Below are positions 1-53,985 of a DNA stretch of 53,985 bases, in pieces. A program made the translations under genes and the position numbers. Positions within the stretch are counted from its first letter, which is position 1; every line of letters starts with the position of its first letter. The notes beneath the pieces were generated by a model. That model made no database searches. It was not told the origin of the DNA and saw only the letters and a list, made by a program, of their open reading frames with translations. The stretch is from an uncultured Ruminococcus sp. (GTDB taxonomy: Bacteria > Bacillota > Clostridia > Oscillospirales > Acutalibacteraceae): NCBI GenBank assembly GCA_902802795.1, contig CADCNI010000021.1:1-53985 (forward strand), in the 5' to 3' direction.

Positions 1-100
1 CTTCTTGTATATTGACATTTCGCTGATTTTTTTCTACCCTTTTCCATTTTTCAACTTTGTGCAGAAATTGTGGATTTCTCAGGAGGACTGAATAGTTACT

Positions 101-320
101 GCGTAATTCGTAATGCGTAATGCGTAATGAACGCGGACGGAAATGCCTGTTCCGCTTCGGGTTGCGATGCGTGTTTCATACTGACAACGGAAAAGGGAGA
201 CTTTCTCAAATGAGGGGATGGTCTCCCTTTTCTTTTTCTTTTTATAAAAGAAGAAAAACAGAAAACCGCACTCCCGTCACTATCCATTACGCATTACGAA
301 TTACTCATTACGCATTAAAT
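101..320. repeat. Inverted pair of GCGTAAT heptamer arrays
   Basis: Four copies of a 7-bp unit (GCGTAAT, with one TCGTAAT) lie at 101-128. Five units of the complementary heptamer (ATTACGC, ATTACGA, ATTACTC, ATTACGC, ATTAAAT) lie at 286-320. The two arms are inverted around about 157 bp that contain a separate strong hairpin at 191-231. No credible gene is seen in 1-425: the short open frames here run through the repeats and hairpin. A related ATTACGC array recurs at 41506-41533. Confidence 0.8.
191..245. terminator. Rho-independent terminator-like hairpin
   Basis: AAAAGGGAGAC at 191-201 pairs perfectly with GTCTCCCTTTT at 221-231, followed on the plus strand by a long T/C-rich tract and preceded by A residues. 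It could terminate a gene left of the window. It sits between the two heptamer arms. Confidence 0.6.
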
Positions 321-425
321 TGCATGTTGCCTTTGTTTTTTGCAGGTGGGCGGAAAGTCCTTTATTTTTTTGACGCCGTGTGGTAATATATAGCTACGGC
401 AGAGAAAAGGAGTGTGCGGCACAAA

Positions 426-863
426 ATGAAGCTGTTGATCGAGCAGTCGGATCAGTATACCGACGCGGAAATTGTCATCCAATGCGGCATGATGGATGAT
501 CGGCTGGAAAGCATTATCCAGCATATCCGCCTGCATATGTTTTCGGTGGCAGGCGTGAAGGACGGAGAAACGAAGATTTTTCCGCTGGGCGATATTTTCT
601 ATTTTGACAGTACCGACGAGCGGACGTTTCTGTATCTGGAAAACGATGTGTATGAATGTTCGCTCAAGCTCTATGAACTGGAGGAGCAGTTGGAAAAGGC
701 GAACTTCGTGCGCATCAGCAAGTCGTGCATTGTCAATATCATGAAGCTGGACAGCGTGCGTCCTCTGCTCAACAGCCGCTATGAGGCCAAGCTGGAAAAC
801 GGCGAAAAGCTGATTATCAGCCGCCATTATCTGCCCGGCTTCAAGCGGAAATTCGGGATATAG
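426..863 (+). CDS. LytTR DNA-binding regulator (cassette 1)
   Basis: A 145-residue regulator with a C-terminal LytTR DNA-binding domain (about residues 45-145: VKDGETKIFPLGDIFYFDS, then FVRISKSCIVNI and ISRHYLPGFKRKFG) and no receiver domain. This is the architecture of stand-alone LytTR regulatory systems, in which the regulator is held by a neighbouring membrane protein. ATG 426 is preferred over GTG 414 because AAGGAG at 407-412 lies 13 bases before ATG but almost touches the GTG. It is first in an operon with a DUF3021-type membrane protein, an ABC ATPase and a permease. It probably activates its own operon. A close counterpart is encoded at 6103-6540. Confidence 0.9.
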   Translation: MKLLIEQSDQYTDAEIVIQCGMMDDRLESIIQHIRLHMFSVAGVKDGETKIFPLGDIFYFDSTDERTFLYLENDVYECSLKLYELEEQLEKANFVRISKSCIVNIMKLDSVRPLLNSRYEAKLENGEKLIISRHYLPGFKRKFGI

Positions 864-876
864 AAGGGAGTTTTTC

Positions 877-1356
877 ATGATGCGGTGGAAAAAAAGATGG
901 AGCCAATTCTTTACAACCGTTTGCACGTCCTTTACCATTGTCGTGCTGTTGTATGTGGCGCTGGCGGACTGGATGGAAGCGGATGTGACGGTGAGAAGTA
1001 TCTGGGATTTGTTTGCGATTTGCGCGGCGGTCGGAGTGGTGATTTTTCTGACAGACCTTCTGCCCGTCAGGAGCGTACCGCTGCGATTGGTCATTGCTTT
1101 TTTTGACGTATGCGCCACGGTGTTTTTAGTGGGCGGTGCGGTTCTGAAATTCATTCCGCTTGACGCCGCGATTATACTGACAGTGCTGGGCATGATCTGC
1201 GCGGCATATGTGGCGGTGTTCGCCGTGTCGATTGTGAATGAGAGAATAGCGGCGGCGGATATCAACCACAAGGTGATGGAAATGAAAAAACACCGTCAAA
1301 GGGAGGTCAGCGTCAATGGAAAAAGCGGAAAAAGCGAATACACCGAACATGATTGA
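877..1356 (+). CDS. DUF3021-type membrane protein, putative LytTR partner (cassette 1)
   Basis: A 159-residue protein with four hydrophobic segments (about residues 14-33, 42-62, 68-93 and 94-121) and a charged cytoplasmic tail, matching the DUF3021 layout. It starts 13 bp after the LytTR stop with a GAAGGGAG site. In known LytTR regulatory systems the adjacent membrane protein antagonises the regulator, and that role is inferred here from gene order only. Its 3' end overlaps the ABC ATPase start by 41 bp, suggesting coupled translation. Confidence 0.8.
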   Translation: MMRWKKRWSQFFTTVCTSFTIVVLLYVALADWMEADVTVRSIWDLFAICAAVGVVIFLTDLLPVRSVPLRLVIAFFDVCATVFLVGGAVLKFIPLDAAIILTVLGMICAAYVAVFAVSIVNERIAAADINHKVMEMKKHRQREVSVNGKSGKSEYTEHD

Positions 1357-2278
1357 AGTGCGGCGCCTCAAAAAGTCCTACGGCGATGTGCAGGCGGTCA
1401 AAGACATCAGTTTTTCGGTAGAAAGAGGCTCGCTCTTTGCCTTCCTCGGCATTAACGGCGCGGGGAAATCCACCACCATCGACATGATCGCCACCATGCT
1501 GCGGCCCGACGGGGGAGAGGTGAGGGTGAACGGTCATGTTCTCGGACAGGAGGATGACGCGATTCGCCATGAAATCGGCATTGTCTTTCAGGACAGCCTG
1601 CTTGACCCAATGCTGACGGTCAAGGAAAACCTGATGATACGCGGTTCGTTTTACGGTATGCGCAGGAAGGAAGTCAAGGCTTCGGTGGCGCGTGTCACCG
1701 AGACGGTGGGACTGGGCGAATTTATTGACCGCCGTTACGGCCAACTGTCGGGCGGACAGCGCCGCCGCGCGGATATCGCCCGCGCGCTCATCAACACGCC
1801 TGCCGTTTTGTTTCTGGATGAGCCGACGACGGGACTTGATCCGCAGACTCGCAGGAGCGTGTGGCACACCATCCAAAGCTTACAGGAAACAAGCGGCATG
1901 ACGGTCTTTCTGACAACGCATTACATGGAGGAAGCGGCGCAGGCGGATTATGTGACGGTGATGAGCAAGGGCGAGATCATCGCGCAGGGAACCCCCATCG
2001 AGTTGAAAGAACGCTACAGCAGCGATATGCTCAAAATGAAATACGCCGATCAGGCGGCGCTGACGGCTATAACGGCAAGGCTTCGCGAAATGGGCGCAGT
2101 TTATACGGAAGGTGTGGAAACCGTGGATGTGAAGCTGGACAACACCATGCAGGCGATTCCCCTCATCGAGGCGTGCAAGGACTGGTTTGTCAATTTTGAA
2201 GTGGTCAACGGCACGATGGACGATGCGTTCCTCCGCGCCACAGGCGCCAATGAGGATGACGGCAGGGAGGACGGGTAA
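1316..2278 (+). CDS. ABC transporter ATP-binding protein, DrrA/NatA-like (cassette 1)
   Basis: A 320-residue ATPase with Walker A GINGAGKST (about residue 49), signature LSGGQRRRADIARAL, Walker B VLFLDEPTTGLDP, and the extended C-terminal region of drug-export type ATPases such as DrrA. ATG 1316 follows a GGGAGG site and lies inside the end of the DUF3021 gene. A second ATG at 1349 is less well placed. It should power the ABC-2 permease that follows 2 bp downstream. The substrate cannot be read from sequence; antibiotic or peptide export is typical. Confidence 0.92.
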   Translation: MEKAEKANTPNMIEVRRLKKSYGDVQAVKDISFSVERGSLFAFLGINGAGKSTTIDMIATMLRPDGGEVRVNGHVLGQEDDAIRHEIGIVFQDSLLDPMLTVKENLMIRGSFYGMRRKEVKASVARVTETVGLGEFIDRRYGQLSGGQRRRADIARALINTPAVLFLDEPTTGLDPQTRRSVWHTIQSLQETSGMTVFLTTHYMEEAAQADYVTVMSKGEIIAQGTPIELKERYSSDMLKMKYADQAALTAITARLREMGAVYTEGVETVDVKLDNTMQAIPLIEACKDWFVNFEVVNGTMDDAFLRATGANEDDGREDG

Positions 2279-2280
2279 AA

Positions 2281-3168
2281 ATGTTTATCATGGCAAAGCG
2301 CAACATCAAGCTGTACTTTCGCGACAAAGCCAATGTGTTTTTCTCACTGATGGCGGTGCTGGTGATCGTCGCGCTCAATATTTTCTTTTTGACTGACACG
2401 CTCAACAAGGGCATGAGCGAGGTGCCGCACATTGAAAGACTGGTCGGTACATGGCTCGTGGCGGGCATTGTGGCCGTCACTTCCACGACTACCGCGCTCG
2501 GCTCGCTGCATATCATGATTGACGATAAGACGCGCAAGATCTACAAGGATTTTTACACATCCCCTTTGCGGAGAAGCTCGCTTGCGGGCGGTTATCTCAT
2601 CGGCTGCATGGTGGTGGGCGTCATCATGAGCGTCATTGCCTGTGCGGCGGGCATCGGATATATGGTGTATCTTGGCAGCGACATTCCTTCGGTGACGACG
2701 CTTGCAAAGACGCTGGGCGTGATTGTGCTGGCGGTGCTGGCCAACGGCTCGTTGATGTTCTTTATTACGACGCTGCTGTCATCGGCGAGCGCTTTCTCCG
2801 CCTTTTCCACGGTGGTAGGCACACTGATCGGCTTTCTGATGGGCATTTATATGCCGATCGGCAATCTGCCCGACGGCATTCAGTGGGTTGTCAAACTGTT
2901 TCCTCCTACCTACACGGCTTCGGCGCTGCGCGCGGTGCTGATGGAGGATGTGCTGAACGAGACGTTCGGCGGCATGGCAGCGCCGCCCCAAAACCTGCCG
3001 GAGGGCTATGAAATCATGACACGAGCCGACTTTGAGCGGTTCATGGGCGTGAATTTTGCCTTCGGGGATTACACCACCGATCTGACGACGGCACTGGCGG
3101 TTATGACGGCGGCGGCGGTTCTCTTCTGCGGGCTTTCCGTGATTGCCGTGGGTCGGAAGAAACGCTGA
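2281..3168 (+). CDS. ABC-2 type permease (cassette 1)
   Basis: A 295-residue integral membrane protein of the ABC-2 type. It has an N-terminal membrane segment after MAKRNIKLYFRDKANVFFS, then four to five further hydrophobic segments, with an extracytoplasmic loop near residues 225-260. It is encoded 2 bp after its ATPase and is the last gene of cassette 1. Together they probably form a small exporter controlled by the LytTR/DUF3021 pair. Confidence 0.88.
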   Translation: MFIMAKRNIKLYFRDKANVFFSLMAVLVIVALNIFFLTDTLNKGMSEVPHIERLVGTWLVAGIVAVTSTTTALGSLHIMIDDKTRKIYKDFYTSPLRRSSLAGGYLIGCMVVGVIMSVIACAAGIGYMVYLGSDIPSVTTLAKTLGVIVLAVLANGSLMFFITTLLSSASAFSAFSTVVGTLIGFLMGIYMPIGNLPDGIQWVVKLFPPTYTASALRAVLMEDVLNETFGGMAAPPQNLPEGYEIMTRADFERFMGVNFAFGDYTTDLTTALAVMTAAAVLFCGLSVIAVGRKKR

Positions 3169-3210
3169 TCCTGCGGCGTGACAGCAAGGCGGTAAAGAAA
3201 GTATCATAAA

Positions 3211-3250
3211 AAAGCGGGCAGGCGCGTGTGAATGACGTGACCTGTCCGCT
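3211..3250 (-). terminator. Terminator of the XRE gene
   Basis: On the minus strand AGCGG-A-CAGG pairs with CCTG-C-CCGCT across a loop and is followed by six T residues. The plus strand has no T tract after the stem, so it mainly serves the minus-strand repressor gene. Confidence 0.7.
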
Positions 3251-3251
3251 G

Positions 3252-3536
3252 TTACTTCATTTTTTTGAGAAGTTCGGAAAGCTCCTTGAGCGTGTCCCCT
3301 GTCTCGTCGAGCTTTTCCGCGATGGCAGTGATATTTTTGTAATTGTTCTTCGTCACGCCCAGCAGATAGTCCGTGGTGACGTTGAAAAACGCGGCTAATT
3401 TGATGATCGCATAGCTGTCCGGATTGGTTTTTCCGGTTTCGTAGCTGGATAATGTACGTTGAGGGATGCCTGTTGCCTGTGCAACATCAGATTGTCTTAA
3501 ATCTGCATCTTCACGCAAATCTCTGATTCTATTCAA
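3252..3536 (-). CDS. XRE-family HTH repressor
   Basis: A 94-residue protein with a helix-turn-helix domain over residues 3-58 (LREDADLRQSDVAQATGIPQ, then TLSSYETGKTNPDSYAIIKLA), followed by the FFNVTTDYLLG signature and a short charged helix. Start is TTG at 3536, chosen because AAAAGGAGGGG lies just upstream. It is transcribed divergently from the small gene at 3689. The intervening region contains a perfect promoter with a palindrome on its downstream edge, a plausible operator. It resembles the XRE protein encoded at 19177. Confidence 0.9.
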   Translation of the reverse strand: MNRIRDLREDADLRQSDVAQATGIPQRTLSSYETGKTNPDSYAIIKLAAFFNVTTDYLLGVTKNNYKNITAIAEKLDETGDTLKELSELLKKMK

Positions 3537-3586
3537 TCCTTAGCCCCTCCTTTTTGATAATTATACTTTGATTATCCAATTTATTG

Positions 3587-3615
3587 TTGACATAGCCGAA
3601 ATATGTATGTATAAT
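3587..3615 (+). promoter_or_regulatory. Perfect consensus sigma-A promoter
   Basis: TTGACA at 3587-3592, a 17-bp spacer and TATAAT at 3610-3615. It drives the gene at 3689 and immediately precedes an 11-bp inverted repeat. Confidence 0.85.
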
Positions 3616-3617
3616 TA

Positions 3618-3643
3618 ATATGTAGCGATATTTCGCTACATAT
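3618..3643. promoter_or_regulatory. 11-bp perfect palindrome, putative operator
   Basis: ATATGTAGCGA (3618-3628), loop TATT, TCGCTACATAT (3633-3643). It starts 2 bp after the -10 box, so it covers the expected transcription start. The divergent XRE repressor at 3252-3536 is the obvious candidate ligand (inference). It could also act as a 5'-UTR hairpin. Confidence 0.6.
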
Positions 3644-3688
3644 TCAAACCAAAGAAAAAATCATCGTATAAAAGTGAGGGTGGAAAAT

Positions 3689-3985
3689 ATGAATATATTA
3701 AAAGACGGCGACAGAATCAAACGCATTTTTGACATCTGGGAGGAGATCAGACAGGACGGCGTGGAGGATGGCAAGCAGAGCGCCCGTGACCAGATCATGG
3801 AGGCCAAAGCCGAAACCGCCAAAGCCAAAGCGATGATCAAGCAACAGGTGGAAAGAAAAGCCGAAGCGATGAGAACGGCGCTTCGGCTGCTTATGGACGG
3901 AATTTCGATTTTTAAAATCGCCCAATACACCGGCCTGAGCGTACAAGAAGTAAGGGAACTGCATGAAATTGTTTTTGGAAGATAA
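3689..3985 (+). CDS. Short protein like the C-terminus of Rpn-family nucleases
   Basis: A 98-residue protein with a charged Ala/Lys/Glu-rich helical middle (about residues 30-65) and a C-terminal helix pair (MRTALRLLMDGISIFKIAQY, then TGLSVQEVRELHEI). This matches the tail of Rpn/PD-(D/E)XK putative transposase proteins, but the N-terminal nuclease domain is absent. ATG 3689 is chosen because AGGGTGG lies 6 bp upstream; GTG 3674 has no site. It has its own perfect promoter and terminator, so it is probably expressed rather than debris. The role is unknown. In some Rpn systems a short C-terminal isoform modulates the full-length protein, but no full-length partner is in this window. Confidence 0.65.
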   Translation: MNILKDGDRIKRIFDIWEEIRQDGVEDGKQSARDQIMEAKAETAKAKAMIKQQVERKAEAMRTALRLLMDGISIFKIAQYTGLSVQEVRELHEIVFGR

Positions 3986-3989
3986 TATG

Positions 3990-4047
3990 TACCCCGGTCA
4001 AACCTGACGGTTCAAAGGAACAATCAGGTCTGACCGGGGTTTTTTAT
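3990..4047 (+). terminator. Rho-independent terminator
   Basis: ACCCCGGTCA plus AACCTGA pairs with TCAGGT plus TGACCGGGGT, followed by six T residues. It separates the 3689 gene from the convergent cassette 2. Confidence 0.85.
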
Positions 4048-4064
4048 ACGTTCGGCGTATTGAT

Positions 4065-4748
4065 TTATTCCAATCCTTTTTTCTTGAACAGAAACGCCAG
4101 CAGCGCTGTCAGCAGCACGGCATACGCCGCCATGATCGCCGCGAATTCGCCTGTCAGTTCCCCGCCGTCCAGCACGCGGCTGATCTGTCCGCTGTAGAGA
4201 TATCGCGCCGCGCAGTCAAGGCTTTCATTAAACCGCGCCAGCATGGGCAGCAGCGCCGTGACGAGTCCGATGGGTACCGCCATGCCGTTGGCGGCGGAGA
4301 CATTGCGGGAGACGATGCCGACGCACAGCCCCGCCAGCGTGGAGAGTACCGCGCCGCACAGCATGGCTGCCGCAAACGCGGCAATATGTTCGCGGGTGAA
4401 CGCGTCCATGACAAGAAACGCGCTTCCCGTGAGCAGCGTGACCGAAACCACAAACAGCGATACACTCATAAGATATTGCCGTCGGCTCACGCCTGTCATG
4501 ATGAGAGCGCGCAGGGTGCCTTTTTCCTTTTCCTCCGAGAGGATATTGGAGGCTGTCACCAGCGGGGCAAATGACGCGTGCATAGTGGCGAACATCGTGA
4601 CAAACATCCCGCTCATGCCGTCCTCGCTGCCCAGTGCCGTGATCATGACAAAGGCCACCAAAGGATAAATCAGCATCACCATGAGCGCCTGAAAATTGCA
4701 AAGGGAATCCTTGATCTGCTTGTGCAGCAGTGCGAGAGTGGTAGTCAT
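4065..4748 (-). CDS. ABC-2 type permease (cassette 2)
   Basis: A 227-residue ABC-2 permease with about six hydrophobic segments and the conserved stretch SNILSEEKEKGTLRALIMTG, typical of ABC-2 export permeases. Its ATG overlaps the stop of the ATPase gene (ATGA at 4745-4748), so the pair is translationally coupled. It is the last gene of the minus-strand LytTR cassette. It is shorter than the permease of cassette 1 and only distantly similar. Confidence 0.88.
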   Translation of the reverse strand: MTTTLALLHKQIKDSLCNFQALMVMLIYPLVAFVMITALGSEDGMSGMFVTMFATMHASFAPLVTASNILSEEKEKGTLRALIMTGVSRRQYLMSVSLFVVSVTLLTGSAFLVMDAFTREHIAAFAAAMLCGAVLSTLAGLCVGIVSRNVSAANGMAVPIGLVTALLPMLARFNESLDCAARYLYSGQISRVLDGGELTGEFAAIMAAYAVLLTALLAFLFKKKGLE

Positions 4749-5590
4749 TGTGTCAGCTCCTTTCCGGTGAGTCTGAGAAATACCGTTCCCAAGTCAGGTT
4801 CGGCGGAATGAATGGCGCGGAGTTTTCCCTTGCGCATCATTGCCGCCACGGCTTCGGCGTTTTCGGGAAGATTGGGCAGCGACAGCTCTTCCCCGTCAGA
4901 GGTGACAATGTGCAGCTCCGAATCGCTGCAATGCCGACGGCAGATGGCGGCGGGCTGTCCTTCCTCCACGATCTGTCCCTCATGCAGCAGCGCGATTCTG
5001 TCGCACAGGCGGTAGGCTTCATCCATGTTGTGTGTGGTGAGAAACAGGGTGGTGCCGTTCTCGCGAAGCCGACGCATGAGGGCGTGGATTTCCTCCGCCG
5101 TCGCGGGGTCAAGTCCGCTGGTCGGCTCGTCCAGAAAGAGAAGTTCCGGCGTGTGCAGAATGGCGCGTGCGAGCTGAAGCCGCTGCCGCATGCCCTTGGA
5201 AAGTGATTTCACACGCAGCCTTTCACTGCCGTTTAGTCCGACTTCCCGCAATGTTTCGGCAATTCTCGCCGCGGAAATGTGATGAATGCGGGCAAACAGC
5301 TTCATATTGTCCATGCAGGTCAGCCGCTCGTACAAGCCGCAGTTGTCCAGCACAGCGCCGGTGCGGCGGTAGACCTCCCGACCGATGCGGCCGCAGTTCA
5401 TCCCGAAAATTTCCGCCGTGCCGCCGCAGGAAAGCTGCCCCGTGAGAATGTTGACAAGCGTGGTCTTGCCCGCGCCCGACGGCCCCAGCAGACCGAAGAT
5501 ATCCCCCTTTTCGATTTGCAGCGACACGCCGCACAGCACCTGCTTTACGCCAAACGAACGCGTCACCTTATCGAGTTTCACAATGGCCAT
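4745..5590 (-). CDS. ABC transporter ATP-binding protein (cassette 2)
   Basis: A 281-residue ATPase with Walker A GPSGAGKTT, signature LSKGMRQRLQLARA, Walker B LLFLDEPTSGLDP and switch histidine FLTTHNMDEA. ATG 5590 (MAIVKLDKV) is chosen because AGGAGG lies 9 bp upstream; an upstream in-frame ATG at 5659 has no site and lies inside the preceding gene. It overlaps the end of the DUF3021 gene by 23 bp. It powers the permease at 4065-4748. A C-terminal extension of about 60 residues follows the ATPase core. Confidence 0.92.
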   Translation of the reverse strand: MAIVKLDKVTRSFGVKQVLCGVSLQIEKGDIFGLLGPSGAGKTTLVNILTGQLSCGGTAEIFGMNCGRIGREVYRRTGAVLDNCGLYERLTCMDNMKLFARIHHISAARIAETLREVGLNGSERLRVKSLSKGMRQRLQLARAILHTPELLFLDEPTSGLDPATAEEIHALMRRLRENGTTLFLTTHNMDEAYRLCDRIALLHEGQIVEEGQPAAICRRHCSDSELHIVTSDGEELSLPNLPENAEAVAAMMRKGKLRAIHSAEPDLGTVFLRLTGKELTQ

Positions 5591-6074
5591 TTTGTTTTTC
5601 CTCCTCATTTTCCGATGCACGGTATTGATTGAGAATAGTCTGATATTTTTGGCTCTCAAGACGGCTTCTCAGCAGCATAATGCCAAAGCTGGCCGCTGTT
5701 CCCAGCAAGAAGCTCACTGCAAATCCCAGCCATGCCTGCCACATATGCGCGGGGAACCAGTGAAAGACGACCGAACAAACGCCCGCCATCACAAAGACGC
5801 TCACCAGCATGAGAGGAATGCGCACGTACAGGAGCATATTCTGAAAGAACCGGTCGGAAAACCACACCGCCCTCGCGGCGGAAATCAGCGTCGACAGCAG
5901 CAGCAGTTCCCCCAGCGCGGGGAAGGATATACCTTTGCCGCACAGCGCGAACAATTCCGATACCTGCGAGAGCTGTTCCGACTCTCCCCGCAGGGCGAAA
6001 TGAAAGGCGGAGATAAACGCCAGCGACAGGGTAAATATTTCGGCGGTCGATGCGATAAATTTTTTATTGTCCAT
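5568..6074 (-). CDS. DUF3021-type membrane protein, putative LytTR partner (cassette 2)
   Basis: A 168-residue protein with four hydrophobic segments (about residues 10-28, 50-68, 78-100 and 110-135) and a polar tail. ATG 6074 (MDNKKFIAS) follows AAGGAGG; upstream in-frame codons belong to the LytTR region. It sits between the LytTR and ABC genes exactly as in cassette 1. It is inferred to restrain or signal to the LytTR regulator at 6103-6540. Confidence 0.78.
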   Translation of the reverse strand: MDNKKFIASTAEIFTLSLAFISAFHFALRGESEQLSQVSELFALCGKGISFPALGELLLLSTLISAARAVWFSDRFFQNMLLYVRIPLMLVSVFVMAGVCSVVFHWFPAHMWQAWLGFAVSFLLGTAASFGIMLLRSRLESQKYQTILNQYRASENEEEKQNGHCETR

Positions 6075-6102
6075 TTTCAAATCCTCCTTTTCGGTCACGT
6101 CT

Positions 6103-6540
6103 TTACATACCGATCTTTTTTCTGAATTCGGCCGCGTATTGGCGGGACACCCACAGCTTGTCGCCGCTGTCCATTGTGAGCAGCAGCCGCCCGTCAATGT
6201 CCGCCTTCAAAGAGCGGATGTGCCGGATTCCCACGATACAGGATTTGTTGGCGCGGAAGAAATCCGACGGCGGCAGCTGCTTTTCCATCTCATACAGCCG
6301 AAGCTGTGTTTCATAGACCTCGCCTGCCGTGTAGATGAAAATATGTTTGTCAGCGGTGTCGATGTAGACGATCTCCTCGGGCGGCAAAAGAAAGATTTGT
6401 CCGTCTTTCATGCCCGTCAGCCTGCGGTCGGCAGCTTGAAGAGAGGCAATGAGCCTTTGCAGCTCCATGCTCAGTTCACGGCAGACCACGGTGATTTCCG
6501 GTTCCGGCACACTGTCGTCATAAATGATTTGCAGTTTCAT
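6103..6540 (-). CDS. LytTR DNA-binding regulator (cassette 2)
   Basis: A 145-residue regulator of the same design as the one at 426-863: a short N-terminal strand-rich region, then a LytTR domain (GMKDGQIFLLPPEEIVYIDT, FFRANKSCIVGI, VSRQYAAEFRKKIGM). It begins the minus-strand operon. A TTGCAT-18-TATAGT promoter can be proposed at about 6563-6592 on the minus strand. The same length and the same gene order indicate that the two cassettes share ancestry. Confidence 0.9.
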   Translation of the reverse strand: MKLQIIYDDSVPEPEITVVCRELSMELQRLIASLQAADRRLTGMKDGQIFLLPPEEIVYIDTADKHIFIYTAGEVYETQLRLYEMEKQLPPSDFFRANKSCIVGIRHIRSLKADIDGRLLLTMDSGDKLWVSRQYAAEFRKKIGM

Positions 6541-6705
6541 TTTCTCGTATCTCCTTTCGGCATTACTATATCACAAAGGGACAATCCAATGCAAGCGTTT
6601 TGGCGCAACCTGCGGACAGAAGGCACCCAACTGCCAAATGTGTGGGGTATGTGGGAGAATAGATCAAAATGGCGCATAATTGAATTTTGACATTATGATT
6701 ATCCA

Positions 6706-6734
6706 TTGACAACCGATATGATTTCAGCTATAAT
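6706..6734 (+). promoter_or_regulatory. Perfect consensus sigma-A promoter
   Basis: TTGACA 6706-6711, 17-bp spacer, TATAAT 6729-6734. It drives the repeat protein gene at 6820, leaving an untranslated leader of about 80 nt. Confidence 0.85.
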
Positions 6735-6819
6735 AATCAATAATGAGCAAAGAAAAAATAAATGATAGCGGCCGGCTACCCAGGATTCCCGCTTGCCGTT
6801 GTTTTAAGGAGGACTTAAT

Positions 6820-8886
6820 ATGAGCAAATCAGGTGAAGAAGAATTCGACTTTGAAACGGTTGCCATTCACTCGGTTTATCTTGAAAATTTCCGAAAGAGA
6901 AAAAACCGTATGATGCAAAAGAGCAGTGAAAGTGAAAATAGCAGCGCCACTGTTCCGGTTGAAGTCACCCGAAAGGAACCCATCGTGAAAGCGGACAGTA
7001 GCGACGGTAAGGATGAACCACAGAGAACTGCGCCCAAACCTGTTCCGACGAAAGCCAACGCCAAACCTGTGAATCAGACGGAAAAGCCCAAAGCGGCCGC
7101 GCCAGGGAAAGCCGCCGCGCCAGGGAAAGCCGCCGCGCCAGGGAAAGCCGCCGCGCCAGGGAAAGCCGCCGCGCCAGCGAAAGCGGCCGCGCCAGCGAAA
7201 GCCGCCGTGCCAGCGAAAGCTGCCGTGCCAGCGAAAGCGGCCGCGCCAGCGAAAGCCGCCGTGTCAGCGAAAGCGGCCGCGCCAGCGAAAGCTGCCGTGC
7301 CAGCGAAAGCGACCGCGCCAGCGAAAGCGGTTGCGCCAGGGAAAGCCGCCGCGCCAGTGAAAGCGGCCGCGCCAGCGAAAGCCGCCGTGCCAGCGAAAGC
7401 CGCTGCGCCAGGGAAAGCCGCCGCGCCAGCGAAAGCGGCTGCGCCAGCGAAAGCCGCCGCGTCAGCGAAAGCCATCGAGTCAGCCAAGATTACCGAGTTA
7501 CCCAAAACTGCCGAGCAACCTAAAACCACCGAGTCACCCAAAACCTCCGAGCAACCTAAAATTACACAGCAACCTAAAACCACCGATCAACCCAAAGCCG
7601 ACGAGTTGCCCAAAGCCGACGAGTTGCCCAAAGTCGACGAGCTGCCCAAAGCCGACGAGCTGCCCAAATCCGACGAGCTGTCCAAAGCCGACGAGTTGCC
7701 CAAAGTCGACGAGCTGCCCAAATCCGACGAGCTGCCCAAAGCCGACGAGTTGCCCAAAGCCGATGAGCTGCCAAAATCCGATGAGGTTCCCAAAGCCGAC
7801 GAGCTGCCCAAATCCGACGAGCTGTCCAAAGTGACAGAGACGCCTAAAGCCGCCGAGAAAACCGAAGCCACGGAGTCACCCGAAGCCACGGAAGCGGCGC
7901 TTCCCAACAAACCGGTTGAGGTAACTGACGAAAGTGCGGCAACCGACGGACAGACGGAAGAAATACCTTCCGGTGAAACGACAGAGGTTGCTGACGAAAA
8001 TGGAGCAGACGAGGCCGGGACGGAAAAAGCAGAGGAAACGGATGAGAAAGTATCTGACGAGATGTCTCTCAAATCAGATGAAAGCCTGAAACCGGACGGG
8101 GAAACCGCGTCAGAAGAGGAAAAGACAGACGACGAATTGTCTGATGCACCGAAGGAAGAAAACGAGGCAAGTACAAAACAGCCCAAAGAAACCAGCCCGG
8201 AGGACGCGGATAAAGAAAGCGGCACAGAGCAAACCTCCGGCAAAGAGCAACAACCGAATGCGCTGCCTTCTGAAGTAACATCAGTCACATTGACGCCTCA
8301 GTCGGTTCAAAAAGAAAAGTCTTTCCAGTCCCAAAAGAAGCAGTCCGAAGTCCCAACAGCTGCTTCCAGGCAGAACACAAAACAGAATGTAAATAAGAAT
8401 AAGGGCAAGAACGGTGTGGGATTCCTGATTGTCTTGTGCATGATTGTCATGCTCGCCGGCGGAATCGTATCTTACCTCTATACAATAGGCTCCATTTCTT
8501 TTGGAGCATCGCAGGAAAAAAAGGCGGTTTCGTCCAATCCAATCGTTTCCGCTGCTGATGTGACAAAGCAGACCTTTGCTCCGTCAGAAACCGAGACGCA
8601 GGCTACCACAGAGACAACCGTTACGACGACAACCACCACTACTGCCGCGCCGCTTTATCCGACCTTGAAGAAAGGCGATAGGAACAAAGATGTGAAAAAA
8701 ATGCAGGAAAGACTTTGCAAGCTGGGATATATGAATGAGGAAAGCTGCACCGGCTATTTTGGGCCATTTACCCAAGCCCGCGTCAAAATATTCCAGAATA
8801 AGGCAGGTCTTTCCAAAACAGGCATAGCGGATTCTGAAACCCTGACCCGTTTGTATGCGGATGATGCGCCCTCATTTGCAGACTGA
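6820..8886 (+). CDS. Hexapeptide-repeat membrane protein with peptidoglycan-binding domain
   Basis: A 688-residue protein. Residues 1-90 are charged. Residues 91-336 form an unbroken array of 41 hexapeptides: about 21 KAAAPG/KAAAPA/KAAVPA-type units, 7 intermediate units, then about 13 KADELP/KSDELP-type units. An acidic low-complexity stretch follows to about residue 525. One membrane segment lies at 533-556 (after KNKGKNGV), then a Thr-rich linker and a PG_binding_1 domain at about 612-682 (LKKGDRNKDVKKMQERL, GYFGPFTQARVKIFQN). Topology should put the repeats in the cytoplasm and the domain in the wall. The start follows TAAGGAGG. Function is unknown. The array is prone to copy-number change. 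Confidence 0.88.
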   Translation: MSKSGEEEFDFETVAIHSVYLENFRKRKNRMMQKSSESENSSATVPVEVTRKEPIVKADSSDGKDEPQRTAPKPVPTKANAKPVNQTEKPKAAAPGKAAAPGKAAAPGKAAAPGKAAAPAKAAAPAKAAVPAKAAVPAKAAAPAKAAVSAKAAAPAKAAVPAKATAPAKAVAPGKAAAPVKAAAPAKAAVPAKAAAPGKAAAPAKAAAPAKAAASAKAIESAKITELPKTAEQPKTTESPKTSEQPKITQQPKTTDQPKADELPKADELPKVDELPKADELPKSDELSKADELPKVDELPKSDELPKADELPKADELPKSDEVPKADELPKSDELSKVTETPKAAEKTEATESPEATEAALPNKPVEVTDESAATDGQTEEIPSGETTEVADENGADEAGTEKAEETDEKVSDEMSLKSDESLKPDGETASEEEKTDDELSDAPKEENEASTKQPKETSPEDADKESGTEQTSGKEQQPNALPSEVTSVTLTPQSVQKEKSFQSQKKQSEVPTAASRQNTKQNVNKNKGKNGVGFLIVLCMIVMLAGGIVSYLYTIGSISFGASQEKKAVSSNPIVSAADVTKQTFAPSETETQATTETTVTTTTTTTAAPLYPTLKKGDRNKDVKKMQERLCKLGYMNEESCTGYFGPFTQARVKIFQNKAGLSKTGIADSETLTRLYADDAPSFAD
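7090..7827 (+). repeat. In-frame 18-bp tandem repeat array, 41 units
   Basis: Units of 18 bp encode KAAAPx hexapeptides (7090-7467) that grade through seven divergent units into KADELP-type hexapeptides (about 7594-7827). The period never breaks, so both halves look like one array that diversified. The antisense open frames here are by-products of the repeat. Confidence 0.93.
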
Positions 8887-8953
8887 GTATCTTTGACACA
8901 TTTTCCGGCCGTATTTTTGAAGCGGAAGCACTTTGTATCTATTAATAGCGCAC

Positions 8954-8997
8954 AAAAAAACCGATTATCGGAACTTTATCCCGATAATCGGTTTTTA
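8954..8997. terminator. Bidirectional terminator
   Basis: ACCGATTATCGG pairs with CCGATAATCGGT; an A tract precedes and a T tract follows. It serves the repeat protein gene (plus) and the DHHW gene (minus), which converge here. Confidence 0.88.
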
Positions 8998-9077
8998 TAC
9001 TGATTTTCGATGGAAAGAAGCATGTCTGATTTTAGTCGAAAATTAGTATTATGTTCGCAAATGTTCCGGACATGGTG

Positions 9078-10157
9078 CTACGGCACGGAAATGATTTCTC
9101 TCACAACGGCGATTTCATCGGCTCCGATCACTTCGGCCAGTTCGGACGGTTGCCAAAAGGTATAGCGCTCGTCCAGCATGACAATTTTATGGTAATCCTT
9201 CGCAAGAAAAGGGAGAAGGCTGTTGGCAAAGGAATCTTTGAGCAGCAGCAGCGTTTTGTCCGATGCTGCGTGAGGATTGGTGACTGTGACTGTGCCGTGA
9301 TTACCGCCTTGAAAATAGTTGTATTTATCCTTTGTTTTCAACGCGGCCGGGTCGTATAAATCGATCTCCCTGCCGTCCGCTTCCACTGTCAGCCCCATAT
9401 CCGGCGGCAGGGCACAGATGGTGTCACAGGGAATTCTGCCCGAAGGCACGCGGGAATAAAGCGTTCCCTGAAAAGAATGGGTCACGGGCGTCAGGTCGCT
9501 TTCACTGACAGAAGGCTGGATGCCGTGCGCCTCACACCACGCCTGATAAGCGCAATACGCGCCGAGTGTTGTCCAATGATGGTCGGTGGCAAAGTAACAG
9601 TCCTTCTGTCCCGACAGCACAGGCAGCAGATCAATGATCTCAGCGGCAGGAAGCTGCGCGGACAGCGCCGCATAGAGATCCTCGTAATGATACATAGGCG
9701 CGCCTTGCGGCAGCAGATCGGCAAGCGCGATACCTGATGAGGGAACATACATCACGTACAGGGGAAGCCCTGTCTTTTCGGAAAGGCGGTTGACCTTGCG
9801 GGCATATTTCTGACACGCTGCCCTGTCAATCTCCGATGCGGGAAGTTTCTGAAACAAACGGAAATCCCGGCCGATATAAGCGCCGCCCGATTCGCGCACA
9901 CCAAGCAGCAGTTTGCCTTCTGTCTCTGCCTGCTTGATGCGTCCGCGCAGGGGAAACTGATCGCAGAGATATTGCTCCAGACTGTTCTGAAAGTCACCGC
10001 CGAGAATGTCCGTGTCAAGATTATCTTTGGTCGTGAGAGTACGGTTTTCGATGGCCGAGACGGCCTGATCCGGCCGGAACAGGATGACCGTCAACAGCAG
10101 CAGCGGCAGCAGGAGAAAGCCCGCGATAACGGTTTTGGAAACAGTGAGACGTTTCAT
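9078..10157 (-). CDS. DHHW-family (AlgJ/AlgX-like) surface polysaccharide O-acetylation protein
   Basis: A 359-residue protein anchored by one N-terminal membrane segment (about residues 8-27), with an extracytoplasmic SGNH-like domain. The DHHW motif is at residues 192-195 (ATDHHWTTLGA). A conserved KDSFANSLLPFL block occurs near 310-322. DHHW proteins accompany MBOAT acyltransferases and are thought to complete acyl transfer to exported glycans. The gene starts 27 bp after the MBOAT stop, so the two form a pair. The acceptor polymer is not identifiable. Confidence 0.88.
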   Translation of the reverse strand: MKRLTVSKTVIAGFLLLPLLLLTVILFRPDQAVSAIENRTLTTKDNLDTDILGGDFQNSLEQYLCDQFPLRGRIKQAETEGKLLLGVRESGGAYIGRDFRLFQKLPASEIDRAACQKYARKVNRLSEKTGLPLYVMYVPSSGIALADLLPQGAPMYHYEDLYAALSAQLPAAEIIDLLPVLSGQKDCYFATDHHWTTLGAYCAYQAWCEAHGIQPSVSESDLTPVTHSFQGTLYSRVPSGRIPCDTICALPPDMGLTVEADGREIDLYDPAALKTKDKYNYFQGGNHGTVTVTNPHAASDKTLLLLKDSFANSLLPFLAKDYHKIVMLDERYTFWQPSELAEVIGADEIAVVREIISVP

Positions 10158-10184
10158 AAAGCGCTCCCCCCCTTTTCTATGGAA

Positions 10185-11594
10185 TTAAAATCTGAAATAC
10201 AAAAAAGGATTGTAGCCGCCGTTGATCACCGCGAGCAGCGACACCACATACAGCGCCGCAGCAACGCATGTTTTGACAGCGAACGCATGGTTTTCGACGG
10301 GGCGCCTGTAAAGGAACCGTCGCCAGAGCGTTTTAACGGCACTTACCGACAGAAACGCGCCGATCAGCAGAGGCAGCGCATGGGCGCGAAAGTAATACCA
10401 AGAGGCGGCATTGGCCAGTCCGTTTGCCCCAAACAGGGATAAGAGATAACGCCAAGCGTTTCCCAGATCGTCACAGGCAAAGATCACCCACGACAGAAGC
10501 ACCGCCAGCAGCGTATAAATATGGGAAACCGCGGCGGGAAGCCGCTCCAGCCGGCGCAGCAGAAAGCGCTTTTCCAGCACCAGCAGCGCGAAGAAATACA
10601 GTCCCCACACGGCAAACTGCCAGCCCGCGCCGTGCCACAGTCCCGTGAGCAGCCAGACGATCAGCAGATTGCGTATCTGCCGCGCAAAACCCCGGCGGCT
10701 GCCGCCCAGCGGTATGTAGAGGTATTCGCGGAACCATGTGCCGAGCGAGATATGCCAGCGCCGCCAGAATTCGGTGACGCTGCGCGATTCATAAGGGTAG
10801 TTGAAGTTTTCGGGGAAATCGAAGCCCAGCATTTTCCCGATGCCGATGGCCATATCGGAGTAGCCCGAAAAATCGAAGTAGATTTGCAGCATATACGCCG
10901 CCGCGCCCAGAAAGGCAGTCAGCGCTGCCCGTTCTCCGTCCTGCGCCGATATTTCATCCCAGAGCGCGCCGAAAGAATTGGCCAGCAGCACCTTTTTGGC
11001 AAGTCCCTGCACAAAGCGGAAGATGCCTGCGCAGGCCTTGTCCGCGCCGATCTCCCTCACGCCAATCTGCGACGCAATATCGCGGTATCTGACAATGGGA
11101 CCCGCGATCAACTGGGGAAACAGGCACACATACATGCCGAAGTCCACCAGACGGCGCTGCGCGGGGATTTCGCGGCGGTACACGTCGATGGTGTAAGAAA
11201 GGGTCTGAAAGGTATAAAAGGAAATGCCGATGGGCAAAGGCAGGCGCAGCGGCGCAAATCCCGTGCCAAACAAGGCATTCAGACTGCCGAGCAGAAAGTC
11301 AGTGTACTTGAAGAAGCCGAGCAGTCCCAGATTGACCGCGACTGACAGCGCCAGCACCCACTTGCGCCAATGGGGCTGCCCTGTGCGGTCGAGATGTTCC
11401 AGCATCAGACCGTTGCCGTAATCGAATACGGTGGAGAAGAGCATGATGAGAACATATACCGGTTCTCCCCACGCGTAGAAAATCAGGCTGGCCAGCAGGA
11501 GCATGGGATTTTTCAGCCGGACAGGGATCATATAATACACCGACAGCACGATCGGCAAAAATGCCAGAAGGAATACCGCACTGCTGAAAACCAA
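10185..11594 (-). CDS. MBOAT-family membrane O-acyltransferase (AlgI/DltB-like)
   Basis: A 469-residue polytopic membrane protein with MBOAT hallmarks: an N-terminal MVFSSAVFLLAFLPIVL segment, FPQLIAGPIVRYRDI, FDFSGYSDMAIGIGKMLGF, NFNYPYESRSVTEFWRRWHI, and the catalytic His in LTGLWHGAGWQF near residue 320. It is expected to move acetyl groups across the membrane to the DHHW protein. The start is TTG 11594, preceded by GGGAGGG with 7-bp spacing. A heptamer repeat pair lies directly upstream. Confidence 0.93.
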   Translation of the reverse strand: MVFSSAVFLLAFLPIVLSVYYMIPVRLKNPMLLLASLIFYAWGEPVYVLIMLFSTVFDYGNGLMLEHLDRTGQPHWRKWVLALSVAVNLGLLGFFKYTDFLLGSLNALFGTGFAPLRLPLPIGISFYTFQTLSYTIDVYRREIPAQRRLVDFGMYVCLFPQLIAGPIVRYRDIASQIGVREIGADKACAGIFRFVQGLAKKVLLANSFGALWDEISAQDGERAALTAFLGAAAYMLQIYFDFSGYSDMAIGIGKMLGFDFPENFNYPYESRSVTEFWRRWHISLGTWFREYLYIPLGGSRRGFARQIRNLLIVWLLTGLWHGAGWQFAVWGLYFFALLVLEKRFLLRRLERLPAAVSHIYTLLAVLLSWVIFACDDLGNAWRYLLSLFGANGLANAASWYYFRAHALPLLIGAFLSVSAVKTLWRRFLYRRPVENHAFAVKTCVAAALYVVSLLAVINGGYNPFLYFRF

Positions 11595-11618
11595 CGTTTT
11601 TCCCTCCCTATTATAACG

Positions 11619-11646
11619 GTTAGCTGTTAGCGCTTAGCCGTTAGCA
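11619..11646. repeat. Short inverted arm of GTTAGCC heptamers
   Basis: Four heptamers GTTAGCT, GTTAGCG, CTTAGCC and GTTAGCA are the complement of the GGCTAAC unit that fills 11777-11986. The 130 bp between the arms shows no gene. Confidence 0.8.
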
Positions 11647-11776
11647 TGTAGACAAAAGTGCATTTGGTTTTACTATACTACCGTTTAGGTGACAGTCGCG
11701 TTAGTGCCGAAGAAAGCGCAAGACATCCCAAAAATCAGATAATGGCAAGGCAAACGCGGAAGTACTTCGCCACAAA

Positions 11777-11986
11777 CGCCAACGGCTAACGGCCAACGGC
11801 TAACCGCCAATGGCTAACGGCTAACGGCCAACGGCTAACCGCCAATGGCTAACGGCTAACGGCTAACGGCCAACGGCTAACCGCCAATGGCTAACGGCTA
11901 ACGGCCAACGGCTAACGGCCAACGGCTAACCGCCAATGGCTAACGGCTAACCGCTAACGGCCAACAGCTAACGGTCAACGGCTAAC
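11777..11986. repeat. 30-unit heptamer array (GGCTAAC family)
   Basis: Thirty consecutive 7-bp units: mainly GGCTAAC and GGCCAAC, with CGCCAAT at intervals that create a 35- to 49-bp higher-order period, and degenerate units (CGCTAAC, AGCTAAC, GGTCAAC) at the right end. The stop codon of the lipoprotein gene (11975-11977) lies inside the unit GGTCAAC, so its last residues are encoded by the array. There are no unique spacers, so it is not a CRISPR. Confidence 0.95.
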
Positions 11987-12493
11987 GGCTTGGAAAAAGA
12001 TATCTTCGATCTGATCGGCGTCGTCCGCAACGATGAGCGCGGCTATGCCGTTTTTGGTGATGACTCTGCCTTTTTCGAGCTTGGCGAGCTGGCTGCGGTC
12101 ATAGGTGGCATACAGCGATTTGCGCTTATTGAGATGTGCCGTCAGCGAGTCGGCCGCCTCGGTCAGATCGGCTTTGTTTTTGACCTGAATGACGGCGATT
12201 TCGTCGGCATTGCCTGCCCCTTCGGCGGCGTAGTAAATAAAGAAAGCGTTGACCTTGGCGTAATCCATATCCGAAATGTTTTCAAGCAGTTCGGCGGGGG
12301 CATTGTCCTCGCTGCTGGCGTATTTCATCTCCTGCCATTTGTCGGACGCGCCGCTCATGGTCTTGCATAGATCGTACATGTCGATATCGGCGGGCTTTTC
12401 GCCGCACGAAGCCAGCGGCAGACACAGCAGAAGCACCGTCACGGCAAATGCCGCCGCGCCTTTGACCGAATGCACCAATGCCCTTTTTTTCAT
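11975..12493 (-). CDS. DUF4358-type lipoprotein
   Basis: A 172-residue secreted lipoprotein. The signal peptide spans about residues 1-29, with lipobox LPLASC at Cys30. The mature domain (IDMYDLCKTMSG, then KVNAFFIYYAAEGAGNADEI and a C-terminal helix with IVADDADQIEDIF) resembles DUF4358 lipoproteins that often accompany MBOAT/DHHW genes in Clostridia. It lies between the transglutaminase-like gene (26 bp upstream) and the MBOAT gene. The last four codons (AVSR) and stop come from the heptamer array, so the native C-terminus may have been replaced. Confidence 0.78.
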   Translation of the reverse strand: MKKRALVHSVKGAAAFAVTVLLLCLPLASCGEKPADIDMYDLCKTMSGASDKWQEMKYASSEDNAPAELLENISDMDYAKVNAFFIYYAAEGAGNADEIAVIQVKNKADLTEAADSLTAHLNKRKSLYATYDRSQLAKLEKGRVITKNGIAALIVADDADQIEDIFFQAVSR

Positions 12494-12519
12494 GTTCTCA
12501 CGTTCCTTTTCCTCACGGA

Positions 12520-13587
12520 TTAATCCATGCTGTAAAAATCGTACTTGTCAAAGACAGAGTAAATTTTGTCATCCACCTTGTTGCGCGTCTTTTCATCGAG
12601 ATCAATCTCGTTGCTATCGTATTGGAAGTAGTAGCAGAGAACATATTGTCCTTCATCGTTGAGGATCCACTGGTACTGCGCAAAGAGGCGGCCGGTGCTT
12701 TCGAGCTGTTCCTGCACCGCCTCGGCCATATACTTGGCGAGATTGACGTCTTTCTCTCCGATGGGGGTTTTGAAAGTGCAGCTCACCGCGGTTTTCTTGG
12801 CTTTGATGGATTCCATGACCCACTTGGGAACATCATAGAGGTTACCGAGTTCCTCGCAGACCGAGAGCATGTAGTTGTATTTTTTGCCGTTTGCGGCGGG
12901 GAAGAAATCGCGGTTCCAGCCATGTGTCTGAAGTGCGGTTCTGTCATCCATGTTGAAGTTCATAAAGTTGGCGGTAGTGGAATCCATGTAGCAGTCGGTA
13001 TGATACCAGCAGCCGTCGTCGAGCTTGACAAGATTCCATGTGTGTGTGAGGTCGCTGCTGTGAACCACCATGCAGTCAATGCCGAGCATTTGCATAAAGA
13101 GACGGAAGGTGGTCGCATATCCCACACAGACCGCGCTGTGGTTTTTCAAAACGTCGTGCGGCTCGTAATTTTCGTCGTTGCCGTTGTTGATGACCGTGAG
13201 AATGCCCTTGGTGCCGGTGAGATCGGCGGTCAGGTATTGATAGACGGCGATCTCTTTCTGATAATCCGTCATGTCGTCCTTGATGATCTTATCGAGGACT
13301 TCCTTGGCCATATCAAGGGTTTCTTTGTCACGGCTGCTGAGCTGGGAGACGTCGCCGGAGCGGTACGCGTCGGAAATCTGTGTGGTGGATTTGACGGCGT
13401 AATTGTCCCCGATCAGCACATTGTCCTCCTGCGCGGGGTCTTCCACGTTGCCCATCAGCTTCTGAAAGGCGTGCGTGACCTGCAACTGATTGTAAAGCGT
13501 CAGACTCGATACCGCCAGACTTCCCGTTAGCAGCAGCCCCGCGACCGAAGCCGCCGCGATTTTTAATATTGTCTTTTTCTTTGCCAT
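12520..13587 (-). CDS. Membrane-anchored transglutaminase-like protein
   Basis: A 355-residue protein with an N-terminal membrane or signal segment (about residues 9-34) and a transglutaminase-like fold. The likely triad is Cys154 in HSAVCVGYATTFRLF, His182 in LTHTWNLV and Asp198 in WYHTDCYMD. Such domains act as proteases or crosslinking enzymes at the cell surface. ATG 13587 is chosen over ATG 13605 because AAAGGA lies inside the first codons of the longer form. It opens the minus-strand surface operon that continues with the DUF4358 lipoprotein. The substrate is unknown. Confidence 0.85.
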   Translation of the reverse strand: MAKKKTILKIAAASVAGLLLTGSLAVSSLTLYNQLQVTHAFQKLMGNVEDPAQEDNVLIGDNYAVKSTTQISDAYRSGDVSQLSSRDKETLDMAKEVLDKIIKDDMTDYQKEIAVYQYLTADLTGTKGILTVINNGNDENYEPHDVLKNHSAVCVGYATTFRLFMQMLGIDCMVVHSSDLTHTWNLVKLDDGCWYHTDCYMDSTTANFMNFNMDDRTALQTHGWNRDFFPAANGKKYNYMLSVCEELGNLYDVPKWVMESIKAKKTAVSCTFKTPIGEKDVNLAKYMAEAVQEQLESTGRLFAQYQWILNDEGQYVLCYYFQYDSNEIDLDEKTRNKVDDKIYSVFDKYDFYSMD

Positions 13588-13634
13588 GATATACAATCCT
13601 TTCATATAAAACTCACAAATTCACCATTGAGCAT

Positions 13635-13664
13635 AGTATAGGCTTTTGTCTATGGCAAAGTCAA
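13635..13664 (-). promoter_or_regulatory. Probable promoter of the surface operon
   Basis: On the minus strand TTGACT (13664-13659), an 18-bp spacer and TATACT (13640-13635), about 48 bp before the transglutaminase-like gene. Confidence 0.5.
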
Positions 13665-13775
13665 GCAATTTGTTAATCTGTAACCAATTGTATTATTTTT
13701 GAAATATGTTGTGTTACCTTTTGCATCCATGTGTCGGGAACGTTTTTGTATGATAAAAAATCTCCCAAAATCCTA

Positions 13776-13804
13776 TTGGCATTTGGATGACAATGGTTTA
13801 TAAT
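13776..13804 (+). promoter_or_regulatory. Probable promoter of recD2
   Basis: TTGGCA 13776-13781, 17-bp spacer, TATAAT 13799-13804. Confidence 0.65.
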
Positions 13805-13878
13805 ATAAGGTACGAAATAATTTCCCTGTTTTACCAAGTTTTTCAAGGCAAATCAAAATCGGGCGGGAGGTGAGTGAT

Positions 13879-16104
13879 TTGTCCGACACACAAAACGCGC
13901 GGGAAAAAGCGCTGGAAAAAATCAGCGGCACGGTGGAGGAAATCACCTTCCGCAACGAGCAGAGCGGCTTTACGGTCGTAGAACTCGACGTGGACGACGA
14001 GTTGGTGATTGCCGTCGGCGTGCTGCCTCCCGTCAACGCGGGGGAGGAAATAGTAATGTACGGCCGCTGGGCGACCCATCCGAAGTTTGGGCGGCAGTTC
14101 GCGGCGGAGAGCTGCGAAAGCCGCATGCCCTCCGGCGCGACGGCGATTCTGCGCTACCTTTCCTCCGGCGCGGTCAAGGGTATCGGCCCCTCCACCGCCA
14201 CCAAAATCGTGGAGGCCTTCGGTGACCGCACGCTTGAAATCATCGAAAAACACCCCCTCCGGCTTGCGGAGATCCGTGGCATTTCCCAAAACAAGGCGGA
14301 GCAGATTTCCGAGGACTTCCGCTCTCATTTCGGACTGCGGGAAGCAATGGCCTTTCTCGGACAGTACCATATCAATCCCAATGAGGCGCTTTCCGTCTGG
14401 AAGCGATTCGGTGTGGGCTGCATTGAACTCATTCAGGACGATCCCTATGTGCTGTGCGCCGAGGGGCTGAATATCGGCTTTGAACGGGTGGACGCGATGG
14501 CCATGGAGCTGGAAAAAGCCCCCGACAGCGGGCGACGTATTATAGCGGGACTGTACTATGTGCTTCAGCACAATTTAGGCAACGGTCACACCTGTCTGCC
14601 CAAGGAAAAACTTATCGACGTGGCGGCGGGCTTGCTCGACCTCCCGCGAGACGCGGTGGCGGAGCAGCTCGAAACCGCCATTGATGAAACCGACTTCATG
14701 CAGGACGAGTGGGACGGCAAGACCTTCATTTTCCTGCCTTATCTCTATGAAGCGGAACTGTATTGCGCCGGGCGCATTGCCACCATGGCGATGTGTCCCG
14801 CCGAACCCATCAAAAACTACGCGCGTCAGATGGATCTGATCGAAAGCATGACCGGCATCACCTATGACGCGCTGCAAACCGAAGCGATCGACGCGGCGAT
14901 GAACAAGGGCTTGCTGGTGCTGACGGGCGGCCCGGGTACCGGCAAAACCACCACCCTCAACGCCATTATCGAGCTTCTTGAAATCTACGGACACAAGGTT
15001 GCGATTGCGGCCCCCACAGGACGTGCCGCTAAGCGCATCACCGAAATCACGGGGCATGAAGCCAAAACCATTCACCGTCTGTTGGAAGTAGAATGGGGAG
15101 AGAATGACACGCAGTCCTTTGCCCGCAATGACAAAAATCCCCTCGACTGCGACGCGCTGATTGTGGATGAGCTTTCCATGACCGACGTGCTGCTGTTTCA
15201 AAGCCTGCTGCGGGCGGTGAAATTCGGCTGCCGTCTGGTGCTTGTCGGGGACAGCGACCAGCTCCCCAGCGTCGGACCCGGCAATGTGCTGGGCGATCTG
15301 ATCGCGTCGGGGCGTGTGCCGGTGGTGGCGCTGACAGAGGTATTCCGTCAGGCGCAGAAAAGCGCCATTATCATGAATGCCCACCGCATTGTCAGCGGCG
15401 AACTGCCCCAGCTCGATCTGCTTGACAACGACTTTTTCTTTCTGCCGCTGCGGGAAAAAGAAAAAATTTCACAGATGATTTCCGACCTGTGCTTTAAGCG
15501 GCTGCCCGACGCGTACAACTTCAATCCGCTGAAAGATATCCAGGTGCTTTGTCCCGGCCGTAAAGGGGAACTTGGCACAGTGGAGCTTAACAAAGTATTG
15601 CAGCAGCGGTTCAATCCCCAGCACCAGAAACGCCCCGAAATCAAGGTGGGCGGCGTGACCTTCCGGCAGGGGGACAAAATCATGCAGGTCAAGAACAATT
15701 ACAATGTCGAATGGACGAAGGACGACGGCACCGAGGGAACAGGCATCTACAACGGCGACGTGGGGCTGCTGGAGGAAATCGACAAGCTGCGCGGCCTGCT
15801 GAAAGTGCGGTTTGATGACCGCGTGGCGCTGTATTCCATCGACAACGCGGACGAACTGGAGCATGCCTATGCCATTACGGTACACAAGAGCCAAGGGAGC
15901 GAATTTCCCGCTGTCATCATTCCGATGTATCCGATGGTGCCGCAGCTTTGTTACCGGAATCTGTTATATACCGCCGTCACCCGCGCCAAATCCATCTTGA
16001 TTATGGTAGGTCATAAACAGGTCGCCATTCAGATGGCAAGAAATCAGAAGAAAACCCTGCGCTACTCGGCGCTCGACGTGTTTTTGCGCAGAGACGTAAA
16101 TTAA
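13879..16104 (+). CDS. recD2: ATP-dependent RecD2-like DNA helicase
   Basis: A 741-residue SF1B helicase. The N-terminal OB-like region (VEEITFRNEQSGFTVVELDV) and helix-hairpin-helix repeats (GIGPSTATKIVEAFG, IRGISQNKAEQI) are diagnostic of RecD2. Helicase motifs follow: Walker A GGPGTGKTTT near residue 352, DELSMTD, GDSDQLPSVGPGNVL, TEVFRQAQ, and C-terminal YAITVHKSQGSEF and YTAVTRAK. It unwinds DNA 5' to 3' and contributes to genome maintenance outside RecBCD. TTG 13879 is preferred because GGGAGGTGAG ends just before it; GTG 13870 overlaps that site. It is followed by comF after a short heptamer array. Confidence 0.95.
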   Translation: MSDTQNAREKALEKISGTVEEITFRNEQSGFTVVELDVDDELVIAVGVLPPVNAGEEIVMYGRWATHPKFGRQFAAESCESRMPSGATAILRYLSSGAVKGIGPSTATKIVEAFGDRTLEIIEKHPLRLAEIRGISQNKAEQISEDFRSHFGLREAMAFLGQYHINPNEALSVWKRFGVGCIELIQDDPYVLCAEGLNIGFERVDAMAMELEKAPDSGRRIIAGLYYVLQHNLGNGHTCLPKEKLIDVAAGLLDLPRDAVAEQLETAIDETDFMQDEWDGKTFIFLPYLYEAELYCAGRIATMAMCPAEPIKNYARQMDLIESMTGITYDALQTEAIDAAMNKGLLVLTGGPGTGKTTTLNAIIELLEIYGHKVAIAAPTGRAAKRITEITGHEAKTIHRLLEVEWGENDTQSFARNDKNPLDCDALIVDELSMTDVLLFQSLLRAVKFGCRLVLVGDSDQLPSVGPGNVLGDLIASGRVPVVALTEVFRQAQKSAIIMNAHRIVSGELPQLDLLDNDFFFLPLREKEKISQMISDLCFKRLPDAYNFNPLKDIQVLCPGRKGELGTVELNKVLQQRFNPQHQKRPEIKVGGVTFRQGDKIMQVKNNYNVEWTKDDGTEGTGIYNGDVGLLEEIDKLRGLLKVRFDDRVALYSIDNADELEHAYAITVHKSQGSEFPAVIIPMYPMVPQLCYRNLLYTAVTRAKSILIMVGHKQVAIQMARNQKKTLRYSALDVFLRRDVN

Positions 16105-16138
16105 AAATGCGAAGTGTGAAATGTGAAGTGTGAAATGA
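16104..16138. repeat. GAAGTGT heptamer array at the recD2 stop codon
   Basis: AAAATGC, GAAGTGT, GAAATGT, GAAGTGT, GAAATGA. The first unit begins on the last base of the recD2 TAA. A near-identical array sits on the stop codon of the gene ending at 27354. Confidence 0.85.
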
Positions 16139-16159
16139 AAAAAGAAAGGAACCTTTGCC

Positions 16160-16921
16160 ATGGGAATGTTGGATGAGTTAAAAGAAAATATGGGCGATCT
16201 GCTCTTTCCGCGCAGGTGTCCGTTATGCGGAGCGGTCATCAACCGCAACGAGCGCATTTGCAGCAAATGCTCCAAGGACGTGGAATTTATCCGCCGTCCC
16301 ATCTGCCGTATCTGCGGACGGCCGCTCTATTCGTGCAGCTGCCGCCGGGGAGACTTTGCCTTTGTGCGCAACGTTTCGCCGCTGGTCTACACCAAAGCCG
16401 CCAAGCGGGGCATTCACCGCATGAAATTCAACAACGCCCCTTCCTCCTGCACCTATTTCGGTAAGCTGATGGCCAATATCGTGTTGTCGGAATACATTGA
16501 TATGGGGATTGACTTCGACTGCGTGATCGGTGTGCCAATGCACTCAGAGGATTATCGCCGCCGCGGCTACAACCAAGCGACGCTGCTTGCCAAGACGGTA
16601 GCGGAGGAAATTGAGGTGCCGCATTTTGTCAACGTACTGGTCAAACCACGAAAAAACCGCCCCCAGCATACGCTCTCCTTTCAGGAGCGGCAAAGCAATA
16701 TCCGCGGGGTGTACCGTGTGGCGCGTCCCGAAGCGGTGCGGGGCTGCGTGGTGCTGCTGTGCGACGACGTAACCACTTCAGGCAGTACGCTCAATGAATG
16801 CGCCGAGATTCTGCTGGATGCGGGTGCGCGCGCGGTTTATTGCGTGACGGCCACCGTTGCGGTCATGTCCGAAATGCCCGCAATTAAGGCGGCGGCATTC
16901 AATGCCGCGTGGGGATTTTAA
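16160..16921 (+). CDS. comF: ComF-family phosphoribosyltransferase-like protein
   Basis: A 253-residue protein with an N-terminal zinc-binding region (CPLCGAVINRNERICSKC, then CRICGRPLYSCSC) and a C-terminal type I phosphoribosyltransferase fold. The PRPP-binding motif is VVLLCDDVTTSGSTLNECAE near residues 195-214, and RRRGYNQATLLAK is conserved. ComF proteins are needed for DNA uptake and have been linked to ssDNA handling. It follows recD2, consistent with a DNA-processing pair. The start ATG follows GAAAGGAA. Confidence 0.92.
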   Translation: MGMLDELKENMGDLLFPRRCPLCGAVINRNERICSKCSKDVEFIRRPICRICGRPLYSCSCRRGDFAFVRNVSPLVYTKAAKRGIHRMKFNNAPSSCTYFGKLMANIVLSEYIDMGIDFDCVIGVPMHSEDYRRRGYNQATLLAKTVAEEIEVPHFVNVLVKPRKNRPQHTLSFQERQSNIRGVYRVARPEAVRGCVVLLCDDVTTSGSTLNECAEILLDAGARAVYCVTATVAVMSEMPAIKAAAFNAAWGF

Positions 16922-16959
16922 AAGAACGGAAAGAAATCTGAAAATTCATAGAAAATGTA

Positions 16960-16988
16960 TTGCAAGCGGCGGCAAGATTTGTTATAAT
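16960..16988 (+). promoter_or_regulatory. glyA promoter
   Basis: TTGCAA 16960-16965, 17-bp spacer, TATAAT 16983-16988. Confidence 0.75.
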
Positions 16989-17046
16989 TAATTCGTTATT
17001 GCATTCGCAAAATTTCCAACATTCACCCCGAAAGGAAGTAAAACCT

Positions 17047-18300
17047 ATGTACGCAGATATGCTTGATTCCATCGAATTCCTGAAAGCCTACGACAGCGAC
17101 GTGGCCGCCGCCATGGGCGACGAACTGGCCAGACAGAGAAGAAACCTTGAACTCATCGCTTCCGAGAACCTTGTTTCCCCCGCTGTGATGGCGGCTATGG
17201 GCAGCGTGCTCACCAACAAATACGCCGAGGGCTATCCCGGCAAGAGATATTACGGCGGCTGTCAGTGCGTTGACGTGGTGGAGGACATCGCCCGTCAGAG
17301 AGCCTGCGAGCTGTTCGGCGCGGAGCATGCCAATGTGCAGCCCCATTCCGGCGCACAGGCCAACACCGCCGTTTACTTCGCGCTGCTCAATCCCGGCGAC
17401 ACCGTGATGGGCATGAACCTCGCGGAGGGCGGTCATCTGACCCACGGTTCTCCCGTCAACATGTCGGGCAAATATTTCAACTTCGTCGCATACGGTGTGG
17501 ACGGCGAAACCGGACGCATTGATTATGACAAGCTCTATGAGACCGCCATGCAGGTCAAGCCCAAGATGATCGTCGCGGGCGCGAGCGCCTATCCCAGAGC
17601 CATTGACTTCGCCAAGTTCAGCGAAATCGCCAAGGAAGTCGGCGCATACCTCATGGTAGATATGGCGCACATTGCCGGTTTGGTCGCGGCGGGTGTTCAT
17701 CAGAATCCCGTCGAGTACGCCGACATCGTCACCACTACCACCCATAAGACCCTTCGCGGCCCCCGCGGCGGCATGATCCTCTGCCGTGAGGAGTACGCCA
17801 AGGCGATTGACAAGGCGATCTTCCCCGGCACACAGGGCGGCCCGCTCATGCACACCATCGCAGCCAAAGCCGTTTGCCTGGGTGAAGCCCTCAAGCCCGA
17901 ATTCAAGACCTACGGCAAGCAGATCGTCGCCAACGCGGCCGCCATGGCGGAGGAATTCGACGCGCGCGGCGTGAAGATGGTCTCCGGCGGCACCGACAAC
18001 CACCTCATTCTGCTTGACCTGCGCGACACCGGCATCACCGGCAAGGAACTTGAGCACCGTCTGGACGAAGTGTATATCACCGCCAACAAGAACACCATTC
18101 CCAACGAACCCCTCAGCCCGTTCGTCACCAGCGGCGTGCGTCTCGGCACCCCCGCTGTCACCACCCGCGGTCTGGTCGAGAAGGACATGAAGAAGATCGC
18201 GGAATACATCTCCCTCGCCATCACCGATTTCGAGGGCAGCGCCGACGCGATCCGCGCGGGCGTCACCGAACTGCTGGAAGCCTATCCCCTCTATCAGTAA
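17047..18300 (+). CDS. glyA: Serine hydroxymethyltransferase
   Basis: A 417-residue PLP enzyme that interconverts serine and glycine and charges tetrahydrofolate with a one-carbon unit in the cytoplasm. The family signature is clear: [38 protein letters not shown], and the PLP lysine K234 in [14 protein letters not shown]. Length is typical. ATG 17047 follows AAAGGAAG. A short helical protein gene follows 21 bp downstream, probably in the same transcript. Confidence 0.98.
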
Positions 18301-18321
18301 TTTTTGGGGAGGCAGCCAACA

Positions 18322-18750
18322 ATGGATACGCTGAATGACATCATTGCCCGCATCGAAGCGGCGGTGGATACCGACCATTTCGATTTTGTGCAGGCGGAAT
18401 GCGTTGACGAGCTGAAGGCGGCGGGCATCGGCAGCGAAGCCATTGCCCCGCTGTTAGGCATTTATGAACGTCACCCGGTCAGCGATTTCGGTATGCCGGG
18501 CAGTATGCTGCATTTTGTCGAGGCATTCGACCGTCAGACCTATGTTCCCCTGCTGCTGGCCTCCTTTGCGCGCCGTCCGGCTGCGCATACGGCATGGGCG
18601 CTCAATCGCGTACTCAACGCCGAAACAGACAAAGCGTCACGCCAAGCGATGCTGGATTTGATGAAAGCCGCGCTTGATCGCAAGGACGTGGAACCCGAAG
18701 TCAAAGCGGAAATTCAGAATTTCCTGCGATACCAGTCTCAAAACGAATAA
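18322..18750 (+). CDS. Hypothetical helical protein downstream of glyA
   Basis: A 142-residue soluble, predicted all-helical protein. Its pattern (PGSMLHFVEAFDRQTYVPLL, HTAWALNRVLNAETDKASR) recalls HEAT-like helical repeats and some small immunity-type proteins, but I cannot assign a family. ATG 18322 follows GGGGAGG; the upstream TTG 18304 has no site. It is co-directional with glyA and ends before a strong terminator. No toxin gene is adjacent. Confidence 0.75.
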   Translation: MDTLNDIIARIEAAVDTDHFDFVQAECVDELKAAGIGSEAIAPLLGIYERHPVSDFGMPGSMLHFVEAFDRQTYVPLLLASFARRPAAHTAWALNRVLNAETDKASRQAMLDLMKAALDRKDVEPEVKAEIQNFLRYQSQNE

Positions 18751-18766
18751 TTTCTGAAAATTTTAA

Positions 18767-18830
18767 CCCCCCGTCCGCACGGGCGGGCTTCTCAAAGGAA
18801 GCCGCCTGTGCGGGCGGGAGGTTTATTTTG
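18767..18830. terminator. Large terminator hairpin
   Basis: A 21-bp imperfect GC-rich stem (CCCGTCCGCACGGGCGGGCTTC against GAAGCCGCCTGTGCGGGCGGG) with a 6-nt loop, followed by GGTTTATTTT. It lies between the convergent genes ending at 18750 and 18823. Confidence 0.75.
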
Positions 18831-19029
18831 AATAAAGATATTCTAAGACAAACGAATCACATTTCTCTCCCGTGCCAGTCTCCTTTTGGTGCAGCTCACA
18901 GTAATCTTTCAATCGGTCGTCAAAAATCATCATGCCTGTTTCGGGATGGTAATTAATGACAGCCTCTCCATACCAGAATCGGCACATGGCACAGCATGGG
19001 TCTTTCTGAGAATGAATCAGTTTCCACAT
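18823..19029 (-). CDS. Small Cys-rich protein, putative metal-binding
   Basis: A 68-residue protein with five Cys (CCAMC at residues 12-16, then YC at about 44 and KC at about 57). The spacing suggests a zinc-ribbon-like site. The start ATG 19029 is preceded by GGAAAGGAAG, a credible site, and the gene ends at a shared terminator. I do not recognise the family. It is divergent from the XRE regulator gene at 19177. Confidence 0.6.
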   Translation of the reverse strand: MWKLIHSQKDPCCAMCRFWYGEAVINYHPETGMMIFDDRLKDYCELHQKETGTGEKCDSFVLEYLYSK

Positions 19030-19113
19030 AATATCTTCCTTTCCATGAATTCAAAACAATGATGTACAAATAATAAGATACTATAGTATGACAGGAAAGT
19101 CAATTATTATTTA

Positions 19114-19152
19114 TATAATAGTATTGTAATAATGTACTTTTATTGCAATACT
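19114..19152. promoter_or_regulatory. Palindromic operator candidate upstream of the XRE gene
   Basis: TATAAT at 19114-19119 is followed at once by AGTATTGTAATAA (19120-19132), a 7-nt spacer and TTATTGCAATACT (19140-19152), 12 of 13 positions symmetric. Autoregulation by the XRE protein encoded 24 bp downstream is the simplest reading. Confidence 0.6.
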
Positions 19153-19176
19153 GTGCTTTTTTAAAGGGGAAGCGGT

Positions 19177-19458
19177 ATGTTTGAGGAAATTGTGAGACAA
19201 TTACGACTTGAGAGAGGATTGAGCCAAGTACAGTTGGCCAAAGAGCTGCATGTGACAAAGCAGACTGTTTCCAATTGGGAAAACGGAAATATCGTGCCTT
19301 CTGTAGAATTGCTTCTGAAAATCTCCCGCTATTTCTCCGTCAGCACGGACTACCTTCTCGGACTGGACGACAGGCGGTACATCGAAACCACGGGGCTGAC
19401 CGAGCGCCAGATCACCCACATTCAGCAGATCATCGAGGATATTCTGCAAAAAGAATAA
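19177..19458 (+). CDS. XRE-family HTH regulator
   Basis: A 93-residue protein with a classic HTH domain (residues 5-60: LRLERGLSQVQLAKELHVTK, QTVSNWENGNIVPSVELLLK), the SRYFSVSTDYLLGLD signature and a C-terminal helix ending ILQKE. The ATG follows AAAGGGGAAG. A near-perfect palindrome covers its promoter region, suggesting autorepression. Its neighbours are the divergent Cys-rich gene and a downstream lipoprotein gene with its own promoter. Targets are unknown. Confidence 0.9.
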   Translation: MFEEIVRQLRLERGLSQVQLAKELHVTKQTVSNWENGNIVPSVELLLKISRYFSVSTDYLLGLDDRRYIETTGLTERQITHIQQIIEDILQKE

Positions 19459-19505
19459 ACAGCCTCCTATTTTGCGCGAAAATTGGTAAAAATGATTGAA
19501 TGTTC

Positions 19506-19534
19506 TTGACATTTTTTTCATACATTGTTATAAT
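19506..19534 (+). promoter_or_regulatory. Perfect consensus sigma-A promoter
   Basis: TTGACA 19506-19511, 17-bp spacer, TATAAT 19529-19534, upstream of the lipoprotein gene at 19607. Confidence 0.85.
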
Positions 19535-19606
19535 AACATAAAGAGGGCAGTTTCTGTCCTGTTCCAAACGTGGTATTATAAAAATGAAAGAAAAGAGATG
19601 TTGATT

Positions 19607-20071
19607 ATGAGAAACGTAAAAAAGTTTGCCGCAATAGCCTTGGCGGCTGCCATGACCGTTTCACTCTACGCCTGCGGCAAGGACGCCAAATCTGACGACA
19701 AAGTCAAGTCCACCGAATCACAGTCGGTGACACAAAGCGAAGCCGACATCGTCAGCGAGGTTGTTGAACTTTATCTCAGAGACGCCTATGAGGATAAGAT
19801 TGAAGATTTTAAAACCGCCAGCGTTAAGGTCTATACGGCCGACGATATCGCGGCAGACAGTACACTCGCCGATTACGATCTGAACGACAACGACATTGTG
19901 TTTGCCATCGTCTATGAATTAAAGATCGCCGACGGTGTGGATCCCATCGAATTCACAGCCGCTACCGGAGACGTGGACGGCCAGTGGGTGCGCAATAAAT
20001 CCAACTGCGGCATTTTGAAGTACGGTGAGGACGGCGAGTACACGGTTTCCAATTTCGGAACGGGTTTCTGA
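19607..20071 (+). CDS. Small lipoprotein of unknown function
   Basis: A 154-residue lipoprotein. The signal peptide MRNVKKFAAIALAAAMTVSL is followed by lipobox LYAC at about Cys23, then a Ser/Lys-rich linker and a domain of about 110 residues with VVELYLRDAYEDKIEDFKTA and DLNDNDIVFAIVYELKIADG. I do not recognise the family. ATG 19607 is preferred (AAGAGA 8 bp upstream). It has its own perfect promoter and a terminator at 20147, so it is probably monocistronic. Confidence 0.8.
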   Translation: MRNVKKFAAIALAAAMTVSLYACGKDAKSDDKVKSTESQSVTQSEADIVSEVVELYLRDAYEDKIEDFKTASVKVYTADDIAADSTLADYDLNDNDIVFAIVYELKIADGVDPIEFTAATGDVDGQWVRNKSNCGILKYGEDGEYTVSNFGTGF

Positions 20072-20146
20072 TGAATCCTTTTCATTGGACGCCGAGATGT
20101 TTGCCAAACAACCGCACGTCTACCAAGTGATACTACCACATGAAAA

Positions 20147-20183
20147 ACCGCTCTGCTGCATTTCACCGCAGCAGGGCGATTTT
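20147..20183 (+). terminator. Rho-independent terminator
   Basis: CGCTCTGCTGC pairs with GCAGCAGGGCG, followed by ATTTTT. Confidence 0.75.
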
Positions 20184-20280
20184 TGATACGGTATGCGATT
20201 GACTGGCAGACTTCCAAAGGGGAAATCTCAGAAAAAATCACTGAATTCGTTAAAATAACATGAATATTCCTGAAAATATG

Positions 20281-20309
20281 TAGACAAATTCGTTTGAAAC
20301 GGATATAAT
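20281..20309 (+). promoter_or_regulatory. Promoter of the foldase lipoprotein gene
   Basis: TAGACA 20281-20286, 17-bp spacer, TATAAT 20304-20309. A small hairpin (TCAGCCGA/TCGGCTGA, 20325-20356) lies in the leader. Confidence 0.7.
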
Positions 20310-20404
20310 AAAGCTTAGTGTATTTCAGCCGAGGCGCATGAACGAATATCGGCTGACATATGACGTTTGATTCAAATTTTTCCAATGAAGGGTATGATTA
20401 TTTC

Positions 20405-21457
20405 ATGAAACGCATAAAAAGAGTCGCGACAGTCATGGCTGCTGCTGCCGTTGCGCTTTCTCTTGCTTCCTGTGGAAGCAACCTGAGCTGGGCAGCGAAA
20501 ATCGGAAAGGATACCACAGTTCCCATCGGACTCTATATTTACAGCCAGGCTTCCACTTATCGCAGCGCTGTACAAAACGGATTGCTCACCTCTTCCGAGG
20601 AACTCAGCGAACAAACCGTCACGGTTTCGGACAGTGATACCCAAGCCACCGAGTATCTTGACAAGCAAGCGAAAAAAGCGATAAAATCTTATGTCGGCGC
20701 ATGTCTTATGGCTGAAGACTATGACATCAAGCTCACCGATGAAGAGCTCAGCAGCGCCGCAGAGAGCGCTAAATCTGTTTATGAGACTGATAAGGAAGTC
20801 CTGGAACAGAACGGTATCGCGCAAAGTTCTGTCGAAGAGTATTACAAGGACCTCACTCTTAAAAACAATCTTTTTACCGCGAAATACGGCAAGGACGGCA
20901 CGAACCCTATTACCAACGATGAACTCAAACAATACCTGAAGGAAAACTACGCTACCATCAACTTCATTCAGCAGTATTTTTACACCGAAGACGGCGCGGC
21001 TATGAGCGACGAGGAAAAAGAAGCGGTCAAAAAGGAATACAAGGATATTCAGACCAAGGCGGAAAAGGGCAAGATTGACTTTATCAAAAAGTGCGAGGAA
21101 TTCAATGAAAACGCTACCAGCTATAAGGGCGGCTACTCCAATTCCACTTCTCGCTTTGATACGGAAAGCGAGGACGGTCAGAAAATCATGGCGCTGAAAA
21201 ACGGTCAGTTCACGCTGCTCGTTACGGATTCCGCTATTGCGCTGGTACAAAAGGCCAAGCTCGACACAAGCAGCCTGATGAGCGACAGCAACCGGGACAG
21301 TCTGCTCGTTGAATATAAGTATGACGATTTTGTCAAAGAATTGCAGACCCTTGCTGAAAAGGCCGAAAATGTGCAGTTCAATGATAAGGCGTTTGAAAAG
21401 TTCGGTTCCTCCACCCGTGATTTCAACGAGCTTTCGATTCCCAGCAGCTACTATTAA
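20405..21457 (+). CDS. PrsA/SurA-like lipoprotein foldase (parvulin-type)
   Basis: A 350-residue lipoprotein. The signal sequence ends in lipobox SLASC at about Cys22. The next 150 residues are helical with SurA_N-like character (DKQAKKAIKSYVGACLMAED). A parvulin-like peptidyl-prolyl isomerase region lies at about 180-320 (ATINFIQQYFYTEDGAAMSD, then KCEEFNENATSYKGGYSNST). It probably assists folding of exported proteins outside the membrane. Catalytic parvulin residues are weakly preserved, so it may be only a chaperone. ATG 20405 fits the signal peptide and an AAGGG site. Confidence 0.82.
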   Translation: MKRIKRVATVMAAAAVALSLASCGSNLSWAAKIGKDTTVPIGLYIYSQASTYRSAVQNGLLTSSEELSEQTVTVSDSDTQATEYLDKQAKKAIKSYVGACLMAEDYDIKLTDEELSSAAESAKSVYETDKEVLEQNGIAQSSVEEYYKDLTLKNNLFTAKYGKDGTNPITNDELKQYLKENYATINFIQQYFYTEDGAAMSDEEKEAVKKEYKDIQTKAEKGKIDFIKKCEEFNENATSYKGGYSNSTSRFDTESEDGQKIMALKNGQFTLLVTDSAIALVQKAKLDTSSLMSDSNRDSLLVEYKYDDFVKELQTLAEKAENVQFNDKAFEKFGSSTRDFNELSIPSSYY

Positions 21458-21469
21458 TGTTTCGCAAAA

Positions 21470-21530
21470 AAACGCCCCGTCGCCGTGTCTTTTTCAGCAT
21501 GACAGCGGGACGTTTTCTTGTTTTGTAACA
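21470..21530 (+). terminator. Probable terminator
   Basis: An AACGCCCCGTCG arm pairs imperfectly with CAGCGGGACGTT, followed by TTCTTGTTTTG. Confidence 0.6.
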
Positions 21531-21594
21531 AAGGGAGGAATATCCCTCGCCGTGATTTCATACAATATACATCATAGAAAGGTAGGTTATCATC

Positions 21595-22095
21595 ATGTTC
21601 AGACAAGTCAATTCCCACGAACTCAAATTCAATCCCTTCAAGGCGATCGGTGAACAGTGGATGCTCGTCACTGCGGGAGATGAAGCCAAGACGAATACCA
21701 TGACCGCGAGCTGGGGCGGTGCGGGGGTGCTCTGGAACAAGGACACCGTCACCTGCTACATTCGTCCCCAACGCTACACGCGTGAATTTCTGGATGCGCA
21801 GGAATATTTTTCCCTGAGTTTTCTTCCTTCCCACCTCCGCGATAAGCTCACCTATTGCGGCATTATGAGCGGACGCAGTGAGGATAAAATTGCGAAATCG
21901 GGTCTGACGCTGTGTCACGAATTTGAAGCTCCCTGCTTTGCGGAAGCCGACGCGGTATTCATCTGCAAAAAACTGTATGTGGGTGAAATCAAGCCGGATA
22001 ATATGCTGTCGCCCGATATTGACAAGACCTTTTATGCGGAAAAGGACTATCATCTGGTGTATATCGGAGAGGTGGTCAGAGCGCTGCTGAAGTAA
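21595..22095 (+). CDS. Flavin reductase-like FMN-binding split-barrel protein
   Basis: A 166-residue protein with the flavin reductase-like split-barrel pattern: residues 17-35 (FKAIGEQWMLVTAGDEAKT), NTMTASWGGAGVLWNKDTV, CYIRPQRYTREFLDAQEYFS and LTYCGIMSGRSEDKIAKSGL. Such proteins bind FMN as dimers and often reduce flavin or other small substrates with NAD(P)H. The ATG follows GAAAGGTAGG. It appears monocistronic. The substrate cannot be inferred. Confidence 0.88.
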   Translation: MFRQVNSHELKFNPFKAIGEQWMLVTAGDEAKTNTMTASWGGAGVLWNKDTVTCYIRPQRYTREFLDAQEYFSLSFLPSHLRDKLTYCGIMSGRSEDKIAKSGLTLCHEFEAPCFAEADAVFICKKLYVGEIKPDNMLSPDIDKTFYAEKDYHLVYIGEVVRALLK

Positions 22096-22218
22096 GCCGC
22101 ACCGCAAGGATGACGGGGCTGCGGATGGGAAAGGCAGCGGCAATATGTCCTCCACCGTATCCGGTCCCGCATTTGAGAAGTTAACCCGTCAACCTGTTAT
22201 CACTGGTTTTACAGATTA

Positions 22219-22253
22219 ATACTAATTGTCAATCAAAAGTAGACAATTAGTAT
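22219..22253. repeat. 35-bp palindromic element, copy 1
   Basis: ATACTAATTGTC, an 11-nt loop, then GACAATTAGTAT: a perfect 12-bp inverted repeat. The same element, inverted and with one loop base missing, is at 49449-49482. Confidence 0.85.
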
Positions 22254-22255
22254 AA

Positions 22256-22313
22256 AACAAAAGACGCATCCCCCTGCTCCGTGATTGGGCGGGGGGATGC
22301 GTCTTTTGTGAAT
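22256..22313. terminator. Bidirectional terminator
   Basis: ACAAAAGACGCATCCCCC pairs with GGGGGGATGCGTCTTTTGT. A/T tracts on both sides serve the convergent flavin reductase and hdeD-like loci. Confidence 0.85.
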
Positions 22314-22322
22314 GCCGGGAAA

Positions 22323-23047
22323 TCACTTAGCCGCGTCGATGACGTCGGGCCTCCCGATGTCATCCGGCATCTGATGATGGATAATTTTGACGGTGCTGAT
22401 GGCGACGCACATATTTAATATGCCGTCCGCCAACAGCGCCGAGCCGAGCAGGACCGTCATGACGCGCAGGCTTTCTGCCGGACGAAAGACCAGCAGCAGT
22501 CCGACGGCTCCCGCCACCACCGCGAGCGCCACAATGAGCCACCATGCGCCGATGCCGAAGCGCTTGGCGTCAATGGCAATCTGCATTTTAAACAGCCCGT
22601 CCGCCAAAATGGAAATGCCCAGCGCGATGCACAGGAAATACAGCACGCTGTCGGATTTTACGGTGGTGATGAAGCCTAGCGATATCATCAGAATGCCGAA
22701 TTGCAGATCATACTGAAACTCCAGACGGTAGAGATCTTTAGAGCCTGTTTAGAATCCCTTCGCGCACGTCCTGCTTGCATCTTTTCCGCCATATTTCGTG
22801 AATTCGCCTTGCAATACGACAGTATGGCGGCGGCGCACGCCGAGATTCTAAACAGGCTCTTAGAAAAATACCCCACCAACTTGACCACACCGAAAATCAT
22901 CATGGACACACCGAAGAAATCCACCCACGCGGGAAGCACTTTTTCGGGAGCCGCCATCATGAGCAGACCCACCGCGCAGAATACGGCGGACAGCGCGATA
23001 TATCCGAATTTAGCCACCCTCATGGGTACTACCGAACGAGGTTTCAT
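22323..23047 (-). pseudogene. HdeD-like (DUF308) membrane protein gene disrupted by a MITE
   Basis: Two minus-strand pieces belong to one gene. The 5' piece (from ATG 23047, after AAAGGAGTG) encodes MRVAKFGYIALSAVFCAVG and runs to GYFSK, then enters foreign sequence. The 3' piece resumes KDLYRLEFQYDLQFGILMIS and ends at 22323. Hydrophobic helices in pairs and the internal repeat fit HdeD/DUF308 proteins, linked to acid or envelope stress. The interruption is the 119-bp element at 22741-22859 plus a 3-bp duplication. Removing 122 bp from 725 leaves 603 bp, exactly 201 codons, so precise excision would restore a 200-residue protein. Confidence 0.88.
22741..22859. mobile_element. MITE-like element, copy 1 (119 bp)
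   Basis: It has perfect 16-bp terminal inverted repeats (GAGCCTGTTTAGAATC at 22741-22756 and its complement at 22844-22859) flanked by TTA at 22738-22740 and 22860-22862. It has no coding capacity. It shares an internal core (ACGTC-TGCTTG, TTTTCCGCCATA, CCTTGCAATACGA-AGTAT) and the GAGCCT terminus with the element at 44111-44269. The 3-bp TNA-type duplication would fit mobilisation by an IS5-superfamily (IS1031-like) transposase (inference). Confidence 0.88.
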
Positions 23048-23140
23048 CCCTGTTCACTCCTTTTGCTATGATGATAACAGTATAATCCCACGCCGCGCGG
23101 AAGAAAACAGGCAATCCGCGGCGGATGTATCGTTTTTGGG

Positions 23141-23186
23141 CAAAGCCGTCCGTGTGTCTGAAAATCCGACACAGCGGACGGCTTTG
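23141..23186. other. Long hairpin in the leader of the MMPL gene
   Basis: CAAAGCCGTCCG at 23141-23152 pairs with CGGACGGCTTTG at 23175-23186, with further inner pairing (TGTGTC/GACACA). It lies upstream of a possible promoter (TTGATA 23191, 17 bp, TAAACT 23214). It could be a terminator for upstream transcription or a regulatory site. It has no strong T tract. Confidence 0.5.
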
Positions 23187-23255
23187 TCTATTGATAAACC
23201 GAGCGACGCGGCATAAACTGTTATCACGACCCGGGAATCTATAAAATGAGAGGTA

Positions 23256-25352
23256 ATGGAATTGGACAGATTCGGTAATTTTGTGGTTCGGCACAAGAAG
23301 CTCATCCTGCTGATAGCCGTGATTCTGCTCGTGCCGTCGGTCATTGGCATGGCCATGACCAGAATCAATTACGATATGCTCGACTATCTGCCGGACGATA
23401 TCGACACCATGCGCGGACAGGAGATTCTGCTGGAGGATTTCGACAAAGGCGCGTTCTCCATTCTGGTGGTGGAGGGAATGCAGCCGGATGATGTGTCCCA
23501 CCTGAAAAAGCAGATCGAACAGGTCGATCATGTGGTGGATGTGGTGTGGTACGACAGCATTCTGGGGGACTCGGTTCCGATGGAATTTCTCCCCGAAAAG
23601 GTTTATGACGCGTTCAACAACGGTGACGCCACACTGATGGCGGTGTTCTTTGACACCTCTACCAGTGCCGACGAAACGATGGAGGCTATCGGCTCCATCC
23701 GCTCGATTGCCGACAAACAGTGCTTTGTCACAGGGATGTCCGCCATGGTCACCGACCTGAAAAACCTGTGCGAGCAGGAGGAACCGATTTATGTCGGTAT
23801 CGCGGTGCTCTGTTCGGTGATCGTCATGATGCTCTTTATGGATTCGTTCATTATTCCGCTTGTCTTTTTGGCGAGCATCGGCATGGCGATATTGCTCAAC
23901 CTCGGCAGCAATGTGCTGATGGGCGAGGTTTCCTACATCACCAAAGCGCTGGCGGCGGTGTTGCAGCTCGCCGTGACAATGGATTATTCCATCTTTCTGT
24001 GGCACAGCTACAGCGAACAGAAGCGCCATTTCCCCGACAGCAACGACGACGCGATGGCGCACGCCATTTCCGCCACGCTTACCTCGGTGGTTGGCAGTTC
24101 CGTCACGACCGTTGCGGGCTTTCTGGCGCTCTGCTTCATGACCTTTACACTGGGACTCGATCTCGGCATTGTCATGGCTAAAGGCGTGGTGTTCGGCGTG
24201 ATCGGCTGTGTGACCACGCTGCCCTCCATGATTCTGCTGCTCGACGGTCTGATCGAAAAGACCCGCCACAAGCCGCTCATGCCTGATATGGATAAAATCG
24301 GCGGCGGCATTCTGAAAATCGTCCCCGTGTCGCTCGCGCTGTTTGTGGTCCTTGCGGTTCCGGCGTTTTACGGACAGAGCAACGCCAAGGTGTATTATGA
24401 CCTCGGCGCGACGCTGCCGGAGGATATGGAATATGTCATCGCAACCAATAAATTGCAGGACGAATTTGATATGTCCTCCACGCATATGATTCTGGCGGAC
24501 GCGCAGCTTTCGCCGGAGGACGCGCGGCGCATGACCGACGAGATCAAGCAGGTGAAAGGCGTGAAAGCTGCGCTGGGACTGGATTCGCTCATCGGCAGCC
24601 ATGTGCCGGAGGAACTGCTTCCCGATTCGGTGCGGCGTATTCTCAAAAGCGACCGCTGGCAGCTCCTGCTGGTCAGCTCGGAATACAAGGTGGCGACGGA
24701 TGAAGTCAACCGGCAGATCGACGATATCAACCAAATTATCAAGAAATACGACAGCAGCGCCATGCTGATCGGCGAAGCCCCCTGCACCAAGGACTTAATC
24801 ACCATCACCGACCACGATTTCAAGGTGGTGGACGCGGTTTCCATCGTCGCCATCTTCCTGATTATCGCCGTGGTGCTTAAGAGTGCTTCGCTGCCCTTCC
24901 TGCTGGTGGCGGTCATTGAGTTTGCCATTTTCGTGAACTTAGGCATACCGTTCTACACCGGCACGGAGCTGCCGTTTATCGCTCCCATCTGCATCAGCAC
25001 CATCCAGCTCGGCGCGACAGTGGACTACGCCATTCTCATGACCTCCCGCTACAAGCTGGAACGCATGGGCGGCGCGGATAAAAAGACAGCCGTCCGCACG
25101 GCGCTCGTCACAAGCATCGGCTCCATTATGGTGAGCGCGCTCGGCTTCTTCGCGGCGACCTTCGGCGTGGCGCTGTATTCGGATGTGGATATCATCGGCT
25201 CGCTGTGCATGCTCATGGCCAGAGGCGCCTTGATCAGCATGTGCGCGGTGCTTTTGGTGCTGCCCGCTCTCTTTATGGTCTTTGACAAACTGATCTGCAA
25301 GACGACAGCGGGCATGACAAAGATTTCTGATTTAAGCAAAGGGGTAATCTGA
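23256..25352 (+). CDS. MMPL/RND-family transporter
   Basis: A 698-residue transporter with two repeats, each having one membrane helix, an extracytoplasmic domain and five further helices. The proton-relay type motifs are AVTMDYSIFLWHSY (about residue 242) and GATVDYAILMTSRY (about 589). It resembles Gram-positive MMPL/HpnN-like exporters of lipids or drugs. ATG 23256 lies only 1 bp from GAGAGGT; TTG 23262 (MDRFGNF) has better spacing and may be the true start. The gene for its apparent partner protein starts 1 bp after the stop. Confidence 0.92.
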   Translation: MELDRFGNFVVRHKKLILLIAVILLVPSVIGMAMTRINYDMLDYLPDDIDTMRGQEILLEDFDKGAFSILVVEGMQPDDVSHLKKQIEQVDHVVDVVWYDSILGDSVPMEFLPEKVYDAFNNGDATLMAVFFDTSTSADETMEAIGSIRSIADKQCFVTGMSAMVTDLKNLCEQEEPIYVGIAVLCSVIVMMLFMDSFIIPLVFLASIGMAILLNLGSNVLMGEVSYITKALAAVLQLAVTMDYSIFLWHSYSEQKRHFPDSNDDAMAHAISATLTSVVGSSVTTVAGFLALCFMTFTLGLDLGIVMAKGVVFGVIGCVTTLPSMILLLDGLIEKTRHKPLMPDMDKIGGGILKIVPVSLALFVVLAVPAFYGQSNAKVYYDLGATLPEDMEYVIATNKLQDEFDMSSTHMILADAQLSPEDARRMTDEIKQVKGVKAALGLDSLIGSHVPEELLPDSVRRILKSDRWQLLLVSSEYKVATDEVNRQIDDINQIIKKYDSSAMLIGEAPCTKDLITITDHDFKVVDAVSIVAIFLIIAVVLKSASLPFLLVAVIEFAIFVNLGIPFYTGTELPFIAPICISTIQLGATVDYAILMTSRYKLERMGGADKKTAVRTALVTSIGSIMVSALGFFAATFGVALYSDVDIIGSLCMLMARGALISMCAVLLVLPALFMVFDKLICKTTAGMTKISDLSKGVI

Positions 25353-25353
25353 C

Positions 25354-27354
25354 ATGAAAACGACAAACATCAAACAATTACTGGATAAGACAGAAGAAAA
25401 ACTCGGACAGCTTTCCAAAAGAACCATGATTCTCGCTTTGGCGGCGGCGCTGGTGCTGTCGGGCGCAGGGTTCGCTACCTATGCGGCGCTGTCGCAGCGC
25501 CGTCCCACCGTGGCAGCAACGCAGACAGCCTATGACGACGGCGAAACCTCCGCCGTGACGGACGACACGGTGTACGTCATCGCAGGCGCGGATGGCAGCG
25601 CGGAAAAAATCATCGTGAGCGACTGGATGAAGAACGGCGGCAAGGGCAAAAACGTAGCCCAAGTGGGAGAAACCGACGGCTACGGCATGGACACCGAAAA
25701 CGCCTATCAGTGGAACACCGATGGCGGGGAAATCACTGGGTCCGATCAGCTTCCTGTGAGTGTAAAGCTGACCTATCTGCTCGACGGCAAGGAAATGACT
25801 GCCGAAGAAATCGCCGGAAAGAGCGGCAGGGCGACCATTCGCTTTGACTACACCAACAACCAGAAGCAGACCGTCTCCATCGACGGCACAGACGAGGATA
25901 TCTATGTGCCTTTCACGGTGGTGACAGGCGCGATTCTCGACGACAATGTGTTTTCCAATGTGGAAATCTCCAATGGCAAGATCATCAACGACGGCACCCG
26001 CAGCATTGTCATCGGCTTTGCCCTGCCGGGTATGCAGGAAAGCCTGCATCTGAACCAAGCGTCAATTGACATCCCCGAAAACATTGAAATCACCGCCGAC
26101 GTGAAGAATTTCGCGCTCACCACCACGCTGACCATGGTGAGCAACGACCTCTTTAACGAAGCATCGGAAAAAGCGGAGGAAAAGAAAGCGGAAAAGGGCG
26201 GCGCTGATCTGTCGCTCGGCGCGCTCAGCAGCGGCATCCATCAGCTCACGGACGGTTCCTCCGCGCTGTATGACGGCACCAGCCAGCTCCTGCAAAAGTC
26301 GGGCTTGCTGATCGAGGGCATTCATCAGTTGGCCGAGGGCGGACAGCAGGTCAGCGGCGGCGTAGATACCGTGCGACAGACGCTTGCCTTCCTTTGCAGC
26401 AACAACGCCGATTTGCAGGGCGGCGCGGCGAAGGTGTTTGACACCCTGCTTGCCACCACGCAGCAGCAGATTCAGGCGGCAGGGATGGATTGTCCTGCCC
26501 TCAGCCGTGACAACTATGCCGCCGTGCTGGGCAGTATCGTTTCGGGACTGAGCGAGGAAAGTCTGCGCGGTCAGGCGGAAGCGGCGGCGCGCGAGGCTGT
26601 CGCCGCACAGGTGGAAGCAAATACCTCAGCTATTACAGAGCAGGTGACGGGCACCGTGCAGGAGCAGGTGCGGCAGGGCGTTCTCGGCAGCGTGCTGGAA
26701 AGTAAAGGTCTGACGAGCGGAGATTATCAGAACGCCGACGAAGCGACCAGAGCGGAAATTGACAGCACGGTAGAGCAATATACACAGCAGCAAATGCAGT
26801 CGGAAGAAGTGCAGGCGACCATTCAGAATAATGTGAACGGCACCAAGCAGCAGCTTATCGAACAGAACATGAACAGTGACGCGATCAGAAGTCAGATCAA
26901 TCAGGCGCTTGCCGCCAATCTGCCCAAGGCCAAGGAAGGACAAGAGAGCATCAATGCCGCGCTCAAACAGCTTAACGCCTATAATGAATTTTATCAGGGC
27001 ATCTGCCAGTACACCAACGGCGTGCAGGCGCTTTATGACGGCACAGCGCAATTACAGGAGGGCGCGAAGAGCTTGAGCGACGGGCTGAACCAGGTGGACG
27101 GCAGTTCCGGCGCGCTCACCGACGGCATTAACCGCCTCAACAGCGGCGCGATGCAGCTTTCCGACGGTATGAAGCAGTTCGAGGGCAGCAGTCTGGAGAA
27201 GCTCGCGACCATGGCGAACGGCGACGTGGCGGGTCTGGGTGTGAGATGGCAGGCGCTCAAGGATGTTTCCCGCTCCTACAGCGCACACTTCTCCGCAGAC
27301 GGTCAGACCGAGGAAAGCGTCAAATTCATCTATCGCACCGGCGCGGTTGAGTAA
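25354..27354 (+). CDS. xxxLxxG-repeat extracellular partner of the MMPL transporter
   Basis: A 666-residue protein with one N-terminal membrane segment (about residues 26-46) and a large extracytoplasmic part. Residues about 50-270 are beta-rich. Blocks of xxxLxxG heptads occur at about 290-345 (IHQLTDGSSALYDGTSQLLQ) and 555-620 (LYDGTAQLQEGAKSLSDGLN), separated by a long Gln/Ala/Glu-rich helical region. Such proteins are regularly encoded with MMPL exporters in Firmicutes and may form a periplasm-like extension. No C-terminal membrane segment is seen. The stop codon is embedded in a heptamer array. Confidence 0.85.
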   Translation: MKTTNIKQLLDKTEEKLGQLSKRTMILALAAALVLSGAGFATYAALSQRRPTVAATQTAYDDGETSAVTDDTVYVIAGADGSAEKIIVSDWMKNGGKGKNVAQVGETDGYGMDTENAYQWNTDGGEITGSDQLPVSVKLTYLLDGKEMTAEEIAGKSGRATIRFDYTNNQKQTVSIDGTDEDIYVPFTVVTGAILDDNVFSNVEISNGKIINDGTRSIVIGFALPGMQESLHLNQASIDIPENIEITADVKNFALTTTLTMVSNDLFNEASEKAEEKKAEKGGADLSLGALSSGIHQLTDGSSALYDGTSQLLQKSGLLIEGIHQLAEGGQQVSGGVDTVRQTLAFLCSNNADLQGGAAKVFDTLLATTQQQIQAAGMDCPALSRDNYAAVLGSIVSGLSEESLRGQAEAAAREAVAAQVEANTSAITEQVTGTVQEQVRQGVLGSVLESKGLTSGDYQNADEATRAEIDSTVEQYTQQQMQSEEVQATIQNNVNGTKQQLIEQNMNSDAIRSQINQALAANLPKAKEGQESINAALKQLNAYNEFYQGICQYTNGVQALYDGTAQLQEGAKSLSDGLNQVDGSSGALTDGINRLNSGAMQLSDGMKQFEGSSLEKLATMANGDVAGLGVRWQALKDVSRSYSAHFSADGQTEESVKFIYRTGAVE

Positions 27355-27387
27355 AATGTGGAGTGTGAAGTGTGAAATGTGAAATTG
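27353..27387. repeat. GAAGTGT heptamer array at a stop codon
   Basis: AAAATGT, GGAGTGT, GAAGTGT, GAAATGT, GAAATTG. The first unit starts on the second base of the TAA that ends the xxxLxxG protein. Confidence 0.85.
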
Positions 27388-27429
27388 TAAAGTCAGCACA
27401 TAGGTAATAGAAGAGTGTCAGCACATCGG

Positions 27430-27466
27430 CAGCCAAGGGAGGAACTTTGTCTCTTGGCTGCTTTTG
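27430..27466 (+). terminator. Probable terminator
   Basis: CAGCCAAG pairs with CTTGGCTG, followed by CTTTTGCTT. Confidence 0.6.
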
Positions 27467-27493
27467 CTTGGCAAAAAATTAACAATCTCCGTG

Positions 27494-27522
27494 TTGAATA
27501 TTTTCTTGGTGGTTTGTATAAT
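27494..27522 (+). promoter_or_regulatory. Promoter of the TetR gene
   Basis: TTGAAT 27494-27499, 17-bp spacer, TATAAT 27517-27522. Confidence 0.7.
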
Positions 27523-27576
27523 GTTGATATTGAGATAATGACGGCATGACAGAGGAAAGGAACAGGGAGTTTATAT

Positions 27577-28158
27577 ATGGCGAATTTTACCCGCGACGCG
27601 ATCAAAGCGGCGTTTTTGAAACTGCTGGAGGAACATCCGTTCAGCGAAATCACGGTCAAAAACGTGGTGGAGGAGTGCGGCATCAACCGCAATTCTTTCT
27701 ATTACCACTTTCACGATCTGCCGGCGCTGCTCGAAGAGATTGTCAAAGAGGAGGCCGACGCCGTTATCGAAAAATACTCGTCGGTGCATTCGGTGGTGGA
27801 GTGCTACGACGCGATCGAGGAATTTGCCTCCCACCGCAGGCGGGCCATTATGCACATCTACCGTTCCGTGAGCCGCGATGTATTCGAGCGGTATCTCATG
27901 CAGATCTGCGAATATTTCATCACCCAGTATATCGACGCGCTGCTGTCGGAAGGCGGCATCGACGGGGAGATGATCGAGCGCAACCGCAAAATCATTGTCA
28001 ATTATTACAAATGCCTGTTCTTCGGCGTGACCATCGACTGGCTGAATGACGGCATGCAGGAGGAAAAGGCGCAGGAATTCCGCCGCATTTTCAAGATCAA
28101 GGCCGACTCCGCTGACGATATCGCGGCCATCTTAAAATCCCAAATGGGATGCGCGTGA
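27577..28158 (+). CDS. TetR/AcrR-family transcriptional regulator
   Basis: A 193-residue regulator. The N-terminal HTH (residues 4-50) reads IKAAFLKLLEEHPFSEITVK, NVVEECGINRNSFYYHFHDL. The C-terminal ligand or dimer domain is all helical, with CLFFGVTIDWLNDGMQEEK near the end, as in DhaS-type TetR proteins. It lies just downstream of the MMPL transporter pair and probably controls it (inference). The start ATG follows GGAACAGGGAG. Confidence 0.9.
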   Translation: MANFTRDAIKAAFLKLLEEHPFSEITVKNVVEECGINRNSFYYHFHDLPALLEEIVKEEADAVIEKYSSVHSVVECYDAIEEFASHRRRAIMHIYRSVSRDVFERYLMQICEYFITQYIDALLSEGGIDGEMIERNRKIIVNYYKCLFFGVTIDWLNDGMQEEKAQEFRRIFKIKADSADDIAAILKSQMGCA

Positions 28159-28159
28159 C

Positions 28160-28204
28160 GGAGCTGCCGCAGCGGAGTTTTTTCTTCGTGCGGCGGCTTT
28201 TTTA
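28160..28204 (+). terminator. Rho-independent terminator
   Basis: AGCTGCCGCA (28162-28171) pairs with TGCGGCGGCT (28189-28198), followed by TTTTTT. Confidence 0.75.
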
Positions 28205-28309
28205 GCGCGTGTTGTCACACAAGTTTCATGCGGCTCTCAAAAAAACCGTTAGTTGGGCATTTTGGGGAAATCTGCGCGAAGAAATCCGAAAAAATTAACA
28301 ATCCTACTA

Positions 28310-28338
28310 TTGAAATACGTGTCCAAAAAAGGTATAAT
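28310..28338 (+). promoter_or_regulatory. ATP synthase operon promoter
   Basis: TTGAAA 28310-28315, 17-bp spacer, TATAAT 28333-28338. The leader of about 170 nt before atpI contains a small hairpin (GTCTGTA/TACAGAC near 28363-28380) and no credible gene. Confidence 0.75.
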
Positions 28339-28514
28339 TATTCATTATCATATCATGGGAGGTCTGTATTTGTACAGACATTTGAGAGCCAATGTCTGAA
28401 AAACAGGCAGGCGTGGGGCGAGTGTCTATTGTCATTTCGCTGCGCTTCTCTTATAATGAATATCACAGGCGCACAGCGGCAATGCCGTAGGTGCGGAGGA
28501 TAGGAGTGTGCATC

Positions 28515-28931
28515 ATGTCCAAGATTGATGAGACGGTCAAACGCGAAAGCGTGTATATAGCGGCATTTGTCGGTGTGCTGAGCGTGCTGATGCAGGCGGT
28601 GTTCCTGGTGGCAGGTCGTTGGGATTACACCGTGCTGTGCGGAAATCTGCTGAGCGCGGCGGCAGCTGTCGGCAACTTTTTCCTGATGGGTCTGACGGTA
28701 CAGAAAGCTCTGGGCAAAGGGGAAAAGGAGGCGGCGGATACCATGCGGCTGTCGCAGCGGCTGAGGCTGCTGCTGCTGTTTGTCGTGGTAGCGGTTGGCG
28801 CCGCGGCGCCATGCTTTCACACGCTCGCGGTGATCATTCCGCTGTTTTTTCCGCGCGTCGCCATCGCGGTTCGTCCGCTGATGGACAAACGGAACAAAAA
28901 CGGCGACGGAAAGGAGGGTGAAGGAAAATGA
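28515..28931 (+). CDS. atpI: ATP synthase subunit I-like protein
   Basis: A 138-residue membrane protein with four hydrophobic segments, in the standard atpI position ahead of atpB. AtpI proteins assist c-ring assembly and may handle Mg2+. Sequence conservation is low, so the call rests mostly on position and topology. ATG 28515 follows TAGGAG. It overlaps atpB by 4 bp. Confidence 0.8.
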   Translation: MSKIDETVKRESVYIAAFVGVLSVLMQAVFLVAGRWDYTVLCGNLLSAAAAVGNFFLMGLTVQKALGKGEKEAADTMRLSQRLRLLLLFVVVAVGAAAPCFHTLAVIIPLFFPRVAIAVRPLMDKRNKNGDGKEGEGK

Positions 28932-29842
28932 AACATACACGGCCAACGGGCAGGCCGTCCAAGGCGGTTGACGCGCTGCTGCTGCTCGGAATGCTGCTGC
29001 CGATTGCGGCGGGCATCGCGCTGAAAGTGCTGCTGGTTCCCGCATCGGAGGGTATTGAGATCACGGGTGCGTATATCTTCTTTACGCTGCCGCTGCCGCT
29101 GGGCGGATTGCCGATTACGGAGACGCAGGTCAATTCGTGGCTGGTCATGCTTTCGCTGCTCTTTCTGTGTCTCTATCTGACACGGGGACTTTCCGAGAAG
29201 GCGCAGACCAAGCGCCAGCACGTCGCGGAGTGGATTGTGGAGCAGACCGAAGGACTGGTCACAAGCAATATGGGCGAATATTTCGCCGGATTTGCCCCGT
29301 TCATCGGCGCCATGCTCGCGCTGTCGGCGTTTTCGAGCCTGCTGTCGCTCACGGGATTGTTCCCGCCTACCTCGGATATCAATGTCACAGGCGGCTGGGC
29401 GATTCTGGTCTTTATACTGATTACTTACTACAAGATGAAGTGCGGCCCGGTTCACTATCTCAAGAGCTTTGCCGAACCGGTGGCGTTCCTCACACCGCTC
29501 AATGTCATCAGTGAAATCGCCACGCCGGTCTCCATGGCGTTTCGTCATTACGGCAACGTCCTTTCCGGTTCGGTCATTTCGGTGCTGGTGGCGGCGGCGC
29601 TGCAAGGGTTGTCCCAGATCATTCTCGGACGGCTGCCCGGCATTCTCGGAGAGGTGCCGTGGCTGCGCATCGGCATACCCGCCGTGCTCTCGGTTTACTT
29701 TGACCTGTTCAGCGGATGTTTGCAGGCGTTTATTTTCGCCATGCTGACCATGCTGTATGTAGGGGGCGCTTTCCCGGCGGAGGATTATTTCAAAAAACAA
29801 GAGAAAAAGAAAGCCAAAAGATTACAAACCAACAACAATTAA
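28928..29842 (+). CDS. atpB: F0F1 ATP synthase subunit a
   Basis: A 304-residue integral subunit forming the ion half-channels next to the c ring. The essential arginine is R206 in SEIATPVSMAFRHYGNVLSG. The C-terminal helices (LSVYFDLFSGCLQAFIFAML) carry the usual LQ-x-FIF block. It is longer than most bacterial a subunits, with an extended polar N-terminus and a Lys-rich tail. Confidence 0.96.
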   Translation: MKHTRPTGRPSKAVDALLLLGMLLPIAAGIALKVLLVPASEGIEITGAYIFFTLPLPLGGLPITETQVNSWLVMLSLLFLCLYLTRGLSEKAQTKRQHVAEWIVEQTEGLVTSNMGEYFAGFAPFIGAMLALSAFSSLLSLTGLFPPTSDINVTGGWAILVFILITYYKMKCGPVHYLKSFAEPVAFLTPLNVISEIATPVSMAFRHYGNVLSGSVISVLVAAALQGLSQIILGRLPGILGEVPWLRIGIPAVLSVYFDLFSGCLQAFIFAMLTMLYVGGAFPAEDYFKKQEKKKAKRLQTNNN

Positions 29843-29851
29843 CGGAGGTAA

Positions 29852-30142
<291 letters not shown>

Positions 30143-30164
30143 TCAGAGCAAGAGGTGACGAAGA

Positions 30165-30680
30165 ATGCAGACGTTGGAGATCATTTCGATCAATTTCTGG
30201 AATGTCCTGATTTCCCTCTGCAATCTGCTGCTGCTGTTTCTGATGTTCAAGCACTTCCTTTATCAGCCGGTGAAAAAAATGCTTGCCCAGCGGCAGGCGA
30301 CCATCGACCTGCAATATGAGCAGGCGGAGACCGCCAAAAGCGAAGCGCTTGCCATGAAGGAGAGCTGGGAGGAAAAGATGACCACGGCGCGCACGGAGGC
30401 GGACGGCATTCTGGAGAACGCCGTCAAGAGCGCCAATGTGCAGAGCCGCGAGATTCTCGATCAGACCCGTGAAAGGGCGGCGCGCATGATAACCCGTGCG
30501 CAGGAGGAAGCGGCCTCGGAGCGCCGCAAAGCGGAGCAGGAAATCAAGGATCAGATCGCGGATGTATCGGTGGCGCTGGCCGAAAAGATGATCGGCCGGG
30601 AGCTGAACGCCGACGATCACAGCGAATTGATCGACTCTTTTATTTCGGAAATAGGTGAAGACGATGAGGGCGACAAGTAA
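30165..30680 (+). CDS. atpF: F0F1 ATP synthase subunit b
   Basis: A 171-residue peripheral-stalk subunit: one N-terminal membrane helix (about residues 8-30, NFWNVLISLCNLLLLFLMFK) followed by a long charged coiled coil. It overlaps atpH by 17 bp. It links subunit a to the delta subunit and the F1 head. Confidence 0.94.
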   Translation: MQTLEIISINFWNVLISLCNLLLLFLMFKHFLYQPVKKMLAQRQATIDLQYEQAETAKSEALAMKESWEEKMTTARTEADGILENAVKSANVQSREILDQTRERAARMITRAQEEAASERRKAEQEIKDQIADVSVALAEKMIGRELNADDHSELIDSFISEIGEDDEGDK

Positions 30681-31194
30681 GGAATACGCGGTCGCGCTGT
30701 TCGCTCTGGCGCAGGAATGCGATCTGGAAGATGTGTTTCTGGAGGAAATGCGGGTACTCAGGGACTTGTGGGAAGCCACGCCCGAATACGCGGATTTTCT
30801 CAATGCGCCCTGTATTCCGGTCAGCGAGCGGCTTGCTGCCGTTGAAGAGAGCTTTGGCGCGGACTTTCACGAATATACGGTGTCGTTCCTCTCGCTGCTG
30901 TGCGAGCAGGGATGCGCGGATATTTTGTCGGAATGCGCCGAAGAATACGAGAAGCTATACAATGAAGAACGGCGTGTCATTCCCGCGCGAGTGACCAGCG
31001 CTGTGGCCCTGACCCGGCAGCAGAAGCAAAAGCTGGAACGCAGGCTGGAGTCGCTCAGCGGCAGCCGCGTGAATGTCAGCTATCGGGTCGATCCCTCGCT
31101 GCTGGGCGGCATGACGGTCGATCTGAACGGTCTGCTGATGGACGGCAGTTTGCGAGGCAGGCTCAAAAATATAAGGGAAGTGATGAGCGAATGA
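30664..31194 (+). CDS. atpH: F0F1 ATP synthase subunit delta
   Basis: A 176-residue soluble subunit with an N-terminal six-helix domain ([20 protein letters not shown]) and the conserved C-terminal pattern [20 protein letters not shown]. It connects the b stalk to the top of F1. ATG 30664 is chosen because AGGTGA lies 7 bp upstream; GTG 30655 overlaps that site. Its stop overlaps the atpA start. Confidence 0.94.
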
Positions 31195-32687
31195 ACAGAA
31201 AGCCGGAAGAAATCAGCAATATTCTGAAAGAACAGATAAAAAATTACAAGGCGAAGGTGGAGATGTCCGAGACCGGCACCGTTGTCATGGTAGGTGACGG
31301 CATTGCCCGCGTTTACGGACTTCGGAGCTGCATGGCGGGCGAGCTGCTGGAATTTGAGGACGGCAGCGTGGGTCTTGCGCAGAACCTCGAAGAAGAAACC
31401 GTTTCGGCGGCCATTCTCGCCAACAGCAACGATATCCGCGAGGGTACCACCGTCAAGCGTACCGGACGCGTGCTTTCGGTGCCGGTGGGCGAGGAACTGC
31501 TCGGACGCGTCGTGGACGCGCTGGGCAATCCCATCGACGGCAAAGGCGCGGTGCATTGCACCCAGAACCGCTGCATCGAGTCCGAAGCGCCGGGCATCAT
31601 CGAGCGCAAGAGCGTTTCGGTGCCGCTGCACACCGGCATCAAGGCGATCGACAGCATGATTCCGATCGGACGCGGTCAGCGTGAACTGCTGATCGGCGAC
31701 CGTCAGACGGGTAAGAGCGAGATCGCGACCGATACCATTATCAACCAGAGAGACAGCGGCGTGCTGTGTATCTATGTCGCCATCGGCAAGAAGAATTCCA
31801 CCGTGGTGCAGCTCGTGCAGAAGCTGGCGGACGCGGGCGCGATGGAATATACCATCGTCGTGGCGGCCACCGCTTCCGAGAGTGCCCCGCTGCAATACAT
31901 CGCGCCCTATGCCGGCTGCGCGATGGCGGAGTATTTCCGCGAGCAGGGCAAAGACGTGCTGATTATATACGACGATCTGTCCCAGCACGCGGTCGCCTAC
32001 CGTGCGATTTCGCTGCTGATCCGCAGACCGCCGGGACGTGAAGCCTATCCGGGCGACGTTTTCTATCTGCATTCCCGACTGCTCGAGCGCGCGGCGTGTG
32101 TCGCGCCGGAATACGGCGGCGGTTCCATCACCGCGCTGCCGGTCATCGAGACGCAGGCGGGCGACGTTTCGGCCTACATCCCGACGAATGTTATTTCCAT
32201 CACGGACGGTCAGATCTTCCTTGAAACCGAGATGTTCCACGCGGGCATCATTCCCGCCATCAACCCCGGTATCTCGGTCAGCCGTGTCGGCGGTTCGGCG
32301 CAGCTTAAAGCTATGAAGAAGGTATCGGGCGAACTGAAGCTGCTCTATTCCCAGTACCGTGAGCTGCAATCCTTCGCGCAGTTCGGCAGCGACCTTGACG
32401 AAGATACCAAGTCCCGTCTGGCGCTGGGCGAACGCATAGTGGAGGTGCTCAAACAGAAGCAGAATTCCCCCGTGCGCATCGGCTGTCAGGTTGCGATTAT
32501 TTACGCGGTTGTCAACGGCTATCTCGATGAGATTCCGGTGAATAAGGTGAATGATTACGAGCAGAAGCTGTTCCGCAGGATGGAGGCGGAGCATAGCGCA
32601 TGGCTGGAAAGAATCGAAAACAATTACTTCGAGCAGTCCGACATTGATGAATTGAAGGACATTCTCGCGGAGATGCGGAGGGGATAA
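31191..32687 (+). CDS. atpA: F0F1 ATP synthase subunit alpha
   Basis: A 498-residue non-catalytic nucleotide-binding subunit. Walker A is GDRQTGKS (residues 169-176), followed by [40 protein letters not shown] and the arginine-finger region [14 protein letters not shown]. Length is close to the usual 500-510. ATGA overlap with atpH indicates tight coupling. Confidence 0.98.
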
Positions 32688-32690
32688 CAC

Positions 32691-33494
32691 ATGGCGGATA
32701 TCAAAGGTCTCCGTTCCAGCATCCGCAGCGTGGATTCCATGCTGCACCTTACCACCGCGATGGGGCTTGTCGCTTCCTCAAAGATGTACCGCGCGAGTCA
32801 GGCGATGGAAAACGCCCATGACTTCGCGCAGGCGCTGCGCACCATGACCACCCGTCTGGCCGCCAACGCCGAATGTCAGAACAGCGCTTTTCTGAATCCG
32901 CCGTCCGATGGCGACAAGATCTGTCTGGTCGTCATCGCGGGCGACAGAGGACTTTGCGGCGGCTACAACAACAACATCTTCCGCCTGACGGCGCAGTATG
33001 CCGACGCGGAGATCATCCCCATCGGCAAGCGTGCCTCGGAGCGTTTCGGCGGCGAACTGACGCTGTGTGAGAGTTTTACCTGTGACGACGGCTATGCGCT
33101 CGCGCAGCGGCTCATCGACGGGTATCTCGGCGGCACATACGGCAAGGTGGGCATTGTCTGCACCAAGTATGTCTCCATGATGACGCAGGAGGCCGCCGTG
33201 GAATGGCTGCTGCCGCTTACAAAGAGCGAAGAAACGGCGCCGGGCGGCATTCTGTTCGAGCCGGAGCCTTCGGAAGTGCTGAGCAGCGCGGTCAGAGAAT
33301 ATGTATTCGGCGCGCTCATGGAGGCGATTCGCGAGAGCTTCGCCTGTGAAACCGCCGCACGGCGTATGGCTATGGACAACGCCGGTCGAAACGCGCAGCA
33401 AATGCTGGACGATCTCCGTCTGGAGTACAACCGCGCACGTCAGGGCGCTATCACGCAGGAGATCACGGAAATTGTCGCGGGCAGCGGCGCTTGA
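32691..33494 (+). CDS. atpG: F0F1 ATP synthase subunit gamma
   Basis: A 267-residue central-stalk subunit. The N-terminal helix (DIKGLRSSIRSVDSMLHLTT) and C-terminal helix (ARRMAMDNAGRNAQQMLDDL, ending ITQEITEIVAGSGA) form the shaft. GDRGLCGGYNNNIF is the conserved middle block. It is somewhat shorter than the common 285-290 residues, with losses in the globular part. Confidence 0.95.
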   Translation: MADIKGLRSSIRSVDSMLHLTTAMGLVASSKMYRASQAMENAHDFAQALRTMTTRLAANAECQNSAFLNPPSDGDKICLVVIAGDRGLCGGYNNNIFRLTAQYADAEIIPIGKRASERFGGELTLCESFTCDDGYALAQRLIDGYLGGTYGKVGIVCTKYVSMMTQEAAVEWLLPLTKSEETAPGGILFEPEPSEVLSSAVREYVFGALMEAIRESFACETAARRMAMDNAGRNAQQMLDDLRLEYNRARQGAITQEITEIVAGSGA

Positions 33495-33508
33495 GAGGAG
33501 AGAATTAA

Positions 33509-35172
<1,664 letters not shown>

Positions 35173-35275
35173 GACAGTCAAAATTCGGAAAGCGCATCCA
35201 TCCAAGTTTTGCAAAATAGAAACGATAATGGATTCGGACTTGATACGGTTTGTATCGTTCTCCCCGATCCATTCC

Positions 35276-35340
35276 AACAAAAGGGATTCCCCCTTCGTAT
35301 GAACGCTTCGTTCTGTGAAAGGGGGAATCCTTTTGTTATT
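35276..35340. terminator. Bidirectional terminator after atpC
   Basis: AACAAAAGGGATTCCCCCTT pairs with AAAGGGGGAATCCTTTTGTT, flanked by T-rich DNA. It separates the ATP synthase operon from the convergent ABC operon. Confidence 0.85.
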
Positions 35341-35358
35341 TTGCCATTTTTCTTATGT

Positions 35359-36486
35359 TCAATGGATGCCTGCTTTCCGAAAATACCGCCATAGCGGAAG
35401 CGTGACCGCCAGTGCCAGTAGCTGCCAGACGATACAGACCCATGTTTCATAACCGGGATAGGAAACATAAGGGGTAAACACATATTCCATGAACCAGTCG
35501 GATACGTTCAGCATACCCGCTGTGGGCGTGAACATCAGCACAAACCCGAACAGATTGCTGCCGGGAAACACCACCGCCGCCACGAAAAGGGCAAAGTACA
35601 GCATCGCCGTCAGCACGGCGTTGACGTAAGCGTTTTTGGAGACGAAGGACAGCACGAATGTCACCAGCGAAGCCGTCACGGTGTAACCGACCGTCACCGC
35701 ACAGGCGCGCAGCAGATAGCCGAGCTGACTCATGCGCGTCCAAGTGATAAAGGGATAGCACACCATGCCTCTGTCTTCGGTCGCCATCGCCGCCGAAACG
35801 CTGCTTTGCAGGAATGTCCACGACTGCGGCAGAATGACAAGGAAGCACGTCACCGACGCCGTTATCACGATCACCGCCGCCAGTGCCGAAGCCGCCACGG
35901 AGGCCGCCGCCTTGCTGAACACAATGCCACGCCCGATTTTGGTGGCATAGACATTCTGGTGTGTGTCGTGGAATTCCTCGTACTTCATCAGATAGGCGGT
36001 CATGAAGCAGGCCGTTACCGCCAGTTCAAAGAGCAGGAGCGAAAACAGATTGCCGTAAAGCATCTCGTGGAGCGAAAAGGTCACACCGGGATAATAGTTG
36101 TCATACGCTTCGCCGTCCTGTCGGATTTCATCCACTCGCGCCGCCGCCTTCTGATAATGGCGGTCGATGAGCTTCTGCGCAGCGGCACTGCTCTTTGTGA
36201 CGAACATTTTTTCGATATCGGCCTTGAATGCCAGGATGTCGAAGTCCTTGTAATACTGGTCGTAGGCACTCTCCTTCACCGCATCGTAATTCACGCACAC
36301 ATTGTACTCGTCGTAGGACGGCACATTTCCGCTGCGCACATAGTCATTGACCGCCTGAATGCCAACCCGCTCATAGCTCATGCTGTCCGCGATCACGAAG
36401 AGATTCAGTCCCGCACAAACCGCGATCATCACCCAGAACAGGGGGAATCGCAGTATCTTGCGGATCTCGTTTTTGAAAAACATCAT
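35359..36486 (-). CDS. ABC-2-like membrane protein
   Basis: A 375-residue membrane protein with one N-terminal membrane helix (about residues 12-32), an extracytoplasmic helical domain to about residue 140, and five or six C-terminal membrane segments. It is the last gene of the minus-strand ABC operon and overlaps the preceding gene by 4 bp. ATG 36486 follows AGGAGGT. It has the same overall design as the three paralogues upstream but is shorter and lacks their MRRY-x-x-P start. It is probably a permease subunit. Confidence 0.82.
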   Translation of the reverse strand: MMFFKNEIRKILRFPLFWVMIAVCAGLNLFVIADSMSYERVGIQAVNDYVRSGNVPSYDEYNVCVNYDAVKESAYDQYYKDFDILAFKADIEKMFVTKSSAAAQKLIDRHYQKAAARVDEIRQDGEAYDNYYPGVTFSLHEMLYGNLFSLLLFELAVTACFMTAYLMKYEEFHDTHQNVYATKIGRGIVFSKAAASVAASALAAVIVITASVTCFLVILPQSWTFLQSSVSAAMATEDRGMVCYPFITWTRMSQLGYLLRACAVTVGYTVTASLVTFVLSFVSKNAYVNAVLTAMLYFALFVAAVVFPGSNLFGFVLMFTPTAGMLNVSDWFMEYVFTPYVSYPGYETWVCIVWQLLALAVTLPLWRYFRKAGIH

Positions 36487-37736
36487 TTGTCTCTTACCTC
36501 CTGAACGGCATGTGCCGCGGGAATAGTCCCGCCTTTGACGCTATGCCGCCATAATAAAACCGAAATCGCCGCCACTGTCAATCCCACGGCAGGCAGCAGG
36601 AAGAACCCCGCCGCACTGCCTGTCCGCAGCGGCAGGAACTGCACCTCCCGGCGGAATGCGAACCCTTCCGCCATCAGCAGGGGAATCGCTGCCGCGATCG
36701 CCGTCAGATAATGGCGGCTGCCACAGGCGACCGCAAAAAATACGCAGCTCAACGCGAGGGAGAAAAGCAGCGTCACGGCTAAGCAAAGCCAGACAAACTG
36801 CCCATACGTCAGATCGAGCCAGAGCGGATGATCCCATTCGCCCGCATTCAGCCGATTGCCCAACAGGTGCCGCGTATTGCCCGCACCGAAGAAGTAGACC
36901 GCGCCGAACAAGGCGTCTGTCAGCACATTCACCGCCGCTGTCAGGAAAAGCGCCGCGACAAATTGTTTTTGCCGTATTTTCCGACCTGTCCTGGAGCAAA
37001 ATTGCAGTTGGTTCACGCCTGTGACCGTATTGCAGACCGGCAGCGGCAGAACGACGACCGCGCAAAGCAGGCAGATCAGCACGTTCCACGGCAGATAATC
37101 GGAAGGAAATGTGAGTGAATACACCACGCTGCAAACCGCCGTCTCGCGCTTGTTCAGTGAGGCTTTCAGCCGCGCCTTGACAAAATCGCTCTCCCCCGCA
37201 TACCAATCGCTATGGCTGACGGTAAAGGACTGCCGCGCTTCCTCCGCCGCTTCCCATTGCCTGATCGAGGAACGCACCCCCTGCTCGTGAAAAATGGCGC
37301 TCACCAGCGGTTCGCTCCACGCCAGCGTCATGCATTCCTCCAGATGGGGCAGACGCTCCGCCAGTCCGTCCTCGCCCCACACGCGGAGCGCTTCGGCATA
37401 CGCCTCGCTGTCCTGCTCCTCCGCCTCCCGCAGCAGGTCGAAATCGTTTTTGCTGTGAATCCCGTACTGTCCCATGGCGCTCTCAAACATTTCATCCAGC
37501 GCGGCGCGTTCCTCCGTCTGCCGCGCTTTTATATCCTCCCATTCGGCGGCGTCAATGCTGTCCCCGTATCGCTTCTGGTATTCCACTGACAGCCGGTAGC
37601 TCTGACCGTAGCCGTCCCTGTATCGGCTGTTGCAGTCCTTCCCGTAGGCCAGATAAATCAGCAGTACCAGCGCGCCGCAAAGCAGCAGCGTCATCGGAGG
37701 CAGATATCGCCGGACTTCCCACCCAATCACCTTCAT
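36483..37736 (-). CDS. ABC-2-like permease paralogue C
   Basis: A 417-residue membrane protein. It begins GWEVRRYLPPMTLLLCGALV (first membrane helix), has a large extracytoplasmic helical domain of about 170 residues containing KRYGDSIDAAEWEDI and YGIHSKNDFDLLREAEE, then about five membrane segments including LDLTYGQFVWLCLAVTLLFS. These blocks align with the genes at 37782 and 39072, making it one of three tandem paralogues. It carries no ATPase; it should work with the ATPase at 40373. Confidence 0.82.
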   Translation of the reverse strand: MKVIGWEVRRYLPPMTLLLCGALVLLIYLAYGKDCNSRYRDGYGQSYRLSVEYQKRYGDSIDAAEWEDIKARQTEERAALDEMFESAMGQYGIHSKNDFDLLREAEEQDSEAYAEALRVWGEDGLAERLPHLEECMTLAWSEPLVSAIFHEQGVRSSIRQWEAAEEARQSFTVSHSDWYAGESDFVKARLKASLNKRETAVCSVVYSLTFPSDYLPWNVLICLLCAVVVLPLPVCNTVTGVNQLQFCSRTGRKIRQKQFVAALFLTAAVNVLTDALFGAVYFFGAGNTRHLLGNRLNAGEWDHPLWLDLTYGQFVWLCLAVTLLFSLALSCVFFAVACGSRHYLTAIAAAIPLLMAEGFAFRREVQFLPLRTGSAAGFFLLPAVGLTVAAISVLLWRHSVKGGTIPAAHAVQEVRDK

Positions 37737-37781
37737 TTTATATGCACCACCCGTTTCCGTAAATCTTTTTTCACTTGCCTG

Positions 37782-39059
37782 TTATCCGTAGAGATAATCC
37801 TCGCGCCGCGTTTTCCAAATGAACACGCATACAGCCGCGACAACAGCGGCGGCGGGGAGCAGGGTCAGGACGGCGAACGGCATCGCGCGATAATGGAAGG
37901 GATAACCGTATTTGGTCAGCTCGCCATACCAGCCGTTGCACACAATAACGAGCGGAATGGAGACGGCTGCCGCGACTATGTAATTTTTACAGAAATACGA
38001 CATAACAAACACCGCGCAGGTGAGCAGCAGCGAAACCGCCAGCAGAACGGCAAAGCTCAGTTCCACGAACTGCCGGTAGGTCAGATCGAAAACAAACCGT
38101 TCGCCCAGCGCTCCCGCGTTGACAGGGCAGTCCAGCAGGAAGCCCGTGTCATATTGACCGTGGAAAAACACGAGGTAAAAGACGAGGTCTGCCGCCAGAT
38201 TCACCAGTACGGCACAGCCCACCGCCGCGCCAAGCTGCCGTGGCAAGACGCGCCGTCCTTCGCGGGAGGTCAACTGCATGGGCTGTACGCCCTCCAGACG
38301 GTTGCCGATCAGCAGCGGCACGGTGACAAAGGCGCACAGCATGAAAATCAGCAATCCCCATTCGTCGCGCATACAATCACGGAAAAACAGCCAATGCGAG
38401 TTTACGGACAACAGCGAAACCTTGTCCCGCTTCAAATCCGCAAGCAGGGGAGCAAGTGTTTTTTCGTTCGCTTCTGCACCGCTGCCATCCAGTTCCATTT
38501 TCACCGTGCCTGTTGTGCGATATTCTTCCTGCAGGCGGTCGTAAGCTTTAAAATATTGGATCACCGAAGCCATGGCCCGCCGTTGATAGTTCAGGTGGTT
38601 GAGAGGCTCCTTGTCCGCCAGAATCGCCCAGCAGGTTTCCGACAGCGACGTCAGATTCTCCGCGCCCCACCGGTCGGCGGCTTCGTCGTATCGTTCCTCT
38701 TCCGTATCCTGCGCCGTCATCACCAGCAGATCGTAATCGTCCTCACTGTGAATGTCATATTCACCGAGATACTGCTCTATCAGCGCGTTGTATTCCCTGT
38801 TCAGCGCGTCCGCGTCGCTGACAATCTGCGCCCGTTCGTCCGCGTCAAGCGTCGTGCCGAAGCGTTCATACAGGGATTTTTGCAGCTCATATGTCGCGCC
38901 GCTCATATCCCTTCCGAATTTTTCCACCGATATGTTGAGCAGAATGCCGAAAAAGAAAAGCAGCAGTCCGCAAACTATCAATGTCACAGGTTTCAGATAC
39001 CGCCGCATTTCCCCTGCGGTCAGTTTCCATTGTTCTTGCATTTTCGTCAGTATTGTCAT
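37782..39059 (-). CDS. ABC-2-like permease paralogue B
   Basis: A 425-residue membrane protein sharing the family blocks: TAGEMRRYLKPVTLIVCGLL, YERFGTTLDADERAQIVSDA, YDIHSEDDYDLLVMTAQDTE and FDLTYRQFVELSFAVLLAVS. ATG 39059 is chosen because the GAGG site is too close to ATG 39068. It is separated from paralogue A by 12 bp. Topology is one helix, a long extracytoplasmic domain, then about five helices. Confidence 0.82.
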   Translation of the reverse strand: MTILTKMQEQWKLTAGEMRRYLKPVTLIVCGLLLFFFGILLNISVEKFGRDMSGATYELQKSLYERFGTTLDADERAQIVSDADALNREYNALIEQYLGEYDIHSEDDYDLLVMTAQDTEEERYDEAADRWGAENLTSLSETCWAILADKEPLNHLNYQRRAMASVIQYFKAYDRLQEEYRTTGTVKMELDGSGAEANEKTLAPLLADLKRDKVSLLSVNSHWLFFRDCMRDEWGLLIFMLCAFVTVPLLIGNRLEGVQPMQLTSREGRRVLPRQLGAAVGCAVLVNLAADLVFYLVFFHGQYDTGFLLDCPVNAGALGERFVFDLTYRQFVELSFAVLLAVSLLLTCAVFVMSYFCKNYIVAAAVSIPLVIVCNGWYGELTKYGYPFHYRAMPFAVLTLLPAAAVVAAVCVFIWKTRREDYLYG

Positions 39060-39071
39060 TTTTATCATTCC

Positions 39072-40376
39072 TCAATCCACATAATCAGCCTTTCGCGCCT
39101 GTTTGACAAATGCAGCCATCGCAGCGGCGGACACAGCGGCAGGAAGCAGCAGCGCCAGCGGATAGGCAAAGGAGGGATAAAGTTGGATATTTAACATATA
39201 ATCAATCTCATAGGATAATTTGATAAACAGAATCACAGTCGGCACCGAGACCGCCAAAGCCGGCAGATAATTTTTGCTCAGGTGCGACAGGACAAACAGC
39301 ACACCCGTCAGCCCCAGCGACAGCGCCAACGCTTTGCCATAAGTCAGCCATACAAACGGCCCGAAGGTCAGGTCGAGCCAGAGAATGTGCGGGTAACTGC
39401 ACAGGTTCATCGGGCAATGCCACAGATGAAGCGTGTTCTTCTCACGCAAAAAGTAAATCACTGTAAAGAATCCGTCCACCCCCGCGTTGACGAGCAACGT
39501 ATTGAGGAGCGCGCCGCCAAGCTGGGCGAAAATGACGCGCCGTCCGGTGTGTGTCGAATATTGCATAGGCGTCACGCGCGACACGCGGTTGCCCACCGGC
39601 AGGGGCAGAACAATCAGTCCGCAGAGAAGGAAAGTCAATGCCTCCCAGAACTGATAATGACCCTGAAAAGACTCGCCCGCGTCATATACGCATTCCAGCA
39701 GCGACAGCTTCCCGTCATTGGACTGCATGACCTGTGTGATACGCCTTTCGGCGGAGGGGCTGTATTCGTTGGCAATTTCCCATCGCAGCGTTCTTTTTTC
39801 CAAAGAGGCACGGTCGAGCGTGGGAAGGCTTGCCACGAACTGCTCCCATTCATCGACGCTCTCCGCCCAGCCCAGAATGCCTTCCAGTATTTGCTCTCTG
39901 TGAGCGATTTCGTAGGGAATTTTGTCCCAGAAGATTTGGGTGCATGTTTCTTCCAATTCCGCTAAATTGTCCGCGCCCCAGCGGTCGGCGGCTTCCTGCA
40001 CGATCTCTTCTTCCTGCCATTCGTCCGGCGTGTGAGAACCCATATAGGCAACGGCTCCCGACAGTAAATGGTAATCCTCCTTGGTATGAATGTCAAACTG
40101 TCCCATATACTTCTCGTATTGTTCATTCAGCGCCGTCCGTGCTTTTTCATAATCCGCCGCCACCTCGGCGCGCTCGTCCGGGTCAATCGTCTCTCCGAAC
40201 CGCTGCACATATTCCACTGACAAATCATAGGCAATCGCGCCGTCCGTCCCTTTTCCCAACGTAAACGAGTGTGAACCAAACACCAGCTGCCACATCAGCA
40301 GCAGTGCCGTCATGACAACCAGTGTGAACGGTCGCCAGTACCGCCGCATTTCGCCCCACATCACACGCGCCTTCAT
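39072..40376 (-). CDS. ABC-2-like permease paralogue A
   Basis: A 434-residue membrane protein with WGEMRRYWRPFTLVVMTALL, VQRFGETIDPDERAEVAADY, FDIHTKEDYHLLSGAVAYMG and LDLTFGPFVWLTYGKALALS, the same blocks as paralogues B and C. Its ATG overlaps the ATPase stop (ATGA), so it is translationally coupled to the ATPase and is the first permease of the operon. Confidence 0.83.
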   Translation of the reverse strand: MKARVMWGEMRRYWRPFTLVVMTALLLMWQLVFGSHSFTLGKGTDGAIAYDLSVEYVQRFGETIDPDERAEVAADYEKARTALNEQYEKYMGQFDIHTKEDYHLLSGAVAYMGSHTPDEWQEEEIVQEAADRWGADNLAELEETCTQIFWDKIPYEIAHREQILEGILGWAESVDEWEQFVASLPTLDRASLEKRTLRWEIANEYSPSAERRITQVMQSNDGKLSLLECVYDAGESFQGHYQFWEALTFLLCGLIVLPLPVGNRVSRVTPMQYSTHTGRRVIFAQLGGALLNTLLVNAGVDGFFTVIYFLREKNTLHLWHCPMNLCSYPHILWLDLTFGPFVWLTYGKALALSLGLTGVLFVLSHLSKNYLPALAVSVPTVILFIKLSYEIDYMLNIQLYPSFAYPLALLLPAAVSAAAMAAFVKQARKADYVD

Positions 40377-41104
40377 ATCGCGTCCTCCAGCGCCTCGCCG
40401 CCGTAGATATTCATGAAGGCGGTTTCGAGGTTGTCCGCATTGTGATCTTTGAGAATGGCTTCGATGGTGTCGCAGGCGTAGATTTCATGGTCTTTGATCA
40501 TGACCACCTGATCGGCGATGTTCTCGATGTCGCTGACGATGTGGGTGGAGAGAATGACGATTTTCGTCTTGCCCAGCTCCGCGAGAATATGGCGGAAGCG
40601 CACGCGCTCCATCGGGTCGAGTCCCGCCGTCGGCTCGTCGAAGATGACGATCTGCGGGTCGTTCATCAGGGCGTTCGCAATGCCGACGCGCTGAATCATG
40701 CCGCCGGAGAATTTCTTCATTTTCTTGTGCGTGACGTCGCTCAGACCCACCCGTTCGAGCAGCTTTTGGCAGCGTTCCTTGGCGACAGCCGTGTCCACGC
40801 CGTTAAGCGCCGCCATATAGGTGAGAAACTGCGTGGGGGAATCGTCGCGGTAATAGCCGAATTTCTGCGGCAGATAGCCCACCAGTTCCCGGTAACTGCC
40901 GTCGAGCGAAGCGATGTTTTCGCCGTTCCACAGAATGTCCCCGCTGTCCGGATGAAGCAGCGTGACGATCATTTTGATGAGCGTCGTCTTTCCCGCGCCG
41001 TTCGGGGAAAGCAGTCCGTAAACCCCTTTGTCAAAGGTGAGATTCACGTCTTTGAGCACGTTGAAATCCTTGAAGGATTTGGATACATTTTTGATTTCCA
41101 GCAT
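40373..41104 (-). CDS. ABC transporter ATP-binding protein
   Basis: A 243-residue ATPase with Walker A SPNGAGKTTLI (about residue 37), signature FSGGMIQRVGIANAL, Walker B IVIFDEPTAGLDP and switch LSTHIVSDIENIAD. It heads an operon with four membrane proteins, which is unusual for a single ATPase. The start ATG 41104 follows AAGGAGAAA. The substrate is unknown; related systems move peptides or antibiotics, or act as regulators of surface proteolysis. Confidence 0.93.
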   Translation of the reverse strand: MLEIKNVSKSFKDFNVLKDVNLTFDKGVYGLLSPNGAGKTTLIKMIVTLLHPDSGDILWNGENIASLDGSYRELVGYLPQKFGYYRDDSPTQFLTYMAALNGVDTAVAKERCQKLLERVGLSDVTHKKMKKFSGGMIQRVGIANALMNDPQIVIFDEPTAGLDPMERVRFRHILAELGKTKIVILSTHIVSDIENIADQVVMIKDHEIYACDTIEAILKDHNADNLETAFMNIYGGEALEDAI

Positions 41105-41513
41105 ATTTTTTTCTCCTTATCATTACAAGTTTTTAGCCGATTGTAAAAGTTAAAAATCGCGTAAATTCGGGGTCTGATTAACGGGAAAGGGACGCTTTTT
41201 CTCCGTTTGGAGCAAGGCAACTTGTGATATTGGGCTGTTGCCGTATTCGCCCGACTGCCTTCTCAATCGTAGCTCGTTCCGCTCGTTCGGCTACGCCTCA
41301 CTCGTGGGGCTTTGCCCCACTCCCTGTCAGCTTCGCTGACATGCGCTGCCCTTGACCCGCCAGGAGGAACAAGTTCCCCCTGGACTCCCACGCTCGCCTG
41401 GAAAAAAGACGCTCGCTAATTATGCGCTGCGCTTTTCTTTTTCTTTCTCCCCACTCCTCACTTCCCACTTCCCACTAAATTTTCATTTCCTTTTACAATC
41501 GCCTAATTACGCA
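41105..41513. other. Gene-free region with a cluster of small hairpins
   Basis: No credible gene is seen. It holds a run of perfect or near-perfect stem-loops: GTGGGGC-TTT-GCCCCAC (41304-41320), TGTCAGC-TTC-GCTGACA (41325-41341) and CCAGGAGGAAC-AA-GTTCCCCCTGG (41360-41383). It ends in heptamer arrays. It could be a decayed repeat element or a structured RNA. Confidence 0.5.
41451..41478. repeat. CCACTTC heptamer array
   Basis: CCACTCC, TCACTTC, CCACTTC, CCACTAA: four 7-bp units, the complement type of the GAAGTG family. Confidence 0.7.
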
Positions 41514-41533
41514 TTACGCATTACGAATTAAAC
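41506..41533. repeat. ATTACGC heptamer array at a stop codon
   Basis: ATTACGC, ATTACGC, ATTACGA, ATTAAAC. The minus-strand gene ending at 41514 reads its last residues (LIRNA) and its TAA from this array. It is the same unit as at 101-320. Confidence 0.85.
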
Positions 41534-42281
41534 ACATGGGTCTTTGGTAAAAAATCCTCACCAGCAGCGTGAGCAGAGCCGCCATAGCCGCACCGGACAG
41601 CATGTGTACCGCAAAGGGAATGCCTGTCATCAAGGCGTACTGCTGCGCGGGATTTAAATAGGCAAATCCAAGCGTCAGCAATCCCCATATGACGGCGCAC
41701 CCGATACAACCCGTCAGTCCGAAACGGTTGAAGAGCGCGACATTCAGCAGCGAATAAAGCATCACGCCCGACGCGATGAGTCCGATCATCTGCGGCAGGT
41801 ACTGCGTTCCCCGCAGACTGCACCACGTCAGCGCCGCCGCCAGATCCAGCGCCGCCGTTCCCAGGGAGAAAAGCGGCATACGCAGCAGAATCAGATGACG
41901 CGCGGTGTATTTATACGCGCTCTGCATTTCGTACACCCCCAGCGGCTTTTCACGCAGGCGGTAGAGAAAGTCGGTGAGCAGCAGCACCAGCGGAGAGCCA
42001 AAGAAAAAGATCGCCAGCACCGGCGCGATGTTCCCCTCTTCGGCAAAGGACGGGTCATATTCCATCAGCACCCACGCCATTCCGACGGCAAAGGCGACCG
42101 CCGACATACCGAATATGCCAAGCGAATTGCGGAGAACCGTAGCCGGACCGATTTCACGGTAGGCATTGATTAAGAAGCGAACCGCTCCCACACGGGACGG
42201 CTTGGTCTGTCGGATGATCTGAGCCACCGACTGCTTTTTTTGTGCGGCAGTGGGATAGGGAATGTCGGTTTTGTGAATCAC
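41514..42281 (-). CDS. Membrane protein coupled to an ECF sigma factor
   Basis: A 255-residue protein with an N-terminal cytoplasmic region of about 55 residues and six or so membrane segments. GTG 42281 is chosen: AAAGGAG lies 7 bp upstream, and GTGA overlaps the sigma-factor stop, giving translational coupling. Position suggests an anti-sigma factor or membrane sensor, although no zinc-finger motif is visible. The last five residues come from a heptamer repeat, so the C-terminus may be acquired. Confidence 0.78.
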   Translation of the reverse strand: MIHKTDIPYPTAAQKKQSVAQIIRQTKPSRVGAVRFLINAYREIGPATVLRNSLGIFGMSAVAFAVGMAWVLMEYDPSFAEEGNIAPVLAIFFFGSPLVLLLTDFLYRLREKPLGVYEMQSAYKYTARHLILLRMPLFSLGTAALDLAAALTWCSLRGTQYLPQMIGLIASGVMLYSLLNVALFNRFGLTGCIGCAVIWGLLTLGFAYLNPAQQYALMTGIPFAVHMLSGAAMAALLTLLVRIFYQRPMCLIRNA

Positions 42282-42817
42282 TGTGAAAACTCCTTTCTGC
42301 ATTTTTTGACAGCGGCATAATAGCGGGTCTTGACGGTGTTCGGGGAAAGCCGCAGCATGGCGGCGATCTCTTCAAAGGTCATGTCTCCGAAAATTTTCAG
42401 CTCCACGATCCGGTAGGCACAGTAGTCGCTTTTTTCCAGATAGTCCATGATCTGCGCCGCCAGCGCACGCGTTTCGACGGTTTCCTCAAAGCGTTCGTCC
42501 AGAGGGATTTCTTCATTGACAGAGGTGGAAATCCCTTCGACGCGCCGTTTATAAAAACATTTAAAACAATCGCGCAGATAATTCGAGGCGACGGCATACA
42601 GCCATGTCTTGAAAGAAGCGCGGCGCTTGTCAAAGGACGGGAGCGCGTTCATCGCCTTGATGAAGATTTCCTGCGCCGCGTCATACGCGTCGTCCGCATT
42701 GTCAAGCCGACGATAGGCAAAGGCGTAAATATGGTCGTAATACCGCAGAATCAGCCGTTCTTTCGCCTTGTCGCTGCCAAAGCTGACGATGATGAAGACG
42801 AGCTGTTCGTCTGTCAT
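42278..42817 (-). CDS. ECF-type RNA polymerase sigma factor
   Basis: A 179-residue sigma factor with region 2 (RLILRYYDHIYAFAYRRLDN, DAYDAAQEIFIKAMNALPSF, ASFKTWLYAVASNYLRDC) and region 4 (IVELKIFGDMTFEEIAAMLR, LSPNTVKTRYYAAVKKCRKE). ATG 42817 (MTDEQLVF) follows AAAGGGGG; longer in-frame versions extend into AT-rich leader DNA. It is coupled to the downstream membrane protein. A possible self-recognised promoter lies at 42874-42902. Confidence 0.92.
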   Translation of the reverse strand: MTDEQLVFIIVSFGSDKAKERLILRYYDHIYAFAYRRLDNADDAYDAAQEIFIKAMNALPSFDKRRASFKTWLYAVASNYLRDCFKCFYKRRVEGISTSVNEEIPLDERFEETVETRALAAQIMDYLEKSDYCAYRIVELKIFGDMTFEEIAAMLRLSPNTVKTRYYAAVKKCRKEFSQ

Positions 42818-42873
42818 GGCTGCTGACACCCCCTTTCCGCTGTTTGATTGGGTATTTTGGACGTCCATTAGTG

Positions 42874-42902
42874 TATACGACGGACAAGGAAAAATAGTTT
42901 TG
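42874..42902 (-). promoter_or_regulatory. ECF-like promoter candidate
   Basis: On the minus strand CAAAAC (42902-42897), a 17-bp spacer and CGTATA (42879-42874), resembling the AAC / CGT pattern of ECF promoters and pointing to autoregulation. The match is partial. Confidence 0.35.
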
Positions 42903-42937
42903 ATTTTTTTGAATTTTTTAAATTTTATTATTTGAAA

Positions 42938-43009
42938 AAAGCACATTGGGCTTGTGAAGACGGTTATCCGTTTTATGATAACCAATCTTTTTAAAACCAA
43001 ATGTGCTTT
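42938..43009. terminator. Nested inverted repeat, probable terminator
   Basis: The outer arms AAAGCACATTGGG (42938-42950) and CCAAATGTGCTTT (42997-43009) enclose an inner stem GGTTATC/GATAACC (42962-42983). T-rich DNA follows on the minus strand, so it can end the gene at 43097-43486. Confidence 0.6.
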
Positions 43010-43096
43010 ATTATGTTTAAATTGTAAATCGTTTCCATCCGTCAATCGCAAGAGAATAGGGGCTGCTATGACAGCGGCACGCCCTGTTGATTATCG

Positions 43097-43486
43097 TCAG
43101 ATATTGACATTCCACACAATTTTTACTTGCTCATTTTCATCATAGGTGCATTCAAATTCAAACCAGAAATCAAGCGGTTCCCCATGACTCGTCGCCGTGT
43201 AGGTGACAAAAGCGTAGGTGCCTTCGGTCTGAAGAATTTCCATATATTGCTCATCAAACGGGTCAACCACATACGTTTTGCCGTCGTCTTCTGTCCACAA
43301 AGCAAATTGACCGTGCAGCCATTCCGACCATTCTTTGATGCCGTCCGCCTGCGTACCCTGTGTTCCGCACCACGACGAATCAATGGATGCGACTGTCAGA
43401 ATGTCGTCATATTCTTCACGCGAGATATCATTGACGATCACCTTTATTCTCCGCGCAATCTCCGCATAAAACTGTTCTTGTGTCAT
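43097..43486 (-). CDS. Hypothetical small acidic protein
   Basis: A 129-residue soluble, acidic protein. The N-terminal helix (TQEQFYAEIARRIKVIVNDI) is followed by a strand-rich half with Trp/Phe clusters (EPLDFWFEFECTYDENEQVK, ending IVWNVNI). The layout is compatible with an NTF2-like or cystatin-like fold, but I cannot name the family. The start ATG 43486 follows CGGAGGG. It stands alone between the sigma operon and the 43679 gene. Confidence 0.72.
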   Translation of the reverse strand: MTQEQFYAEIARRIKVIVNDISREEYDDILTVASIDSSWCGTQGTQADGIKEWSEWLHGQFALWTEDDGKTYVVDPFDEQYMEILQTEGTYAFVTYTATSHGEPLDFWFEFECTYDENEQVKIVWNVNI

Positions 43487-43611
43487 TTGTTATTCCCTCC
43501 GTAACGGCATTCTCTCTATGAATTTTTCCTGCGGTTCTTGTATTTCATTATAGCAATGGCATCCGCCAAAGTCAACTGTCTCTGTCGAAGAAAATGCTCT
43601 TGTAAATACTA

Positions 43612-43640
43612 TTGAATTTTCCACCACCAAGTGTTAGAAT
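43612..43640 (+). promoter_or_regulatory. Promoter of the ubiquitin-like/DUF4132 gene pair
   Basis: TTGAAT 43612-43617, 17-bp spacer, TAGAAT 43635-43640. Confidence 0.65.
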
Positions 43641-43678
43641 AGGAATAGAATTCACCGTATGGCAGGAGGAAATATGGT

Positions 43679-44101
43679 ATGTTGCAGATCAGCGTCAATG
43701 TGAAATCGGCGGCGACAAAGAAAAACAAGAGCCAGACGGTCACCGTCCCCTATGACGAGGGCATTTCCGACGTGAAGGGCTTGCTGGAAGCCACTGTCGC
43801 GTGGTGTGTGAACGATTACAACCAGCGAAGGCAAAACAGCGACCTGCTGACCGCGCTTTCACCGGAACAGATCGAGGACAAAGCGTCGCAGGGCAAGGTG
43901 TCCTTCGGTGTGAATTACGGTGAAAAGGACGCGGTGCTGTCAAAGGCGACCGCCGACGCGCTGGAGGCATTCAGCGACGGCATTGTCGTGATATTTGCCG
44001 ATGACAGGCGGCTGCAAGACCTCGACGAAGCCGTTGATCTGACTGACATCCACAGCCTCACCTTTGTACGCCTGACCATGCTGGCGGGCAGAATGTGGTG
44101 A
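43679..44101 (+). CDS. Putative ubiquitin-like (beta-grasp) protein next to DUF4132
   Basis: A 140-residue protein. The N-terminus (MLQISVNVK, then SQTVTVPYDEGISDVKGLLE) and the C-terminal part (IVVIFADDRRL, then DLTDIHSLTFVRLTMLAG) follow the ubiquitin order strand-strand-helix-strand-strand. IFA near 105-107 and the DI-x-x-L-x-x-x-R-L pattern sit where ubiquitin has IFAGKQL and NIQKESTLHLVLRL. An insert of about 50 residues (49-99) separates the helix from strand 3. The protein ends AGRMW, not GG. AGGAGG precedes ATG 43679 by 9 bp. The resemblance is by eye and unverified. The giant gene downstream is probably its partner. Confidence 0.7.
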   Translation: MLQISVNVKSAATKKNKSQTVTVPYDEGISDVKGLLEATVAWCVNDYNQRRQNSDLLTALSPEQIEDKASQGKVSFGVNYGEKDAVLSKATADALEAFSDGIVVIFADDRRLQDLDEAVDLTDIHSLTFVRLTMLAGRMW

Positions 44102-44110
44102 TTTTACTAA

Positions 44111-44269
44111 GAGCCTATCCCAAAATTATACGCACACGTCTTGCTTGTCATTTTTCCGCCATACTGCGTTGCTTTCCCTTGCAATACGAAAGTATTGCTG
44201 CGGAAAAGCGCCTTGTCTGGCGAAAAACTGCCTGCGCAATCCGCGCACGGCTAATTCTGGGATAGGCTC
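44111..44269. mobile_element. MITE-like element, copy 2 (159 bp)
   Basis: Terminal inverted repeats of about 19 bp (GAGCCTATCCCA-AATTA type, one mismatch) are flanked by TAA at 44108-44110 and 44270-44272. Its internal core matches the element at 22741-22859. It has no open frame of its own. It sits 9 bp after the stop of the small gene and ends 5 bp before the AAGGAG of the giant gene, so it splits what would be a tight operon. Confidence 0.88.
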
Positions 44270-44290
44270 TAAAGAAGGAGTGTATGCAGA

Positions 44291-47200
44291 ATGGCCAATC
44301 CATCTGAAGCCGTCACCCAATATTGGAAGGATTTTTCCGCCCGGAACAGGGCGCAGCTCGATTCGCTCTCAGAGGAACAAACGCAATTTGTCAACCATGT
44401 GGTAGTGGATAATTACAACATCTATCATGTACAATATCCGGTCAGCATTCCCCCGCAGCGCATTGACTGCCTGTCGACCTTTGTCAAGGCGCATTTCGGC
44501 GAAGCGGTGGAGCTGCTGGTGCCGCCGGAATTTGCCGGGGATTATTACGCCATGCTTGACAAATTCAATCAGTTCCAGTATTCCGAAAGCTACTACCGCC
44601 GCAGCTTCCGCTGTTCGGATTATTACAGCTTTTTGGATCGGATGTACCGTCTGACCTATTCGTATTTTCTGCTGGGGGTGCTTGGCTGCACAGCGGAGGA
44701 TATGGACAGCTTTGTGCGGAAGAATTACAAAGACCCGCTCGGCGCGGTGAGAAAAAACATGGGCGGCTACGACGCTTACATCATTGCCGCGCGGATTGAC
44801 GCGGGCGACAGCAAGGTGATCGACACCATACGGGACATGATGACTTCCGAGAACAACGCCGCGATTCTCACGACCGAAGTGATACGGGGCGTGATCTGCT
44901 CATCAGATGACGGGCTGCATGATCTTCTCTGCAAGCTGCTGATAGCGGCGGGGCTTTCGGAGGGCTTGCGGCAGGCGATCTGCGAAGCCGCCGACTGCGG
45001 CACACGACAGGCCTTTATCAAATTACTGACAGTGATTCACGAACAGAATTTCGTGCGCTTTGCTTCTGTCAAGCGCTCCATCGGCACATGGACGGGACTT
45101 GCCCGCTGGGAAGACCCCGACCGTCTCGCCGGAAAAATCATAGAGGGAGCTGTCCGCGCTCTGCAAAGCCGTGAGAACGCCCTTGACATGATCGCGTCCG
45201 AAGACCCGGTGGACATCTATCTCGGACTCTGGGGGCTGGGCTTCTATGACGTGGAGGATGCCATGCGCACCATTCTTGCGCTGACGGGCGTCAACGGCGG
45301 TTCCTGCGGCAGCATGATGCAGCTCATGACGGTGGGCTATTTCTGCCGCAATCTCGAACAGCCCGATGTGACCGCCCCTATCGCTGTGGCGGTGCTGGAG
45401 GCGCACCCGGAGGATTACAGGCTGTTTTCGCTTTTTGACGGCGTGTATATCTTCAACCGGTTCCGCAGAGACAACGCCTCCCGCAACGAAATAGCGCTTC
45501 ATGACGACAAAGCGCTCGCGGCGCGGCATTATGACATCCTGCTCCATATGTACGAAATCATGCCGCACAAGAAGGTGGAATATGCCCCTATCGTTTACCC
45601 GTGGTATGCCAGTTACATGACCAAAAGCATTTTGCTCATGTGCGCGCTGGAAGCCGCCTGCGTCATGGAGGACGATGAAAAGATCGACTTCCTCTGCGGC
45701 AAACTGCCCGAAATAGAATCGGGCAGCCGTGCGCACGCGCTGGAAAAAATCGCCTCCCGGCTTGCCACACGGACGCAGCGGGACACGCTGCTTCAGGCGG
45801 CAGCCGACCGCGAAACCTTCACCCGCAAAAAGGCGGTGGAGGTGCTGAAAAAAACGCCCCTTTCGGGGGAGGAATACGCCGTCATCGAAGCCTTTGCCAG
45901 ATACAAGACCGCCGACCTGCGGGAAGGGGTCATTGTGCTTCTCCGGAACCGCGACAGCGCGGGCATGCAGGAAAGTCTGAGGCGCATGCTGCCCGCCAAG
46001 GATGAAAATATCCGTCTGGCGGCGCTCGACCTTCTGCAATACGCCATAGACGAATATGGGGAGACGGACTTCTCCGAAGAAAAGGCATTGGCAGCCGCCA
46101 TTCCTTCTCCCAGTGAGCGGGAAGAAATTCTGCTGGGCGAGATTCTGGGCAGTCCGGTCAGCGCGGAGGTCACCAAGGAAAACGGCTACGGACTGTATGA
46201 CCCCCATGCCTCGCTGGCGCCGGTTGCCTTTACGCCGGATCTCAGCGTGGTCAGGGATTACCTGTCGATTTCTCCCGATGAGCTGACCGGTATCTATCTT
46301 GCCTTTATGAAGCTCATCGACGACAATGCCGAGATGACCTACACCGACACATCGGGGGAAGAACATCTTCTCGGCACATTCGGAGGCAATTTTTCGCCTT
46401 CCTATTGGCAGTACCGCAACATTGAACCATCCGCCGTGTATGAAAAGATTCCCTGTCACGAACTGTGGGCGCGGTTTTACCGCGAAACCATCCGGACGCC
46501 GCAGCGCTTCTGGGCGGTTTATCTGGAACGCAGGAACGGCGTCAATGTTTCTCTGACCGAAAACGGCAAACTGGCCTTTGACCGGAATATCCGGCGGATT
46601 TTCGGCGAAATCGCGGATACCGATTGCCGGAATATGCTGAAGGAAAGGGACGAACGCTTCGGTCACAGCTACTTCACACAGGTATGCAACGCGGCGCTGG
46701 AAAGCATCATCAGCGAATTCCGGCTTGCCCTGCCGATGGATATTATCCAGCACATCATCGGGTATCTTGCCAAGGAAGTGCCGTCGGAGCAGCTCTGGTT
46801 CGATGTGGTCAGGGAGAAGAACGACACATGGAGCGGAAAAAAATACAACCTTCTCAAAACCAGCCTGCCCTCCTATTTCATCGAACAGATGAAGCTGCGG
46901 CTGCATGAGGATTTTGCTACCAATTTCCTGCTGCTTCACGAGCTTGCCGTCAGAAACGACCCGCTCGGACATCTGGAAAAGGGAGAAATCAAGGAGCACG
47001 AGCTGCGGTTTATCAACCCGCAGATTGCCTATTATATCAAAGCCTGCCGGGAAGGCATTATCAGCGAGGATATTCTTTACAAAACGCTTCTGGAAGGCAT
47101 GGGCATACAGAGAGCGGTCAGTGAGCTTACGCCCTTTGTTTCGGGAATGTTCAACTGGTACAATTACGAAACCCGCGTGGCATTCCTGAGCGTGTACGCC

Positions 47201-49390
47201 GACGAGGGGATCACGCTGGATCCGGAGGAAAACCAGATTCCCACGGATTCGGAGCTGTATCAATTCGGCAACCGCCTCGCTTCCAGACTGATCGAAAAAA
47301 TACTCGATGTGGAACTCAAGCGGGGCGACAGCGAAACGGTCTTTTCCAAAGCGGCCGTCAAAATCAGACGAATCTACGGCATTGACCGGCTTATGGAGAT
47401 ATTGAAGGCGTTCGGCAGCGACACCATCAGCCGCACTTCCTATTGGTATGGCTCCGTCGTTTCCAAGAAGCAGTCGCTCAGCCACCTGCTGAACGTGTGC
47501 TATCCCGCGGCGGACGACAATGCCCGGAAACTGGCCGAATGCATGAAAACATCCAAAATCAAGCCCGACCGCCTCATCGAGGTGGCGATGTACGCGCCGC
47601 AGTGGATTGACATCATTGCGGACTGTCTCGGCATCGCGGGCATGAAGAGCGGCTGCTATTACTTCATGGCGCACACGGCGGGCGGCATCAGCGAACGGAC
47701 GCGGGCGGTGATCGCCAAATACACGCCGCTTACGGCGGAAGAACTCGCCGGCGGTTGTTTTGATGTGAAGTGGTTCCATGAAGCCTATGACGTGCTGGGC
47801 GAAAAGACCTTTGACAAAATCTACAAGGCCGCCAAATACACCTCCGACAACAACATGCACACCCGCGCGCGCAAATTTGCCGACGCCGCGCTGGGCAAGA
47901 TGGACATTGCCGCCACCGAAGCGGCGATTGACGAAAAGCGCAACAAAGACCTGCTGCTGAGTCTGGCGATTATCCCCTCGCAAAACCGGGCGGATATTTT
48001 GCAGCGCTACGAATTTATACAGAAGTTTGCACGGGAAAGCCGGCAGTTCGGCGCGCAGCGACGTGCCAGCGAGGGAGAAGCGGCGCGGTTTGCTTTAAAG
48101 AATCTTGCGGTGACGGCCGGATACTCCGACGACACGCGGCTGACGCTCTCGATGGAGACGCAGCTCGTGCGGGAGCATATGGATTATTTTGAACCGAACG
48201 ACATCGGCGGTTATGAGGTATGGATCGCCGTGGAAGACGGCAAGCCTTCGCTGCGATATACCAAGGACGGCAAGGCGCTCAAATCCGCGCCGGCAGCCAT
48301 CAAGAAGGACGCGGCTTTTGTCGAAATCAAGGACTTCTGCGACAAGCTGCGGCAGCAGTACAGCCGCACGGTGAAGATGTTCGAGCTGGCGATGGAGGAA
48401 CGGGGTTCCTTCGGCTTCGGAGAATTGCTCATGCTCTGCGAAAATCCGGTCATCCGCTCCATCGTGGAGCAGCTCGTGTTTGTGTCGGCGGAGGGTGAAT
48501 TTGTCAGCGGATTGGTCGGCGGCGGCGCATTGACCGACGCTTCGGGTCACACCGTCACGCCCGGGGAGGCATTTGCCCTGCGGGTGGCACATCCCTTTGA
48601 CCTGTACGAGCACAAGGTGTGGGCGGATTATCAGAAACTGTTCCTTGAAAAGGGAGAGAAGGACGGTATCCTCCAGCCCTTCCGACAGGTCTTCCGGGAG
48701 CTTTACGTCAAGCTGCCCGAGGAGCTGGAAAAAGAAAAGTCGCTTCTTTTCGCCGGACATCAGATACAGACATCCCGCACGGTGGGCGCATTGAAGAACC
48801 GCCGCTGGATCGCCGATTACGAAAACGGATTGCAGAAGGTGTACTATAAGGACGACATCATCGCAAGCCTTTACGCGGTGGCGGACTGGTTCTCGCCGAG
48901 TGATATCGAAGCGCCGACGCTCGAAGGGGTGTTCTTTGTCAATCGCCGCACCTACGAGCCGCTCCGAATCAAGGACATTCCCGACATCGTGTATTCGGAA
49001 GTCATGCGCGACGTGGATCTGGCGGTCAGCGTGGCGCACGCCGGCGGCGTTGACCCGGAAACCAGCCATTCCACCGTGGAAATGCGCAAGGTGATACTGG
49101 CGTTCAATCTGGAACTCTTCGGCATCCGCAATGTGCGGCTCGAAAAGAACCACGCGATCATCGAGGGCAAACACGCAAAGTATTCCATTCACCTCGGCAG
49201 CGGCGTGATACACCAATTCGGCGGACATCAGATCAACGTGCTTGCCGTCCAGAGCGGCAAAAAGAGCAAGCTCTTCCTGCCCTTTATCGACGAGGATCCC
49301 AAAACCGCCGAAATCATGACCAAGGTGCTGACCTTCGCGCAGGATGACAAGATCAAAGACCCCCACCTCATGCAGCAGATCGTCCATTGA
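44291..49390 (+). CDS. Giant DUF4132/DUF5724-type protein (MolR/YehI-like)
   Basis: A 1699-residue cytoplasmic protein without membrane segments or obvious nucleotide-binding motifs. The first two thirds are helical, with HEAT-like stretches near residues 480-620 (FTRKKAVEVLKKTPLSGEEY, RLAALDLLQYAIDEYGE). The C-terminal part has the MolR/YehI-like DUF4132 region (about 1290-1600) and an end block LFLPFIDEDPKTAEIMTKVL, DDKIKDPHLMQQI. Function is unknown. In E. coli, yehI lies near MoxR-, VWA- and SWIM-type genes, none of which appear here. ATG 44291 follows AAGGAG. No N-terminal WGR domain is evident. Confidence 0.82.
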   Translation: MANPSEAVTQYWKDFSARNRAQLDSLSEEQTQFVNHVVVDNYNIYHVQYPVSIPPQRIDCLSTFVKAHFGEAVELLVPPEFAGDYYAMLDKFNQFQYSESYYRRSFRCSDYYSFLDRMYRLTYSYFLLGVLGCTAEDMDSFVRKNYKDPLGAVRKNMGGYDAYIIAARIDAGDSKVIDTIRDMMTSENNAAILTTEVIRGVICSSDDGLHDLLCKLLIAAGLSEGLRQAICEAADCGTRQAFIKLLTVIHEQNFVRFASVKRSIGTWTGLARWEDPDRLAGKIIEGAVRALQSRENALDMIASEDPVDIYLGLWGLGFYDVEDAMRTILALTGVNGGSCGSMMQLMTVGYFCRNLEQPDVTAPIAVAVLEAHPEDYRLFSLFDGVYIFNRFRRDNASRNEIALHDDKALAARHYDILLHMYEIMPHKKVEYAPIVYPWYASYMTKSILLMCALEAACVMEDDEKIDFLCGKLPEIESGSRAHALEKIASRLATRTQRDTLLQAAADRETFTRKKAVEVLKKTPLSGEEYAVIEAFARYKTADLREGVIVLLRNRDSAGMQESLRRMLPAKDENIRLAALDLLQYAIDEYGETDFSEEKALAAAIPSPSEREEILLGEILGSPVSAEVTKENGYGLYDPHASLAPVAFTPDLSVVRDYLSISPDELTGIYLAFMKLIDDNAEMTYTDTSGEEHLLGTFGGNFSPSYWQYRNIEPSAVYEKIPCHELWARFYRETIRTPQRFWAVYLERRNGVNVSLTENGKLAFDRNIRRIFGEIADTDCRNMLKERDERFGHSYFTQVCNAALESIISEFRLALPMDIIQHIIGYLAKEVPSEQLWFDVVREKNDTWSGKKYNLLKTSLPSYFIEQMKLRLHEDFATNFLLLHELAVRNDPLGHLEKGEIKEHELRFINPQIAYYIKACREGIISEDILYKTLLEGMGIQRAVSELTPFVSGMFNWYNYETRVAFLSVYADEGITLDPEENQIPTDSELYQFGNRLASRLIEKILDVELKRGDSETVFSKAAVKIRRIYGIDRLMEILKAFGSDTISRTSYWYGSVVSKKQSLSHLLNVCYPAADDNARKLAECMKTSKIKPDRLIEVAMYAPQWIDIIADCLGIAGMKSGCYYFMAHTAGGISERTRAVIAKYTPLTAEELAGGCFDVKWFHEAYDVLGEKTFDKIYKAAKYTSDNNMHTRARKFADAALGKMDIAATEAAIDEKRNKDLLLSLAIIPSQNRADILQRYEFIQKFARESRQFGAQRRASEGEAARFALKNLAVTAGYSDDTRLTLSMETQLVREHMDYFEPNDIGGYEVWIAVEDGKPSLRYTKDGKALKSAPAAIKKDAAFVEIKDFCDKLRQQYSRTVKMFELAMEERGSFGFGELLMLCENPVIRSIVEQLVFVSAEGEFVSGLVGGGALTDASGHTVTPGEAFALRVAHPFDLYEHKVWADYQKLFLEKGEKDGILQPFRQVFRELYVKLPEELEKEKSLLFAGHQIQTSRTVGALKNRRWIADYENGLQKVYYKDDIIASLYAVADWFSPSDIEAPTLEGVFFVNRRTYEPLRIKDIPDIVYSEVMRDVDLAVSVAHAGGVDPETSHSTVEMRKVILAFNLELFGIRNVRLEKNHAIIEGKHAKYSIHLGSGVIHQFGGHQINVLAVQSGKKSKLFLPFIDEDPKTAEIMTKVLTFAQDDKIKDPHLMQQIVH

Positions 49391-49448
49391 CAGTTGTCCC
49401 GGTATAAAAAGGGAAAAGATATATTGAAAAAACTTTTGAGAATTGTTA

Positions 49449-49482
49449 ATACTAATTGTCTACTTTGATTGACAATTAGTAT
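49449..49482. repeat. Palindromic element, copy 2 (inverted relative to copy 1)
   Basis: ATACTAATTGTC, loop TACTTTGATT, GACAATTAGTAT. The loop is the complement of the copy at 22219-22253 minus one T. Confidence 0.85.
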
Positions 49483-49501
49483 AAGATGACTCCAATGAAA
49501 A

Positions 49502-49544
49502 TCCCCGGCACATGCAAATTTTACCAATTTGCATGTGCCGGGGA
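49502..49544. terminator. Perfect 19-bp hairpin
   Basis: TCCCCGGCACATGCAAATT pairs perfectly with its complement across a 5-nt loop. There is no T tract on the plus strand; ATTTTCATT follows on the minus strand. It may stop readthrough from the giant gene or from the tRNA operon. Confidence 0.6.
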
Positions 49545-49960
49545 AGGATAGTACAAAAAAGATGCCGGGCAGTTATTGCTTTGCTTTGCGGTGTTGATGG
49601 AAGTAATCAATATACGCTTGATTTCCAGACAATCCGTGCTGCAAATTTCAGCGTTTTTTCAGGGAGAATACTGTTATAGCAATCCAAACAAAAAGACAAG
49701 TTCGGCGCGCTGGCGAGCACATGGCTGCGTTGTCGTCCTAGGTGGGCGCCAGCCCACCGTCGTCCTCCGCCTTGCCCTGCACTCTATAGTTGCCATTGAT
49801 AATCATCAAATTTTCTGTTAATTCAAGATTCAGATAATAGATAAAAAATAATAGAGAATAGATAATCGTACAACAGCGCGGCGAAGTTTTTCGCTTTCAC
49901 TATTATCTATTATCTATTCTCCATTATCTCTTGATCTTGCACGCGCAAGCGCAGCGCTGT
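49545..49960. other. Gene-free region between the giant gene and the tRNAs
   Basis: No supported gene is seen. An 81-codon open frame at 49576-49821 has no ribosome site and no recognisable domain. The right half contains the inverted GATAATA heptamer pair. Confidence 0.6.
49833..49928. repeat. Inverted pair of GATAATA heptamer arrays
   Basis: GATAATA, GATAAAA, AATAATA, GAGAATA, GATAATC at 49833-49867 face TATTATC, TATTATC, TATTCTC, CATTATC at 49901-49928, with 33 bp between the arms. Confidence 0.85.
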
Positions 49961-50053
49961 TGGCGGAGAAGGAGGGATTTGAACCCTCGCGCCAGTGTTT
50001 AGCCAGCCTACTCCCTTAGCAGGGGAGCCTCGTCACCACTTGAGTACTTCTCC
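49961..50053 (-). tRNA. tRNA-Ser (anticodon GCT)
   Basis: A class II tRNA. The 7-bp acceptor stem is GGAGAAG/CTTCTCC, the anticodon stem-loop is CTCCC-CTGCTAA-GGGAG, there is a long variable arm, and the T loop is GGTTCAAATCC. CCA is encoded at 49961-49963. It reads AGC/AGU codons and is the last tRNA of a three-tRNA minus-strand operon. Confidence 0.96.
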
Positions 50054-50102
50054 GAATGTGTTGACAATCACATAACATATATAAAACAAAAAAAGAGAGG
50101 TG

Positions 50103-50191
50103 TGGCGGAGGGGAAGGGATTCGAACCCTTGGTAGGTCACCCTATCACTAGTTTTCAAGACTAGCTCCTTAAACCGCTCGGACACCCCTCC
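50103..50191 (-). tRNA. tRNA-Ser (anticodon TGA)
   Basis: A class II tRNA. The acceptor stem is GGAGGGG/CCCCTCC, the anticodon loop is CTTGAAA between CTAGT and ACTAG, and the T loop is GGTTCGAATCC. CCA is encoded at 50103-50105. Confidence 0.96.
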
Positions 50192-50196
50192 AGAAT

Positions 50197-50283
50197 TGGT
50201 GCGGATAACAGGACTTGAACCTGCATGAACTTGCATTCACTAGAACCTGAATCTAGCGCGTCTGCCAATTCCGCCATATCCGC
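50197..50283 (-). tRNA. tRNA-Leu (anticodon CAG)
   Basis: A class II tRNA. The acceptor stem is GCGGATA/TATCCGC, the anticodon loop is TTCAGGT between CTAGA and TCTAG, and the T loop is GGTTCAAGTCC. CCA is encoded at 50197-50199. It is the first tRNA of the operon. Confidence 0.96.
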
Positions 50284-50344
50284 ATAGTAGCCAACACTGG
50301 GACACACAGCTCATGACTGTGTAACCGATCAGTTAGCGAAAAAT

Positions 50345-50373
50345 ATAATACCACGTTTTTATCGGTTTGTCAA
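50345..50373 (-). promoter_or_regulatory. tRNA operon promoter
   Basis: On the minus strand TTGACA (50373-50368), a 17-bp spacer and TATTAT (50350-50345), about 60 bp before tRNA-Leu. Confidence 0.8.
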
Positions 50374-50538
50374 GTGTTTTTTTTAATTTGTGGGATTATT
50401 TTTTCTTTTGTTTTCTTTTTTGCCTTTACACTTTCTTTATGATTTTTTTGCGCCAGATTTACCTTTGCGGGCGTATAATGGTTTTGACAGGAAGAGCTCG
50501 ACTTGTATTATTTCCCATAGAAAAGAGGACGGTTTGAT

Positions 50539-51459
50539 ATGAATGCGTATTTGCTGGAAACGGTATGCCTCACGAAAACCTACGGTCATCAGCGCGCGGT
50601 GGACGATCTCAGTCTGCATGTCCCCAAGGGGTCCATCTACGGCTTGATCGGCAGAAACGGCGCGGGCAAGACCACCTTTATGAAAATGATTGCCGGGCTG
50701 GCAAAGCCCACCTCCGGCGAGATCAGACTCTTTGGAACGGACGCGGAGGATTCCGTCGGGCAAAACCGCATCGGCGCGCTGATTGAAGCGCCGGGTATTT
50801 ACGGCGACATGACCGCTTTTGACAATATGCGTCTCAAAGCCGTGGCAACCGGCGTTTACCATCGCGGGAAAATCAATGAGCTGCTCGCGCTGGTGGGGCT
50901 GTCTGACACAGGGCATAAAAAGGCGGGACAGTTTTCTCTCGGCATGAAGCAGCGCCTCGGCATCGCCATGTCGCTCATCGGCACGCCCGACCTGCTGATT
51001 CTCGACGAGCCGATCAACGGTCTGGATCCCGTTGGCGTGATCGAGATTCGCGAGCTGATCGAAAAGCTCAGCCGCGAATATGAAATGACGGTCATCATTT
51101 CCAGCCACATTCTCGACGAATTGGCGCGCATTGCCACGCATTACGGCATTATCAATGAGGGTCGGCTGGTGCGGGAGCTTTCCAAAGAGGAATTGCTCGA
51201 CCAGTGCGCGGAATGTGTGGAGATCAAATCCGACGCGGTCAAAGAGGTTTGTCTGGCGCTTGAAGAAATGGGCTACGCCGCCTACGAGGTGTGCGACAGC
51301 AACACCGTTCGCGTGCCGAATTGCTGCGACAGGGTGGGCGAGATCAATATGACGCTGGCGCGGCGGGGGATTCTGCTGCGCGGCATATCGGTCAGGCAGG
51401 AGAGCTTAGAGGAGTTTTTTGTCAATCTGACGGGAGGAGCGGGTGAAAACCATGAGTAG
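50539..51459 (+). CDS. ABC transporter ATP-binding protein (BcrA-like)
   Basis: A 306-residue ATPase with Walker A GRNGAGKTTFMKM (about residue 41), signature FSLGMKQRLGIAMSL, Walker B LLILDEPINGLDP (INGL in place of the usual T-x-GL) and switch ISSHILDELARIA. It matches bacitracin or lantibiotic self-protection ATPases of the BcrA type. It overlaps the permease gene by 8 bp and is followed by a two-component system, a typical peptide-antibiotic detoxification arrangement. Confidence 0.92.
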   Translation: MNAYLLETVCLTKTYGHQRAVDDLSLHVPKGSIYGLIGRNGAGKTTFMKMIAGLAKPTSGEIRLFGTDAEDSVGQNRIGALIEAPGIYGDMTAFDNMRLKAVATGVYHRGKINELLALVGLSDTGHKKAGQFSLGMKQRLGIAMSLIGTPDLLILDEPINGLDPVGVIEIRELIEKLSREYEMTVIISSHILDELARIATHYGIINEGRLVRELSKEELLDQCAECVEIKSDAVKEVCLALEEMGYAAYEVCDSNTVRVPNCCDRVGEINMTLARRGILLRGISVRQESLEEFFVNLTGGAGENHE

Positions 51460-52318
51460 TATCACGAATTTAATCAAAATGGAAATGGTTCGGTTGGTTC
51501 GATCAAAGACGGCGTATGTAACGCTTATGTTTGTGGCTCTGTTTGCGGTTTTGCTGTTCGCGATGTCTGCCACGTTCGGGGAACAATCCCAGAATGACAC
51601 ATTGGAGAATGACAACGTCGTGATGACAGAAATGTCCGATGAGGAGATGACGGAGATCAAGAGCAGCGGCATAGGATTTGTGGCGATGGATTTCACACGC
51701 CGCAGCGCTGTGACCTTTGAAGCCCTGCTGCAAAATTTTCTTTCAAGCGGTGTGTTTTTGATGTTTTGCGGCATTTTTGCCGCCAATACGGTTTGCAACA
51801 AATATAAGAGCGGGTTTCAGAAAAATCTCGGCATTTACGCCCGTCAAAAATGGCAGATGGTGGCGGCCGAGAATGTGTCCCTGCTGGTCTTTACGGCCGT
51901 TGAGATATGGCTGGTGGTTCTTATACTGCTGCTCATCAGCCTGTGTTATTTCGACCAATTCCGGCTGGGCAGTGCCGCGGCGATTCTGCGCTATACAGGT
52001 ATGCAGATTCTGCTGTATGACGTTTTTTCCGTGTTGATTCTGTGTCTGGCGGAGCTGATACGCGGCAAAGTAGCTGCCATCACCATGACTTGTCTGCTGA
52101 GCATGGGCATCGGCAATGCTTTTCTGAGCAAAATAGACGATCTGCTGAAGCTGAAGCATTTCTCCGTGTTAGAACATTGCCTGATCTACCATGTTAAGAT
52201 GCTCCCTGTCACTTACCACGCAAAGCAGTGGGGAACGGCGGCGGCGGTTGCAATTTTCTTCTTTCTGTTGTATAATGGAATCAGTATCGCGGCCGTGTCC
52301 CAAAGGGATATGGCGTAA
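51452..52318 (+). CDS. ABC-2 type permease (BcrB-like)
   Basis: A 288-residue membrane protein with six hydrophobic segments and an extracytoplasmic loop after the first helix (about residues 42-90). VCNKYKSGFQKNLGIYARQK is the conserved cytoplasmic loop of immunity-type ABC-2 permeases. ATG 51452 (MSSITNLI) is preferred to GTG 51443, which is too close to the GGGAGG site. It is the partner of the ATPase at 50539. Confidence 0.88.
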   Translation: MSSITNLIKMEMVRLVRSKTAYVTLMFVALFAVLLFAMSATFGEQSQNDTLENDNVVMTEMSDEEMTEIKSSGIGFVAMDFTRRSAVTFEALLQNFLSSGVFLMFCGIFAANTVCNKYKSGFQKNLGIYARQKWQMVAAENVSLLVFTAVEIWLVVLILLLISLCYFDQFRLGSAAAILRYTGMQILLYDVFSVLILCLAELIRGKVAAITMTCLLSMGIGNAFLSKIDDLLKLKHFSVLEHCLIYHVKMLPVTYHAKQWGTAAAVAIFFFLLYNGISIAAVSQRDMA

Positions 52319-52345
52319 CACGCCGTAAAAACAGGGAGTTTGCAT

Positions 52346-53242
52346 TTGAAGCTTGTTATCATTTTACTTTCGGCGGCGCTGGCGCTGCTGCTGATCGAGT
52401 ATATCCGTTATCGGCGGCAGGTCGCCGGACTTTGCCGCCAACTGCGTTATCACCATGAAAAGGAAACCAACATAGATCTCCGTGTCAGCCTTGACCGCGC
52501 CGAAATTGTCGCGCTGCGCGACAGCGTTAATCAATGGCTGGACGACAGCCGCAGAGAGCGGGCGCGCTATATGGAGCAGGAAACCCGCACCAAGGAACTG
52601 ATCACCGACCTGGCGCACGACATCCGCACGCCGCTGACCTCGCTGGACGGGTATTTCAACCTGCTCTGTGAGGCAGAGCGGGAAGAAGACCGGGTCAGAT
52701 ATACCCGGATTATCACGGGACGGTTGAATCTGCTGTGGGACTTGCTGGAGCAGTTGTTTACCTATGCCAAGCTGCAAAACGGTTCCTACCGCCTCGAAAC
52801 AGAGATATTCGACTGCAATCAAAGCCTGTGCGAAATTCTCCTCTCCTTTTATGAGGATTTCCGGGCGCACGGCATCGAGCCGCAGATTGATCTTCCTGAC
52901 GGCGAATGTCTCATATCGGGCAACAAAATCGCCTTCGGACGGGTGGTGCAGAATATTCTGCGAAACGCGCTGCTTCACGGACGCGACAGCGTGTCGATTG
53001 GCTTGACGGCTGCGGCTTCGGACGTCACACTCACCGTTCGCAACAATCTCAGCGAAGATTGGAGCGGTGAGATTGACAAGATATTCGACCGCTTTTACAC
53101 CGCAGATCCATCGCGCAGCCGTCATTCGTCAGGGCTGGGACTGCCCGTGGCCAAGCAGCTCACCGAGGCGATGAACGGAAAAATCTCCGCCGAAATACAG
53201 GACGGAGATTTTGTCATTACATTGCAGTTTGCGAATCATTAG
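52346..53242 (+). CDS. Sensor histidine kinase
   Basis: A 298-residue kinase with a single N-terminal membrane helix (about residues 3-19), no extracytoplasmic sensor domain, and a short HAMP-like linker. The H box DLAHDIRTPLTSLDGYF has H91, the N box is VVQNILRNALLHG, and the G region is GLGLPVAKQL. TTG 52346 has the right distance from AGGGAG; TTG 52340 is too close. The short sensor suggests that it perceives its signal through the membrane or through the adjacent ABC transporter. Confidence 0.92.
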   Translation: MKLVIILLSAALALLLIEYIRYRRQVAGLCRQLRYHHEKETNIDLRVSLDRAEIVALRDSVNQWLDDSRRERARYMEQETRTKELITDLAHDIRTPLTSLDGYFNLLCEAEREEDRVRYTRIITGRLNLLWDLLEQLFTYAKLQNGSYRLETEIFDCNQSLCEILLSFYEDFRAHGIEPQIDLPDGECLISGNKIAFGRVVQNILRNALLHGRDSVSIGLTAAASDVTLTVRNNLSEDWSGEIDKIFDRFYTADPSRSRHSSGLGLPVAKQLTEAMNGKISAEIQDGDFVITLQFANH

Positions 53243-53257
53243 CGGAAGGTGGTTTTC

Positions 53258-53965
53258 TTGAAAAAAATACTCATCATCGAGGATGACGCGGATATCAGTG
53301 GGATGATCGCCGCGACGCTGGAAAAGCATTCGTTTGCCTGTGTGGCGGCATATTCCGGCACCGAAGGGCTGATGTGCCTGCGGAGCGACAGCTTTGATCT
53401 GGTACTGCTCGACCTTATGCTCCCCGGCAAGAGCGGGGAAACCGTGCTGCGCGAACTGCGGGAATGCAGCCATATTCCCGTGATCGTCATTTCCGCCAAG
53501 GACGAGCTGGACAACAAGGTCGATCTGCTCATGAGCGGCGCGGACGATTATATCACCAAGCCCTTTCAGATGAAAGAACTGGTCGCGCGGGTGTATGTCT
53601 GTCTGCGCAAAAGCGGCGCGGCGCCGGATGACACGCGCATTGTCTATAAGCAGCTGGTGCTGGACAAATCCTCCTATACCGCCACGCTCTGCGGTCAGAG
53701 AGTACCGCTCACGCATCAGGAATTCAATATTCTCGAGCTGATTTTCGGCAATCCCAAAAAGGTATTTTCCAAAAAGGAAATCTTCAATTACGCATGGGAA
53801 GAATATTACGAGGGCGAGGACAAGACGATCAACGTCCACATCAGCCACATCCGCATCAAACTGAAAGCCATTACCGAAGAACCGTATATCCTGCATTCTC
53901 GGACTAACATGACGAGGAAGGGGATGGCACGCCAAGAGTTTCGTAGATTTCAGCTTGCTGGTTAA
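53258..53965 (+). CDS. OmpR-family response regulator with abnormal C-terminus
   Basis: A 235-residue regulator. The receiver domain has the acidic pair EDD, phospho-acceptor D52 in LLDLMLPGKSG, and lysine in DDYITKPFQM. The winged-helix output domain runs through INVHISHIRIKLKAITEEPY. The family then normally has a wing ending like TVWGIGYK; here the frame continues after position 53890 with the unrelated LHSRTNMTRKGMARQEF and stops. The DNA-binding wing is thus missing. TTG 53258 is preferred (GGAAGG 8 bp upstream). It pairs with the kinase at 52346. Confidence 0.88.
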   Translation: MKKILIIEDDADISGMIAATLEKHSFACVAAYSGTEGLMCLRSDSFDLVLLDLMLPGKSGETVLRELRECSHIPVIVISAKDELDNKVDLLMSGADDYITKPFQMKELVARVYVCLRKSGAAPDDTRIVYKQLVLDKSSYTATLCGQRVPLTHQEFNILELIFGNPKKVFSKKEIFNYAWEEYYEGEDKTINVHISHIRIKLKAITEEPYILHSRTNMTRKGMARQEFRRFQLAG

Positions 53966-53985
53966 GAAGCTCACCGATTCGGAGG

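Follow-up and report, generated by a model that had tools for sequence, protein, structure and literature searches.

A small protein with a predicted MoaD-type beta-grasp fold is encoded beside a giant DUF5724-DUF4132-DUF7737 protein in an uncultured Ruminococcus and in scattered other bacteria

The window, by which we mean the whole 53,985 nucleotide stretch of contig CADCNI010000021.1 from an uncultured Ruminococcus sp., carries two genes in the same direction, whose open reading frames (140 and 1699 residues) lie where the original prediction, made from the letters alone, had placed them (Table 1). The small frame is a real gene, since relatives of its product at 27–95% identity occur in Clostridia, other Bacillota, Treponema, a Bacteroides plasmid record, and Deinococcus. 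A single promoter had been proposed for the pair; one promoter-like site does precede the small gene, with identical letters upstream of that gene in a close relative (L008) and almost identical letters in L009, but a scan of 1 kb returned four such sites where 1.3 would be expected, and a MITE-like inverted repeat sits in the 189 nt gap between the two genes. This repeat is flanked on both sides by TAA (44108–44110 and 44270–44272), recurs in partial form at 11 other sites of the window's genome and has an RNA hairpin z of −5.67, and the relative L009 has an empty site at its position. The corresponding gap in 33 other loci, measured with start codons picked by us, ranges from −7 to 58 nt.

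Table 1. Features of the gene pair, in window coordinates.
Feature	Position	Strand	Evidence
Promoter-like site TTGAAT-17-TAGAAT before small gene	43612..43640	+	Motif scan
Small gene, 140 aa	43679..44101	+	ORF; relatives; MoaD-type profile match
N-terminal part, residues 1-52	43679..43834	+	MoaD-type profile alignment alone: E 0.0021, 22 columns
44-residue insert, residues 53-96	43835..43966	+	No MoaD match (E 0.25)
C-terminal part, residues 97-140, last strands and tail	43967..44098	+	MoaD-type profile alignment alone: E 0.0009, 29 columns
159-bp MITE-like inverted repeat between the genes	44111..44269	.	Repeat, hairpin, empty site
Giant gene, 1699 aa	44291..49390	+	ORF; domain matches
DUF5724 region, residues 62-1288	44474..48154	+	E 4.8e-277
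DUF4132 domain, residues 1327-1506	48269..48808	+	E 2.7e-36
DUF7737 domain, residues 1596-1697	49076..49381	+	E 1.2e-29

The small protein had no Pfam match above cut-off and no NCBIfam or PADLOC match; the residue pattern from which a beta-grasp fold was originally proposed (MLQISVNV and IFADDRRL) is present in it. With the insert omitted, an hhalign comparison of the small family with a MoaD-type profile of 18 sequences gave a score of 28.2 (Prob 63, E-value 7e-5) over 63 columns, which was reached by none of 60 column shuffles (maximum 19.0) and none of 120 decoy windows of the giant family (maximum 16.2); the decoys, from this one protein family, and the insert boundaries were our choice, and all 20 boundaries tried scored 20.9–33.8. 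The relation to MoaD is remote, since the positive control (ThiS-type against MoaD-type) scored 59.4. When the insert was retained the match was weak (Prob 7.8, E-value 0.0044), though still reached by none of 60 shuffles; a global hhalign alignment misplaced the cores and was rejected. For the profiles, 29 ThiS-family stretches were translated, four were discarded (three lay on the wrong strand and one was unread), and MoaD-type was separated from ThiS-type by us on length (66 residues). The resulting seven-row ThiS-type profile gave no meaningful match to the small family, and a single ubiquitin sequence gave nothing; PDB sequence searches with the family returned best E-values of 0.62 and 0.46 and no beta-grasp protein, and Pfam ThiS was unmatched in all 22 members of small-protein set A1 and in the four Deinococcus rows (E-values up to 10, HMMER filters on).

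Within the predicted fold, residues 1–52 would form the strand-strand-helix half of the beta-grasp core. With MoaD/ThiS, SAMP, and ubiquitin-like proteins (MoaD being a bacterial cousin of ubiquitin) the family shares this core through the remote profile relation, with both terminal parts in the expected order and the last strand closed by a Gly; it differs from them in its 44-residue insert, which carries a conserved GK(V/I)xFG-like motif of its own, in a GRMW-like tail in most rows, and in the missing Pfam ThiS match. While the usual partners of MoaD and ThiS are MoaE and ThiG, respectively, the small family is partnered by the giant. The profile comparison thus favors the beta-grasp fold of the original prediction and supports a MoaD-type one; in agreement with this, the predicted structure of the Deinococcus radiodurans orthologue DR_A0165 was reported to resemble MoaD, SAMP1, and MPT synthase entries (PMC9650054).

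The tail of the window's small protein (...LTFVRLTMLAGRMW) ends in LAGRMW, without a C-terminal Gly-Gly. Among 36 rows (a set that leaves out L008, for being nearly identical to the window, and the truncated, 82-residue L052, and in which L006 stands for the three loci L003, L006, and L053 of one genome) Leu135 and Gly137 are invariant, and past Gly137 there is an Arg in 30 rows and a Trp in 28. Four rows, namely all four Deinococcus orthologues, end in Gly-Gly (LAGG). Judged from conservation, the extension after Gly137 would fit a functional tail more readily than a propeptide that is cut off, and, at least in Deinococcus, the exact Gly-Gly end would suit a role in conjugation or sulfur transfer.

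To our knowledge, DUF4132 proteins are widespread and have no settled function. The giant had been described as a MolR/YehI-like DUF4132 protein, and it does share with MolR/YehI and other DUF4132 proteins a DUF4132 domain near the C-terminus; however it is not MolR/YehI in the narrow sense, as it has DUF5724 ahead of DUF4132 and no match to WGR, the domain that is a feature of MolR. Its DUF5724 match is near full length (positions 38–1214 of 1214 of PF18991), and based on the DUF5724, DUF4132, and DUF7737 matches we assign it to a DUF5724 branch. A dense invariant block (residues 1569–1599) lies mostly just ahead of DUF7737. A section of the DUF5724 region looks like helical (HEAT/ARM) repeats: PADLOC gave a partial match to HEAT-ARM_XIII (E-value 1.3e-4) confined to residues 480–608 rather than most of the protein, and the best PDB match of the giant family was to GGA1 helices (E-value 0.0013), with weak ones to alphaRep and Integrator. 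We read these PDB matches as helical-repeat resemblance only.

The giant adjoins the small gene in all 20 loci found via the small protein. In the search from the giant, 15 distinct sampled genomes gave DUF5724 matches over cut-off (lower ones in G124, G610, and G808 were set aside). The small gene was adjacent in 13 of these, including all 8 whose giant is full length and uninterrupted, and also in 5/5 plasmid records with a long giant match (plasmid match H6 left out). Genome G016 has a weak small-protein match within a long frame. Adjacency is strongly conserved, contrary to what would have refuted the proposed system; the proposed partnership is supported at the level of co-occurrence only, and the pairing looks real. 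Gene order is reversed in two Treponema loci, so that the link is not just one of inherited position, and across 27 loci small-protein distances rise with giant distances (Spearman 0.90, without phylogeny correction). No small partner (best E-value 0.11) turned up at two DUF4132 loci, in Burkholderia and Nonomuraea, where the match is confined to the C-terminus. When neighbors in 21 loci, several of which end at contig ends, were compared by clustering without annotation, no gene cluster besides the pair occurred in more than two loci; in particular, the MoxR, VWA, and SWIM genes near which enterobacterial DUF4132 genes sit did not appear as conserved neighbors. The pair is rare and scattered (over cut-off in 8 of 391 genomes at class level and 7 of 299 at phylum level), with several broken copies. 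A phage or mobile origin was considered and rejected: no phage record matched the giant, and one peptide pattern for the small protein led to no confirmed viral contig.

Among the closest known systems is DR_A0165-DR_A0166 of the radiation-resistant D. radiodurans: both families are present in the order seen in the window, 2 nt apart, but with a Gly-Gly end on the small protein and an upstream RDRM palindrome that the window lacks. The palindrome is exact before three of the four Deinococcus pairs and has two mismatches in the fourth; upstream of the window's pair the best RDRM-like and LexA-like matches have three mismatches each. DR_A0165-DR_A0166 was described as a putative operon in the regulon of the DNA-damage repressor DdrO, and DRA0166 protein increased after mitomycin C in an IrrE-dependent manner (PMC8533742). 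DR_A0165 (SEP068184) was reported to be stress-induced and to bind Trx1, and peroxide survival was higher on its deletion and lower on its over-expression (PMC9650054). The same paper calls DR_A0165 Deinococcus-restricted and without an RDRM, statements that conflict with the sequences compared here.

Given these data we favor, at about an even chance, a docking model in which the two genes make up a stand-alone two-component system and the small protein would use its tail to dock on the giant as a permanent, non-covalent subunit. A MoaD-type beta-grasp domain plus the family-specific insert would present its conserved C-terminal end (LAGRMW in the window, LAGG in Deinococcus) to the DUF5724-DUF4132-DUF7737 giant, by analogy with MoaD, whose tail enters MoaE. 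We infer the physical complex, its docking site, and any function in Clostridia; by analogy with Deinococcus the complex would probably act in a stress or damage response. Against a docking subunit we counted the weak insert-retained match, the null ubiquitin, ThiS, and PDB searches, and the Deinococcus Gly-Gly end, as well as the report of Trx1 as a DR_A0165 binding partner in PMC9650054, whose main text mentions DR_A0166 just two times, in connection with where the gene lies and how it is expressed and not as an interactor. DR_A0165 and its operon are already in print, and our literature searches found no description of the wider two-gene family. One DUF4132 branch gains a dedicated, predicted MoaD-like partner and a tie to the tractable D. 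radiodurans, and the published Deinococcus-only claim for the small protein is corrected. If the tail only docks, it offers an entry point to the giant's role; if it is conjugated, the pair would belong to a ubiquitin-like pathway that lacks the usual gene neighbors.

A bolder alternative, which we consider unlikely, is that the small protein is a ubiquitin-like modifier: a ThiF-type enzyme would activate it for attachment to targets, and the giant would serve as its ligase, its receptor, or one of those targets. The C-terminus would then be exposed at Gly137, nearly so already in the Deinococcus LAGG and elsewhere after trimming of RMW, which agrees with the invariant Gly137 and the Deinococcus Gly-Gly ends; however the conserved RMW is unlike a typical discarded tail. 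ThiF-family matches occurred in all 12 pair-bearing genomes searched, but JAB exceeded cut-off in just two of them and no third gene is conserved next to the pair (21 loci). In the window's genome (98% complete) the sole ThiF-family protein found is closest to TcdA, below the TcdA model cut-off, and there was no ThiS/MoaD-family or JAB match, observations that we counted in favor of a docking subunit. Co-IP of DR_A0165 gave 157 proteins common to four tag set-ups (PMC9650054), although some of these may be unspecific or bound non-covalently, and baits tagged at the C-terminus recovered partners too; a JAMM protease, DR0402, is also described in D. radiodurans, where its authors speculate on a Ubl system (PMC8832034). 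Bacterial ubiquitin-like conjugation systems (CBASS Cap2 and Bil type; compare PMC10097602) likewise encode a ubiquitin-related fold beside a dedicated partner, whereas our 21 loci have no conserved E1, E2, or JAB gene beside the pair and only the two genes in common. Less probable still is an entire new bacterial ubiquitin-like pathway, in which maturation at or beside Gly137 would let the small protein be joined to many proteins under stress, the giant, as dedicated ligase or receptor, would replace the usual E2/E3, and Deinococcus, already Gly-Gly-ended, would use the pathway in its DNA-damage response.

We give a similarly small chance to anti-phage defence, with the beta-grasp protein as sensor or regulator and the giant as effector; the rare, scattered, and partly broken copies and the weak HEAT-ARM_XIII match would fit, but neither protein was linked to phage sequences in our searches and the Deinococcus operon is under DdrO (PMC8533742). 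A chaperone or solubility factor for the folding of the giant, without a signaling role, is a little less credible again: tight pairing and short gaps are compatible with it, while the peroxide phenotypes of DR_A0165 deletion and over-expression, which possibly act through the giant, speak against it (PMC9650054). Least probable of all is a sulfur carrier (thiocarboxylate donor) like MoaD/ThiS serving the giant as sulfur-using enzyme or acceptor, since despite the match to MoaD-type proteins and the MoaD-like Deinococcus AGG tail, most rows have the GRMW-like end, the 21 loci have no conserved third gene, and the giant matched no known sulfur-using enzyme in Pfam or PDB.

Returning to the docking subunit and its probable damage role, the absence of a LexA-like site before the window's gene was counted against extending the damage link to Clostridia. 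As a general feature, a LexA-type operator was rejected for the window and Clostridia on counts from 37 upstream regions, and it is at most lineage-specific: six regions have one within one mismatch (2.3 expected), and that of L077 has one exact copy (0.08 expected).

We conclude that the two genes constitute a conserved family in which a giant protein, carrying DUF5724, DUF4132 and DUF7737 (Pfam), has a MoaD-like small partner; the latter had no Pfam match over cut-off and none in NCBIfam or PADLOC. When the small protein alone was used as query against genome contigs, 20 loci were recovered, and the giant adjoined the small gene in all 20, with the small gene first in 18 and the giant first in two, both from Treponema (the giants of L008 and L013 are cut by contig ends). 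From the giant side, PF18991 (DUF5724) scored over cut-off in 2/150 genomes of the family, 8/391 of the class and 7/299 of the phylum, giving 15 distinct genomes, the window's included, and the small gene adjoined the giant in 13 of them. The two genomes without it hold only a 773-residue C-terminal part of the giant (G431) or a broken giant running to the contig end (G653). Among the 13, giant frames are interrupted in G593, G799 and G941, in G772 the giant is reduced to a degraded fragment and the small gene is truncated, and the giant of G026 is cut by a contig end; where the giant is uninterrupted and full-length, the small gene was present in 8/8. A small-family search was positive in 6/391 class genomes, all six also carrying DUF5724, and in 1/295 genomes of the order, the window's own. 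As these adjacency counts and the few genomes carrying either gene indicate, the two genes occur rarely and in scattered genomes and are closely linked to each other, and the adjacency on which the original prediction depended was borne out from both sides.

Table. Features of the window at and around the gene pair
Feature	Position	Strand	Remarks
Divergent 129-residue ORF by the small gene	43097-43486	-	Pfam: no family over cut-off
Small protein, 140-residue ORF	43679-44101	+	
MITE-like inverted repeat, 159 bp	44111-44269		Between small gene and giant; TAA on both sides
Giant, 1699-residue ORF	44291-49390	+	Same direction as small gene
986-residue open frame antisense to giant	45023-47983	-	Probably a by-product of codon use

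The gap between the genes is -7 to 58 nt in 33 loci besides the window, and pairwise distances of the two proteins correlate (Spearman 0.90 over 27 loci, uncorrected for phylogeny). No third gene was common to more than two of the 21 loci compared, and of these only L008 has a relative of the divergent 129-residue ORF next to the pair. Giants are broken or degraded at L049, L051, L052, L079 and L080, from several sampled genomes, which points to repeated loss.

Six residues of the small protein are invariant in 36 rows (Lys9, Gly72, Asp100, Gly101, Leu135 and Gly137). With its insert (residues 53-96) removed, hhalign matched the family to a MoaD-type profile, built of 18 sequences from PF02597 (ThiS family) matches, with Prob 63, E 7e-5 and a score of 28.2 over 63 columns, against 19.0 for the best of 60 column shuffles, 13.6 for the reversed alignment and 16.2 for the best of 120 giant-family windows cut in the same way. 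Twenty alternative insert boundaries scored 20.9-33.8, and the N- and C-terminal parts each matched alone (E 0.0021 and 0.0009), the insert alone giving no alignment of note (E 0.25). Counting against a MoaD relation, the match was weak with the insert retained (E 0.0044) and fell to 21.1 when ThiS-type rows were added to the profile; ThiS-type rows alone found nothing in the small family, and a positive control scored 59.4. On this profile evidence we assign the small protein a distant place among the MoaD-type beta-grasp proteins. Independently, PMC9650054 describes a predicted structure of the Deinococcus radiodurans orthologue DR_A0165 that resembles MoaD, SAMP1 and MPT synthase entries, and together the two lines support the proposed beta-grasp fold.

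The likeliest mechanism, which we hold at about even weight, is that the small protein would be a non-covalent subunit of the giant, engaged through its tail. Most non-Deinococcus rows end in LAGRMW or near it (Arg 30/36, Trp 28/36), and this conserved extension past the glycine favours a working tail; the tail is divergent in L049, where the giant is broken. However, Deinococcus small proteins end in RLTALAGG in 4/4 rows, an end of the kind found in ubiquitin and MoaD, which points the opposite way there. That the small protein is a modifier we consider unlikely: ThiF-family proteins occur in 12/12 pair-bearing genomes, and JAB is over cut-off in 2/12 (E up to 0.001 in 6/12), but the sole ThiF-family protein of the window's genome (98% complete) is nearest to TcdA (E 1.7e-44, below the TcdA model cut-off), and no ThiS-family or JAB match was found in that genome, so that classical conjugation looks unlikely in this host; elsewhere it may operate. 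A defence role for the pair is improbable, a chaperone role for the small protein slightly more so, and a sulfur carrier very improbable. The giant showed no catalytic domain of a known type. Over part of its length the DUF5724 region resembles helical repeats, judging from its sequence matches (PADLOC HEAT-ARM_XIII, E 1.3e-4; PDB matches weak), and invariant residues cluster at 1569-1599, DVDLAVSVAHAGGVDPE-like, in 27 sequences.

For the D. radiodurans locus (L054), PMC8533742 assigns drA0165 to the DdrO regulon, gives it an RDRM (the regulon's palindrome) at -83, places it putatively in operon with its giant neighbour drA0166, and reports an IrrE-dependent rise of DRA0166 after mitomycin C. 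According to PMC9650054, the small protein is induced by gamma rays and H2O2, survival of H2O2 is greater without it and poor on over-expression, it binds Trx1, and its co-immunoprecipitates share 157 proteins across four tag set-ups. The same source states that it is restricted to Deinococcus and lacks an RDRM; contrary to the latter statement, and in agreement with PMC8533742, we found the exact palindrome TTATGCTATTTACATAA upstream of DR_A0165, ~80 nt before 4087 of L054. It lies upstream of the pair in 3/4 Deinococcus loci, the fourth having a two-mismatch form. L077, of the window's phylum, has a LexA-like palindrome GGAACACTTGTTCC 134 nt before the small gene (upstream of 10848, - strand). 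The wider pair had no description among the matches listed in open-licence PMC literature, and a term search of two beta-grasp surveys (PMC1779556, PMC1949818) returned neither DRA0165 nor MolR.

The ends of the element between the genes match each other (GAGCCTATCCCA) and are bordered by TAA target repeats; the genome has partial copies of it at 11 further sites, among them window 22761-22833. It forms a strong predicted RNA hairpin (z -5.67) and may weaken co-transcription of the pair in the window's strain. The L020 record is labelled Gastranaerophilales; its small protein's end and alignment resemble Lachnospiraceae-type rows, possibly through misbinning or transfer.
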